Shown here: piece by piece, positions 1-45,692 of the stretch
Layout: the number at the start of each line of letters is the position of its first letter
How positions within the stretch are numbered: position 1 is the first letter of the stretch
NCBI GenBank assembly: GCA_020630395.1
Contig: JAHDBM010000021.1
Coordinates: 1 to 45,692 of the forward strand
Length of the DNA: 45,692 bases
Direction of reading: 5' to 3'
Source: Flavobacteriales bacterium
Lineage (GTDB): Bacteria > Bacteroidota > Bacteroidia > Flavobacteriales_D > CAJJDF01
The notes under the pieces: model-generated
What the model was told of the DNA's origin: nothing
The model's database searches: none
Seen by the model: the letters and a program-made list of their open reading frames with translations, nothing else
Position numbers and translations under genes: made by a program

Positions 1-104
1 GTAAAATTGCTAAAACAGACACTTATGTTTGGAGAGCAAAGTATACACATATTGGTAATTCCAGTCCAACAGAAGTAATAGGTCATGTTAATCTACTGAG
101 ATAG
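1..104 (+). CDS. C-terminus of a T9SS type B (gliding-motility-associated) secreted protein, 5' truncated
   Basis: The frame is open from base 3 and ends at TAG 102-104, giving about 33 residues that include DTYVWRAKY and end EVIGHVNLLR. This closely matches the end of the full-length protein at 24545-27250 (DAYVWKVKG ... EEIGHVSLLK). That ending is the last part of the CHU_C/type B sorting domain, which directs proteins through the type IX secretion system to the cell surface. The rest of the gene lies outside the window, so nothing can be said of its passenger domains. It reads toward the large surface protein at 222. Confidence 0.8.
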   Translation, partial: KIAKTDTYVWRAKYTHIGNSSPTEVIGHVNLLR

Positions 105-177
105 AGATTAGTATATTAATTCTTAATAATTTCATCCATTTTGAATTTGAATCATTGTACAAATCACTATTTTTAAC

Positions 178-219
178 AAAAATTAATATTTAAAAATTAA
201 TATTTAAAAATTAATATTT
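178..219 (+). repeat. three tandem 14-bp AT repeats abutting a start codon
   Basis: The unit AAAAATTAATATTT occurs three times without mismatch at 178-191, 192-205 and 206-219. The array ends two bases before the ATG at 222. It therefore fills the ribosome-binding and leader region of the large surface protein gene. A change in copy number would move any promoter or translation-enhancing A/T tract relative to the start codon. Confidence 0.9.
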
Positions 220-221
220 GT

Positions 222-3200
222 ATGAAAAAATTAATACTATCGTTTTCATTTTTGATTTGCGGTTTAACTTTATTCGCTCAAAATGTTGGAATTGGTACAA
301 CATCACCTACAAACTCGTTACATATTGTTCCTTCTTCAGGGGATCCTATAAGAATAGAAGGTTTAAATATCTATTCATCAGAAAATAGTTTTTTGGTTGT
401 AGATACCAACACAGGAGTTGTTAAATACTTACCGTATGATAGCCTTGCATCTGTTGTAGGAAATGCAATTGATACAGATGTGGATAGTATGATATATGCA
501 AATGATACGCTTTATTTGTATGAGGATAATCAAATCTTAAAGACGTACTTGCCGATCTCTATAGATACTAACCTGTTAGATTCATTAATTGTTTCACGAT
601 CTGATACTTTATACACGATTATATCTGATTCTTTATTGAAAGATTCTTTATGGATTATACAATTGGATAGTTTATTGGGAAATGATACCATATATTTTAA
701 CGATACATCTTACACTCTAATAAGAGACAGTTTATTAAAAGATTCTTTGTTTTTTGATAGTCTTATTTCAATAATTGGAGACAGTATTGATACAGATGTG
801 GACAGTATGATTTACGCAAATGATACACTTTATTTGTATGAGGATACCCAAATCTTGAAAACATACTTGCCGATCTCTATAGATACTAACCTGTTAGATT
901 CATTGATTGTTTCACGATCTGATACTTTATACTCAATCATATCAGATTCTTTACTGAAAGATTCTTTATGGATCATACAATTAGATAGTTTGTTAGGAAA
1001 TGATACTATATATTTTAATGATACATCCTATACATTAATTAGAGACAGTTTGTTAAAGGACTCGTCTTTTATGGATAGTCTTATTTCGATACTAGGGGAT
1101 AGTATAGATACAGATGTTGATACTGCTATTCTTCAAGATACTATGTTAGTTATTATTGAGGATGGAGATTCATCAAAGGTTAATTTACAACCACTCATTG
1201 ATAGTGCAATTAATCAATCGACTAAAGACTACGTTAATGGATTAACCTTGACTAACGATTCAGTAAAATTAGGAGGAGTGTTAATTGAGAATACCACTAT
1301 TGATATGAGTAATGAGACACTCACATTAATAGATGACAGTATTAAATTTTATAATGATCCCAATTTTATCTTTTTAAATACTAATACTGTAAGTCAAATT
1401 AATGGTAATGGATTTTTAGGCTTAAAAGCTCAGAATGATACAGCACAAATCTATGCTGGAATTTTTAATGGTTTTTCGAATGAGCCTGGATGGGGGGTAA
1501 CAGCTTTGAATGCACATGGAAATCAATTAACTACTTCTGGAGTTAATGGTAGTGGTATATCACTTTCAAGTATAAAAGATATGGGCCCTACTATCAATAG
1601 AAGAGGGATGTTTAATTTGACGGACTCAATTGTAGCTATTCAAGCTGGCGATATTAATAACAATTATACTAAATTAGAAATAAATGATTATCAACTTAGC
1701 TACACAAAAAGAGTGAGTTTTGGTTCTGCAGCACTGAATGAGAAATTTAAAGTAGATACTGCAGGATTTTTAACCGTAAATAGTAATTATATCTTACCTA
1801 ATGTAGATGGAACAGCTAATCAAGTATTACAAACAGATGGTAGTGGAACTGTTTCTTGGGGTACAATTAGTGGAGGAGGAAGTGATAACGATTGGGATAT
1901 AAACGGAAATGGGACAGGTCTTGAAGGGAATCCTGGAACAAATGTAGCATCTGGATCTAATTCCATTACTGCAGGAGACCAATCAGTGGCAGCAGGTTCA
2001 CATTCTGTTTCATTTGGATATAGAGATACTGCCACTGGACTTTATTCAGTAGTTTCTGGTGGAGATCAAAATGTTGCTTCTGGAGTAAGATCAGTAGTTT
2101 CTGGAGGAACTAGAAATACATCATCCAATAATTTTTCTGTAGTAGCAGGTGGTTCTGGAAATACTGCATCTGGAATTAATTCAGTAATCTCTGGAGGTAG
2201 TAATAATATCGCTAGCGCTAGCTCAGCAATGGTTCTTGGAGGTGTTGGTAATACGGTAAGTGGTCCATCTAGTTCGATTACAGGTGGTAGCTCAAATACA
2301 GTAACTGGAAATAATTCAGTAATTGGCGGAGGTTTGTTGAACCAAGCTTCAGGTGCATATGCTGTAGTTGCGGGAGGTACAAATAATGCTGCATTAGGTA
2401 CTAATTCGGTTGTATCCGGAGGGACATATGATACTGCCTATTCTTTTGGAGAATGGGTAGGAGGTATACACTCTACTTCTTATGTGCCAAATAACACCAA
2501 TGCTTATGATGCTAATGATCGATTATTTGTAGTTGGTAATGGTACTTCTAACCTTTCACCATCAAACGGTTTGGTCTTGTACAAAAACGGTAGTCTAGAA
2601 ATTAATGAGGCATATACATTGCCAAATGTAGATGGCACAGCAAATCAAGTATTACAAACAGATGGTAGTGGAACTGTTTCTTGGGGAACTCCAGCTGGAG
2701 GTGGTACAGATAGTGATTGGTATACGGTAGGAACAACTTCATCTCCTAGTTCTATAAACGATTCTATTTTTACAATGGGACAAGTAGGTATAGGGAATAA
2801 TTCTCCAACTGGATTAGTTCAAGTGGGAGATAGATTAGTCTTAAATGAAAGATTTGGATCTCAGTCCTATATATCATTTAACAATAATGGTACAACAGGT
2901 AGAATTTTAGAAACAGGTTATAGCTCAACAATTTCTTCTGACAAAAATAATGGGGGTTTAAGTTTTTCGGTATCATCCACTTTAAATAATCCAGCAGCTC
3001 CTTTTCACTTAGAGGCTGAAGTATTAAGAATAGATACCAATTTAGATGTTTGGATAGCTCCTGGTAATTTAGGAGTTGGACTAGGAACTTCACCAACTAA
3101 TAAATTACATGTAAGAGGTGCTATTGATCCGTTAAGATTAGAAAATCTTCAATATGGAGGTTCTACTGATAGTGTATTAGTTACAGACGCAAATGGTGTT

Positions 3201-4487
3201 GTTAAGCTTGCATCAGCAGCTTCCTTATCAAGTCCAGATAACGATTGGGATATTAACGGAAATGGAACAGGTCTTGAAGGGAATCCAGGAACAAATGTAG
3301 CTAGTGGGTTAAATTCTTTAGCTGCGGGAGATGGCAATGTTTCTTCTGGTGATTACTCGGTTGCTATGGGAGATAGAGATACTGCTTCGGGAATAGGTTC
3401 TTTTGCATTTGGAACTCAAAATAATGCAAGAGCGTTCAATTCTATGGTTTTGGGAAGAAGTAATGATGTTGCTTCAGCTTCAGCCAATTCAATTATTGCA
3501 GGTGGATTAAATAACTCTACCATAGGTAATCTTAGTGGAGTATTTGGAGGTGTCAGTAATACAGCTAATGGTCCTGGTTCTGCGGTTATAGTCAGTAGGA
3601 ATAGTGATGCTTTAGGAGGAAGATCCACTATTTTAGGAGGGTATATTAATAGGGCTGAAGGATTTTCTTCTAATATAATTGGAGGAAATTTAGACACGGC
3701 ATTTTCAGCATACGAAACAGTTTTAGGTGTTTATTCAAGAGGATATTCACCATCATCATCTACTAATATCATTTCTACTGATAGAATTTTAACAGTTGGT
3801 AATGGTACTTCGAATACTGCTCGTTCGAATGGGCTAGTACTATATAAAAATGGTAGTTTAGAAATTAATGAGGAATATACCTTACCAAATGTAGATGGTA
3901 CTGCTAATCAAGTATTAACTACTGATGGTAGTGGAACAGTTTCATGGGCTACGGCTAGTGGAGGTGGAACTGATGATCAAAATTTAACAGTAGGTGCTGG
4001 TGGAGCTAATAGCTCTATCATAGACATTGAATCTGGAAATGATGTTACGCTATCTGGAGGTGCTGGAATATCGGTCACTGAACTTGGTAATACAATAGGT
4101 ATAAGTATATCATCATCTACTTTAACCAGTGGAACATATGCTCCTATTGAAACTACCGCTAATTTAGTTGGAGCTACAGGAGCACCAAGTATTACGGTAT
4201 CAAATCTTCATTATATAAGAATAGGAAATATTGTTCATGTTACTGGGAATGCACTATGTAAATTGGTTGCAAATGGTACTGGATCATTAAGTTTATCGCT
4301 TCCTATATCATCTAATTTTACTACCTCTGGAGATGTTAGAGGAGCTTCTGGAGCTCTACCTAGTGAAAATATATCTAGTGTTGTTATAGCAGATGCAACA
4401 AATGATTTAATACAAATTAATTTTACAGGAAATGCCGCAGCTTTTGCATCTAACTATGGGTTCTCTGTTACTTATGAGGTAAAATAA
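222..4487 (+). CDS. large mosaic surface protein with YadA-head-like repeats and a phage-tail-like C-terminus
   Basis: The 1421-residue product starts with a signal peptide (residues 1-20, ending LFAQ) followed by NVGIGTTSPTNSLHI, the usual N-terminus of Bacteroidota tail-fibre-like surface proteins. Residues 83-188 and 189-294 are near-identical 106-residue repeats rich in DSLLKDSL and NDTIYFNDT. Two larger modules begin at residues 555 and 1006 with DNDWDINGNGTGLEGNPG. Each continues with short SGG-NTASG-NSVVSGG repeats resembling the beta-roll head of YadA trimeric adhesins, and ends with NGLVLYKNGSLEIN and LPNVDGTANQV. The last ~120 residues (SGTYAPIE ... RIGNIVHVTG ... YGFSVTYEVK) resemble a C-terminal module I recall from phage tail and fibre proteins. 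No T9SS sorting domain and no YadA membrane anchor is visible, so the export route is unclear. Adhesin or fibre function is inferred. Confidence 0.85.
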   Translation: MKKLILSFSFLICGLTLFAQNVGIGTTSPTNSLHIVPSSGDPIRIEGLNIYSSENSFLVVDTNTGVVKYLPYDSLASVVGNAIDTDVDSMIYANDTLYLYEDNQILKTYLPISIDTNLLDSLIVSRSDTLYTIISDSLLKDSLWIIQLDSLLGNDTIYFNDTSYTLIRDSLLKDSLFFDSLISIIGDSIDTDVDSMIYANDTLYLYEDTQILKTYLPISIDTNLLDSLIVSRSDTLYSIISDSLLKDSLWIIQLDSLLGNDTIYFNDTSYTLIRDSLLKDSSFMDSLISILGDSIDTDVDTAILQDTMLVIIEDGDSSKVNLQPLIDSAINQSTKDYVNGLTLTNDSVKLGGVLIENTTIDMSNETLTLIDDSIKFYNDPNFIFLNTNTVSQINGNGFLGLKAQNDTAQIYAGIFNGFSNEPGWGVTALNAHGNQLTTSGVNGSGISLSSIKDMGPTINRRGMFNLTDSIVAIQAGDINNNYTKLEINDYQLSYTKRVSFGSAALNEKFKVDTAGFLTVNSNYILPNVDGTANQVLQTDGSGTVSWGTISGGGSDNDWDINGNGTGLEGNPGTNVASGSNSITAGDQSVAAGSHSVSFGYRDTATGLYSVVSGGDQNVASGVRSVVSGGTRNTSSNNFSVVAGGSGNTASGINSVISGGSNNIASASSAMVLGGVGNTVSGPSSSITGGSSNTVTGNNSVIGGGLLNQASGAYAVVAGGTNNAALGTNSVVSGGTYDTAYSFGEWVGGIHSTSYVPNNTNAYDANDRLFVVGNGTSNLSPSNGLVLYKNGSLEINEAYTLPNVDGTANQVLQTDGSGTVSWGTPAGGGTDSDWYTVGTTSSPSSINDSIFTMGQVGIGNNSPTGLVQVGDRLVLNERFGSQSYISFNNNGTTGRILETGYSSTISSDKNNGGLSFSVSSTLNNPAAPFHLEAEVLRIDTNLDVWIAPGNLGVGLGTSPTNKLHVRGAIDPLRLENLQYGGSTDSVLVTDANGVVKLASAASLSSPDNDWDINGNGTGLEGNPGTNVASGLNSLAAGDGNVSSGDYSVAMGDRDTASGIGSFAFGTQNNARAFNSMVLGRSNDVASASANSIIAGGLNNSTIGNLSGVFGGVSNTANGPGSAVIVSRNSDALGGRSTILGGYINRAEGFSSNIIGGNLDTAFSAYETVLGVYSRGYSPSSSTNIISTDRILTVGNGTSNTARSNGLVLYKNGSLEINEEYTLPNVDGTANQVLTTDGSGTVSWATASGGGTDDQNLTVGAGGANSSIIDIESGNDVTLSGGAGISVTELGNTIGISISSSTLTSGTYAPIETTANLVGATGAPSITVSNLHYIRIGNIVHVTGNALCKLVANGTGSLSLSLPISSNFTTSGDVRGASGALPSENISSVVIADATNDLIQINFTGNAAAFASNYGFSVTYEVK
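468..1103 (+). repeat. two tandem 318-bp coding repeats
   Basis: Copies at 468-785 and 786-1103 are in register and a third, short start of the unit follows at 1104 (IDTDVD). The period is exactly 318 nt (106 codons). Long stretches are identical at DNA level, for example across the codons for LPISIDTNLLDSLIVSRSDT, which suggests recent duplication or continuing homogenisation. Confidence 0.9.
1794..3949 (+). repeat. dispersed in-frame module repeats within the surface protein gene
   Basis: The coding repeat for LPNVDGTANQVLQTDGSG occurs at 1794-1861, 2619-2686 and 3882-3949. The DNDWDINGNGTGLEGNPG block occurs at 1884 and 3237. The larger block (DNDW block, head-like repeats, NGLVLYKNGSLEIN, LPNVDG block) is thus present twice, about 1355 nt apart, with the inner head-like repeats much more diverged than the flanks. 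Confidence 0.85.
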
Positions 4488-4511
4488 AAAGATTAGTAGG
4501 ACTAATTTTTT
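4486..4511. terminator. bidirectional hairpin between convergent genes
   Basis: AAAAAGATTAGT (4486-4497) pairs with ACTAATTTTTT (4501-4511) across a 3-nt loop, with A tracts before and T tracts after. It sits exactly at the convergent ends of the surface protein gene (stop at 4487) and the DUF1697 gene (stop at 4502), so it could terminate both transcripts. Confidence 0.6.
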
Positions 4512-5035
4512 GCCAATTCAATCAGCTTATACATGGTCTTTAAATTTCGGGTTGTAGCAATACAGCCCGTTTTTTGTTCAATATAATTATTGCTCAATCT
4601 AGTCTTTCCATATCCTTCAGGACAATATAGGTATACCATGTTTTCAAATAATGATATATCGCCTGATCCAAAATCAGAGCTTAATAAAGCTGTCCAATTT
4701 TCTTTAGTAGGAGGTTCATTTAAAATTGAAAAATATACTTTCTTTAGGTCTTCTTTATTAAGATATGGACAATGTCTAATTTGCTTCTTTAATACTTGCG
4801 GATTCTCTGCTATAGCAGGAACATCAAATCCATAAGTTTCTTTAATGAGCTCTTTTATTTTGGAACAAATTTTTTGGTTTTCTAACTTGGACTCTAACAC
4901 GATATTCCCACTTTGGATATAGGTAATTACATTTTTGAAACCATTATCATGCAATAATTCCTTCAAATCTTTCATTAAGATTTTTCTATGACCACCAACA
5001 TTAATCCCTCTAAGAAATACTATGTATTTATTCAT
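4502..5035 (-). CDS. DUF1697 domain-containing protein
   Basis: The 177-residue product begins MNKYIVFLRGINVGGHRKI and continues with KDLKELL...GFKNVITYIQSGNIVLES, the diagnostic start of the DUF1697 family. The length is normal for the family (about 180 residues). The biochemical role of DUF1697 is unknown; no signal peptide or membrane segment is seen, so it is probably cytosolic. The start codon directly follows the stop of the upstream ACMSD gene (5036), so the two are probably co-transcribed and translationally coupled. A link to 3-hydroxyanthranilate breakdown is suggested only by this position. Confidence 0.85.
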   Translation of the reverse strand: MNKYIVFLRGINVGGHRKILMKDLKELLHDNGFKNVITYIQSGNIVLESKLENQKICSKIKELIKETYGFDVPAIAENPQVLKKQIRHCPYLNKEDLKKVYFSILNEPPTKENWTALLSSDFGSGDISLFENMVYLYCPEGYGKTRLSNNYIEQKTGCIATTRNLKTMYKLIELAKN

Positions 5036-6055
5036 TTAGAGAAAGTCTTTTTTATCCAAGTTTAACCAGTTAAGAGCAGATTGATGAAGTAGGTTTTCTT
5101 TTGTTTTAAGATCGAGTTTCGTTTCTTTTATGAGCTTTCCTGGTTGTAATTCACCTAAAGGAAATGGATAATCAGTTCCAAGAGCAATTTTATCACTTCC
5201 TACTAAATCAATTAAATAGTTTAATATGGCTTCATCATGCACAAGAGAATCAAACCAAAATTTACCTAAATGATCTTTAGGAGAGATATTGTTGTCAATA
5301 GCACATAAATCAGGTCGAACATCAAAACCGTGTTGTACCCTAGAAATAGTTGCAGGAAAAGAACCTCCACCATGAGCAAATGCAACTCTTAAATTAGGTA
5401 ACCTTTGAAATATTCCAGAGAATATCATAGAACAAATTGCTAATGAGGTCTCAGCAGGCATTCCAACTAACCACGGTAACCAGTATTTTTCCATTTTGCT
5501 TTTGCCCATCATATCCCATGGATGAACAAATATGGCCATGTCTAAATCTTGACAAGCTTGAAAAACAGGAAATAAATTGGGGTCACTTAAATTCCAATCA
5601 TTTACATGGGTTCCTATTTCAATTCCAGCTAATCCAATAGATTTACATCTTTCCAGTTCTTTAATAGCTAATTTGGGATCTTGTAAGGGTATAGTTCCCA
5701 ATCCTATAAATCGTTTAGGAAAATCATTTACAATACCCGCAATATGATCGTTTAAAAACATGGATACTTCTAAGCAGTCTTTTGGCTTAGCCCAGTAAGA
5801 GAACATTACAGGAACAGTAGATAATACTTGAACATCTACTTTGTAATCATCACACTCAGTCATTCTTGTGTTGGCACTCCAACAATTACTTTCAATTTCT
5901 CTAAAAAATTTATCATCCATCATCATTCTTGCACAACAAGGTTTATGATGATCTAAATGGATAAACCCTCCATATCCAAATTTTTCTCTAAAGTTTGGAA
6001 TGTTTTTAGGTAGAATATGCGTGTGTATATCTATTGTTAAAATATGGTCGCTCAT
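5036..6055 (-). CDS. 2-amino-3-carboxymuconate-6-semialdehyde decarboxylase (ACMSD), amidohydrolase family
   Basis: This 339-residue TIM-barrel amidohydrolase removes the carboxylate of 2-amino-3-carboxymuconate semialdehyde, steering 3-hydroxyanthranilate breakdown away from quinolinate. The zinc ligands expected for ACMSD are visible: H11 and H13 (DIHTHILP), H178 (FVHPWD), H228 (FAHGGG) and D295 (LGTDYPFP). R239 sits at the conserved substrate-carboxylate position. The length is normal. Its gene lies five bases downstream of the 3-hydroxyanthranilate dioxygenase gene, whose product is the ACMSD substrate, which makes the specific call much firmer than fold alone. Literature names for bacterial homologues include nbaD. 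Confidence 0.9.
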
Positions 6056-6060
6056 AGTGT

Positions 6061-6591
6061 TTATATAAATCGTTTATCAGCTTCCATTACAGTATTGCAA
6101 TTATTACACGTTCTTAATTCTTTTGAAGTATAAAAATTGTTGAATCTTGGAAGAAAATCCTGTTCAATATTATCGAGTTTAAAGTATGTTTCATGTAATT
6201 TATTATTGCAGTTATCACAAAACCAAAGTAAACCGTCTTTAGCATCTTCTGCTACTCTTTTTAATTCAATAACTAAACCAACACTGCCCTCTGATCGAAT
6301 AGGAGAATGAGGAACTTTTGCAGGCAGTAAAAACATATCTCCAGCTTTAATATGAACATCTCTAGATACTCCATTTTCTTGAATTTTCACTATAATATCT
6401 CCTTCTAATTGATAAAATAGCTCTTCAGTTTCGTTATAATGATAATCTTTTCTGGCATTTGGACCACCAACTATCATTACAATATAATCACCAGCATCTT
6501 TATAAAGATTCTTATTTCCAACAGGAGGTTTTAGTAAATCTCGATTTTCATCAATCCATTTTTGAAGATTAAAAGGAGGTGCTATGTTCAT
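6061..6591 (-). CDS. nbaC: 3-hydroxyanthranilate 3,4-dioxygenase
   Basis: This 176-residue cupin opens the ring of 3-hydroxyanthranilate to 2-amino-3-carboxymuconate semialdehyde using Fe(II) and O2. The iron ligands are H51 and E57 ([11 protein letters not shown]) and H95 (KVPHSP). A second, rubredoxin-like iron site of the bacterial enzymes is complete: C125-x2-C128 and C162-x2-C165. These numbers coincide with those I recall for the Cupriavidus metallidurans enzyme. It is the first gene of a tight minus-strand unit with ACMSD and DUF1697. No other kynurenine-pathway genes are in the window. Confidence 0.93.
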
Positions 6592-6599
6592 GATAATAG

Positions 6600-6636
6600 T
6601 AGTTTATCTAAATATAGGAAAAGGATTGATAAACTA
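6600..6636 (-). promoter_or_regulatory. inverted repeat flanking a possible -7 box before the dioxygenase gene
   Basis: TAGTTTATC (6600-6608) and GATAAACTA (6628-6636) are perfect 9-bp inverted arms with a 19-bp spacer. On the minus strand the spacer holds TATATTTA (6609-6616), one base from the Bacteroidota -7 consensus TAnnTTTG. The start codon is at 6591. The geometry fits a dimeric regulator site around the promoter; no regulator gene is adjacent. Confidence 0.35.
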
Positions 6637-6831
6637 GAAATGACATTTTTAAAATCTAGACATTGAAAAAAAAGTTCATTTAAATTCCAACCTTTTAAAA
6701 AATCTTCATCTAGGTAATAAACACATACAAATAAACATGAAAAGCCTATGATGGGCAACAATTATTGAAAAAAAACTATTATGAACAACAAAAAAATAAA
6801 CATCTCTGATCGACTAAACAACTTAACCTAT

Positions 6832-7404
6832 ATGAAAAAGGCAATCATTATGTTAGGATTTTTAGGGTTAACTTTTAATCCAATTATATCTCAAACAAGT
6901 TTTAGAGTTGGATTATCCAATACCACCAATGTTATATTTGATTACCAGTCTTCGGTATCACAGAGTACAGGGATAGAAATGAGTTTAAACATTCCAGTGG
7001 CAAATAAATTCGCAATTTCAATTGCCGGATTTGGACAATATGGCGCAAAAGGAACTTTTGGTCGAAATGAATTTTATTACGGATTAAACCCTGAATTTAG
7101 AATTTTTTCTAGCAGCAATAAAGCAGGCTTTTATGTTGGTTTAGGAGGAGAGGTTAAATTTGGAAACAGTATGTTTAATGGATATTATGATCCATATTGC
7201 CCAAATTGTTACTATGATATAGCACCTTATTATTATGTGAATAGAAATATAACACATTGGGGAGCGAGTGCTATGATTTCTGCAGGATGGGAAATCACGT
7301 TAAAAAATGATAAATCAATAAATCCATTTATTAAAACAGGAGTTGGCTCATATAATGATTCACGATATTTAACAACTCGCTTAGGTATAATGTTTCAATT
7401 ATAA
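6832..7404 (+). CDS. secreted protein, probable small outer-membrane beta-barrel
   Basis: From M at 6832 the product is about 190 residues and begins with a clean signal peptide (MKKAIIMLGFLG...PIISQ). An in-frame ATG at 6781 would add 17 polar residues before this signal, so the later start is preferred. The rest alternates glycine and aromatic residues (FAISIAGFGQYGAKGTFG, GFYVGLGGEVKFG, HWGASAMISAGWEI) and ends in phenylalanine-rich LGIMFQL, as in porin-like barrels. A Tyr/Cys-rich loop (DPYCPNCYYD) is unusual. It is the first gene of a plus-strand run leading to the ECF sigma factor. The specific function is unknown. Confidence 0.7.
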   Translation: MKKAIIMLGFLGLTFNPIISQTSFRVGLSNTTNVIFDYQSSVSQSTGIEMSLNIPVANKFAISIAGFGQYGAKGTFGRNEFYYGLNPEFRIFSSSNKAGFYVGLGGEVKFGNSMFNGYYDPYCPNCYYDIAPYYYVNRNITHWGASAMISAGWEITLKNDKSINPFIKTGVGSYNDSRYLTTRLGIMFQL

Positions 7405-7426
7405 ATACTAAATAAAACAAGTAACA

Positions 7427-7714
7427 ATGAAATATTTAGTGACAATATTGGTTTTAGTATCATTTGTATATTCTTGCAAAAAGAATAGATTTAAACATGC
7501 AATGGTGGAGAAAGATTGTACAGGCACCTATATTAGGATTAATTTTAAAGACTATAAAGTATGTAATGTGGACGCTTTAAATTGTTATGATGATGGAGAT
7601 ATGGTTAACGTTAAATTTGAAAAAGATGTGCTATGTGATTTGGAGCAAATAGTATGTATGATGGTTCATGAGCATCAAGTTGAAGGAATAATTACTATTC
7701 TTGAAGTAGAATAA
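7427..7714 (+). CDS. small putative lipoprotein
   Basis: This 95-residue protein begins MKYLVTILVLVSFVYSCKKN, a lipoprotein signal peptide with the lipid-bearing cysteine at residue 17. The mature part is rich in cysteine (CTGTY, KVCNVDALNCYDD, VLCDLEQIVCMM), suggesting disulfides in the periplasm. It lies 22 nt after the barrel gene and 10 nt before the sigma factor gene, so all are probably in one transcript. I do not recognise the family. Confidence 0.7.
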   Translation: MKYLVTILVLVSFVYSCKKNRFKHAMVEKDCTGTYIRINFKDYKVCNVDALNCYDDGDMVNVKFEKDVLCDLEQIVCMMVHEHQVEGIITILEVE

Positions 7715-7724
7715 TAGATTAAAA

Positions 7725-8273
7725 TTGGATTTAAAAACAATCATAAAAAAATGTAAAAAAGGAAGGGTTTCAGCTCAAAAAGAGTTGTACGAACTATATG
7801 CTCCTACCTTGTATTATATCTGTTTGCGATATGCTAAAAATCCTGAGATAGCACAAGATTTACTGCATGATGGATTTATGATTATTTTCGATAAAATTAG
7901 CAGTTTTAAAGGAGAAGGATCATTTGAAGGATGGATGAAAAGAATCATGATAAATCATTCATTAGCCTATTTAAGGCAATTATCTAAAGAAAGAGATCTT
8001 TTTACCGATTCTCATGACAGTATTGATACTTTAGAAGAACAAGATGTAGATGATGCTCCAGTTATTTCATTAGATAAGGTGCTTAGACTGCTGAATCGAT
8101 TACCAGATGGATGCCGAACCGTTTTTAATCTATACTATATTGAAGGCTATTCACATAAAGAAATTGCAGGAGAGTTAATGATATCAGAGGGGACTTCTAA
8201 ATCTCAATTGAATAGAGCGAAGCAATTGTTAAGAGAAGAGGTTAATAAAGAAAAAGGAAGTTATGTTGGATAA
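7725..8273 (+). CDS. ECF-type RNA polymerase sigma factor
   Basis: The 182-residue protein contains a sigma-70 region 2 (about residues 20-90: YAPTLYYICLRYAKNPEIAQDLLHDGF...FKGEGSFEGWMKRIMINHSL) and a region 4 helix-turn-helix (about 125-172: CRTVFNLYYIEGYSHKEIA...GTSKSQLNRAKQLLRE). There is no region 1.1 or 3, as expected for extracytoplasmic-function sigma factors. The start codon is TTG (7725); no ATG fits the reading frame. It overlaps the next gene by 11 nt, and that gene has an anti-sigma-like layout, so the two probably form a sensing pair. The target genes are not known. Confidence 0.93.
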   Translation: MDLKTIIKKCKKGRVSAQKELYELYAPTLYYICLRYAKNPEIAQDLLHDGFMIIFDKISSFKGEGSFEGWMKRIMINHSLAYLRQLSKERDLFTDSHDSIDTLEEQDVDDAPVISLDKVLRLLNRLPDGCRTVFNLYYIEGYSHKEIAGELMISEGTSKSQLNRAKQLLREEVNKEKGSYVG

Positions 8274-9570
8274 CGATTTTAAAAATACAGACTTTTTAGA
8301 ACAAGCAAAAAATGGCAGTTTTAAACCTCCTGTTGCTGTTTGGGATAGAATTGAACAAAGCTTGACCAAAAAGAAAAAGAAACGAGTTTTTTGGTGGTGG
8401 TTTTCTGGTGTTGCAATAGGTGTTGTTTTAGCAGGATTTGCTATTCAATCTTTTAATAACAAAATAAATAGTAAAAAAGCAATTAGTATCAATTCTAACT
8501 CATTAGAAGAGTTAAGAACAGATAAACACATTATTTCGTCTAATCTAACTCAAGATACTAGTCAACTTATGTTAGATGTTCAAACACAACTATTAGCTCA
8601 GCAACATATTAAACAAAAGAAGAAGTCTAAGGTTTTGTTTAAGGGCAGAAACATAAAACAAATTAAGCAACCACAAGTTTATATGAATAGCAAAGACAAA
8701 AACAGTCAACTTAATGGTTCTATTTCTACATATAAAAATGATGATTACGAAAAAAAGCTCAGTGATACTTCTGCATCTAATATTGAGGGTTTAGTAACGA
8801 AACAAAAGCTGATTAAGCTTATAGAGGATACTATAGTTAAACTATATCATGATAATCAAGTAACTGATACTATTAATATAGATACTCTACTAACAGTTAA
8901 TGAAATAATAGCAGATAGTTTAAAAAATGACACAACATTAGCTATAAAAGATTCTACAAAAAAGAAAAAAAATTATGGGTTTAATCTAAGAGGAGGTTTG
9001 ATAGCAAATATGGGAAATATAAAAGAATATAATGACCAACATCATTCATTATTTGGGAGGTCCTTTGGAGCATCAGCAGGTATTGAATATGTACATGGTA
9101 AAAACCAAGTGTATATTCCCGTTAATTATAGAAGAACGTATTTAGATGTTAATAATTTCGAAATGGGATTGGCCGATTTTAATGCACAAAACGCGCCTAT
9201 AACTCCTGTAATACCATCACCACCAACTGATACTTCACAATCAACAAGGTATTTAATACAAGAATTGGAAGTAGGTATGGGCTATAACCGATTATTAATG
9301 AGCCGAAATAAATGGAATCTATATATTGGAGCAAATGCGACCACAACTATTTTTAATAATATTTCTGTAGCAAAAGAACCAATACACAAAATGTTTTATT
9401 TTACAGATCTAAATGTTCAAGTAGATACTAGGTTACAATATAATGTAAACGATAAATTTGGATTATATATTAATCCAAATTTTACAAAAGAAATATATAA
9501 TATAAAGCAATTATTAATAGAGCATAAAAATATTATAGGTATAGGTTTTGGTATTAATTGGAGGTTATAA
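8263..9570 (+). CDS. anti-sigma-like inner-membrane protein with a C-terminal barrel-like domain
   Basis: The 435-residue protein has a short cytoplasmic N-terminus (FLEQAKNGSFKPPVAVWDRIEQSL, residues 11-34), a KKKKKR positive patch and one membrane helix (about residues 43-63). A long lysine-rich periplasmic linker follows. From about residue 237 (GFNLRGGLIANMG...FGASAGIEYV...VYIPVNYRRTY...GIGFGINWRL) the sequence resembles outer-membrane beta-barrel strands. The N-terminal layout and the 11-nt overlap with the ECF sigma gene suggest it holds the sigma factor at the membrane. A barrel-like domain tethered to an inner-membrane helix is unusual topologically; it may fold as a periplasmic sensor or reach the outer membrane. 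Sigma binding is inferred. Confidence 0.75.
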   Translation: MLDNDFKNTDFLEQAKNGSFKPPVAVWDRIEQSLTKKKKKRVFWWWFSGVAIGVVLAGFAIQSFNNKINSKKAISINSNSLEELRTDKHIISSNLTQDTSQLMLDVQTQLLAQQHIKQKKKSKVLFKGRNIKQIKQPQVYMNSKDKNSQLNGSISTYKNDDYEKKLSDTSASNIEGLVTKQKLIKLIEDTIVKLYHDNQVTDTINIDTLLTVNEIIADSLKNDTTLAIKDSTKKKKNYGFNLRGGLIANMGNIKEYNDQHHSLFGRSFGASAGIEYVHGKNQVYIPVNYRRTYLDVNNFEMGLADFNAQNAPITPVIPSPPTDTSQSTRYLIQELEVGMGYNRLLMSRNKWNLYIGANATTTIFNNISVAKEPIHKMFYFTDLNVQVDTRLQYNVNDKFGLYINPNFTKEIYNIKQLLIEHKNIIGIGFGINWRL

Positions 9571-9576
9571 GTTGAA

Positions 9577-11547
9577 TTAGAGATTTTCTTTAAGTAATAG
9601 TTGTATATTCTTAAGTTCATTTTCTAATTCCTGTAGCTTTTCATTTGTACTATACATTTCTTTCTTATTAACGCTTGATTCCTTTAGTTGTTTATTTTCA
9701 TTTACTAATTTATTTATTGATTGTTGTTGTTGTTCAATTATTAATTGTTGTTCTTGGATAGCTTTTGTTAAAATAGGTATAAGTTCATTGTATCTAACAC
9801 CTAATGTTTTATCATTATTTTTTGCTTCAGTTATAATTTCAGGCACAATTAATTTTAATTCTTGAGCAAGAAAGCCTAGTCTAATTCCATTATCGTTTTC
9901 TTTCCAATTAAATGTTATAGGATTTAACTTTTTGATTGTTTCAATTCCATAATTAATTTTATTAATATTTGTTTTAAGCCTTTTATCAGATGTGTTAATA
10001 GTTCCATTAGTAGCATAAATCTCTGACCATCTCAAAGTATTAGTTCCAAGAGAATGTGTATTATCACTAACAGGAGCAACATTTCCCTCTACTTGCAACT
10101 TTTCTGTAGGAGTTATAGTTCCAATACCTACATTACCAAATCTTCCGATTACCATTTGAGTAGAATCTTCGTTTCCAAATGCTAATCCATAACTTGGAGA
10201 AAGCCCTGAAATTCCAAAATCAATAAACCCCATAGGTGTATTATCTACTGTTCTTTGAATTCTAGAGCTAGTCCCGTTCCAATTTGTCCCAGCTATATGT
10301 CTTATAGTTTTAAAATCCAAGTAGTTGTTATTTGCTACTGTTTGATTGTTATAAAGTCTTAATAAGTGAGAAAAACCATTAACGGTATCTGCTAAAATAG
10401 GACCATATATATTTGTTTTTGCTCCATAATCAAATTTATTCCCTATCGTTAGATTTCCTGTGTCGCCAGCAATAAAGCTATATCCATTTCCTCTAAGTAC
10501 TGTATTTTGTATATTAGTTCCATTACCTTTTAATATTTCAAATTCAGCATTGCCACTAGTAACAGTTTGTCTAAAAAGCCTTATAGAGGCATCACTAATA
10601 CTATCTCTTGGTATTGCGCTTATGTCTATTGAGGAATTATTGGGGCTTCTTTTTTCAATTTGAGCTAATCCAGTTTGTGGATCTTTTAAACTTAAATAGC
10701 TAGTAGGATTATTATTCTCTACTATTCGAACTTCAGGATTGCTAGGTGATGTTACATGTAATGTTGCATTTGGACTGTATGTACCTATTCCAACTCTATT
10801 ATTGCCAGCAATTGTTAAAATGGTATCAGTGGTAGAATTGATTGTGTAATAGAATTTTTTTTCAAGAGCAGAAGCACCATTTGCATATTCAAAAGTTCCA
10901 AAGTTTACGCCTGAATTACCGAAAATGTTTCTTATTGGAGGATTGCCTCCAGCATTTACATAATAAATATCGTTAGTATTTCCAGATGCAGGAGCTATAC
11001 TCTGAAGATTAAAAACTATATCATAAGGATTTGATGTCGTAATATTTTGACCTATTCCAATTTGTCCAGTCCTAATTATATCAAATATGTTAGTTACACC
11101 TCTGGTAAGAGTGAAAACATCATTTTCTCCAGGATTTGCTCTAACGTGAAGTTTAGATGTTGGCGCACCTAGTCCTATTCCAACATAACCATTGGAGTCG
11201 ATTATCATTTTTTGCGACCCTCTTGTGTCAAACCTAATATTATCTTCGTCAGGATTTTTTTCTACAAATATTCGGGTATCTCTATCTTTATCGATTAGTT
11301 CATAACTAAAATTTGAAGAATCTGATTTACTAGCAAAATTAATAGTGTCTGTTCTAAATACTTTCCCGTCTGTACTAATACCCAATATGTTACCATTACC
11401 GTTTAAATTATCAATCTGTAACGAATCATTTAACGCATTAATATGTAATGATTTTTGAGGTGTTGTTGTATTAATTCCAACATTTTGAGAATATGATAAT
11501 TGAGAAAAATACATTGTGAGAGTGAGGGTAAATAAAAAATATTTCAT
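9577..11547 (-). CDS. tail-fibre-like surface protein with a peptidase S74 intramolecular chaperone domain
   Basis: The 656-residue protein has a signal peptide (1-21, ending LSYSQ) and NVGINTTTPQKSLHINA, the same N-terminal type as the 222-4487 protein. The middle contains repeated VGIGTYSPNATLHV/VGIGTITPTEKLQV segments typical of trimeric fibre proteins. From residue 519 it has TSDKRLKTNINKI...FLAQEL...VRYNELIPILTKAIQEQQ, the S74 chaperone domain of endosialidases and phage fibres. Ser520 and Lys525 match the self-cleavage dyad. A glutamine-rich coiled coil (about 595-656) ends the protein. It is convergent with the anti-sigma-like gene (6-nt gap). It probably forms a trimeric surface fibre; the ligand is unknown. 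Confidence 0.9.
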   Translation of the reverse strand: MKYFLFTLTLTMYFSQLSYSQNVGINTTTPQKSLHINALNDSLQIDNLNGNGNILGISTDGKVFRTDTINFASKSDSSNFSYELIDKDRDTRIFVEKNPDEDNIRFDTRGSQKMIIDSNGYVGIGLGAPTSKLHVRANPGENDVFTLTRGVTNIFDIIRTGQIGIGQNITTSNPYDIVFNLQSIAPASGNTNDIYYVNAGGNPPIRNIFGNSGVNFGTFEYANGASALEKKFYYTINSTTDTILTIAGNNRVGIGTYSPNATLHVTSPSNPEVRIVENNNPTSYLSLKDPQTGLAQIEKRSPNNSSIDISAIPRDSISDASIRLFRQTVTSGNAEFEILKGNGTNIQNTVLRGNGYSFIAGDTGNLTIGNKFDYGAKTNIYGPILADTVNGFSHLLRLYNNQTVANNNYLDFKTIRHIAGTNWNGTSSRIQRTVDNTPMGFIDFGISGLSPSYGLAFGNEDSTQMVIGRFGNVGIGTITPTEKLQVEGNVAPVSDNTHSLGTNTLRWSEIYATNGTINTSDKRLKTNINKINYGIETIKKLNPITFNWKENDNGIRLGFLAQELKLIVPEIITEAKNNDKTLGVRYNELIPILTKAIQEQQLIIEQQQQSINKLVNENKQLKESSVNKKEMYSTNEKLQELENELKNIQLLLKENL

Positions 11548-11851
11548 ATATCTATATTAATGTAATTAGGTTGTCAAATTATGAATAGTTTTCGAAAAAT
11601 GAGGTTAAAATTAAACTGATAATTTTATTTCCCATTTAAGTTGTTGATTTAAAGCACTTAAATTACTGAGGGAATTAGTTTTTTTATTTAAAAAAACATT
11701 TAATTTGATGCGATTTTTTAAACTTACTGACGAAATATTTAATTGGGTGTTGTTTTATTTTCTAAAAATAGTATTTATATAAACCTAATTATACCCGTTT
11801 GATTAGAACTTTAAAAGCTAAAATCTATATCTTTATGTAAAAGAGTATCAA
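11548..11851. other. divergent intergenic region, no gene seen
   Basis: These 304 bases separate the divergent starts of the S74 fibre gene (11547, minus) and the CxxC membrane protein gene (11852, plus). The stretch is very AT-rich with several A and T tracts and no open frame above about 12 codons. It presumably holds both promoters. TATCTTTA at 11828-11835 resembles a plus-strand -7 box but lacks a well placed TTG. Confidence 0.6.
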
Positions 11852-12115
11852 ATGAAGAGAGTATTGATTTTAACATGTTTAGTAAGTTTACTTACTGTTA
11901 ATTCTTTTTCTCAGTGTGCAATGTGTAAAGCTACAGCCGAGAGTAGTGGAATTGGAGGAGGATTAAATGATGGAATTCTCTACCTAATGTTTATCCCTTA
12001 TATTTTACTTGGAGCTTTCGTAATATTTGTATTAAGAAAAAAGATTGTATCTTTTTATAAAGATTTTAAAGGTAGAAAAGAGGATAAAGAATTTACAATA
12101 GACAATTGGTACTAG
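11852..12115 (+). CDS. small CxxC membrane protein of a Bacteroidota family
   Basis: The 87-residue product has a signal peptide (MKRVLILTCLVSLLTVNSFSQ), then CAMCKATAESSGIGGGLNDGI, a membrane helix (LYLMFIPYILLGAFVIFVL) and a charged cytoplasmic tail. The CAMC motif directly after the signal cleavage site is the striking feature, and could bind metal or haem or form a redox pair in the periplasm. I recall similar short CAMC proteins from Bacteroidota but no assigned function. It is followed 36 nt later by the GWxTD lipoprotein gene on the same strand. Confidence 0.75.
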   Translation: MKRVLILTCLVSLLTVNSFSQCAMCKATAESSGIGGGLNDGILYLMFIPYILLGAFVIFVLRKKIVSFYKDFKGRKEDKEFTIDNWY

Positions 12116-12151
12116 TATGGCAAATTATAAAAAAGTTAAAATATTTAATTT

Positions 12152-13423
12152 GTGAAACTATTCCTTAAATCATATGCCTTTTTAGTGTGCTTTACATTGC
12201 TAATTTTAGGATGTACATCTACTAAAACAATATCTAACTTTGATGAATTAATATATGAGGATAAGGTTAAGGACCTTAACCCTCTTTATCGTGTTTATCA
12301 TGGTGAAGAAAATGAAAGTGAGCTTTATTTTAAGCTCAACTCCAAAGAACTTTTGTATGTAAGAGAAAATATTAGCCAACCATTTGCTGCAAAAGTAAAT
12401 GTATTTTATTCATTATATAATTTAGAAGATAAAAAGACGATAATAGATAGTGCTAGTAATATCCTTGTGGATCAAAAAAAATCATCATCTAACAAAACAA
12501 TAGTTGGAAAAATACCAATTAAGATGGAGTTAGATAAAGAATACATACTGAAGGTTAGAACAACTGATGTTAATAAAAAGGTGAATAATGAAACGGAGAT
12601 TATCATCAATAAAAAAAATCAGTTAAACGAACAGTTTTTTCTTGTAATGAAGGCTGATAGCCAAATTTGCTTCACTCCTTTTTTTACAGAAGACGAAGAA
12701 CTTATTATCCAATCCGATTTTAATGCAAACAAAACACTAGAAGCCTATTTTTATGAAAAGAATAATGAAATAGCAAAACCACCTTTTTCAGATCAAGCTA
12801 ATAGTTTTATTTTTCCTGAAATCCATGATTCAACCTCTTTAGTACGTTTTTCTTATGGCAAATCATCTTTTACGTTATTAAAAGAAGGAATTTATTCTTT
12901 TGGTTACAACCAAGAGAAGAGTTTTACTTTACATTACTTAGAAAATAATTTTCCCGAGATAATTAATCATGAAGGAATGATTGCGCCAATTCGATTCATA
13001 TGCACAAACAATGAATATAAAACGTTAAATGATGCTACCGATAAAAGAAAAGCTGTTGAAGACTTTTGGATGAGAATAGGAGGCTCTAAAGAAAGAGCCA
13101 GGTTGTTAATTAAAGAATTTTACAAGCGAATTATACTAGCTAATAAATACTTTACATCTTATAAAGAAGGATGGAGAACAGATAGAGGTATGCTTTCAAT
13201 TGTAATGGGATTACCCAATACCATTACCAAAACAAATAAAGGAGAAACATGGATATATGGTACGGCAAGCAACATGATGATGTCGTTAAGTTTTACGTTT
13301 AATAAACGAAACCAAGCGTATATTGAAAATGATTTTCAATTAGATCGGTATAGATCATATAAAGATTATTGGTATCGAGCTGTAGAAAGTTGGAGACAAG
13401 GAAGAGTGTATTCATTTAATTAA
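12152..13423 (+). CDS. GWxTD domain-containing lipoprotein
   Basis: The 423-residue protein begins with a lipoprotein signal (MKLFLKSYAFLVCFTLLILGC, lipid cysteine at 21). The C-terminal part contains the family motif GWRTDRG at residues 340-346 and the following GxPxTITKTNKGETWIYG segment, which defines the GWxTD domain of Bacteroidota. GTG at 12152 is the start; no ATG is available upstream of the signal peptide. It is probably anchored in a membrane facing the periplasm. The molecular role of GWxTD proteins is not established. It ends 5 nt before rlmB, so the two are probably co-transcribed. Confidence 0.88.
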   Translation: MKLFLKSYAFLVCFTLLILGCTSTKTISNFDELIYEDKVKDLNPLYRVYHGEENESELYFKLNSKELLYVRENISQPFAAKVNVFYSLYNLEDKKTIIDSASNILVDQKKSSSNKTIVGKIPIKMELDKEYILKVRTTDVNKKVNNETEIIINKKNQLNEQFFLVMKADSQICFTPFFTEDEELIIQSDFNANKTLEAYFYEKNNEIAKPPFSDQANSFIFPEIHDSTSLVRFSYGKSSFTLLKEGIYSFGYNQEKSFTLHYLENNFPEIINHEGMIAPIRFICTNNEYKTLNDATDKRKAVEDFWMRIGGSKERARLLIKEFYKRIILANKYFTSYKEGWRTDRGMLSIVMGLPNTITKTNKGETWIYGTASNMMMSLSFTFNKRNQAYIENDFQLDRYRSYKDYWYRAVESWRQGRVYSFN

Positions 13424-13428
13424 AGAAA

Positions 13429-14166
13429 ATGGAGGTTAAAAAAAAGGAAGAATACCTAATTTATGGTCTATGGCCAGTTGTTGAAGCGATTAAAGAGGGG
13501 AAAGAAATCAATAAGATTTTGATTCAAAAAGGATTAGAAGGCAATGCATTTTCTGAGTTAAGGAAAACCCTTAAGGGGTCTACTATTCCGCTTCAAATGG
13601 TGCCAAGTCAAAAAATGGATAAATTAGTTAAGGCTAAACATCAAGGAGTTATTGCTATTATATCTCCGGTTAAGTATAGAAAACTAGATGAGTTAGTTCC
13701 TTTTTTATTAAACCTTAAAGAAGATCCTAAAATTTTAGTGTTAGATCATATTACAGATGTTCGTAATTTTGGAGCAATAGCTCGAACAGCAGAATGTACA
13801 GGTTATGATGCTATTGTTGTTCCTGCCAAAGGAGCTGCATTAGTTACACCAGATGCAATTCGTACTTCTGCAGGAGCGTTATTTAAGATTCCAGTTAGTA
13901 AAGTAGATAATTTAAGAGATACGTTAGATTATTTATCAGATAATGAAATATCCATTTATGTGTGTACTGAAAAAACAGATACATTAATTCATGACTGCGA
14001 TTTTGAAGGACCAATTGCTATTGTTATGGGGGCAGAAGATAAAGGAGTTTCTAAAGATTTGATAAATCGATCACATTATCAATGTAAAATACCTATGCAA
14101 GGAGAAATTGCTTCCTTAAATGTAGCTGTAGCGGCAGGTATTATTATGTATGAAACAGTAAGGTAG
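13429..14166 (+). CDS. rlmB: 23S rRNA (guanosine-2'-O-)-methyltransferase RlmB, SpoU/TrmH family
   Basis: This 245-residue SPOUT methyltransferase is expected to methylate the 2'-O of a guanosine in 23S rRNA (G2251 in E. coli). It has the N-terminal RNA-binding domain (IYGLWPVVEAIKEG at 11-24) and the three SpoU motifs: N113...R119 (VRNFGAIARTAECTG), IVMGAEDKGVS (198-208) and the knot/SAM-binding loop IPMQGEIASLNVAVAAGI (221-238). The length is normal for RlmB. It is convergent with the TamB-like gene, with only 2 nt between stop codons. The exact target guanosine is inferred from the family. Confidence 0.9.
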   Translation: MEVKKKEEYLIYGLWPVVEAIKEGKEINKILIQKGLEGNAFSELRKTLKGSTIPLQMVPSQKMDKLVKAKHQGVIAIISPVKYRKLDELVPFLLNLKEDPKILVLDHITDVRNFGAIARTAECTGYDAIVVPAKGAALVTPDAIRTSAGALFKIPVSKVDNLRDTLDYLSDNEISIYVCTEKTDTLIHDCDFEGPIAIVMGAEDKGVSKDLINRSHYQCKIPMQGEIASLNVAVAAGIIMYETVR

Positions 14167-14168
14167 TC

Positions 14169-17100
14169 CTATCTGTTCTTTTTCTTTTTGCGTTTAAAAA
14201 AGTCTTTCCAGCCATTAAATTCTTTTTTATAGTATAAACCTGCACCTTGTGTTGTAGCAGATTGGTTGGCATTAGTAACATCATATTCATTTGTTCTACT
14301 AAATGCTCGTACTCTAAACGTTCCATCTTCATTTAGTTTATATTCTACACTTACATCTCCAATTAGCGCATTAGGATTTTGGTTTACTTCGTTTCCAGCC
14401 GAAACACCAAAATTAGAACTAATAACTAATCGATCATTCAATAGTTCAGTAGATAATGCTACGGCTAATTCATCATTACTTATATTATCTCCAGGTCTGT
14501 AATTTAATCCTATATCTACATCTTTACTTAGCTGAGATAACCAATTACTCACTTGATTGGACAATAACTCGCTAGCTGTGCTGCTAATAGCTCCAGAACC
14601 TGATCGTGTTTCGTCATTAGCAAAATTATTTTGAGGCAAAAACCTGTTTAATATAAGCAATGAAAACACTTGTTTATTAAGTTCTTGCTCAGTCTGAACA
14701 AGATTGGACAAAGCTGTTTTTGCATTTTCATCTGCTCTAGGTAATTGAATTTCAAATTTAATATCAGGGCGCATTAAACTTTGGGTTAGGTTCATGTAGC
14801 ACTCCACATCTGATCTGTTTTTGTAACGAGCTTTTTCTTCATCACTATACGAAGTCATGATATCAAACAAGGATGCTTTTAGTTTATAAATAGCATTAAT
14901 GTCAATTTCTGCATTGTATGGATCACCATACCAATTTACCATACTACCATTAGCTATTTCGAACTTTTTATTAATGATATTTTCAAAATTTAAAACACCA
15001 AGTGTAAATAAGTAGTCTCCTTCTTCAATTACATATTTACCCGTCATTTTAATTTCTTCATTTTTATCTACAGAGATATTTAGGTTCCCATTTCCTTTAC
15101 CTCTCATGATATCACCATATACTTCATCAAAAATTATTTGTAATTCGGCATCAGGAGTAGCTTCTATATTAAGGTCTAATTCTAGGCCACTTAAGTTAAT
15201 GGTTTCTTCTTCCTCAACCGAAGTAGTTGAATCGGTAAAAATGATATAATCTTCTAAAGCAACTTCAGAACTACCGTATAGTGGTAAAGTAAATACAGTA
15301 CCCTTTCTTGTTTTTGCATTAACAGTAATAGCGATTTCATCTTCATATCCTTCAATATTAATATCGCCAGTAGCGTATACATTACCATAAAAATCACTAT
15401 TAAGATTAGAGTTTGTATTAAGGCAGTAAAATTTATTATCTATTTGTTTAGAACCATTAAAAGGCCTCATTCTTTTATCGTATCCTCTAGCATATATTTT
15501 TTGCGGAATATCTATAAAGATGTTAAAATCAAAATTACTGAAGTTTTCATGATAGATAGCTCCATTAAACATAGCCAGATTATCGGTCATGTCTCTAATC
15601 TCTATAACATTATTGGTGTAAATGTCATTTTCTTCTACAAAAACTTCACCAGTAAAATCATAATATGTGTTGAGGTAATCTACTTTAAAACCAATATTAT
15701 CAAATTTAGTTTTACCATTTAATAATGGCTGTTGTGGCATGCCAGATATTTTAATATCTCCGCTTACGTATCCATATAATTCGGAAATACCATTATCAAC
15801 AAGATAAGAACTGACGAAAGCAATTGGTGTTTCATCCATTTCACAGACGAAATCAAGTGCGTTTTCCTTTTTAAAAGGATAGTAGAAGCCAAGAAAATCA
15901 AATGCATTTTTACCTTCTCTTATTAGTTCTCCTTTACCCATCATCCTATTTTTATCGTTTTCCCAATCGGTATTAAACGTTAAATTGCCAATGAGCTCGG
16001 TATTAACTTTTAAGTCTTTTACATTAAAATCAGATGTAATGGCAATTGTATTATATAGATCACTAATGCAAGAACTTCCATTAATTTCGCCATAGTATTG
16101 AACATTATTATCGCCTATAATACTATTTAAATTTTCTAATTTAAAGTTATCTAAATAGAGGTTTAATTGATCTTCAGGATCAGGAGAAATTGTTCCAACA
16201 GCTGAAATCGCTTCATTATTTTGATTACGGGCTTCCCATCCATTAAATATGAGTTCATCTCCATCCATAATAAATGTAGCGTCTTCACTAGTTTTCCATG
16301 TCATATTATTAAAGTGAATATAGCTTGGTAATATTAAAAAGTCGAAATAATCTAACGAATACCAATAACCATTTCCTTGTAGGTAGCCGTAGTTTTCATT
16401 ATCATCAGATCTCCATGTAATGGAAGGAGTTAGTAAGTTGTCTTTAAGAATTGTTTTAACCGTTACGTTATCAATAGCTGAATTTTCATTAAAGAATATT
16501 TTTTCGAAATTAATATCTGCTTTTACTTCTTCCTTGGGTTTTTTAAGATATCCATCAATGCCTATAAATGTTCTTTCGAGTGCTACAACCGTATCTGATT
16601 TAAATAAAATATTAAAATGACTTGTTTCAGCATTAAATTTACCAACAATAAAGGTGTTTTTAGAAAAATTAACCTCAGGAGTAAATAGCATATTAATTGG
16701 TTTGTAATCTTTAACTAGTGCATTAAAACTAAAGTTCTGATTTTCTAATACGATACTATCTTTATCTTCATACAAAGCAGGAGCAGTTTGAGATGCAATA
16801 TAATCTATACATTTTCCTAATTCACTAATTTTAAAGCGACCATCAATGGTTGCATCTAATAAACTTGAGGTAAGGTTTAAAATTCTACCGTCATCTTTGG
16901 GAGAGGCAACAATTTCTATTTCTTCTGCTTCATATTCTTTTCCATCTTGATAGTAAGAAAGGTTGTTAAGAATAGCATATCCATTCGCATTATCTGGATT
17001 ACTTCCTTCTCCATTAATATCTACCTCTACGCATATTATTCTAGAAACAGAATCGGTAGTTAAATTTAGTGCTTGTAGGTTAATTGATGTAATATTAGAT

Positions 17101-18602
17101 TTAAAATTAAACTGAGGTACAGTATCTTTATAATTTATCATTCCATCAAAAGTCAAATTGGCATTTGGATCTTTTATAATAGCTTTTCCACTAAAAAAAG
17201 CATCATTAAAATCGCCATCAATAGTAACTTTTTTATAGGTATATCCCTTATAAGAAATTGAGCTTAAGATTCCATTTATTGATGCGTCATAGCCAGATCT
17301 ACTATTCCAAACGACATTAGATTTTAAGTTAGCGTTAGCATTACCAAAATCTTCCATTCGAAGAACTTTCCCGATTTCTAAATTAGAGGTTTCAATATTT
17401 CCATTAAATATGGAAGCATTAGTTGTTTTGTTTTCCCAATATCTTCCATCTGTTTTTACTTTTCCAAGATTAGTTATAGCCAATATATTACCTTTAAAAT
17501 CATTAAATTTTCCTTCAAGGTATCCACTTGCATTTATATTTCCGATACCGTTTAGTTCTTTTGGAAGAGTAAGCATTTCTCCTTTTTGAAAAGGAGGGAT
17601 ATTAATTTTTTGAAGCTCGTTTTCATTTGATTTAAAGTCGCTTATTAAGGCCTTAAAACTTGTTTGTTTAGTGTAAGGGAGACCCTTCATGGCTAGATCT
17701 CCTTTGTAATAGGTGTTATTATCTAGTTTAATAAATAGGTTGTTGGTTTTAAAATCAGCAACTGTACCTTCAAAGTAGCCACTAAATTGAATTTTTCTAT
17801 TTATGCCTTCAAAAAATGGGGTGAAAAAAGTAAGATCTTTAAGGTTTAAAACAGAAGTGTTAAAATCACTTTTCATGACTACTTTTGTTTCAAAATTATC
17901 TTCAAAATCTTCTGGATCTTCAAATTCAAATCTAAAAAAATCAGTAGTTATGTTAGAATTGTTTATTTCAAATTCTAATGTGTTTAATTGAGCAAAATTA
18001 GAATCAATTTCTAAATCTCCAGTGAGTGATTTTAAGTCAAAACCACTTTTTTCGTTAGCAGATAGATGTTCTATTTTGGCAGTGGTATTAGATCCATTGT
18101 TTCTAAAATCCCTTAAGGATAGATTAATGTTTTTGACGGCTAAGTCTCTAAAATCCATACCATAGTATATGGCTTTACCTCTTTTGTCAATAAAATAAAG
18201 ACTGCTGTTTTTTAATGCTATATGATCTCCTTCAATGATAAATGTATTTCCGCTTTTAGATTTCTTTTTATCATTAGCAAAATGATCTAAGATGAACTGA
18301 AAACTAAACCCTTTTTGATTAGGAGGTTTTATTAATTTAATATTTGCTTCATCAAGTGTTAGGGAAGAAATGATCACTTTATCATTTTTTAAGCTAATAT
18401 CTTCAATATTTACTAGAATAGATTTAGTGTCTAAAACAGTATCATTAAATAGGTCAAGTAATTTAATGCCTTCTATCGAAATTTTACTAAATGGATGGAT
18501 GTCAACTTTATCAATTTTTACTGTGGTGTTTAACTCTTTTGATAAGTTTTTGGCTAGCTGTTGGGCAAAAAAAGTTTGAACATTTGAAAACCTTAGAGAC
18601 AA
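14169..18602 (-). CDS. tamB: TamB-like AsmA/DUF490 protein; annotated from TTG, true N-terminus probably further upstream
   Basis: The 1477-residue product has the long beta-rich body of TamB/AsmA-type envelope proteins (repeated 'GNINASGYLEG', 'DLEIDSNFAQ', 'VYGDIMRGKGNGNLNI') and the C-terminal DUF490 region (FEIQLPRADENAKTAL...RFLPQNNF...VDIGLNYRPGD...VRAFSRTNEYDVTN). Such proteins span the periplasm and are linked to phospholipid transport or barrel assembly. The first standard start, TTG 18602, gives SLRFSNVQTFFAQQLAKNLS but omits the expected membrane anchor. In the same frame, 18603-18704 encodes KKIKKVGKISLHLILIIIEL..., a good anchor, but that stretch has no ATG, GTG or TTG and is preceded by TAA (18705-18707). 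An ATT at 18696-18698 or a nonsense mutation after the ATG at 18729-18731 are the possibilities. Confidence 0.85.
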   Translation of the reverse strand: MSLRFSNVQTFFAQQLAKNLSKELNTTVKIDKVDIHPFSKISIEGIKLLDLFNDTVLDTKSILVNIEDISLKNDKVIISSLTLDEANIKLIKPPNQKGFSFQFILDHFANDKKKSKSGNTFIIEGDHIALKNSSLYFIDKRGKAIYYGMDFRDLAVKNINLSLRDFRNNGSNTTAKIEHLSANEKSGFDLKSLTGDLEIDSNFAQLNTLEFEINNSNITTDFFRFEFEDPEDFEDNFETKVVMKSDFNTSVLNLKDLTFFTPFFEGINRKIQFSGYFEGTVADFKTNNLFIKLDNNTYYKGDLAMKGLPYTKQTSFKALISDFKSNENELQKINIPPFQKGEMLTLPKELNGIGNINASGYLEGKFNDFKGNILAITNLGKVKTDGRYWENKTTNASIFNGNIETSNLEIGKVLRMEDFGNANANLKSNVVWNSRSGYDASINGILSSISYKGYTYKKVTIDGDFNDAFFSGKAIIKDPNANLTFDGMINYKDTVPQFNFKSNITSINLQALNLTTDSVSRIICVEVDINGEGSNPDNANGYAILNNLSYYQDGKEYEAEEIEIVASPKDDGRILNLTSSLLDATIDGRFKISELGKCIDYIASQTAPALYEDKDSIVLENQNFSFNALVKDYKPINMLFTPEVNFSKNTFIVGKFNAETSHFNILFKSDTVVALERTFIGIDGYLKKPKEEVKADINFEKIFFNENSAIDNVTVKTILKDNLLTPSITWRSDDNENYGYLQGNGYWYSLDYFDFLILPSYIHFNNMTWKTSEDATFIMDGDELIFNGWEARNQNNEAISAVGTISPDPEDQLNLYLDNFKLENLNSIIGDNNVQYYGEINGSSCISDLYNTIAITSDFNVKDLKVNTELIGNLTFNTDWENDKNRMMGKGELIREGKNAFDFLGFYYPFKKENALDFVCEMDETPIAFVSSYLVDNGISELYGYVSGDIKISGMPQQPLLNGKTKFDNIGFKVDYLNTYYDFTGEVFVEENDIYTNNVIEIRDMTDNLAMFNGAIYHENFSNFDFNIFIDIPQKIYARGYDKRMRPFNGSKQIDNKFYCLNTNSNLNSDFYGNVYATGDINIEGYEDEIAITVNAKTRKGTVFTLPLYGSSEVALEDYIIFTDSTTSVEEEETINLSGLELDLNIEATPDAELQIIFDEVYGDIMRGKGNGNLNISVDKNEEIKMTGKYVIEEGDYLFTLGVLNFENIINKKFEIANGSMVNWYGDPYNAEIDINAIYKLKASLFDIMTSYSDEEKARYKNRSDVECYMNLTQSLMRPDIKFEIQLPRADENAKTALSNLVQTEQELNKQVFSLLILNRFLPQNNFANDETRSGSGAISSTASELLSNQVSNWLSQLSKDVDIGLNYRPGDNISNDELAVALSTELLNDRLVISSNFGVSAGNEVNQNPNALIGDVSVEYKLNEDGTFRVRAFSRTNEYDVTNANQSATTQGAGLYYKKEFNGWKDFFKRKKKKNR

Positions 18603-18753
18603 AGTTCCTGCTATTGATAAAAAAATAGTGAGTTCTATTATTATCAGTATTAGGTGTAGCGATATCTTTCCTACTTTTTTAATTTTTTTGTCGTTAATTT
18701 TGAGTTACGTTATAACATCATCTAAAATCATTCCAAAACCTCACGAAAATAAC

Positions 18754-18761
18754 TAAATTTG
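18754..18761 (+). promoter_or_regulatory. -7 promoter element for tsaD
   Basis: TAAATTTG matches the Bacteroidota -7 consensus TAnnTTTG exactly and lies 16 nt before the tsaD ATG at 18778. At the -33 position (18731-18733, 20-nt spacing) the sequence is TTC rather than TTG, so the match is partial. Confidence 0.4.
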
Positions 18762-18777
18762 ATGACTATTTAAGAGA

Positions 18778-19812
18778 ATGAGCACACCAACAAAAGACAT
18801 TTATATTTTAGGGATCGAATCTTCTTGTGATGATACATCAGCTGCTGTCATAAAAAACGGTAAAATTTTATCAAATGTTATCGCTCGTCAAGATATTCAT
18901 GCAAAGTATGGAGGTGTTGTTCCCGAGTTAGCATCTAGAGCTCATCAACAACATATTATACCCACAGTTTCAGTTGCTTTAGAGCAGGCTGGAATATCTA
19001 AACACGATCTTTCTGGAATTGCTTTTACAAGAGGTCCTGGTTTAATGGGAGCATTGTTGGTAGGGACTTCTTTTGCTAAATCTTTAGCAATGGCTCTTGA
19101 TATTCCACTAATTGAGGTTAACCACATGCAGGGGCATGTGTTGGCTCATTTTATTGAAAAGGAAGGAGAAGACAAAGTAAACCCTTCATTTCCCTTCTTA
19201 TGTTTAACTGTTTCGGGCGGGCATACTCAATTAGTTAAAGTAAGCGATTACTTTGATATGGAAGTAATGGGAGAAACCATGGATGATGCTGCAGGTGAAG
19301 CTTTTGATAAAATGGCTAAAATACTCGGTTTCCCATATCCTGGAGGTCCATTAATTGATAGGTACGCTAAAGAAGGAGATAAAACTGCGTTTACTTTTTC
19401 TCATCCGCAAACTAAAGAGTATACTTATAGTTTTAGTGGGTTAAAAACTCAGTTTATGAATTTTATCCGTAATAATGAACAAAAAAACGCACAATTTGTT
19501 GAACAACATAAAGCTGATATTTGTGCATCTATTCAAGACATTATTATTAAAGTTTTATTTGCTAAACTAAAAAAGCTAGCAGAAGCAGAAGGAATTAAAG
19601 ACATTGCAATAGCTGGAGGTGTATCGGCAAATAGTCAACTAAGACAAGAACTTTTTGATCTTGGTGTTAAAAAAGGCTGGAGAACATTTATACCTAACTT
19701 TGAATATTGTACTGATAATGCAGGAATGATTGCTATAACGGGTTATCATAAATATTTAAGAGGAGAGTTTGTAGGTCAGGATATTACTCCAATGGCTCGG
19801 CTAAAAATTTAA
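18778..19812 (+). CDS. tsaD: tRNA N6-adenosine threonylcarbamoyltransferase TsaD
   Basis: This 344-residue ASKHA-fold enzyme transfers the threonylcarbamoyl group to A37 of ANN-decoding tRNAs, working with TsaB, TsaC and TsaE. Visible family features are the N-terminal ILGIESSCDDTSAAV, the metal-binding H116 and H120 (NHMQGH), LTVSGGHTQLV, the GEAFDKMAKILG...PGGP segment and the C-terminal GGVSANSQLR and CTDNAGMIA. The length is standard. It is divergent from the TamB-like gene; the partner tsa genes are not in the window. Confidence 0.97.
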   Translation: MSTPTKDIYILGIESSCDDTSAAVIKNGKILSNVIARQDIHAKYGGVVPELASRAHQQHIIPTVSVALEQAGISKHDLSGIAFTRGPGLMGALLVGTSFAKSLAMALDIPLIEVNHMQGHVLAHFIEKEGEDKVNPSFPFLCLTVSGGHTQLVKVSDYFDMEVMGETMDDAAGEAFDKMAKILGFPYPGGPLIDRYAKEGDKTAFTFSHPQTKEYTYSFSGLKTQFMNFIRNNEQKNAQFVEQHKADICASIQDIIIKVLFAKLKKLAEAEGIKDIAIAGGVSANSQLRQELFDLGVKKGWRTFIPNFEYCTDNAGMIAITGYHKYLRGEFVGQDITPMARLKI

Positions 19813-19899
19813 TTTTACAAGTTTCAGTTATTTTTTTGCATTTACACTTTTTAAATTAATCATCAATTTTGAGCGTATTAATTATTAAAATGTTTCCGT

Positions 19900-20376
19900 A
19901 TGAAAAAGTTGAATTTTATCATCATTACTAGTTTTTTTATTATTAGTTGCTCTAAAGAAATCTTCTTAAAAAAAGAGAACAATGAATATCCAAAAATAAC
20001 AACAAGTTTAACAAGTGATTGTATAAAGGAAGTTAGAGGAAAATGGGAGATAGTTTCTATTGAAGATTCTATGGGTAATATACTAAATCCATTTATTGAC
20101 ACGGTTATATTTAGCATTGATTCTTGCGAGTGGTTTGCAGATACTGTTTGGTATAATATATATGAGCCTAATACTAGCTTTGCTAATGCTTTATATAGTA
20201 TAGATTGCGAAAATGGTATATTTACTTTAGGTCATTTATCTTGTGGAGTTTTCTTTGAACATTACAGAGTAATTAAGCTTAATAATAATGTGTTAGAGTT
20301 TGTTTATGATCCAATATTAAATGGAGGACAAAGAAATTCTTTTTGGGGATATAGATATAAATACCATAAAATTTAA
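19900..20376 (+). CDS. putative lipoprotein, possible lipocalin-like fold
   Basis: The 158-residue product starts MKKLNFIIITSFFIISCSKE, a lipoprotein signal with the cysteine at residue 17. The mature part contains VRGKWEIVSIEDSMGN and later beta-strand-like segments with paired cysteines (SLTSDC, SIDSCEWF, SIDCENG, LSCGVFF). A 'GKWEIVS' start is common in lipocalin-like lipoproteins of Bacteroidota, but this assignment is tentative. It lies 5 nt before an AraC regulator gene on the same strand. Confidence 0.7.
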   Translation: MKKLNFIIITSFFIISCSKEIFLKKENNEYPKITTSLTSDCIKEVRGKWEIVSIEDSMGNILNPFIDTVIFSIDSCEWFADTVWYNIYEPNTSFANALYSIDCENGIFTLGHLSCGVFFEHYRVIKLNNNVLEFVYDPILNGGQRNSFWGYRYKYHKI

Positions 20377-20381
20377 AAATT

Positions 20382-21140
20382 ATGTTTTTCGATTTAGAAA
20401 TAATAAATGCCAAAACATCTAATGATATTGATCGAGCACATAGACACGATTTTTTTGAATTATTTGTTTTAGAGGGGGTTGGAAAACATTTGATAGACTT
20501 TAACACGTATACTTTTAGTGAATATACAGCTCATATTATTTGTCCAAAACAAGTACACTGGTTAAATAGAGAAATTGAAACTAAAGGGTTTGTGATGAAA
20601 TTTGATAGACTTTATTTGTCAGAAAATAAATTATTGAAAGCGTTTTATCAGCAGGTATTTTTTAATCATAATTTTAAACCTGTTCAACCAATTTCTGCCA
20701 AAGTGTTTGAAATCGCTACTACATTATTTAGTGATATTAAAAAGGAAATAAGTGTAATGAATCATCATGCATTAGTTTCTTATATAACATCTAATTTAAT
20801 TGTTGGTACTGATAACGAAAGTAATAACTCGGTTTTTGATCAATTTATGGTATTGTTAGAAGAAAACTATAAAGAAAAACGTAATGTGACTGAATATGCT
20901 AGTGAAATTGATGTTTCGCTAAAAAAACTTAATGAATTAGTTAAGAAAAGAACTGGGCTTAGTGCAAAACAATTTATTAAAGAAAGATTGTTTTTAGAAG
21001 CAAAAAGAATGTTGTTTCATGGAAAACTATCGGTTAAAGAGATTGCATATCATTTAAATTTTAATGAACCTGCTCATTTTAGCAATTTTTTTAAAAAAGA
21101 ATCGGGAGTATATCCAAATGAATTTAGAAAGCAAAGTTGA
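20382..21140 (+). CDS. AraC-family transcriptional regulator
   Basis: The 252-residue protein has an N-terminal cupin-like sensor (RAHRHDFFELFVLEGVGKHLIDF, about residues 20-45) and a C-terminal pair of helix-turn-helix motifs from about residue 150. The second helix region reads LSVKEIAYHLNFNEPAHFSNFFKKESGVYPNEFRK, the canonical AraC/XylS signature. It should bind DNA as an activator responding to a small molecule that cannot be named from sequence. The gene follows a lipoprotein gene by 5 nt and is convergent with the TIGR02117 gene (7-nt gap). A regulatory target nearby is not evident. Confidence 0.93.
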   Translation: MFFDLEIINAKTSNDIDRAHRHDFFELFVLEGVGKHLIDFNTYTFSEYTAHIICPKQVHWLNREIETKGFVMKFDRLYLSENKLLKAFYQQVFFNHNFKPVQPISAKVFEIATTLFSDIKKEISVMNHHALVSYITSNLIVGTDNESNNSVFDQFMVLLEENYKEKRNVTEYASEIDVSLKKLNELVKKRTGLSAKQFIKERLFLEAKRMLFHGKLSVKEIAYHLNFNEPAHFSNFFKKESGVYPNEFRKQS

Positions 21141-21147
21141 TGTTAGG

Positions 21148-21792
21148 TTATTTATATAGTGAAAGAACACCAAAATCATAAGGCGTCCATAAACAAGATT
21201 TTAGCCCTGCATATCTAAAAGCATTATTAACCCATGTGTTGCACGTTTTTAAGCAAGAGTAACTACCATTCGCTAAATAGAAATTATCATGTAATCCATA
21301 ACTAGTTGGTAGTATTGTTTTTTTGCCTGTTACATTAACATTAAATGAATTATAAATATATGTATTCAGTAGCTTTAATTGTTTTTCAGAAAGTGGAACT
21401 ATTACCCAATTAGGATCAGTGGCTGAATGTTTTGTAACATGCATAAGCGTTTCACTCTTTAAAAATAATGCAGTACATACATTACTAAATTTAAGATCAT
21501 TCCAAGTTTTAGTATTGAGGTAAAAGTTTTTATCTCCCCATCCAAACGAAATATATTGTTCTTTACTGGTTATAGATAAATTTTTTGTCAAATAACATTC
21601 AATAGATTCAGTAGGAATAATAATATCAAGATGTATTCCATTAGAGTTTAGGTATATGACTTTCTCTTTATTTAAAACCTCTTTAGGACTGATGATATTA
21701 TAAGTCAATCCTAAAGAGATTATACTATAAGTTATTGGAATTAATAGTAAAATGACTATTGTCAAACTAAATATCCTAATAACTTTTTTCAT
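21148..21792 (-). CDS. TIGR02117/DUF2459 family protein
   Basis: The 214-residue protein has an N-terminal membrane segment (about residues 7-32) and the family segments VIYLNSNGIHLDIIIP, YISFGWGDKNFYLNT, LHVTKHSATDPN and SYSCLKTCNTWVNNAFRYAGLKSCLWTP. The Cys/His-containing blocks (NGIHLD, CLKTCNTW) resemble a papain/NlpC-like arrangement, but activity is unproven for DUF2459. It is the last gene of a minus-strand unit after the small lipoprotein (5-nt gap) and the DUF4349 gene. Confidence 0.85.
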   Translation of the reverse strand: MKKVIRIFSLTIVILLLIPITYSIISLGLTYNIISPKEVLNKEKVIYLNSNGIHLDIIIPTESIECYLTKNLSITSKEQYISFGWGDKNFYLNTKTWNDLKFSNVCTALFLKSETLMHVTKHSATDPNWVIVPLSEKQLKLLNTYIYNSFNVNVTGKKTILPTSYGLHDNFYLANGSYSCLKTCNTWVNNAFRYAGLKSCLWTPYDFGVLSLYK

Positions 21793-21797
21793 GGTTA

Positions 21798-22025
21798 TTA
21801 ATTACCTTCAACTTCAGTTTTAACCATTTCAATTAAGTCAGTTTTAGTTGAATCTGTTTGGTTGATAATAGTATCGGTAATTTGTTGTGTAGCTGAATCA
21901 ATTGCTTGATCAATAGTGTTTACTATGTTCTCTACTTCAATAAGTTCATCTACTGTTTTTTCTTCTGCGCAAGATGACATTCCTAATGCGATCATTGCTA
22001 ATACTAACATTGCTGTTTTTTTCAT
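21798..22025 (-). CDS. small acidic lipoprotein
   Basis: The 75-residue product has a lipoprotein signal (MKKTAMLVLAMIALGMSSC, cysteine at 19) and a short mature part rich in D, E, T and Q that is probably helical (VDELIEVENIVNTIDQAIDSATQQITDTI). No family is recognised. It lies between the DUF4349 gene (25 nt upstream) and the TIGR02117 gene (5 nt downstream). Confidence 0.75.
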   Translation of the reverse strand: MKKTAMLVLAMIALGMSSCAEEKTVDELIEVENIVNTIDQAIDSATQQITDTIINQTDSTKTDLIEMVKTEVEGN

Positions 22026-22050
22026 GTTGTTTGTTTTTTTGATTTATAGT

Positions 22051-22926
22051 TTATTTTTTGATTTTATTTTTTCTCAACCATCTTCTTAGTAAAAAGAATG
22101 TGATTGTACCAATGATTAATAATGGCCATAGGTAAATAAGAATTAAAACAATAGTTTCAATAACTTTCCATCCACCATTAAAAGCACTTTTAGATTTGCT
22201 TCCAAATGTTCTATTGTAGGCTTGTGGTTGTTCTACATGATCTACTTCTTCATAAAGATTCATGTTTATGGTGCTATAAGAAGATTTTGCATTTATATAC
22301 TTCATTCTTCCTTTTGCTACTTCAATTTCTTCTTGTACCAATTGAATTTGTTTCTCTGTGTTAAGAACCTCTGTTACGGTTTTAGTTTTAGACCTAAGAA
22401 TTTCTTCATATCGTTTTTTTACTTCTTCTTTAACTTTTATTCTGTTTTCTAGATCAATATATTCACCCGTCACATCTTGTGATGTAATGTTATTGTAGTC
22501 AACAAATTTGGCTACTCGATTTGATTTAGATATAAAATCTTCGAAATGAATTGATGGTACATTAAATGTAAGATCATTAGCCTTTTCATATTGGGTTTGA
22601 TTAAATTTCATGTTGGCTACATAACCTCCATAAGTTTTTGCTAATGCAATTACTGCTTGTGTGGCACTATCAACATTATTTACTAAAAATCGGCTAGTGG
22701 CATTTTTAATTATTTTTAAATCTTGTTGTTTAATATCTCCTGATAAAATTGGAGTAACTGAAGATTCTGTATATTCTTCTTCTGTTTCTTTTGCATAACT
22801 TATTTCTTCCACATAAGAAATAAAATTATCTTCGGGTGCATAATTACGATCAGCATTCATATTAGAACAAGAGGCAAATAAAATACAAATGCCTACAACA
22901 GGTGATATAAATTTTTTAATTTCCAT
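22051..22926 (-). CDS. DUF4349 domain-containing lipoprotein
   Basis: The 291-residue protein starts with a lipoprotein-type signal (MEIKKFISPVVGICILFASC). It contains the DUF4349 core: QQDLKIIKNATSRFLVNNVDSATQAVIALAKTYGGYVAN, FNVPSIHFEDFISK, the ITSQDVTGEYIDLENRIK segment, a coiled coil (about 165-205) and SSYSTINMNLYE. A C-terminal membrane helix (about 256-282) followed by RRWLRKNKIKK places the C-terminus in the cytoplasm. DUF4349 function is unknown. It is first of a three-gene minus-strand unit and is divergent from the gene at 23058. Confidence 0.88.
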   Translation of the reverse strand: MEIKKFISPVVGICILFASCSNMNADRNYAPEDNFISYVEEISYAKETEEEYTESSVTPILSGDIKQQDLKIIKNATSRFLVNNVDSATQAVIALAKTYGGYVANMKFNQTQYEKANDLTFNVPSIHFEDFISKSNRVAKFVDYNNITSQDVTGEYIDLENRIKVKEEVKKRYEEILRSKTKTVTEVLNTEKQIQLVQEEIEVAKGRMKYINAKSSYSTINMNLYEEVDHVEQPQAYNRTFGSKSKSAFNGGWKVIETIVLILIYLWPLLIIGTITFFLLRRWLRKNKIKK

Positions 22927-22954
22927 GACAATAGATTTTGTGTTTTGGTTTATT

Positions 22955-22962
22955 CAAAATTA
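22955..22962 (-). promoter_or_regulatory. -7 promoter element for the DUF4349 unit
   Basis: On the minus strand this reads TAATTTTG, an exact match to TAnnTTTG, 28 nt before the ATG at 22926. No TTG is present at the expected -33 distance, so the call rests on the -7 match and position. Confidence 0.35.
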
Positions 22963-23000
22963 TTGTGGGAAGAAAATTTCTCTAGGAAAAAGAGTTGTAA

Positions 23001-23023
23001 TACCTTTGTAAAACGTTTTACAA
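23001..23023 (+). promoter_or_regulatory. -7 element overlapped by an 18-bp perfect palindrome (candidate operator)
   Basis: TACCTTTG (23001-23008) matches TAnnTTTG. Overlapping it, TTGTAAAACGTTTTACAA (23006-23023) is a perfect 18-bp palindrome with a central CG and would cover the transcription start. It lies 35 nt before the TTG start of the gene at 23058. The central CG with A/T flanks is the layout of many LacI/GalR-family operators, but no such regulator is in the window. Confidence 0.5.
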
Positions 23024-23057
23024 GAATTAGTTTATTGTTTTTCAGTTTTTTATATAG

Positions 23058-23972
23058 TTGAAGGAAGAGTCGCAAATAGTATTCGAAAAGTTAAAAAAAG
23101 TAGTTGAAACTGCTTTTTTACAAGACCATACAACCGAATTTGAGGATATTTCTCAATGGAAAGGACAAGATATTGCAAATTTTCAAGAAGATCTCTTTGA
23201 AAAAACTAGAGGTACAATTAGTGAAAAATGGTTTTATAGTTACTTTAAAAAAGAAACAGAAAAACTACCTAGAATTGATATGTTAAATATGTTATGTGTG
23301 TATTGCGGATATCAAAATTGGGCTCAATTTAAAGAAACACACACACAAAGTTTACAAACAGAAAATGTTACATTTTATAAAAAATATGAGCTAATTCTTA
23401 TTCCTGTAATTTTTGCAATTGTAATAGGTGCAGCTTATTTATTTTTCCCTTCTAAAAATAAATTTAGCTTTTGTTTTGTAGATGATAACACCAATAACAA
23501 GATTACAAATGCTATAGAAATAATAGTATTAAGGGATAATGAATCTCCTATATATGCTAAAACAGATTCTAATGGCTGTTTTGTTTGGGAAACCGAAAAA
23601 GAACATATTACGGCTATAATCAAATCACCTTATCATAAAACCGATACGATTAACCGATCAATAAGTGCTCAAGGAAAAGAACGTATTAAACTGGTTACTG
23701 ATGATTATGCACTGATGATTCATTATTATTCTACGTCTAATGTAAAAGATTGGAAAAAAAGAAGAAATCATTTAGGTAATATCATTCATGCTGATGCAGT
23801 TATTTATCAAGTTTTAGACGGAAATATAGGAGTAGAATTATACACTAAAAAAGAGTTTATTAATAAGCTTACACTCCCTACTAGCAGTTTAAAGAATATT
23901 GATGTAATCAATACAAAATATAAAGATGGAAAGATTATTAGTTTAAAGTTTAATATTAGAGTAGATGAGTAA
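23058..23972 (+). CDS. membrane protein with an N-terminal helical domain and a periplasmic beta domain
   Basis: The 304-residue product starts at TTG (23058); no in-frame ATG fits. Residues 1-92 form a helical cytoplasmic domain ending LPRIDMLNMLCVYCGYQNWAQFKE. This resembles the end of an N-terminal domain I recall from Bacteroidota membrane proteins (TLDILARFLGYEDWEDF-type), which looks DNA- or partner-binding. One membrane helix follows (about 113-130: LILIPVIFAIVIGAAYLF). The C-terminal half includes a carboxypeptidase-regulatory-like beta segment (SPIYAKTDSNGCFVWETEKEHITAIIKSP). A one-component membrane sensor is possible but unproven. It overlaps the next gene by 8 nt and sits behind the palindrome at 23006. 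Confidence 0.7.
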   Translation: MKEESQIVFEKLKKVVETAFLQDHTTEFEDISQWKGQDIANFQEDLFEKTRGTISEKWFYSYFKKETEKLPRIDMLNMLCVYCGYQNWAQFKETHTQSLQTENVTFYKKYELILIPVIFAIVIGAAYLFFPSKNKFSFCFVDDNTNNKITNAIEIIVLRDNESPIYAKTDSNGCFVWETEKEHITAIIKSPYHKTDTINRSISAQGKERIKLVTDDYALMIHYYSTSNVKDWKKRRNHLGNIIHADAVIYQVLDGNIGVELYTKKEFINKLTLPTSSLKNIDVINTKYKDGKIISLKFNIRVDE

Positions 23973-24483
23973 CCTAAGGAGTTATATAATGTGTTATACT
24001 TTCCCTATTTTGTTAGTAGGTATATTGTTTTTTTCTTGTGGAAGAGTGGAAAGAAGTGAAAACAGTGCAGTCACAGAAGCAGAAGATAGCTTAATTGAAG
24101 CTAAAGAAAATGTAAATGATGCAGCCGAAATAAGTGAGCAAACTATTGATTGGAACTCTGTTAATTCACTTGTTGAGCAGAAATTTCAAGAAGCAACAGA
24201 CCTTTATGGTTTAATAAACGACTCCTTGTTACCAGCTGAAATGAAATTGGAGGCTGAGAAAACATTAGAATCTTTCGTGAAAACAAAAAAAGATAGAGAA
24301 GAAGAATTAGGTAAAGTTGAAATTCTTTCAATTAACCCAACAACATCTAATGATAATTATGCTACTGTTGTATATACCTTAAATGGGGTTAAACACGAAA
24401 CATTTATTATTATTGACAGAAAAAATATTGCTATGGAAGATGGAGTATTTCAGGCATTAGAAGTTACGATAGGAGAGTTTTAA
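23965..24483 (+). CDS. putative lipoprotein
   Basis: The 172-residue product has a signal region with lipobox (ILLVGILFFSCGRVERSE), an acidic helical stretch (AVTEAEDSLIEAKENVNDAAE) and a compact C-terminal alpha/beta part (VEILSINPTTSNDNYATVVYTLNGVKHETFIIIDRK). The start at 23965 overlaps the upstream gene's stop; a second ATG at 23989 is an alternative. No family is recognised. Its coupling to the membrane protein at 23058 suggests a joint role. Confidence 0.7.
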   Translation: MSNLRSYIMCYTFPILLVGILFFSCGRVERSENSAVTEAEDSLIEAKENVNDAAEISEQTIDWNSVNSLVEQKFQEATDLYGLINDSLLPAEMKLEAEKTLESFVKTKKDREEELGKVEILSINPTTSNDNYATVVYTLNGVKHETFIIIDRKNIAMEDGVFQALEVTIGEF

Positions 24484-24487
24484 TAAA

Positions 24488-24521
24488 AAACTCCACTAAT
24501 CAATTAAGAATAGTAGAGTTT
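24488..24521. terminator. hairpin between convergent genes
   Basis: AAACTCCACTA (24488-24498) pairs with TAGTAGAGTTT (24511-24521) with one mismatch and a 12-nt loop. It lies between the lipoprotein gene (stop at 24483) and the convergent T9SS protein gene (stop at 24545), flanked by A and T tracts. Confidence 0.5.
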
Positions 24522-24544
24522 AATTTTGGTTGTATTACCAGTCA

Positions 24545-27250
24545 TTATTTTAATAAAGATACATGTCCAATTTCTTCTACACGATCACCATTATCTTTTC
24601 TAACACCCTTAACTTTCCATACATAAGCATCTTGTTTTGCTTTAACTCCTTTAAAAGTTCCGTTCCAACCTTTTCCTTGTTCTGATGTTTGGAATATTAA
24701 TTGTCCCCATCTGTTAAAGACTAAGAATTCAAAATTTTCTTCTTCAATGCCTTCAACAACTGGAACCACAATATCATTAACACCATCTCCATCAGGAGTA
24801 AAAACGTTAGGTACAAATATTAGGCTACTGTGCTTAACTAATATTGTTTTACAAATTGAATCTCTACATTTATCATCATTTTCGACTTCAAGACACACTT
24901 GGTAAGATTTTCCTCCTTCAGCAGGGAATTTAAATATCTCATCTACAGATGCAGAAGACCCTAAATCATCAAACCTCCATAAATTACTTGTAAAACCTTC
25001 TGATTTGTTAGTAAAGGTTACTTCATTACTAAATATATCAACTACACCTGGAGCATAGGTGAAATTTGCTTTTGGCTGAGGTAATAAACTTACTCTAACA
25101 TTACCACTAATTTCACATCCATTAGCATCTGTTCCAGTTACAAAATAGCTTCTATCCATATCTGCAAATACATTTATTTTTTTGGTGGCTTCACCTGTAG
25201 ACCATCTATATGTAATTGGATTAACTCCACCAATAACATTCGCATCTAGGTCTACTGTTGTATGTAAACAAATTTGTTTATCCTCTAATATTATTTCTAA
25301 TGGAGGAGGTTGATTTATCACTGCATTTGTTTGGGCTAAACATCCATTATGATCTTTTACTTTCACTTTGTATACACCAGGTTGAGCGCACAGGTTAGAG
25401 AATACATTGTTTACGCTAAACGTTAACCCATTATCAATGCTGTAAGTTAAATTTGCTGCAGGTGTAATGGATATTCTCCCTGAACAATCGTTATAACAAT
25501 CTTCATCTTTAATGCCCACAGCAGGCATAACCAATGCAGGTAGTTCATCAATTGTTAATGGGAAATTTTGTAAGCACCCTGCTTCATCTTTTAATTGTAT
25601 ATCGTAAATACCGGGACACATATTAGTTTTATTGTTACCAACTAATAGAGAACCATTAATGCGAATTTTATAAGTGCCACCTGGAGAATTTCCACCACCA
25701 GGCGTTAAGGTAACGTTACCATCACAAGCATCAAAACAAGATTCTTTTTTTGTAATGGCGAGCGTCATTGTAGGTGGTTGGTTTATGGTGTAGTTTTTAT
25801 CATGAACACAATCCATTTCATCTTTAATTAGTATATTATATACACCAGCAGGTAAACCATTAAATGAGTTACTAGCTTGAAAAGTTGCACCTCCATTAAT
25901 GCTGTATTGATAGGGAACTGTTCCTCCAAAAGCGTTAACAGTTATTGATCCATTTGCATAGCCAAAGCATGAAGCATCTACAACAACAGCATCTTGATCT
26001 AGTTTAACATAAATTTTATTAACCATGGTATCTATGGTTATTCTACATCCATTTTCAGAAATTAAATCAACACTATATAATCCAGGACCTGGAACGACAA
26101 TTTCTCTTGTTAATTCCCCTGTAGACCATTCGTAACCAAAATAGCCTTCGGGAGCTGCTAGTTTTATTCCATTACAATCATGTTCGATAGAAATTTCAGG
26201 TAAGTCACATATAGCATCTATGTATGCATAACCTCTATGCCCACCTAAATCACAGTCAGATACTCTATATTCTACTCGAATATCCTGTCCTATATAGGCA
26301 TTTAAATCTACATCTAACCTAGTCCAATCCTTATACTGAAGTGCTCTAGGTGCACCAGGAACGGAAATAAAACCAGGATTGGCTCCAGATTCTACAAAAT
26401 AACTAGCACAACCGCCAGGTATAGGGTCACCATCTTCATCCGTAAATTCGATACTGAAATAAGGTTTTCCACCAGCTGAATGAGCTCCACCACCAGTTGG
26501 ATCTTCTAACAAAACAGCAAAAGCATAAGAATAGATTGGTTTTGTAGCATCTACTGTAAATTCATAATATGCTCTTGAAGCATCCCAGTCATTTGTTATA
26601 TCATCTCCAAGCTTAAATGATGTAGCTCCAAATCCAGGGAACGGACATACAGTAGGTAAAATAACACCATATGTAGCTAATTTAGGATCATTAATATATC
26701 CACCAGGTGTTATAAAATGATTTGCATTTTCTATGACAGGATCTGTCGCCAATCCTATCACTTCTCCTGTGTAACATCCTGCATAGGCATCACACTCATC
26801 ACCCGTACTCAAAAACCAATTGCTATAATCACCTAAATCAAAACCAGAATTTTCACAAATAACATCCTCTCCTTCTGCTTCACCTCTCAAATCTGCATGA
26901 GAAAGTTGTTTGTTTACATAGGCTAAAAAATTAGGGTAAAAAGCAGCTGAAGATGTTAGTGAATTGTATCCAGTTTGTAATGAATTTTGCAGTTGTTGAA
27001 GTGTTCTAGCATTATTGAATAAATCATCAAAACTTTGATTTACCACCTCTGCCATTTCATTTTCAATGAAATGCTCTAATAAATGAATGTTTTGAGGAGA
27101 ATTATCTTCCGGTTTAAGAAGACTTGGCGCTTGGCTAGTTAGCGTTTTATAATAATTAGATAATGCTTTCTCATTACTTATTGATTGAGAGAATACATCT
27201 AAAGCTAAAAAGCTCATGATGATTAATGCGAAGGTTAGTAAAGTTTTCAT
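24545..27250 (-). CDS. large T9SS type B secreted protein with repeated beta-sandwich segments
   Basis: The 901-residue protein has a signal peptide (1-22, ending LDVFSQ). Residues about 130-350 form a cysteine-containing domain (CENSGFDLGDYSNW...CDLGGHRGYAYIDAICDLPEI). Residues about 425-670 hold SprB-like repeats (SCFGYANGSITVNAFGGTVPYQYSINGG...LPAGVYNILIKDEMDC and variants). A PKD-like segment (FTYAPGVVDIFSNEVTFTN) follows near 735. The last ~85 residues are the type B sorting domain (FVPNVFTPDGDGVND...VFNRWGQLIF...GWNGTFKG...DAYVWKVKG...GHVSLLK). It should be exported by the type IX system to the surface, with an adhesion or motility-related role inferred. It is monocistronic. Confidence 0.92.
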   Translation of the reverse strand: MKTLLTFALIIMSFLALDVFSQSISNEKALSNYYKTLTSQAPSLLKPEDNSPQNIHLLEHFIENEMAEVVNQSFDDLFNNARTLQQLQNSLQTGYNSLTSSAAFYPNFLAYVNKQLSHADLRGEAEGEDVICENSGFDLGDYSNWFLSTGDECDAYAGCYTGEVIGLATDPVIENANHFITPGGYINDPKLATYGVILPTVCPFPGFGATSFKLGDDITNDWDASRAYYEFTVDATKPIYSYAFAVLLEDPTGGGAHSAGGKPYFSIEFTDEDGDPIPGGCASYFVESGANPGFISVPGAPRALQYKDWTRLDVDLNAYIGQDIRVEYRVSDCDLGGHRGYAYIDAICDLPEISIEHDCNGIKLAAPEGYFGYEWSTGELTREIVVPGPGLYSVDLISENGCRITIDTMVNKIYVKLDQDAVVVDASCFGYANGSITVNAFGGTVPYQYSINGGATFQASNSFNGLPAGVYNILIKDEMDCVHDKNYTINQPPTMTLAITKKESCFDACDGNVTLTPGGGNSPGGTYKIRINGSLLVGNNKTNMCPGIYDIQLKDEAGCLQNFPLTIDELPALVMPAVGIKDEDCYNDCSGRISITPAANLTYSIDNGLTFSVNNVFSNLCAQPGVYKVKVKDHNGCLAQTNAVINQPPPLEIILEDKQICLHTTVDLDANVIGGVNPITYRWSTGEATKKINVFADMDRSYFVTGTDANGCEISGNVRVSLLPQPKANFTYAPGVVDIFSNEVTFTNKSEGFTSNLWRFDDLGSSASVDEIFKFPAEGGKSYQVCLEVENDDKCRDSICKTILVKHSSLIFVPNVFTPDGDGVNDIVVPVVEGIEEENFEFLVFNRWGQLIFQTSEQGKGWNGTFKGVKAKQDAYVWKVKGVRKDNGDRVEEIGHVSLLK

Positions 27251-27261
27251 AAGGCGTAATT

Positions 27262-27285
27262 AATAGTTCTATTAACCGAACTATT
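27262..27285 (-). promoter_or_regulatory. leader hairpin close to the start of the T9SS protein gene
   Basis: AATAGTTC (27262-27269) and GAACTATT (27278-27285) are perfect 8-bp inverted arms with an 8-nt loop, 11 nt before the ATG at 27250. In the mRNA this could form a hairpin next to the start codon or mark a protein-binding site. Confidence 0.4.
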
Positions 27286-27441
27286 TTTTACTAATGAAGG
27301 TTGCCAATAGATTTTTTTTTAATTTTAATTTCACTAATCGAAAAACAAAATAATTTGTTGATTTTAAATGCTTTAAAATGCTTTTAGGTTGAATTATTTT
27401 TTTTAATTTTAATTTTTTTTTCTTTAAAAGGCAACCTGTTT

Positions 27442-28344
27442 TTATGAGTTTACATCAAAATCAATAATATCTTGGATAACTTTTTCAGGAATATCTACTT
27501 GTAAAAAGTGACTTGTATTATCATGAGTAATTAAATCATTATCTTTTAACTTTAACATTTTTTGATATCGTTTACCAAATTCAGGAGAAACTAAGACATC
27601 ATGTTTTGCCCATTGTAATAGAACAGGAATATTTAGTTTAAGTTGTTCAAAATCTTTAATGTTTTGTTTCATATACTTGACAGAAAGTGAATTTTTAAGT
27701 ATTAAGTAAAAATTATGCTTTTTTTCTTTATCATGAAAAATGCCAGCATATTCATTTACTTCTTCTTTAGATAACATATTCTCATCAAAATAATGAACTC
27801 TTTTACTAACAAAACGCTCTGGGTTTCTAATTAACCATAGGTATATGCTTTTTGTTAAACCAATTTTAGTAATTAACGATAAAGCCTTGTATTTAAACTC
27901 AGGAAATCCTGGAGAATGCATAATGAATAGTTTTTCTACATCATCTTGATAGAGTTTAGTGTACCATAACGATAAATACCCTCCTAAGCTATTTCCAACC
28001 ACATAAGGTTTTTCATTTTTAAATATTTGTTGATTAAAATGATGAAGTACAACAGCAATTTCCTGCGGACTCATATCTAGCTATTTAGGAGCATCACTTT
28101 TTCCAGCACCAGGAAGATCAGGAACAATTACTCTGTAGTATTTACTTAATTCTTTTGTAATGAACCTAAAAGAATAGGCATTGGTCATTAATCCATGAAC
28201 AAGTAACAAGGGTTTGCCGCTTCCTTCTTCAATATAACTTATATTAAGCTTTCCTTTTGGTAGTGTTAGTTCAATGTTTTTTCTAGTAAAGGAATAAAAG
28301 CTATGAGTTCTTGCTGATTTTTCTGGAAGGGTTTTATAATTCAT
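27442..28344 (-). pseudogene. alpha/beta hydrolase interrupted by one in-frame TAG
   Basis: Two open stretches, 28344-28081 (87 residues) and 28074-27442 (210 residues), are in the same frame and together make a normal ~300-residue alpha/beta hydrolase. The first half has the oxyanion-hole motif LLLVHGLMTNAYSFRF and VIVPDLPGAGKSDAPK. TAG at 28083-28081 follows, then L-D-MSPQEIA. The second half has the nucleophile elbow GNSLGG, the acid HDVLVSPEFG and the histidine NTSHFLQ. A single CAG-to-TAG change would explain the break. Neither half alone can form a complete active site. TAG ends other genes here normally, so codon reassignment is unlikely. Its ATG overlaps the stop of the GNAT gene (ATGA), so it was part of an operon. 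Confidence 0.85.
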
Positions 28345-28916
28345 ATTATAAGCTTATTTATCCTATAACAAACATGTTTTTCATATTTTGGATATGCAGA
28401 TAATTTAGGATGATTAAACTCTCCAATTTTGAACATCCCAATTTTAGACATTATATGTTCAGATTTTTTATTGTCAATAACACATACAGATATAAGAGAG
28501 TCTATTTTTAGATCATTAAAAGCATACTCAAGGCATCTTTTTGCACCTTCAGTTGCATATCCTTTTCCCCATACGCTTCTTTTTAATCTCCAGCCAATAT
28601 CTATCGCAGGAGTATATTCGGTCTTATATTCCTGTAATGCAATACCAATCATTCCAATAAATTCCTTAGAATCTAGTATTTCAGTGGCATAATATGTAAA
28701 CCCATTAGTTTTATAGTGATGTTGTAGCTGGTCAATAAGTAGTTTTACTTCCTTTTTTGATAAAATATCTGGAAAATATTCCATTACTTCTTTGTCAGAA
28801 TTAAGTTTAGAAAATTCTTCTATATCTTCTTCTTGCCAAAGCCTAAAACCTAATCTTTTGGATTTAAATATGTAATGACTTTTATCCATTAAAAGTATTG
28901 GATGTTTTTTTACCAA
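28341..28916 (-). CDS. GNAT-family N-acetyltransferase (RimJ/RimL-like)
   Basis: The 191-residue protein has the RimJ/RimL layout: SKRLGFRLWQEEDIEEF at the start, YATEILDSKEFIGMIGI, the acetyl-CoA-binding region IGWRLKRSVWGKGYATEGAKRCLEYAF and LISVCVIDNKKSEHIMSKIGM. It transfers an acetyl group from acetyl-CoA to an amine, with the substrate unknown. The first ATG (28916) overlaps the upstream barrel gene by 7 nt; a second at 28889 (MDKSHYIFKSKRLGF) would match typical family starts better. The stop overlaps the start of the broken hydrolase gene by 4 nt. Confidence 0.9.
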   Translation of the reverse strand: MVKKHPILLMDKSHYIFKSKRLGFRLWQEEDIEEFSKLNSDKEVMEYFPDILSKKEVKLLIDQLQHHYKTNGFTYYATEILDSKEFIGMIGIALQEYKTEYTPAIDIGWRLKRSVWGKGYATEGAKRCLEYAFNDLKIDSLISVCVIDNKKSEHIMSKIGMFKIGEFNHPKLSAYPKYEKHVCYRINKLII

Positions 28917-29773
28917 ACATCTGGTGCACCACCATTATTTTTAGAGTCTTGTGAGTCCCATGTTTTTGGACAGCTAGGTTTTGTAAGCCAAGCAATTCTT
29001 AATGAAATGATAATGGGTCTATAACGACTATTAAACGCCCCAATCGTGCTTCGTCCATTTTCAAATTTCCAAGCACTTAAAATAGGAGTTTCAACTGATG
29101 GGATTAAATAGAATCGTTCTGATACTCTAAATCCTAATCCAAATTTATAATGAATGTCTGCTCCAATTCTAGCAGGAGCATCTTGGTAAGTAGAAGTATA
29201 TGCTGATTGATCACTTGTGTTAAGTTTTCTGATAAAACTATAGTCAGCATTGATGCCTAGTGTATTTTGAATAAAAAAGTTTTTATTAATGCCTATTACG
29301 TTATTTGCATTAAAATGCAAAGTAGCATTATGCATAGAGAAATCTTGCTCATGAGAAACTGTATCCCTTGAAAGCCCAGAAGTAATATCCAAGTCATAGG
29401 TTTGAGTCCCTTTTAATTGTTTGTAAGCTAATCCATAATCAATATAAGATATTAATTTTTTAGAACTTAATAATTTGTATCGACCAACTTCAAGATATAA
29501 TCCTAATTTACTTTTTTGTGTAAGGTTTAATGCTTCAAAGTTATTTGGAGCATCTTCGACTTCAGTTACTGGGTCATAAGAGAAAAAATTTAGTTTGGGA
29601 GTAAGCGTTACACCAGGTGCAACATACCAACCAGTAAAGTTAAAGGGACGAATGTAATCGGCTAAACCTTCTGTTTTTCTGCTTTTAGGACGGTATTTTT
29701 TGTACTGAGCATTGCTAGATTCACTAATTAATAATAAACCAAATGTAATAAGGAATAGGATAGCGTTTTTCAT
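28910..29773 (-). CDS. probable outer-membrane beta-barrel protein
   Basis: From the ATG at 29773 the product is about 287 residues with a signal peptide (MKNAILFLITFGLLLI...SSNAQ). An upstream ATG at 29791 adds six residues (MPYFKR) before this signal and is less likely. The mature part has alternating strands ending in aromatic residues (FNFTGWYVAPGVTLTPKLNFF, KLGLYLEVGRYKLL, YKFGLGFRVSERFYLIPSVETPIL, PIIISLRIAWL), as in outer-membrane barrels. It ends with an unusual hydrophilic tail (KPSCPKTWDSQDSKNNGGAP). The family was not identified. It heads a minus-strand unit with the GNAT and hydrolase genes. Confidence 0.75.
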   Translation of the reverse strand: MKNAILFLITFGLLLISESSNAQYKKYRPKSRKTEGLADYIRPFNFTGWYVAPGVTLTPKLNFFSYDPVTEVEDAPNNFEALNLTQKSKLGLYLEVGRYKLLSSKKLISYIDYGLAYKQLKGTQTYDLDITSGLSRDTVSHEQDFSMHNATLHFNANNVIGINKNFFIQNTLGINADYSFIRKLNTSDQSAYTSTYQDAPARIGADIHYKFGLGFRVSERFYLIPSVETPILSAWKFENGRSTIGAFNSRYRPIIISLRIAWLTKPSCPKTWDSQDSKNNGGAPDVW

Positions 29774-30033
29774 ACGTTTAAAATAAGGCATTTTGCTGAT
29801 ATTATTATGCTTGTTTTATATATATATCGGTTGGTGTTCTCAATTATTACTTACCCATTATGAGCTTTCATATAAATTTCATTTTCTTCTTGCTTATATA
29901 ACTGTAAATATAAGTTATATATTTTCTTTTAATCCTAAAGAGATTTTAATTCCCTTTAATACCTGTAACGAATCATAATTTTTTAGTTATAATGATATAG
30001 GTTACTTTCGTATGCTAATAAATTATAAAATAT

Positions 30034-32964
30034 ATGTTACTGATTAATCGATTATTATTGTTGTTTGTTGTTTTTGCTATTATTTCTTCATGTGGAGAGA
30101 GTAAAAATAATGGGGAAACTGCATCTAGTTATACCCACGAGTTTGATGTGGTAGATAGTCCAATGGGCAAAGTATTAACCTACACGTTAGAGAATGGGTT
30201 GAAGGTTTATATGAAAATAGATCGAGCTCAACCTAGAATAAATACAAATATTGCAGTTAAAGTAGGAAGTAAAAATGATCCAAAAGATTACACAGGATTA
30301 GCTCATTATTTAGAACACATGTTATTTAAAGGAACCTCTAAATTAGGATCTATTAATTGGGAAAAAGAAAAGGTTCTATTAGATTCTATAGCTAATTTAT
30401 ACGAAGCACATTATGCAACTAAAGATTTAGCAGAAAGAAAAGCAATTTATAAACAAATTGATGCAGTCTCAGGCGAAGCTGCAAACTTTGCAGTTGCAAA
30501 TGAATATGATAAGTTATTGGCTTCTATGGGAGCAAAAGGAACTAATGCATACACGTCAAATGAGCGAACGGTCTATATAAATGACATACCTACTAACGAA
30601 CTAGAAAGATGGTTAAAGGTAGAAGGAGAGCGTTTTAGCGAGTTGGTTTTGAGATTATTTCATACAGAGTTAGAGGCAGTTTACGAAGAGTATAATATTA
30701 GTAGAGATAGGGATCAAGAGTTGGCTTATGAGTTATTAATGGATAAAATATTTCCAAATCATCAGTATGGTCAGCAAACAACAATAGGAGAGGGTGAACA
30801 TTTAAAAGCACCTTCGTTAAAACAAATTCAAGCATTTTTTGATACGTATTATGTGCCAAATAATATGGCTATGATTTTAGCCGGAGATCTTAATCCAGAT
30901 GAAACAATAGACCTAATAGAAAAATATTTTGGAGGGTTAGAAAAGAAAGAAATTCCAACTTTTGAAGTGATAAAGGAAACTCCAATATCAGCACCAATTA
31001 TTACAGAGATAACAGGTAAAGAATATGAGTGGGTGAGTGTTGGGTTTAGATTAGACCCTCAATCACAAAAGGAAGAAGATATTATTGGACTGTTAAGTGA
31101 GGTGTTTTCGAATGGCAAATCTGGTATTTTAGACCTTAATTTATTAAAAGAACAACAAGTAGAATCAGCTTATGCTTATGGAGACTTAATGAAAGATTAT
31201 GGTTCTTTTTACATGGAGGCAATTCCTAAGCCTGGTCAATCTTTGGAAGAAGCTAGAGGATTACTGTTAGCTCAATTAGATTCTTTAAAGGAAGGTAAAT
31301 TTGCCGATTGGATGCTTGCTGCAGTAGTTAAAAATTATAAGAAAAGACAATTAGAGGCAAGTGAATATGTTAATTACTGGACCTATAATTTAAGTAACAT
31401 TTTTATTCAAGAAAAAGATGTAAAAGAAGAATTAAACTCCCTTGATAAATTAAGTAAGCTTACCAAGCAAGATATAATTGACTTTGCTAATGCTACTTTT
31501 AAAGAGAATCATGTTACCGTTTATAAAAGAACAGGAGAATCTTCTATACCTAAAGTTGAAAAGCCAGAAATTACACAAGTAGCATTAAATAGAGATACAG
31601 CTTCTTTATTTTTTAATGAAGTAAATAAAATGGAAGCGAGTAGAATGAGCCCAGTATTTTCTAATTATGATGACTTGAAATTTGAAAGACTTAAAAATAA
31701 GGATGTAGAGTATGTGTATGTAGAAAACGAAATCAAAGATTTATTTAGTTTAGAATATATTGTAGAGATAGGAGAAGATCATAATTTAATGTTGCCCCAT
31801 GCAGTTAATTATGCTCAATATTTAGGAACAGATAGTTTATCATCAAAAGAATTAGAGCAAGCATTTTATAAAATGGGAGTGGAGTTTTATGTATATGCAG
31901 GAAGTGATCAATCGTATTTAGGGATAACTGGGTTAAAAGAATCGTTTGAGCCTGCATTAGCATTGTTTGAGCATTATTTAGCAAATTTAAAGCCAGATCA
32001 AACGGTTTATAATAATTATGTTCAGCAAGAATTTAAATTAAGAGATGATAATAAACTCAATAAAAATCAAATTAATTATGGAGCTACAGCTTATGCTAAG
32101 TACGGTCCAATGAATTTATTTAATAATATAATTCCTAGAGATGAATTGGCATCTCAAGATATAATAGAATTGGTTCAATTAGTAAAAGACTTTAGTAGCT
32201 ATAAGCATATAGTATATTTTAATGGATCTGATGAAGATAACACCATAAAAAACATAATTGAGCAATATCATGTTGTGCCAGCTGAGGTAAAGTCGCTACC
32301 AAAACCTATTGCGTATACCGAATTACCAATAGATAATAACAAAGTATATTTTGTTCAATATGATATGGTACAGGCATTTTTAACTATGCAAGCGAAAGGA
32401 GGAGCTTATGACGAAACTTTGCTAGCTCCAACAAATGTATTTAACACCTACTTTGGAAGTGGACTGTCATCAATTGTTTTTCAAGAGATAAGAGAGTCTA
32501 AAGCATTAGCATATTCAGCTTATTCGTATTATTCTACACCTTATGAATTAGATAAACATCATTATGTTGGAGCATTTGTTGGGACACAAAGTGATAAGTT
32601 AACTGCAGCTGCACCCGCTATGCAAGAATTATTGGATAATATGCCAACTGTAGATAAACAAATTAAAGAATCTATAGACGGAACTTTAAAGAAAATAGAA
32701 ACTTCACGGTCTAAAAAATCGAACCTTATTTATAGCTATTTATCTGCTAGAAAAATGAATAGAACTAAATCAGTTAATGAGATTATTTACCAAGATATAA
32801 AAGAGATGACTCCTGCAGATTTAGTAAAATTCTATGAAGCTAACATTAAAGGAAAACAGTATAATTACATTATACTAGGAGATAAAAATAAACTGGATAT
32901 GGAGTTTATTAAGTCATTAGGTGAATTTAAAGAACTTACGCTAGAAGAAATTTTTGGGGAGTAA
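30034..32964 (+). CDS. M16-family metallopeptidase lipoprotein
   Basis: The 976-residue protein starts with a lipoprotein signal (MLLINRLLLLFVVFAIISSC, cysteine at 20). The inverted zinc motif HxxEH is H91-Y-L-E94-H95 in LAHYLEHMLFKGT, with the distal glutamate in LEAVYEEYN further on. A second M16 half follows (LAYSAYSYYSTPYEL region) and lacks the zinc motif, as usual for two-domain pitrilysin-like enzymes. It probably degrades peptides at the periplasmic face of a membrane. It is divergent from the barrel gene at 29773 with a 260-nt gap; no clear promoter match is seen there. Confidence 0.93.
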   Translation: MLLINRLLLLFVVFAIISSCGESKNNGETASSYTHEFDVVDSPMGKVLTYTLENGLKVYMKIDRAQPRINTNIAVKVGSKNDPKDYTGLAHYLEHMLFKGTSKLGSINWEKEKVLLDSIANLYEAHYATKDLAERKAIYKQIDAVSGEAANFAVANEYDKLLASMGAKGTNAYTSNERTVYINDIPTNELERWLKVEGERFSELVLRLFHTELEAVYEEYNISRDRDQELAYELLMDKIFPNHQYGQQTTIGEGEHLKAPSLKQIQAFFDTYYVPNNMAMILAGDLNPDETIDLIEKYFGGLEKKEIPTFEVIKETPISAPIITEITGKEYEWVSVGFRLDPQSQKEEDIIGLLSEVFSNGKSGILDLNLLKEQQVESAYAYGDLMKDYGSFYMEAIPKPGQSLEEARGLLLAQLDSLKEGKFADWMLAAVVKNYKKRQLEASEYVNYWTYNLSNIFIQEKDVKEELNSLDKLSKLTKQDIIDFANATFKENHVTVYKRTGESSIPKVEKPEITQVALNRDTASLFFNEVNKMEASRMSPVFSNYDDLKFERLKNKDVEYVYVENEIKDLFSLEYIVEIGEDHNLMLPHAVNYAQYLGTDSLSSKELEQAFYKMGVEFYVYAGSDQSYLGITGLKESFEPALALFEHYLANLKPDQTVYNNYVQQEFKLRDDNKLNKNQINYGATAYAKYGPMNLFNNIIPRDELASQDIIELVQLVKDFSSYKHIVYFNGSDEDNTIKNIIEQYHVVPAEVKSLPKPIAYTELPIDNNKVYFVQYDMVQAFLTMQAKGGAYDETLLAPTNVFNTYFGSGLSSIVFQEIRESKALAYSAYSYYSTPYELDKHHYVGAFVGTQSDKLTAAAPAMQELLDNMPTVDKQIKESIDGTLKKIETSRSKKSNLIYSYLSARKMNRTKSVNEIIYQDIKEMTPADLVKFYEANIKGKQYNYIILGDKNKLDMEFIKSLGEFKELTLEEIFGE

Positions 32965-32990
32965 TTAATAAAGTGCTCTTATACTTTGTT

Positions 32991-33031
32991 CAGGCTGACT
33001 AATATTTGTGTCATGTTGAGCGGAGTCGAAG
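32991..33031. repeat. intergenic repeat of a type widespread in Bacteroidota
   Basis: CAGGCTGAC (32991-32999) is followed by GTCATGTTGAGC...GTCGAAG (33010-33031). This resembles the 'GTCA..CTGAGC..GTCGAAG' repeats I recall from intergenic regions of many Bacteroidota genomes. CAGGCTGAC occurs again at 34933-34941. It lies between the peptidase and pseudouridine synthase genes. Confidence 0.55.
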
Positions 33032-33064
33032 TGTAGCTCTGCTTACTAAATCTTTTAATTTTTA

Positions 33065-33634
33065 ATGCACCAACATTACAAAATATTTAAGCCTTATGGA
33101 TACGTAAGTCAATTTAAAATTGAACCCAATCGTAAATCACTAAAGCGATTAGGCGAATTATATGATTTTCCTTTAGGTATTATGGCTGTAGGTAGATTAG
33201 ATGCAGATTCGGAGGGGCTTTTATTCTTAACTACTGATGGAAAGCTGAGTAATACCATAAATAGTGAAAAAGTAGAAAAAGAATATTATGTTCAAGTGGA
33301 TGGTGTTATTACACAAGAAGCTATTGAACAAATGAAAGAGGGTGTTGCGATAGCGATTAATGGAGAAAAACATCAAACCAAACCTTGTAAGGCTTTCATA
33401 ATAGAACAAACACCTGTTTTACCCAAAAGAGCAAAACCTATTCGAGATAAGCGACATGGACCTACCTCATGGTTTTCTATTACGTTAAGAGAAGGTAAAT
33501 TTCGTCAAGTAAGAAAAATGACGGCTGTTGTTGGTTTTCCAACTTTAAGACTTGTAAGGATTAGAATAGGAGACCAAACTATTAAAGGTATGGGTGCTGG
33601 AGATGTGGTTGGGTTGGTGAGATTGGTGAGATAG
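33065..33634 (+). CDS. rluE: rRNA pseudouridine synthase, RsuA/RluE type
   Basis: The 189-residue enzyme converts a uridine of rRNA to pseudouridine. It has the catalytic motif GRLDADSEGLLFLTTDG with Asp46, KEYYVQVDG, and LREGKFRQVRKMTAVVGFPTLRLVRIRIG typical of the RsuA/RluB/E/F family. The N-terminal S4 domain is absent, as in RluE, and the length agrees. The precise target (U2457 of 23S rRNA in E. coli) is inferred from this resemblance. No operon partner is evident. Confidence 0.88.
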   Translation: MHQHYKIFKPYGYVSQFKIEPNRKSLKRLGELYDFPLGIMAVGRLDADSEGLLFLTTDGKLSNTINSEKVEKEYYVQVDGVITQEAIEQMKEGVAIAINGEKHQTKPCKAFIIEQTPVLPKRAKPIRDKRHGPTSWFSITLREGKFRQVRKMTAVVGFPTLRLVRIRIGDQTIKGMGAGDVVGLVRLVR

Positions 33635-33731
33635 TGTGAATTTTACTTTATCTTTAAATGAGTTTTTTATAAAGCCTAATTAATTAGCTTATTTTAATTA
33701 ATTTGTGAAGACAAACACTTAATTTTTTTAT

Positions 33732-34649
33732 TTGGAACTAATAAAACAAGTCATTAATGATCTAATTGATGCAAATATATCTTTAGAAGCACCTCTTTTG
33801 AAAACAAAAGTTTTAGCTACTAGAATTAATAATCAAGAATTATTATCATGGGTTAATCAGGAGCTTACAGGATACCCTGAAAATATAGTTCCTGCCTACC
33901 GAATATATACTTGTTCAATTATTGGGGCATATAATACATTGGATAAAGAATATAAAGGTATTCAAATACCTACTGAAGGATTAGATACATCAATACGAGA
34001 TGAACTTAAATATTTCAAGTTTAACCAAGGTGTTTCTTCCTTAGAAAGTATAATTAAAGAACCAGGCTCTGGTATTTTAGAAAGAGAATTAACGGCAGAG
34101 TTAATTAAAGTGATAGAAGCTAATATGAAAAGTTACATGAACATGTCAATTTTGGATTTATATGACTGTAGGCTTAGAACAGCACCAAATGTGATTAATC
34201 AATTATTGTCAATTGTTAAATCAAGGCTTTTAGATTTTATGCTTGAGTTAGAAAATAAATTTGGAATTAAAGCTGAAATAGAAACATTAAAAACTAACAA
34301 TCAAATTATTACTAATATGGTAACTAACAATATAACTAATAACGGAGATGGTAATGTTACTAACACAGGCAATGACTCTAAGTTAAAAGCTAAAATAAAT
34401 ATTAAGAAATTAAATAAGCAAAGTTTAAGGGAAGGTCTTTTGTCTAATAAAGTTAGTGAGGAAGATATCAATGAACTATTAAGTATAGTAGATAAAGAAG
34501 AAATAACAAACCCTGATAATTTTGGAAAGCCAATTAATTCTTGGATATCAAAAATGTATAATAAAGCATTAAATGGCTCTTGGGATGTAGCTTCAGGAGC
34601 AGCTGGAGGCATTTTAACCACAATTATAAGCCAATATTATGGCTTATAA
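33732..34649 (+). CDS. AbiTii-domain protein, probable abortive-infection/defence factor
   Basis: The 305-residue protein starts at TTG (33732). Residues 1-50 (LIKQVINDLIDANISLEAPLLKTKVLATRI-NNQELLSWVNQELTGYPE) match my recollection of the AbiTii domain of abortive-infection proteins, and the YRIYTCSIIGAY segment continues it. Helices run to about 187, then a low-complexity Asn/Thr linker (NMVTNNITNNGDGNVTNTGN, about 195-215). A helical C-terminal domain ends in a short hydrophobic stretch (WDVASGAAGGILTTIISQYYGL). That layout would suit a sensor or assembly domain joined to a membrane-directed effector end. No partner, methylase, nuclease or mobile gene is adjacent. Biological role is inferred from the domain only. 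Confidence 0.7.
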   Translation: MELIKQVINDLIDANISLEAPLLKTKVLATRINNQELLSWVNQELTGYPENIVPAYRIYTCSIIGAYNTLDKEYKGIQIPTEGLDTSIRDELKYFKFNQGVSSLESIIKEPGSGILERELTAELIKVIEANMKSYMNMSILDLYDCRLRTAPNVINQLLSIVKSRLLDFMLELENKFGIKAEIETLKTNNQIITNMVTNNITNNGDGNVTNTGNDSKLKAKINIKKLNKQSLREGLLSNKVSEEDINELLSIVDKEEITNPDNFGKPINSWISKMYNKALNGSWDVASGAAGGILTTIISQYYGL

Positions 34650-34795
34650 GAGCTCTTAACCTCAAGAATAATCAAAAATTTCACACTTTTTTCAAATCAC
34701 GTACAATTTTTAAAAAAGTATTCCGTTATGGTAATAAGAAAGAAGGGAAGAGGAGAGAGAAGTACTATTGTAAAATGCGATAGATACTAAAATTA

Positions 34796-34836
34796 ACAGC
34801 CGAGCATATACCATCAAATATATAGCGCTCGGCTGT
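34796..34836. terminator. strong hairpin followed by T-rich sequence
   Basis: ACAGCCGAGC (34796-34805) pairs perfectly with GCTCGGCTGT (34827-34836) across a 21-nt loop, followed by TTCCTTTTT. It is much more GC-rich than its surroundings. It can end transcription from the plus strand about 150 nt after the AbiTii stop. Confidence 0.65.
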
Positions 34837-34880
34837 TTCCTTTTTCTACTAAAAAAATCTTTTATTACATTTTTTAAATT

Positions 34881-34990
34881 GTCATTCCAAACTTGATTTG
34901 GAATCTTTAACCTATAGATCTCGAATTAAATTCAGGCTGACATATCCTGCATAACGTGTATATAAATCCCCAGTCAAGCTGAGGATAACA
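34881..34990. repeat. REP-like cluster: one forward and two reverse copies
   Basis: A forward copy has perfect arms ATTCCAAA (34884-34891) and TTTGGAAT (34897-34904). A reverse copy is at about 34916-34941 (AATTCAGGCTGAC end). A second reverse copy has arms ATCCCCAG (34966-34973) and CTGAGGAT (34979-34986) with one mismatch. The forward loop is CTTGA and the reverse loop TCAAG, its complement, so the copies are inverted relative to each other. Confidence 0.75.
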
Positions 34991-34998
34991 ATTGAATA

Positions 34999-37428
34999 TT
35001 ACAATAACTTAACCTTATTCATACCTCTTTCAGAGAAACGAATATTTAGCCCTACTAAAAAATTACGTGTTGCTTGAGGATAATATCCTTCTAATTGTTG
35101 AAACTCCCCGCCACTTGAGTATCGATAAATCCATCCGTTAGTTTCATATAACTCGTTAAACAGATTGTTTATAGAGCCAAATAACTGAAAAGACATTCCG
35201 TTATTTAGTCTAAGGTTATAGTTCATTCTTAAATCATGCACTAAAAAAGCATCTAATGCTCTATCATCACTTTGTGTGTTATCCATATATTGCTTACTCA
35301 CATATTTCGACACAAATGAAATTGTAAAATCATCAATTCGATTGTTAACTGTAGGTCCATCAAATTGCTTGTATGGATTAAATTCAAAAATACTACTTAC
35401 AATCGTAGAAGGAGAAAAAGCAATATCAGTATTACTGTGGTTTACTGTGTCTTTGCCCCAAGTATCCCAATTATCAACATATTCGGTCCATTCTTGTATT
35501 TTGTTCTGTGCAAAAGCTACATTACCTCTCCAAGATAATCCTTTGGTTAATTGAACACCACCTTCAATTTCAACACCTAGTCTATACGAAGATTCAATAT
35601 TAGTTCTAACAGATGCACCCACATCATTAATTTCACCAGTAGGTACTAGTTGATTATTATAACCCATATAGTAACCATTTATGCCCAGTGCATATTTGCT
35701 TTTATTTAATTTATAGCCTAATTCTAAATTATTAAGTGTTTCATGTTTTGGTCTACTATTAGGCGTAGATTCAGTTAAATCATCTCTGTTAGGTTCTTTG
35801 TTAGCAACAGCAAATAAACCGTAAAATCGGTTACTGTTATTTAGTTGGTAGTTAAAGCCTAGTTTAGGATTAATAAAAGAATATCGAGCGTTTTGCGTAA
35901 TGTTATTTAAGACATTATCAAACCCTAAAAATGTATAATCTATAGTTCTTAATTGGATATCAGCAAATAAACCAAGTTTACCAATTAAGTAATTCACTTT
36001 GGCATAAGAGTTAATGTCTACTTTGGAAGCAGTATTATCATAGTAACGATCTCTTATTTCTGAATTTCCAGCAAAACGAGCCCAAATAACTTCACCAAAA
36101 TGATCTCCTTTATATTCGTTAATTGCACCACCAAACGTAATATCGAGTTTGTTAGAAGGTGTATAGTGTAACGAAAATACAGAGCCATAAAAATCATTGT
36201 CTAACCATCTTCTTCTAATAAGATCACTGGTAGTAATGGTATCATTAGGAGTTGTAACAGGATCAATGCCATAATCAGCAAGATCATCTCCAGTTCTAAA
36301 TTGCTCGAAATACCCTTGTCCTTTAGTGTAGTGAAGTGCTACATTTAATAATAAATCATCTGCTAATTGGCGATTATAGAACAATTGATAGTGGGTTTGT
36401 TGATAGTTATCCACTTCATTATCGTAAGTGTAAACGTTATAGGTCCTGTTTGTTTCTAAAGAATCTTTTGGTATACCTCCCCAAGCTTGATAGGTCTTTT
36501 CTTTTCCTGAAAAAGTAATAAGCCTTAAGCTGTTTTTTTTGTCTAAATATTGTCCAGATAAATAATAAGATTTTAAATCCGAAGAAGCTCTATCTACATA
36601 ACCATCAGATTGTATATTGGATAATCTACCTTCAAAAGCAAAACGATTATTGATTAAACCTGATCCAAATCGCACGGTATTTTTCATGGTGTTAAAAGAT
36701 CCAAACGAGTTGTTTATTTCTCCATAAGCTTTTTCAGATAAATTGTTTGTCAGTAAATTTACGCTAGCACCAAAAGCACCTGCTCCATTGGTTGATGTAC
36801 CCGCACCTCTTTGTACTTGAATGTTTTCTAATGAAGAAGCGAAATCAGGCATGTTGACCCAAAATACTCCATGGGATTCTGGATCATTTAAAGGAACTCC
36901 ATTAATGGTAACGTTAATTCTAGTAATATCAGTTCCTCTAATACGCATACTGGTATATCCAATTCCAGCACCAGCATCAGAGTTTACCACCATAGAAGGT
37001 GTATTACCAAGTAAAAAGGGGATGTCTTGACCTAAATTAGTTTCTCGAATTTCTTTATTGGTAACGTTTGTAACTGTACCAGGAGTTTTTTTGTCTACAC
37101 GAGTAGCTTGTACTACCACTTCATTTGCAATATAAGGTTTAGCTTTAAGTTGTATTGTGTTAGGAGAAATTTCATTATTTGCAATACTAACTTGTGTTGT
37201 TAATGGATAAAAACCAAGTCTTGTAATGGTTAGGTTAGCTTTATTACTAGTAGATGATAATTGATATTCACCTTTATTATTCGAAAATATAGGATTTGTG
37301 CTACCATTAACGTAAATAATTGCACCTTCTACAACATTGCCATTTAAGTCTTTAATGAATCCCTTAATTTGGGAGAATGTCATATTACTAAATGCAAATA
37401 AAAATAAAATACAGAGTGTTTTTTTCAT
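34999..37428 (-). CDS. TonB-dependent receptor, probably for thiamine or a thiamine precursor
   Basis: The 809-residue outer-membrane receptor has a signal peptide (1-20, ending MTFSQ), a carboxypeptidase-regulatory-like domain (IKGFIKDLNGNVVEGAIIYVNGS..., about 21-105), a plug domain (VTNVTNKEIRETNLGQDIPFLLGNTPS...MRIRGTDITRINVTINGVPLNDPES, about 115-225) and a 22-strand-type barrel ending ATRNFLVGLNIRF. It imports its ligand with energy from TonB-ExbBD. The leader carries a promoter, a TPP riboswitch and a terminator-like hairpin, so expression should fall when thiamine pyrophosphate is plentiful. Thiamine-regulated TonB receptors of this kind have been described in Bacteroidota (Omr1). Substrate identity is inferred from the riboswitch, not from the protein. 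Confidence 0.92.
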   Translation of the reverse strand: MKKTLCILFLFAFSNMTFSQIKGFIKDLNGNVVEGAIIYVNGSTNPIFSNNKGEYQLSSTSNKANLTITRLGFYPLTTQVSIANNEISPNTIQLKAKPYIANEVVVQATRVDKKTPGTVTNVTNKEIRETNLGQDIPFLLGNTPSMVVNSDAGAGIGYTSMRIRGTDITRINVTINGVPLNDPESHGVFWVNMPDFASSLENIQVQRGAGTSTNGAGAFGASVNLLTNNLSEKAYGEINNSFGSFNTMKNTVRFGSGLINNRFAFEGRLSNIQSDGYVDRASSDLKSYYLSGQYLDKKNSLRLITFSGKEKTYQAWGGIPKDSLETNRTYNVYTYDNEVDNYQQTHYQLFYNRQLADDLLLNVALHYTKGQGYFEQFRTGDDLADYGIDPVTTPNDTITTSDLIRRRWLDNDFYGSVFSLHYTPSNKLDITFGGAINEYKGDHFGEVIWARFAGNSEIRDRYYDNTASKVDINSYAKVNYLIGKLGLFADIQLRTIDYTFLGFDNVLNNITQNARYSFINPKLGFNYQLNNSNRFYGLFAVANKEPNRDDLTESTPNSRPKHETLNNLELGYKLNKSKYALGINGYYMGYNNQLVPTGEINDVGASVRTNIESSYRLGVEIEGGVQLTKGLSWRGNVAFAQNKIQEWTEYVDNWDTWGKDTVNHSNTDIAFSPSTIVSSIFEFNPYKQFDGPTVNNRIDDFTISFVSKYVSKQYMDNTQSDDRALDAFLVHDLRMNYNLRLNNGMSFQLFGSINNLFNELYETNGWIYRYSSGGEFQQLEGYYPQATRNFLVGLNIRFSERGMNKVKLL

Positions 37429-37499
37429 GTTTTCCTTATAAATAGTTGTTTTGTAAACTGTTATTGGAAAGCAAAAATTAGGGTAAGATATACCACATT

Positions 37500-37523
37500 A
37501 AAAGTCTAATTGAATAGACTTTT
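37500..37523 (-). terminator. hairpin after the TPP aptamer (candidate expression platform)
   Basis: AAAAGTCTA (37500-37508) and TAGACTTTT (37515-37523) are perfect 9-bp arms with a 6-nt loop. Read on the minus strand it directly follows the aptamer and ends in TTTTAATG, so it can act as a weak intrinsic terminator controlled by the riboswitch. The receptor start is 72 nt further on. Confidence 0.65.
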
Positions 37524-37526
37524 TGC

Positions 37527-37600
37527 ATAATCCCTTCTATGAATTACCACAGCAGGTTCAGTGGGTATAATCTCAGCCTTTAATAGTTGGCACCCCAATA
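37527..37600 (-). ncRNA. TPP (THI-box) riboswitch
   Basis: On the minus strand the conserved THI-box segments occur in order: GGGGTGCC, GGCTGAGATTATACCC, ACTGAACCTG, TGGTAATTCAT and AGAAGGGA. These form the two sensor arms that hold thiamine pyrophosphate. The closing P1 stem is weak by eye. It lies between a consensus promoter (37611-37640) and a terminator-like hairpin, and controls the TonB-dependent receptor at 34999-37428. Confidence 0.93.
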
Positions 37601-37610
37601 ACATTTACAT

Positions 37611-37640
37611 CAAAGGTATATGTTTTTTGAAGCCAGTCAA
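37611..37640 (-). promoter_or_regulatory. Bacteroidota consensus promoter of the riboswitch-receptor transcript
   Basis: On the minus strand TTG (37640-37638) is followed after exactly 19 nt by TACCTTTG (37618-37611), a full match to the TTG-N19-TAnnTTTG promoter of Bacteroidota. Transcription would start near 37604, a few bases before the TPP aptamer. Confidence 0.75.
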
Positions 37641-37675
37641 AATTTATTTAACTTCAAGCTTATTCTTAGAATTTC

Positions 37676-38263
37676 ATGAAATATTTTTCACTTGTTTGTA
37701 TCGTGTTTTTGTTTTCTTGTGTCAGCAAGAAAAAATATGCTGGATTAGAAAAAGAGAAAGCTATACTAGCAGGTAAAGTTGAGAAGCTAAACAAACAAAA
37801 TGGAGAATATTTAGCTGATTTAGAGAAAAAAGATAAAGTTAATAAGCAGTTGAAAATTCAAAATGAACGATTAGAAGAACAACTCAAAGAATCTAAACGA
37901 GAAGGCTTAGACAATTTCATGACAAATCCACCTGTAGATGAAGAAGATTTAACATTGCCTGCAGGAGCTTCTAAAGCCTCATTTGTTGGAGGGAATCAAG
38001 CTATGCAAAATTTTATTATACAAAACATTCGTTATCCTCAGTTGGCTAAAGAAGCTGGAATACAAGGTAAGGTATTCGTTTCTTTTATAGTAGAGAAGAG
38101 TGGAACTGTTAGTAATGTTGAGATTATTAAAAATGCTCATCAGTTATTAGATAAAGAGGCTATGCGTGTTGTGCGTTCAATGCCTAAATGGAAGCCAGCA
38201 CAATTAAATGGAGTTTACATGAAGTCCAAACAAAAATTACCAATAGTATTTAAATTAGATTAA
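37676..38263 (+). CDS. lipoprotein with a TonB C-terminal domain
   Basis: The 195-residue protein has a lipoprotein signal (MKYFSLVCIVFLFSC, cysteine at 15, then VSKKK), a lysine/glutamate-rich coiled coil (about 20-85) and a TonB-type C-terminal domain (about 105-195). The latter includes IRYPQLAKEAGIQGKVFVSFIVEKSGTVSNVEIIK, LDKEAMRVVRSMPKWKPAQLNG. Ordinary TonB proteins are anchored by a membrane helix that contacts ExbB/ExbD; here a lipid anchor replaces it, so energy transduction in the usual way is doubtful. It is divergent from the thiamine-type receptor gene and followed by a paralogue. Function is inferred only from the domain. Confidence 0.85.
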   Translation: MKYFSLVCIVFLFSCVSKKKYAGLEKEKAILAGKVEKLNKQNGEYLADLEKKDKVNKQLKIQNERLEEQLKESKREGLDNFMTNPPVDEEDLTLPAGASKASFVGGNQAMQNFIIQNIRYPQLAKEAGIQGKVFVSFIVEKSGTVSNVEIIKNAHQLLDKEAMRVVRSMPKWKPAQLNGVYMKSKQKLPIVFKLD

Positions 38264-38329
38264 ATCCGCAATGGATGTTAACTATATAGAGACAAAACAA
38301 CAAATATTAAAAAAGATAAAACAGAACAA

Positions 38330-38854
38330 ATGAAAAAAATATTTATAGGAATCATTATGTTGCCTCTTGTAGCTTGTGTTAGTACAAAAGATTTTGCAAG
38401 AGTAGAAGAAGAAGTTAAAACGTTAAGAGAAGAAAATAAAGCATTACGTGACGCAGTAGTACGAATGGATGAACGAACAAATGCTATCGTTCGTTCACTT
38501 AATGGAACAGCAAATGCTGGTCAACAGGCGCAAAAACAACCTGAAATTACTCCAGAAACTGTTTTTAGACAAGCTGATGTTATGCCTTCATATCCAGGGG
38601 GAGATAAGGCGTTATTTGAGTTTTTTGGAAAGAATTTTAAATGGCCAGAAGGTGTAGAGTTTAAAGGGCAACTAGAAACTCAATTTGTAGTAGAACCAAC
38701 AGGTCAAATATCTAATTTTTCTTTTACAAAAGAAGGACCAAAGAAAATTCAAGAAGCTATTATAGAGGTTTTCACGAAAATGCCAAGATGGCAACCTGGA
38801 TCAATTAAAGGAAATAAAGTAAGAGTATTGTATACATTGCCGATTACGATATAA
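38330..38854 (+). CDS. second lipoprotein with a TonB-like C-terminal domain
   Basis: The 174-residue product has the same layout as its upstream neighbour: lipoprotein signal (MKKIFIGIIMLPLVAC, cysteine at 16, then VSTKD), a coiled coil (RVEEEVKTLREENKALRDAVVRMDERT), a Gln-rich linker and a TonB-like domain (SYPGGDKALFEFFGKNFKWPEG...FKGQLETQFVVEPTGQISNF...MPRWQPGSIKG). The CVS(K/T)K start of the mature part supports tandem duplication with strong divergence. It probably works with the protein at 37676; the role is unknown. Confidence 0.82.
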   Translation: MKKIFIGIIMLPLVACVSTKDFARVEEEVKTLREENKALRDAVVRMDERTNAIVRSLNGTANAGQQAQKQPEITPETVFRQADVMPSYPGGDKALFEFFGKNFKWPEGVEFKGQLETQFVVEPTGQISNFSFTKEGPKKIQEAIIEVFTKMPRWQPGSIKGNKVRVLYTLPITI

Positions 38855-38858
38855 TGAT

Positions 38859-39293
38859 ATGAATAAACTCCTTAGCTCTATATTGGTTGTTCAATTATTA
38901 ATCCTTTTACTTGGATGTTCTTTTAATTCAAGAGAGGAAGATAAGTTTAAGACCATTACTGAATTTGAACTTGATTTAAAACCATTAGAAATAAATTCAA
39001 TTGAATTTCTTGATTTTTTAGAGGATAAAAACAAGAATGACATGGGAGGATTAATCAATTGGGTTAAAACAGAATTAATACCTGGGAGAAGAATTATTCA
39101 AAATAGAAAAGAAAAAATATTATGTGATAGAGCATTAGATAAATTAGATAAAACTAATACTCCATTAAATGACTTTATAGTTCCTTTTGTTCATGGAGAT
39201 ATTACATATTTAAATTGTCAGTTATCAGGTGTTCACGCCTCAATTTATACCGATAATCCGGTTCAATTAATTATTAAAACATACACTAACTAA
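38859..39293 (+). CDS. small putative lipoprotein
   Basis: The 144-residue product has a lipoprotein signal ([20 protein letters not shown], cysteine at 20) and a soluble part containing [31 protein letters not shown]. No family is recognised. Its start lies 4 nt after the TonB-domain gene and its stop overlaps the kbl start (TAATG), so it is probably translated as part of the same run. Confidence 0.7.
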
Positions 39294-40483
39294 TGGCATA
39301 CGGAAATTTAAAAGATCACTTATCACAAGAAATTAAAGTTTTAAAAGAAGCAGGTTTATACAAGTCTGAGCGGGTAATTACAAACCCACAAGGAGCTGAA
39401 ATAAAAGTAAACAGTGGAGAAGAAGTATTAAATTTTTGTGCGAATAACTATTTAGGATTGTCTTCTCATCCAGATGTTATTAAAGCAGCTAAAAATACAT
39501 TAGATACCCATGGATTTGGAATGTCATCTGTACGGTTTATTTGCGGGACGCAAGATATTCATAAAGAACTTGAAGAGAAAATAGCTAAGTTTTATGGAAC
39601 TGAAGACACTATTTTATATGCAGCAGCTTTTGATGCAAATGGAGGTGTTTTTGAACCGCTTTTTGGTCCTGAGGATGCTATTATATCAGATGCACTAAAC
39701 CATGCATCTATCATAGATGGTGTTAGATTATGTAAAGCAGCTCGTTATCGTTATAAGCATAGCGATATGGCCGATCTGGAAGAACAGCTTAAAAAAGCAC
39801 AAGATCAAAGACATAGAATAATTGTAACTGATGGTGTATTCTCTATGGATGGAGACATAGCGTTAATGGATAAAATATGTGACTTAGCCGATAAATATGA
39901 TGCATTAGTCATGACTGATGAATGTCATTCGGCAGGATTTATTGGTAAAACAGGTAGAGGAGTACCAGAGTATCATAATGTAATGGATCGAGTAGATATT
40001 ATTACAGGTACGCTTGGTAAAGCACTTGGTGGAGCAATGGGTGGTTATACCACTGGAAAAAAGGAGATAATTGATATGTTACGTCAAAAATCTAGGCCTT
40101 ATTTATTTTCTAATTCATTAGCACCATCAATAGTAGGGGCAGCTATTAAGGTATTTGATATATTATCTGATAATACAGCATTAAGAGATAAGTTAGAAGC
40201 TAATACCAAGTATTTTAAGGAAGGTGTACTAGCTGCAGGTTTTGATATCAAACCGGGAGATTCTCCAATTGTACCTATCATGTTATATGACGCAAAACTA
40301 TCTCAAGATTTCTCTAATGCTTTATTAAAAGAAGGTATTTATGTAATTGGATTTTACTATCCTGTAGTACCTAAAGGACAAGCAAGAATTCGTGTTCAAT
40401 TATCTGCAGGACATGAAAAAGCTCATTTAGATAAAGCTATTGAAGCATTCACTAGAATTGGTAAGGAATTGGGGGTTATATAA
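39293..40483 (+). CDS. kbl: glycine C-acetyltransferase (2-amino-3-ketobutyrate CoA ligase)
   Basis: This 396-residue PLP enzyme cleaves 2-amino-3-ketobutyrate with CoA to glycine and acetyl-CoA, the second step of threonine breakdown. The PLP lysine is K243 in [14 protein letters not shown], and [15 protein letters not shown] carries the cofactor-binding Asp and His. The N-terminus ([27 protein letters not shown]) matches Kbl rather than the related 8-amino-7-oxononanoate or 5-aminolevulinate synthases, and the length equals that of Kbl. The partner threonine dehydrogenase gene is not in the window. The start overlaps the previous stop by one base. Confidence 0.93.
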
Positions 40484-40726
40484 GCATGTACTTAAGCTTT
40501 CATCCTCAACTCGATTGAGGATTTCACGTTTACTATAAGCTTTTAGATTCCAGATAAATTCCAGAATGATAATTCATGTTGATTTAGCATACATACAAAT
40601 AGTCAACAATACCGTCATTACGAAAACGAATTTTAATGAGATTTGTAGTAATCTCAAAGTCATTAACCGGATATAAAAATTACTTCGATTACTATTGTCA
40701 ATCTTGTAATAAGTGAGTTTGTTTTG
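40484..40726. repeat. REP-like pair and a second degenerate repeat between convergent genes
   Basis: A forward REP-like copy has perfect arms ATCCTCAA (40502-40509) and TTGAGGAT (40515-40522). A reverse copy lies at about 40545-40570 (ATTCCAGA...TCCAGAAT, pairing with wobble on the minus-strand RNA). At about 40613-40657 GTCATTACGAAAACGAA...GTAATCTC resembles another repeat type (GTCATTGCGA...GCAATCTC) I recall from many genomes. No gene is seen in these 243 bases. Confidence 0.65.
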
Positions 40727-41749
40727 CTATTCTTCTAAATTCACCATCTCAAGCGAAGAGATTTTAGTTAGATTGTAAGAACCATTACAAATTGTATTTA
40801 TCAACATGGTTTTGCCATCCTTACTAATAACACTTTCGTATGCAGGTAGTTTTGCATAACATATATTAGCAGGTATTTGCTTGTACTCCATAGCTTCGTT
40901 AATGAATGTATATACTTTATTCTTACTCATGATGTAAATAGCGTTATTTATAGGATTAACTGTAATGGTGCTATATGTTTTCTTTACAATTGGAGTAGGG
41001 TAAGACTTAATATTGTCTTTATTTAAGTTTTTTAATATGATGAATTTTCCACTTTTTAAATCTGTTAGGTATATGGATTGTCCATCAGCCGAAAATTTTA
41101 AATCAGATACGAATTCTATGTGTTTAGTTAGATCGAAAGAGTTTATCAGTTTGATTTCATTTTTTATTTTGAATAATAACACTCCAGCTTTTCCTTCATT
41201 AACTATAAAAGTAGAGTCATGTAATCTAATGAGCTGTAAAATTTCTTGATCCTTAGATTGATATAAAACATCTTTTATGGCTAAATCTTCAATAGATAAG
41301 GAAACGATATCATTAGTTGCTTTATTAGTTTTAATATCAAAACGACTTCTTAAACAAATAACTTGATCGGTAGCTTCATGATATTTTATTTCTCCAATAT
41401 TTTTGTCAAGGGTTCCTTTTCCTTTTAATTCACCAGTTGCAAGGTTTCTTATTTCATAGTTTCCTAAACCAATAATATATAGATTATCTTTTCTTAAAAA
41501 TAAGTGACAGTAGTACCAGTCGAACGTTTGTTTACTGTAATTATGCACCCATATTTTTTTTCCATCAGTTCTATTAAATACCGCAACATAGCTGTTTTCA
41601 GAGGCTGCTATATATTGATCTGTGATAACAGGGGTAAAAGTGGTTGTTTGATCTTGGCTTAAAACAATAGAAGTAGATTTAGTAAAATCTTGAGCTAAAT
41701 TATTATTGACTATTAGTGCAAATAGGATTATGGTAAGTATGCGGATCAT
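40727..41749 (-). CDS. secreted beta-propeller-like protein (PQQ/WD40-like)
   Basis: The 340-residue product has a signal peptide (MIRILTIILFALIVNNNLAQ) and repeated blade-like segments (YIAASENSYVAVFNRTDGKKIWVHNY, LYIIGLGNYEIRNLATGELKG, LKFSADGQSIYLTDLKSGKFIIL, AIYIMSKNKVYTFIN). These resemble PQQ-like or WD40-like propellers, which usually bind partners or assist assembly. No catalytic residues are evident. A REP-like pair lies just upstream. Confidence 0.72.
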   Translation of the reverse strand: MIRILTIILFALIVNNNLAQDFTKSTSIVLSQDQTTTFTPVITDQYIAASENSYVAVFNRTDGKKIWVHNYSKQTFDWYYCHLFLRKDNLYIIGLGNYEIRNLATGELKGKGTLDKNIGEIKYHEATDQVICLRSRFDIKTNKATNDIVSLSIEDLAIKDVLYQSKDQEILQLIRLHDSTFIVNEGKAGVLLFKIKNEIKLINSFDLTKHIEFVSDLKFSADGQSIYLTDLKSGKFIILKNLNKDNIKSYPTPIVKKTYSTITVNPINNAIYIMSKNKVYTFINEAMEYKQIPANICYAKLPAYESVISKDGKTMLINTICNGSYNLTKISSLEMVNLEE

Positions 41750-41770
41750 GTTTTCTTAAGTATTATTTCT

Positions 41771-41829
41771 CATTCCAAACTTCATTTGGAATCTTTTCAT
41801 TTTTAAATCCTAAATCAAGTTTAGGATGG
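41771..41829. repeat. REP-like inverted pair
   Basis: The forward copy has perfect arms ATTCCAAA (41772-41779) and TTTGGAAT (41785-41792). The reverse copy has perfect arms ATCCTAAA (41807-41814) and TTTAGGAT (41820-41827). Loops are CTTCA and TCAAG. The pair lies between the stop of the flavoprotein gene and the start of the propeller gene. Confidence 0.75.
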
Positions 41830-41897
41830 CAACTTTAATTTCGTTTGTTTGTAATAATACAAAGTGTTTATATGATAGCCAATTATTTAAGTCTTAA

Positions 41898-43106
41898 TTA
41901 ACACAATCCTTTAGCGGCAAAATAAGCAGTAGTCCATGCTGCTTGAAAATTATAACCGCCAGTAATACCATCAATGTCTAATATTTCTCCAGTGAAATGA
42001 AGGTTTGGAACGACTTTGCTTTCCATTGTTTTAAAATTAATATCGTCTAAACTTATTCCACCACAAGTAACAAATTCTTCTTTAAAAGTAGTTTTACCAT
42101 TAGCTTCATAACAATCATGCGCTAGCACTTGTACTATCTTGTTAATCCCCTTTTTTCCAAGTTCCATCCATTTTTTATCGGGGTTCAGCTCAACTTTTTC
42201 TAATAAAAACCTCCATAGCCTATCTTGTAATCCATAAGGACGGTAATTGCTTAGTTTTTTACTACTGTGTTCTTCACTTATTTTATAAATTTCTTCATAA
42301 ATAAGCTGTTCATTTTTTTGATCTATCCAATTAACTTGTACTGTAAACTCATAGTTGTTTTTAGCAAGAATTCTAGCACCAAAGGCCGATAATTTAAGTA
42401 TCGCAGGTCCGCTCATGCCCCAATGAGTAATTAATAATGGCCCATTTGATTTAAGTTTAGTACCCTGGATACTTACTTGTGTGTTTTCTACTACAATCCC
42501 CATTAGTTTAGTAATGGGTTCTTGTGGCATATTAAAGGTAAATAAAGAGGGTAGGGGTTGTACGATCTTATGCCCTATTTCTTTTAGCCAATTAAGTTGA
42601 GACTCTTTTGGAGCACCACCAGTAGCAACTATTACCTTGTCGAATGTTTTACTGTGATTAGCAAATTCAAGTTTTATTCCCTCATCAGTGGGGGTTAGTT
42701 TAGTTACGGGCATAGAAGTTTCAATTGCAATGCCTTTTGATTTGACTTCGTTTAAAAAACAATCAATAATAACTTGAGAATCTTGAGCCACTGGAAATAC
42801 ACATCCATCTGGTTGTGTTGTTAACGGAACATGTCGCTCCTCAAACCATTTTATTACATGTTGGTTATTAAAAGTTCCAAATGCTTTTCTAAGTTTTTTG
42901 CTCCCTCTGGGGTATGCTTCTGCTAATTCTTTAATGGAAGTTGTTCCATTGGTAACATTGCATCTTCCTCCTCCCGATATTTTTACTTTTGCGAGTAGTT
43001 TTTTCGATTTTTCGAAAATAGTTACTTTAGCATTTGGATGAAATTCTTTTACCCATATTGCCGAATAAAACCCAGCTGCTCCACCACCAATAACTGCTAC
43101 TTTCAT
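41898..43106 (-). CDS. HI0933/YhiN-family NAD(P)/FAD-dependent oxidoreductase
   Basis: The 402-residue flavoprotein begins MKVAVIGGGAAGFYSAIWVKE, the FAD-binding Rossmann motif. It also has the family segments KVKISGGGRCNVTNG, VIVATGG, THWGMSGPAILKLS and the C-terminal FVTCGGISLDDINFKTMESK...GEILDIDGITGGYNFQAAWTTAYFAAKG. Substrate and physiological role of this family are not settled. Its start overlaps the metallophosphoesterase stop by 4 nt, so the two are translationally coupled. Confidence 0.93.
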   Translation of the reverse strand: MKVAVIGGGAAGFYSAIWVKEFHPNAKVTIFEKSKKLLAKVKISGGGRCNVTNGTTSIKELAEAYPRGSKKLRKAFGTFNNQHVIKWFEERHVPLTTQPDGCVFPVAQDSQVIIDCFLNEVKSKGIAIETSMPVTKLTPTDEGIKLEFANHSKTFDKVIVATGGAPKESQLNWLKEIGHKIVQPLPSLFTFNMPQEPITKLMGIVVENTQVSIQGTKLKSNGPLLITHWGMSGPAILKLSAFGARILAKNNYEFTVQVNWIDQKNEQLIYEEIYKISEEHSSKKLSNYRPYGLQDRLWRFLLEKVELNPDKKWMELGKKGINKIVQVLAHDCYEANGKTTFKEEFVTCGGISLDDINFKTMESKVVPNLHFTGEILDIDGITGGYNFQAAWTTAYFAAKGLC

Positions 43107-44263
43107 TTCTTTAATTGATAACTAAAAAGTTCAACTTCCTTGTTAACTTCGTCAATGGTAGAGAAGGTAACATAGATAGAACCGTCTCTGTACTGGTCTA
43201 TTCTTGCTAATCCTTCTTCTTTAGATACAAATAACGCATCTTTTCCTTTTCTTAATGGAGATGTTTTGCATGCCGTGCCGCTTACTATTTGGTAAACATT
43301 ATTCTTTTTTGATAGTTGTAGACTATGTTCATGACCGGCAACAAAAACAATGTTATTATGATGTTTTACATTAGCTAATATTTCCCTTTTAAGGGATTTA
43401 TAATGTTTGTTAGATAAATCTTGTCGTGAAGCACCTAACATTCTTCCTACAGGATAAATGGAGCCAATTACAGGTAAGGGAACGTATAACCATTTCTTTA
43501 CCATAAGCAATGGAAAAATATGATCTTTTACCGGAAAGTATCCGCCATGACCACCATTGGTATATAGTGGATGATGCATAGCTATTATAATTGTTTTGTC
43601 TTCGTTATCAGTAATCGTTTGCTGTAAGTTAGCTAAAAATTGATCTTTATTTTTTGAGTTACATGGACTGTTTTCGCCTGCTGGTTTTTCATGTTTATGT
43701 AACCACCATTCTGAGTCGATTACTAAAAGTAGTAAGTTTTCGTTTAAACTAATTGATATAGGACCTGGACACCCATTTTTTGGTAAAAAGGTTGAATCGC
43801 CTAAATAGTTTTCTACGTATAACTGTTCATTTTTTACCTGAGCTAAACCTCCTTTTTTGCTCATGTTCCAATCATGATTTCCTGGAATCATAATTTTGAT
43901 GCCTTCATGATCTTTAACTGTTTGTAATTGTGTTTTAAGTCTTCTTTCTGCTTCTGGGTATGATTGGTCTTCATTAGAAGGCAGCCCATATTGATAAATG
44001 TTATCTCCCAAAAATAGAACTGTTTTTTGTTTAGCGTTTAGCTTGTTATCAGTTAAATGATTTGATAAAATTTGGTGAGCAGGCTCTATGTGTTTAGTAA
44101 GTGGTTTTCCTCCATCACCTAGCAAATAAATAGAATGCTCTAGTTCTTTGTTAGGAATATTAACAGATAAAACCTCTTTTTTTATCCATGATTGTTGAAC
44201 TCCGCAACTGGTAATGATAAAAAGACTAAATATTAAAAGCGTTTTATTTAATAAGTTTAGCAT
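43103..44263 (-). CDS. calcineurin-like metallophosphoesterase lipoprotein
   Basis: The 386-residue protein has a lipoprotein signal (cysteine at 20 in FIITSCG) and the two-metal phosphoesterase motifs: GD at 49-50 (YLLGDGG), GDN at 86-88 (LFLGDNIYQYG), GNHD at 128-131 (IPGNHDWN), MHHPLY and GHEH (VAGHEHSLQL). It would hydrolyse a phosphoester or related bond in the periplasm; the substrate is unknown. The start overlaps the upstream lipoprotein gene by 20 nt and the stop overlaps the flavoprotein gene by 4 nt. Confidence 0.9.
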   Translation of the reverse strand: MLNLLNKTLLIFSLFIITSCGVQQSWIKKEVLSVNIPNKELEHSIYLLGDGGKPLTKHIEPAHQILSNHLTDNKLNAKQKTVLFLGDNIYQYGLPSNEDQSYPEAERRLKTQLQTVKDHEGIKIMIPGNHDWNMSKKGGLAQVKNEQLYVENYLGDSTFLPKNGCPGPISISLNENLLLLVIDSEWWLHKHEKPAGENSPCNSKNKDQFLANLQQTITDNEDKTIIIAMHHPLYTNGGHGGYFPVKDHIFPLLMVKKWLYVPLPVIGSIYPVGRMLGASRQDLSNKHYKSLKREILANVKHHNNIVFVAGHEHSLQLSKKNNVYQIVSGTACKTSPLRKGKDALFVSKEEGLARIDQYRDGSIYVTFSTIDEVNKEVELFSYQLKK

Positions 44264-44771
44264 CTACAAAGAATTGAGAATATGCAGTAAAATCAACATC
44301 TTGACTTAAAAATTCATCAGTTACCGTTTGAACACGAAGTGTGAATTTATCTTTTTTTATATATTCTTGAAAGTCGCAATGGCTAACATCTAAATCTAAC
44401 GATTTTGAATTTGTGTTTTGGATGTTTGTTTTAAAAGCAAGCTTAATTTCATCTAAGCCATCAGCATTAATATAAATGTTTATGGATTTTAAAAAGTTAA
44501 AGGTTTGAGATGGAGGTGAATCAATTTCAATTCTTAATTTACGTAATTCAATCACTTCAATTAAATCTTTACGTGTATCATTTGATTCGAAAGTAGAGCT
44601 TGAATTAGTTTCCATATCAGGTGAAACCATAATAAAAGGTACACTAATCCCAGTAGAACTTGGAACTGTAAAGGAGGATTCGTAATCTAAATTAAATTGG
44701 GTAAGTTTATTTAGCTTTTTACAGCCAATTGATATACTTATTATAAACGATAAGATTAATAGTTTTTTCAT
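44244..44771 (-). CDS. putative lipoprotein
   Basis: From the ATG at 44771 the product is about 175 residues and starts MKKLLILSFIISISIGC, a lipoprotein signal followed by KKLNKLTQFNLDYESSF. An upstream ATG at 44795 would add MQIVYFCL before this signal and is less likely. The mature part is beta-rich (LRIEIDSPPSQTFNFLKSINIYINADG) with a central acidic region. No family is recognised. It overlaps the phosphoesterase gene by 20 nt. Confidence 0.75.
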   Translation of the reverse strand: MKKLLILSFIISISIGCKKLNKLTQFNLDYESSFTVPSSTGISVPFIMVSPDMETNSSSTFESNDTRKDLIEVIELRKLRIEIDSPPSQTFNFLKSINIYINADGLDEIKLAFKTNIQNTNSKSLDLDVSHCDFQEYIKKDKFTLRVQTVTDEFLSQDVDFTAYSQFFVDAKLIK

Positions 44772-44798
44772 TAAACAAAAGTAAACAATTTGCATAAA

Positions 44799-44829
44799 AA
44801 AAACCGATTGAAAACTTCAATCGGTTTTT
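44799..44829. terminator. intrinsic terminator of the lipocalin-like lipoprotein gene
   Basis: AAAAACCGATTGAA (44799-44812) pairs perfectly with TTCAATCGGTTTTT (44816-44829) over a 3-nt loop. A tracts and T tracts flank it on both strands. It lies 20 nt after the stop of the minus-strand gene at 44849 and is repeated at 45563-45593. Confidence 0.9.
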
Positions 44830-44848
44830 AAATAAGCTTTAATTAAGA

Positions 44849-45283
44849 TTATTTTTGGGTGTAATAAGTTTTATCTCCATCATCATCTTTAGTACCCATT
44901 TCTTTATTTTTTAACAAAATAATTTCTTCTTCGTATTTATCTCCGTCAGAATCAGTAGTTCTTATTTTTTTCTTACCATCAATAAATTCCCAAGTTCCAG
45001 TTTCTGTAGTTGTAGTAGTTGATCCACCAAATGTATAAGTGAAACTATTTTCGTAAGTACCATCTTTTTTAAATTCGATAGAAATAGCATCTCTTTCATC
45101 TTGATCATAAACATAAGTGTCACCATCAGAATCAACTGTTTTATCAATAGTCCAAGTATTAACTAATCTAGCTTTTTTTGTTCTTAAAGACATTCCTGGC
45201 CCTTCTTCGTATTTTTTACAAGATGTACCAAATACCATTGCAAAACCTAATAATGCTACTGTTAATTTTACTGTTTTTTTCAT
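44849..45283 (-). CDS. lipocalin-like lipoprotein
   Basis: The 144-residue product has a lipoprotein signal (MKKTVKLTVALLGFAMVFGTSC, cysteine at 22). A short lipocalin-like barrel sequence follows: RLVNTWTIDKTVDSDGDTYVYDQ, ISIEFKKDGTYENSFTYTFGG, ETGTWEFIDGKKKIRTTDSDG, IILLKNKEMGTKDDDGDKTYYTQK. 'WTI..T' and 'KDGTYE...GTWEF' are typical of lipocalin-like lipoproteins of Bacteroidota. A near-identical second copy begins to appear at 45613. No ligand can be proposed. Confidence 0.85.
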   Translation of the reverse strand: MKKTVKLTVALLGFAMVFGTSCKKYEEGPGMSLRTKKARLVNTWTIDKTVDSDGDTYVYDQDERDAISIEFKKDGTYENSFTYTFGGSTTTTTETGTWEFIDGKKKIRTTDSDGDKYEEEIILLKNKEMGTKDDDGDKTYYTQK

Positions 45284-45612
45284 TTGTTTTGTTTTTTATG
45301 TTTTATGTTATACTCATAAGACAGATAAAAAAATAAATACCCCTACTATATTTGAATTAATTTTATCCAAAATCACAAAATGAGTATTAATTATTTGATT
45401 TTCAATTAAATATATCATGAAAAAAATAACATTTTTTTGGTTTTAATTTTTCATTTATTAAAATTTCTGCAATCTCATATTATGAGGGTGTGAGATTTAA
45501 AAGGAATTAACTGTATAGATTTTGTTAATGTTATAACGCGATTAATGACTTCTACAAAACAAAAAAACCGATTGAAAATTTCAATCGGTTTTTAAGTAAG
45601 CTCTAATTAAGA
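45284..45612. other. intergenic region between the two tandem gene copies
   Basis: These 329 bases contain the presumed promoter of the 44849-45283 gene, A/T tracts, alternative hairpins around 45471-45497 (AATCTCA with TGAGATT, or CTCATA with TATGAG) and the second terminator hairpin. No open frame above about ten codons was found. No TAnnTTTG box was recognised for the minus-strand gene. Confidence 0.55.
45563..45593. terminator. second copy of the lipoprotein-gene terminator
   Basis: AAAAACCGATTGAA (45563-45576) pairs with TTCAATCGGTTTTT (45580-45593). The arms are identical to the copy 764 nt to the left and the loop differs by one base (AAT instead of AAC). It terminates the partial gene at 45613. 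Confidence 0.9.
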
Positions 45613-45692
45613 TTATTTTTGGATGTAATAAGTTTTGTCTCCATCATCATCTTTAGTACCCATTTCTTTATTTTTTAACAAAATAATTTCTT
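45613..45692 (-). CDS. C-terminus of a second, near-identical lipocalin-like lipoprotein (truncated by the window)
   Basis: The stop TAA lies at 45613-45615 and the open frame runs off the right edge. The visible 25 residues end MGTKDDDGDKTYYIQK, identical to the end of the 44849-45283 protein apart from I for T three residues from the end. With the copied terminator this shows a tandem gene duplication with a 764-nt period. Confidence 0.88.
   Translation of the reverse strand, partial: EIILLKNKEMGTKDDDGDKTYYIQK

Follow-up and report, generated by a model that had tools for sequence, protein, structure and literature searches.

The window, by which is meant the whole stretch of 45,692 nucleotides analysed here, carries a gene for a TonB-dependent receptor on its minus strand, preceded by a leader with a THI-box (TPP-type) aptamer. 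No riboswitch class is more widespread than that of the TPP riboswitches. The features, roughly in the order in which the minus strand reads them, are:

37638-37640, minus strand: TTG, the -33 promoter element, separated from the -7 element by 19 nt (sequence)
37611-37618, minus strand: -7 promoter element TACCTTTG (sequence)
37514-37607, minus strand: THI-box (TPP-type) aptamer, compact J4/5 variant, RF00059 42.2 bits
37571-37576, minus strand: CUGAGA, the J3-2 T-loop of the pyrimidine pocket, intact (scan alignment, family comparison)
37533-37556, minus strand: compact P4-P5 arm, CCU-G-CUGUG[GUAAUU]CAUAG-A-AGG, without the canonical AU/CG of the pyrophosphate loop (alignment, covariation)
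37500-37523, minus strand: 9-bp A/U-rich hairpin AAAAGUCUA/UAGACUUUU, no recognisable intrinsic terminator
37452-37473, minus strand: anti-aptamer strand UGCUUUCCAAUAACAGUUUACA, complement of the aptamer 5' strand at 37589-37608 (duplex test)
37429-37435, minus strand: GGAAAAC right before the start codon, predicted to pair with the freed anti-aptamer UUUCC when the aptamer is forced
34999-37428, minus strand: TonB-dependent receptor of the OMthi type, 809 aa, with CarboxypepD_reg, Plug and beta-barrel (homology)

The leader runs from TTG over 19 nt to TACCTTTG, then through the THI box and the 9-bp hairpin to the receptor ATG at 37428. Promoter, THI box, hairpin and start codon follow one another as the first-pass annotation had described. 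The Bacteroidota promoter consensus is TTG-N19-TAnnTTTG, which the TTG/TACCTTTG pair fits, and a TAnnTTTG -7 element occupies the same place in six of six genomes of the family. Going by the promoter position, the transcript probably starts close to the aptamer. The annotation had also described a hairpin ending in TTTT. The hairpin is real, but the TTTT lies inside its stem and no U-run comes after it. Since a terminator scan also found no intrinsic terminator in the leader, a transcription-terminator mechanism was discarded.

TonB architecture and homology to OMthi place the receptor with OMthi/omr1. It is 42% identical to a Bacteroides finegoldii receptor that is encoded beside pnuC and a thiamine diphosphokinase, and 70% identical to a receptor on CATLPG010000031.1 (L007). 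An operon of receptor, pnuT and tnr3 (OMthi, BT2390) has been studied in B. thetaiotaomicron (PMC5613172). The OMthi of Bacteroides and the receptor in the window belong to the same TonB-dependent receptor family, and both have a THI-box leader. They differ in what surrounds them: the Bacteroides operon has pnuT and a kinase behind the receptor, whereas the window receptor has neither, and the next gene downstream (33732-34649, plus strand) is convergent. The leaders differ too, as the one in B. finegoldii has a canonical-type loop and scores 63.9 bits, while that in the window is compact. Thiamine-linked control of this outer-membrane receptor, as originally proposed, is supported by the THI box, the OMthi homology and the same leader before Bacteroidota orthologues.

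The neighbours themselves are of some interest. The convergent gene has an AbiTii domain (PF18864, E 1e-35) and is a candidate phage-defence gene. On the other side, two genes with a TonB C-terminal domain (37676-38263 and 38330-38854, both plus strand) diverge from the receptor's promoter region.

With default settings, an Rfam scan finds no match in the window, because the aptamer scores below the gathering cutoff. A low-threshold scan matches the full RF00059 model (1-105) at 42.2 bits with an E-value of 5e-7, where the gathering cutoff is 54.3 bits; the score by itself does not make this element a member of the family. The Rfam TPP-model check on the minus strand, as suggested in the first-pass annotation, did therefore produce a match, but a sub-cutoff one. 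The low-threshold scan returned RF00059 only, and no HMP-PP riboswitch match. The aptamer at 37514-37607 is the sole TPP match in the 3.5-Mb genome. Each of the six family genomes has exactly one such element, at 40.4 to 44.5 bits, which makes the low score a property of the lineage and not an accident of one copy. The cause is that the pyrophosphate pocket lacks its conserved J5-4 CG.

This CG is also the exception to the claim that all conserved THI-box segments are there. P2, P3 and the J3-2 UGAGA of the pyrimidine pocket are present, J2-4, P4, G60 and loop L5 are intact, and L5 has the UNR loop that docks on P3 (GUAAUU in the window). P1 is weak or absent: its duplex comes to -2.1 kcal/mol with a z of 0.1, which is hardly detectable. 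A first count pointed to a general lack of P1 in compact elements, but the duplex test did not uphold this, with medians of -3.4 kcal/mol for compact and -3.65 kcal/mol for canonical elements.

The window arm reads ACCUG-CUGUG-GUAAUU-CAUAG-A-AGGGA, where canonical relatives have ACCUG-AU-CCGG-GUAAUG-CCGG-CGA-AGGGA. The 3x3 internal loop J4/5 (GAU/CGN) is absent. Instead, there is an extra P5 pair, making five in all, plus one G/A mismatch, so that only G60 opposite A79 stands between P4 and P5. Among the bases lost are C77 and G78 (E. coli thiM numbering), whose loop has given way to a base pair; G60 is kept. In TPP riboswitches, G60, C77 and G78 position a metal ion, and G78 hydrogen-bonds the pyrophosphate (PMC3764141). 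According to a later review C77 joins in this bonding (PMC7824784). High conservation is described for the nucleotides that touch TPP (PMC7824784), and G60, C77 and G78 are listed as highly conserved in the class (PMC3764141, PMC7824784).

The extra P5 helix is maintained, not a product of decay. Over 31 distinct cores, the extra pair is AU in 8, CG in 7, GC in 7, UA in 4, GU in 3, UG in 1 and otherwise in 1 (a mismatch). This means that all four Watson-Crick types occur. For the whole arm in the same cores, 98.4% of cells pair versus 75.6% when shuffled, and both sides have changed in 61 cells versus 16. The covariation score is 0.637, compared to 0.166 for shuffled and at most 0.159 for slid arms. 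None of 500 shuffles matched the paired fraction, the double changes or the covariation score. The base equivalent to G78 is a G in only 9 of the 31 cores. A79 is an A in 30 of 31, at a position which the pattern left free and at which canonical elements vary. UAAU is found in L5 of all 31, where the search pattern demanded TART. The covariation of the arm and the near-constant A79 together indicate that a helix kept by selection has taken the place of the loop, with a new constraint of a G facing an A. Within the family, the aptamer core is invariant in all six genomes despite diverged flanks.

The compact-arm pattern prescribes length only and demands no pairing. In a phylum-wide sample of 395 genomes it matches 35, and the reversed pattern matches 0. 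The matches are 35 of the 98 sampled genomes of the window's class, roughly a third, and 0 of the 297 from other classes. Within the order the form occurs in 18 of 299 genomes, and in the family in six of six. The canonical-loop pattern matched 134 genomes throughout the phylum sample. Four compact elements (G163, G042, G069 and G301) score above the Rfam cutoff and are filed simply as TPP, which makes the departure from the TPP class a graded one.

Compact leaders nearly always precede the same kind of gene. There are 48 distinct ones among the fetched loci, and 46 of these stand ahead of a homologue of the window receptor. One more precedes a truncated frame resembling a receptor start, for a total of 47 of 48. 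The remaining leader (L087, G352:C134) has compact length but a mismatched P5, and lies ahead of a Thi4-like thiazole synthase gene. Of the canonical elements, 67 stand before receptors, a number raised in part by the search for receptors, and 23 before other genes, chiefly thiS and other thiamine genes. With so many receptors of other clades behind a canonical loop, the compact form is not something that the receptor needs. In a Flavobacterium-like genus (g9, named from its proteins), most sampled genomes have two elements: thiS has a canonical one of 63-75 bits in front of it, the receptor a compact one of 34-45 bits. A missing thiamine pyrophosphokinase was considered as the cause of the compact loop and dropped, since Flavobacterium-like genomes have both.

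On a receptor tree of 122 rows (FastTree), on which gain and loss are not distinguishable, the compact state changes at least 8 times, and at least 3 of these changes are forced by well-supported branches. One compact leader sits inside a group of Spirosomataceae whose remaining members have canonical loops or loops of another kind. We read the compact leader as a recurrent, gene-specific variant of the TPP riboswitch.

The genome also gives some idea of where its thiamine comes from. No ThiC was found in any of the family genomes, that of the window included, and no PF04263 kinase in the window's genome. It does have ThiL and one PnuC-like gene, on another contig. From this, the supply route is likely import of thiamine, conversion to TMP by some kinase, and then to TPP by ThiL. 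In several compact-bearing genomes of the Flavobacteriaceae, the receptor is found near a PnuC/PnuT-type transporter and a NadR-like kinase.

Switching can be approached through predicted folds. The anti-aptamer duplex in the window comes to -19.2 kcal/mol (z -3.8, p 0.005, shuffle test). The free leader has a predicted MFE of -49.9 kcal/mol with the aptamer broken, and forcing the aptamer gives -37.0. When no ligand is bound, the anti-aptamer strand would pair with the 5' strand of the aptamer and so break it. Once the aptamer has formed, the freed strand may pair with GGAAA before the AUG, shutting translation off. Such an OFF switch acting on translation is the least certain step of the model. 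Predicted accessibility of the start region changes in no consistent way over all leaders, which leaves the translational output step weak, and a class-wide translational OFF switch by sequestration of the start site was given up on the same grounds. A comparable strand, often CCCCUUUU versus AAAGGGG, is found in most compact leaders, and its end mostly lies 12-34 nt short of the AUG. When leaders are taken singly, 9 of 49 reach significance in the anti-aptamer shuffle test, and the mean z is -1.2. The partner sequences vary from genome to genome in the window's family, with the pairing retained.

Compact leaders of Flavobacteriaceae (L093, L097, L104, L113, L115 and similar) also have a conserved terminal hairpin, GAATAAT-CCCC-TTTTATTC, whose C-rich loop faces the GGGG of the aptamer. 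Behind it, at the start codon, comes a second hairpin, CGTAA..TTACGAATG.

With the phosphate pocket replaced by a plain helix, the leader may not sense vitamin B1 in the way that the textbook switch does. Its ligand is very likely a thiamine compound, because the pyrimidine pocket is preserved and because of the gene context. The aptamer would keep its grip on the aminopyrimidine, have lost the pyrophosphate loop of C77, G78 and Mg2+, and most likely still sense thiamine status. Altered phosphate recognition appears the best reading, because the loss of contacts is confined to importers and coexists with canonical synthesis switches. We think it rather probable that the leader is a cis riboswitch derived from the TPP class with retuned phosphate recognition, which would either bind TPP more weakly or hold thiamine or TMP more nearly as it holds TPP. 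Expression of the importer would then persist at TPP levels high enough to silence a canonical biosynthesis switch. Thiamine was found to repress the biosynthesis operon of B. thetaiotaomicron, but hardly changed its transporter transcripts (PMC5613172). This pattern fits looser or translational control of import, although, as far as a close relative shows, the B. thetaiotaomicron leader is not compact. A bolder version holds that compact-J4/5 THI-box RNAs are a distinct class, binding thiamine or TMP without any need for the pyrophosphate, so that import would be controlled by another form of thiamine than the TPP of biosynthesis; this is possible, and we advance it tentatively.

The most serious competitor, though a somewhat unlikely one, is an ordinary TPP riboswitch. 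The compact loop would then be neutral, G60, A79 and the backbone would provide normal Mg2+-TPP affinity, and switching would be as usual for OMthi. G60, the UGAGA loop, J2-4 and L5 are indeed all retained, the leaders of orthologous receptors do have canonical loops, and there are the four compact elements above the Rfam cutoff. What this leaves unaccounted for is the absence of C77 and G78, which are direct contacts and highly conserved in the class (PMC3764141, PMC7824784). The change is moreover specific to receptors and recurrent on their tree, and the same genomes have a canonical thiS element.

It could also be that a related compound imported by the receptor is sensed, such as HMP, another pyrimidine or a breakdown product of thiamine. 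The intact pyrimidine pocket would allow this, and with ThiC found in none of the family genomes an imported precursor could help. We consider it improbable, as the neighbours of these receptors point to thiamine itself, both in Flavobacteriaceae (the PnuC/PnuT-type transporter and NadR-like kinase) and in Bacteroides (pnuC and thiamine diphosphokinase). Most improbable of all is that the leader is a relic in decay, without any regulatory role left. Such a relic would explain the sub-threshold score and the weak P1, but not a core that is invariant over six family genomes with diverged flanks, the strong compensatory changes in P5, or the promoter and anti-aptamer pairing that have been kept.

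Several known systems can be compared with this leader. With RF00059 it shares P2, P3, UGAGA, J2-4, P4, G60, P5 and the UAAU of L5, as well as a thiamine-linked gene and a position in the 5' leader behind a promoter. It differs in having a fifth P5 pair and G/A for the GAU/CGN of J4/5, in the loss of C77 and G78, in its sub-gathering score and in its weak P1. The HMP-PP riboswitch (thiS motif, PMC6478431) likewise senses a compound of the thiamine pathway, but it is a small, terminator-embedded aptamer with a pseudoknot, unlike this leader. Closer in kind are the c-AMP-GMP variants of c-di-GMP-I and ykkC subtype 2 (PMC7266159), where changes are also confined to the pocket and go with a distinct gene association. 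Those variants have altered specificity, whereas an altered ligand preference in the window variant is suggested by sequence comparison.

THI boxes before TonB receptors in Bacteroidota are already known as a broad class. The first-pass annotation was right to call the class not new, with this instance giving a substrate, but it missed the variant without the canonical pyrophosphate-contact loop. This variant recurs in front of the receptor family, and TPP as its ligand cannot simply be assumed. Full-text searches of open-licence literature turned up no earlier description of the compact J4/5 form, and likewise no specificity-altered THI-box variant; prior notice elsewhere is possible. The receptors have gone unannotated as thiamine importers because their leaders are mostly under the Rfam cutoff. 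A form that is gene-specific, kept by covariation, recurrent on the tree and devoid of pyrophosphate contacts would be a natural rebuilding of the pocket in the TPP class. It raises a testable question: are vitamin import and synthesis tuned by two differently built aptamers in one genome?

Other receptor leaders show further departures in J4/5, for example CCTG-TACACGGGTAATGCCGCAGC-AGGG. These are found in L034 and L067 (Spirosomataceae) and in L033 and L046. The pyrophosphate loop seems to be loosely held in receptor leaders generally. In Marivirga, two THI boxes stand in tandem ahead of one receptor (L029:3614 and L029:3854), of which the first has an odd J4/5 and the second a canonical one.
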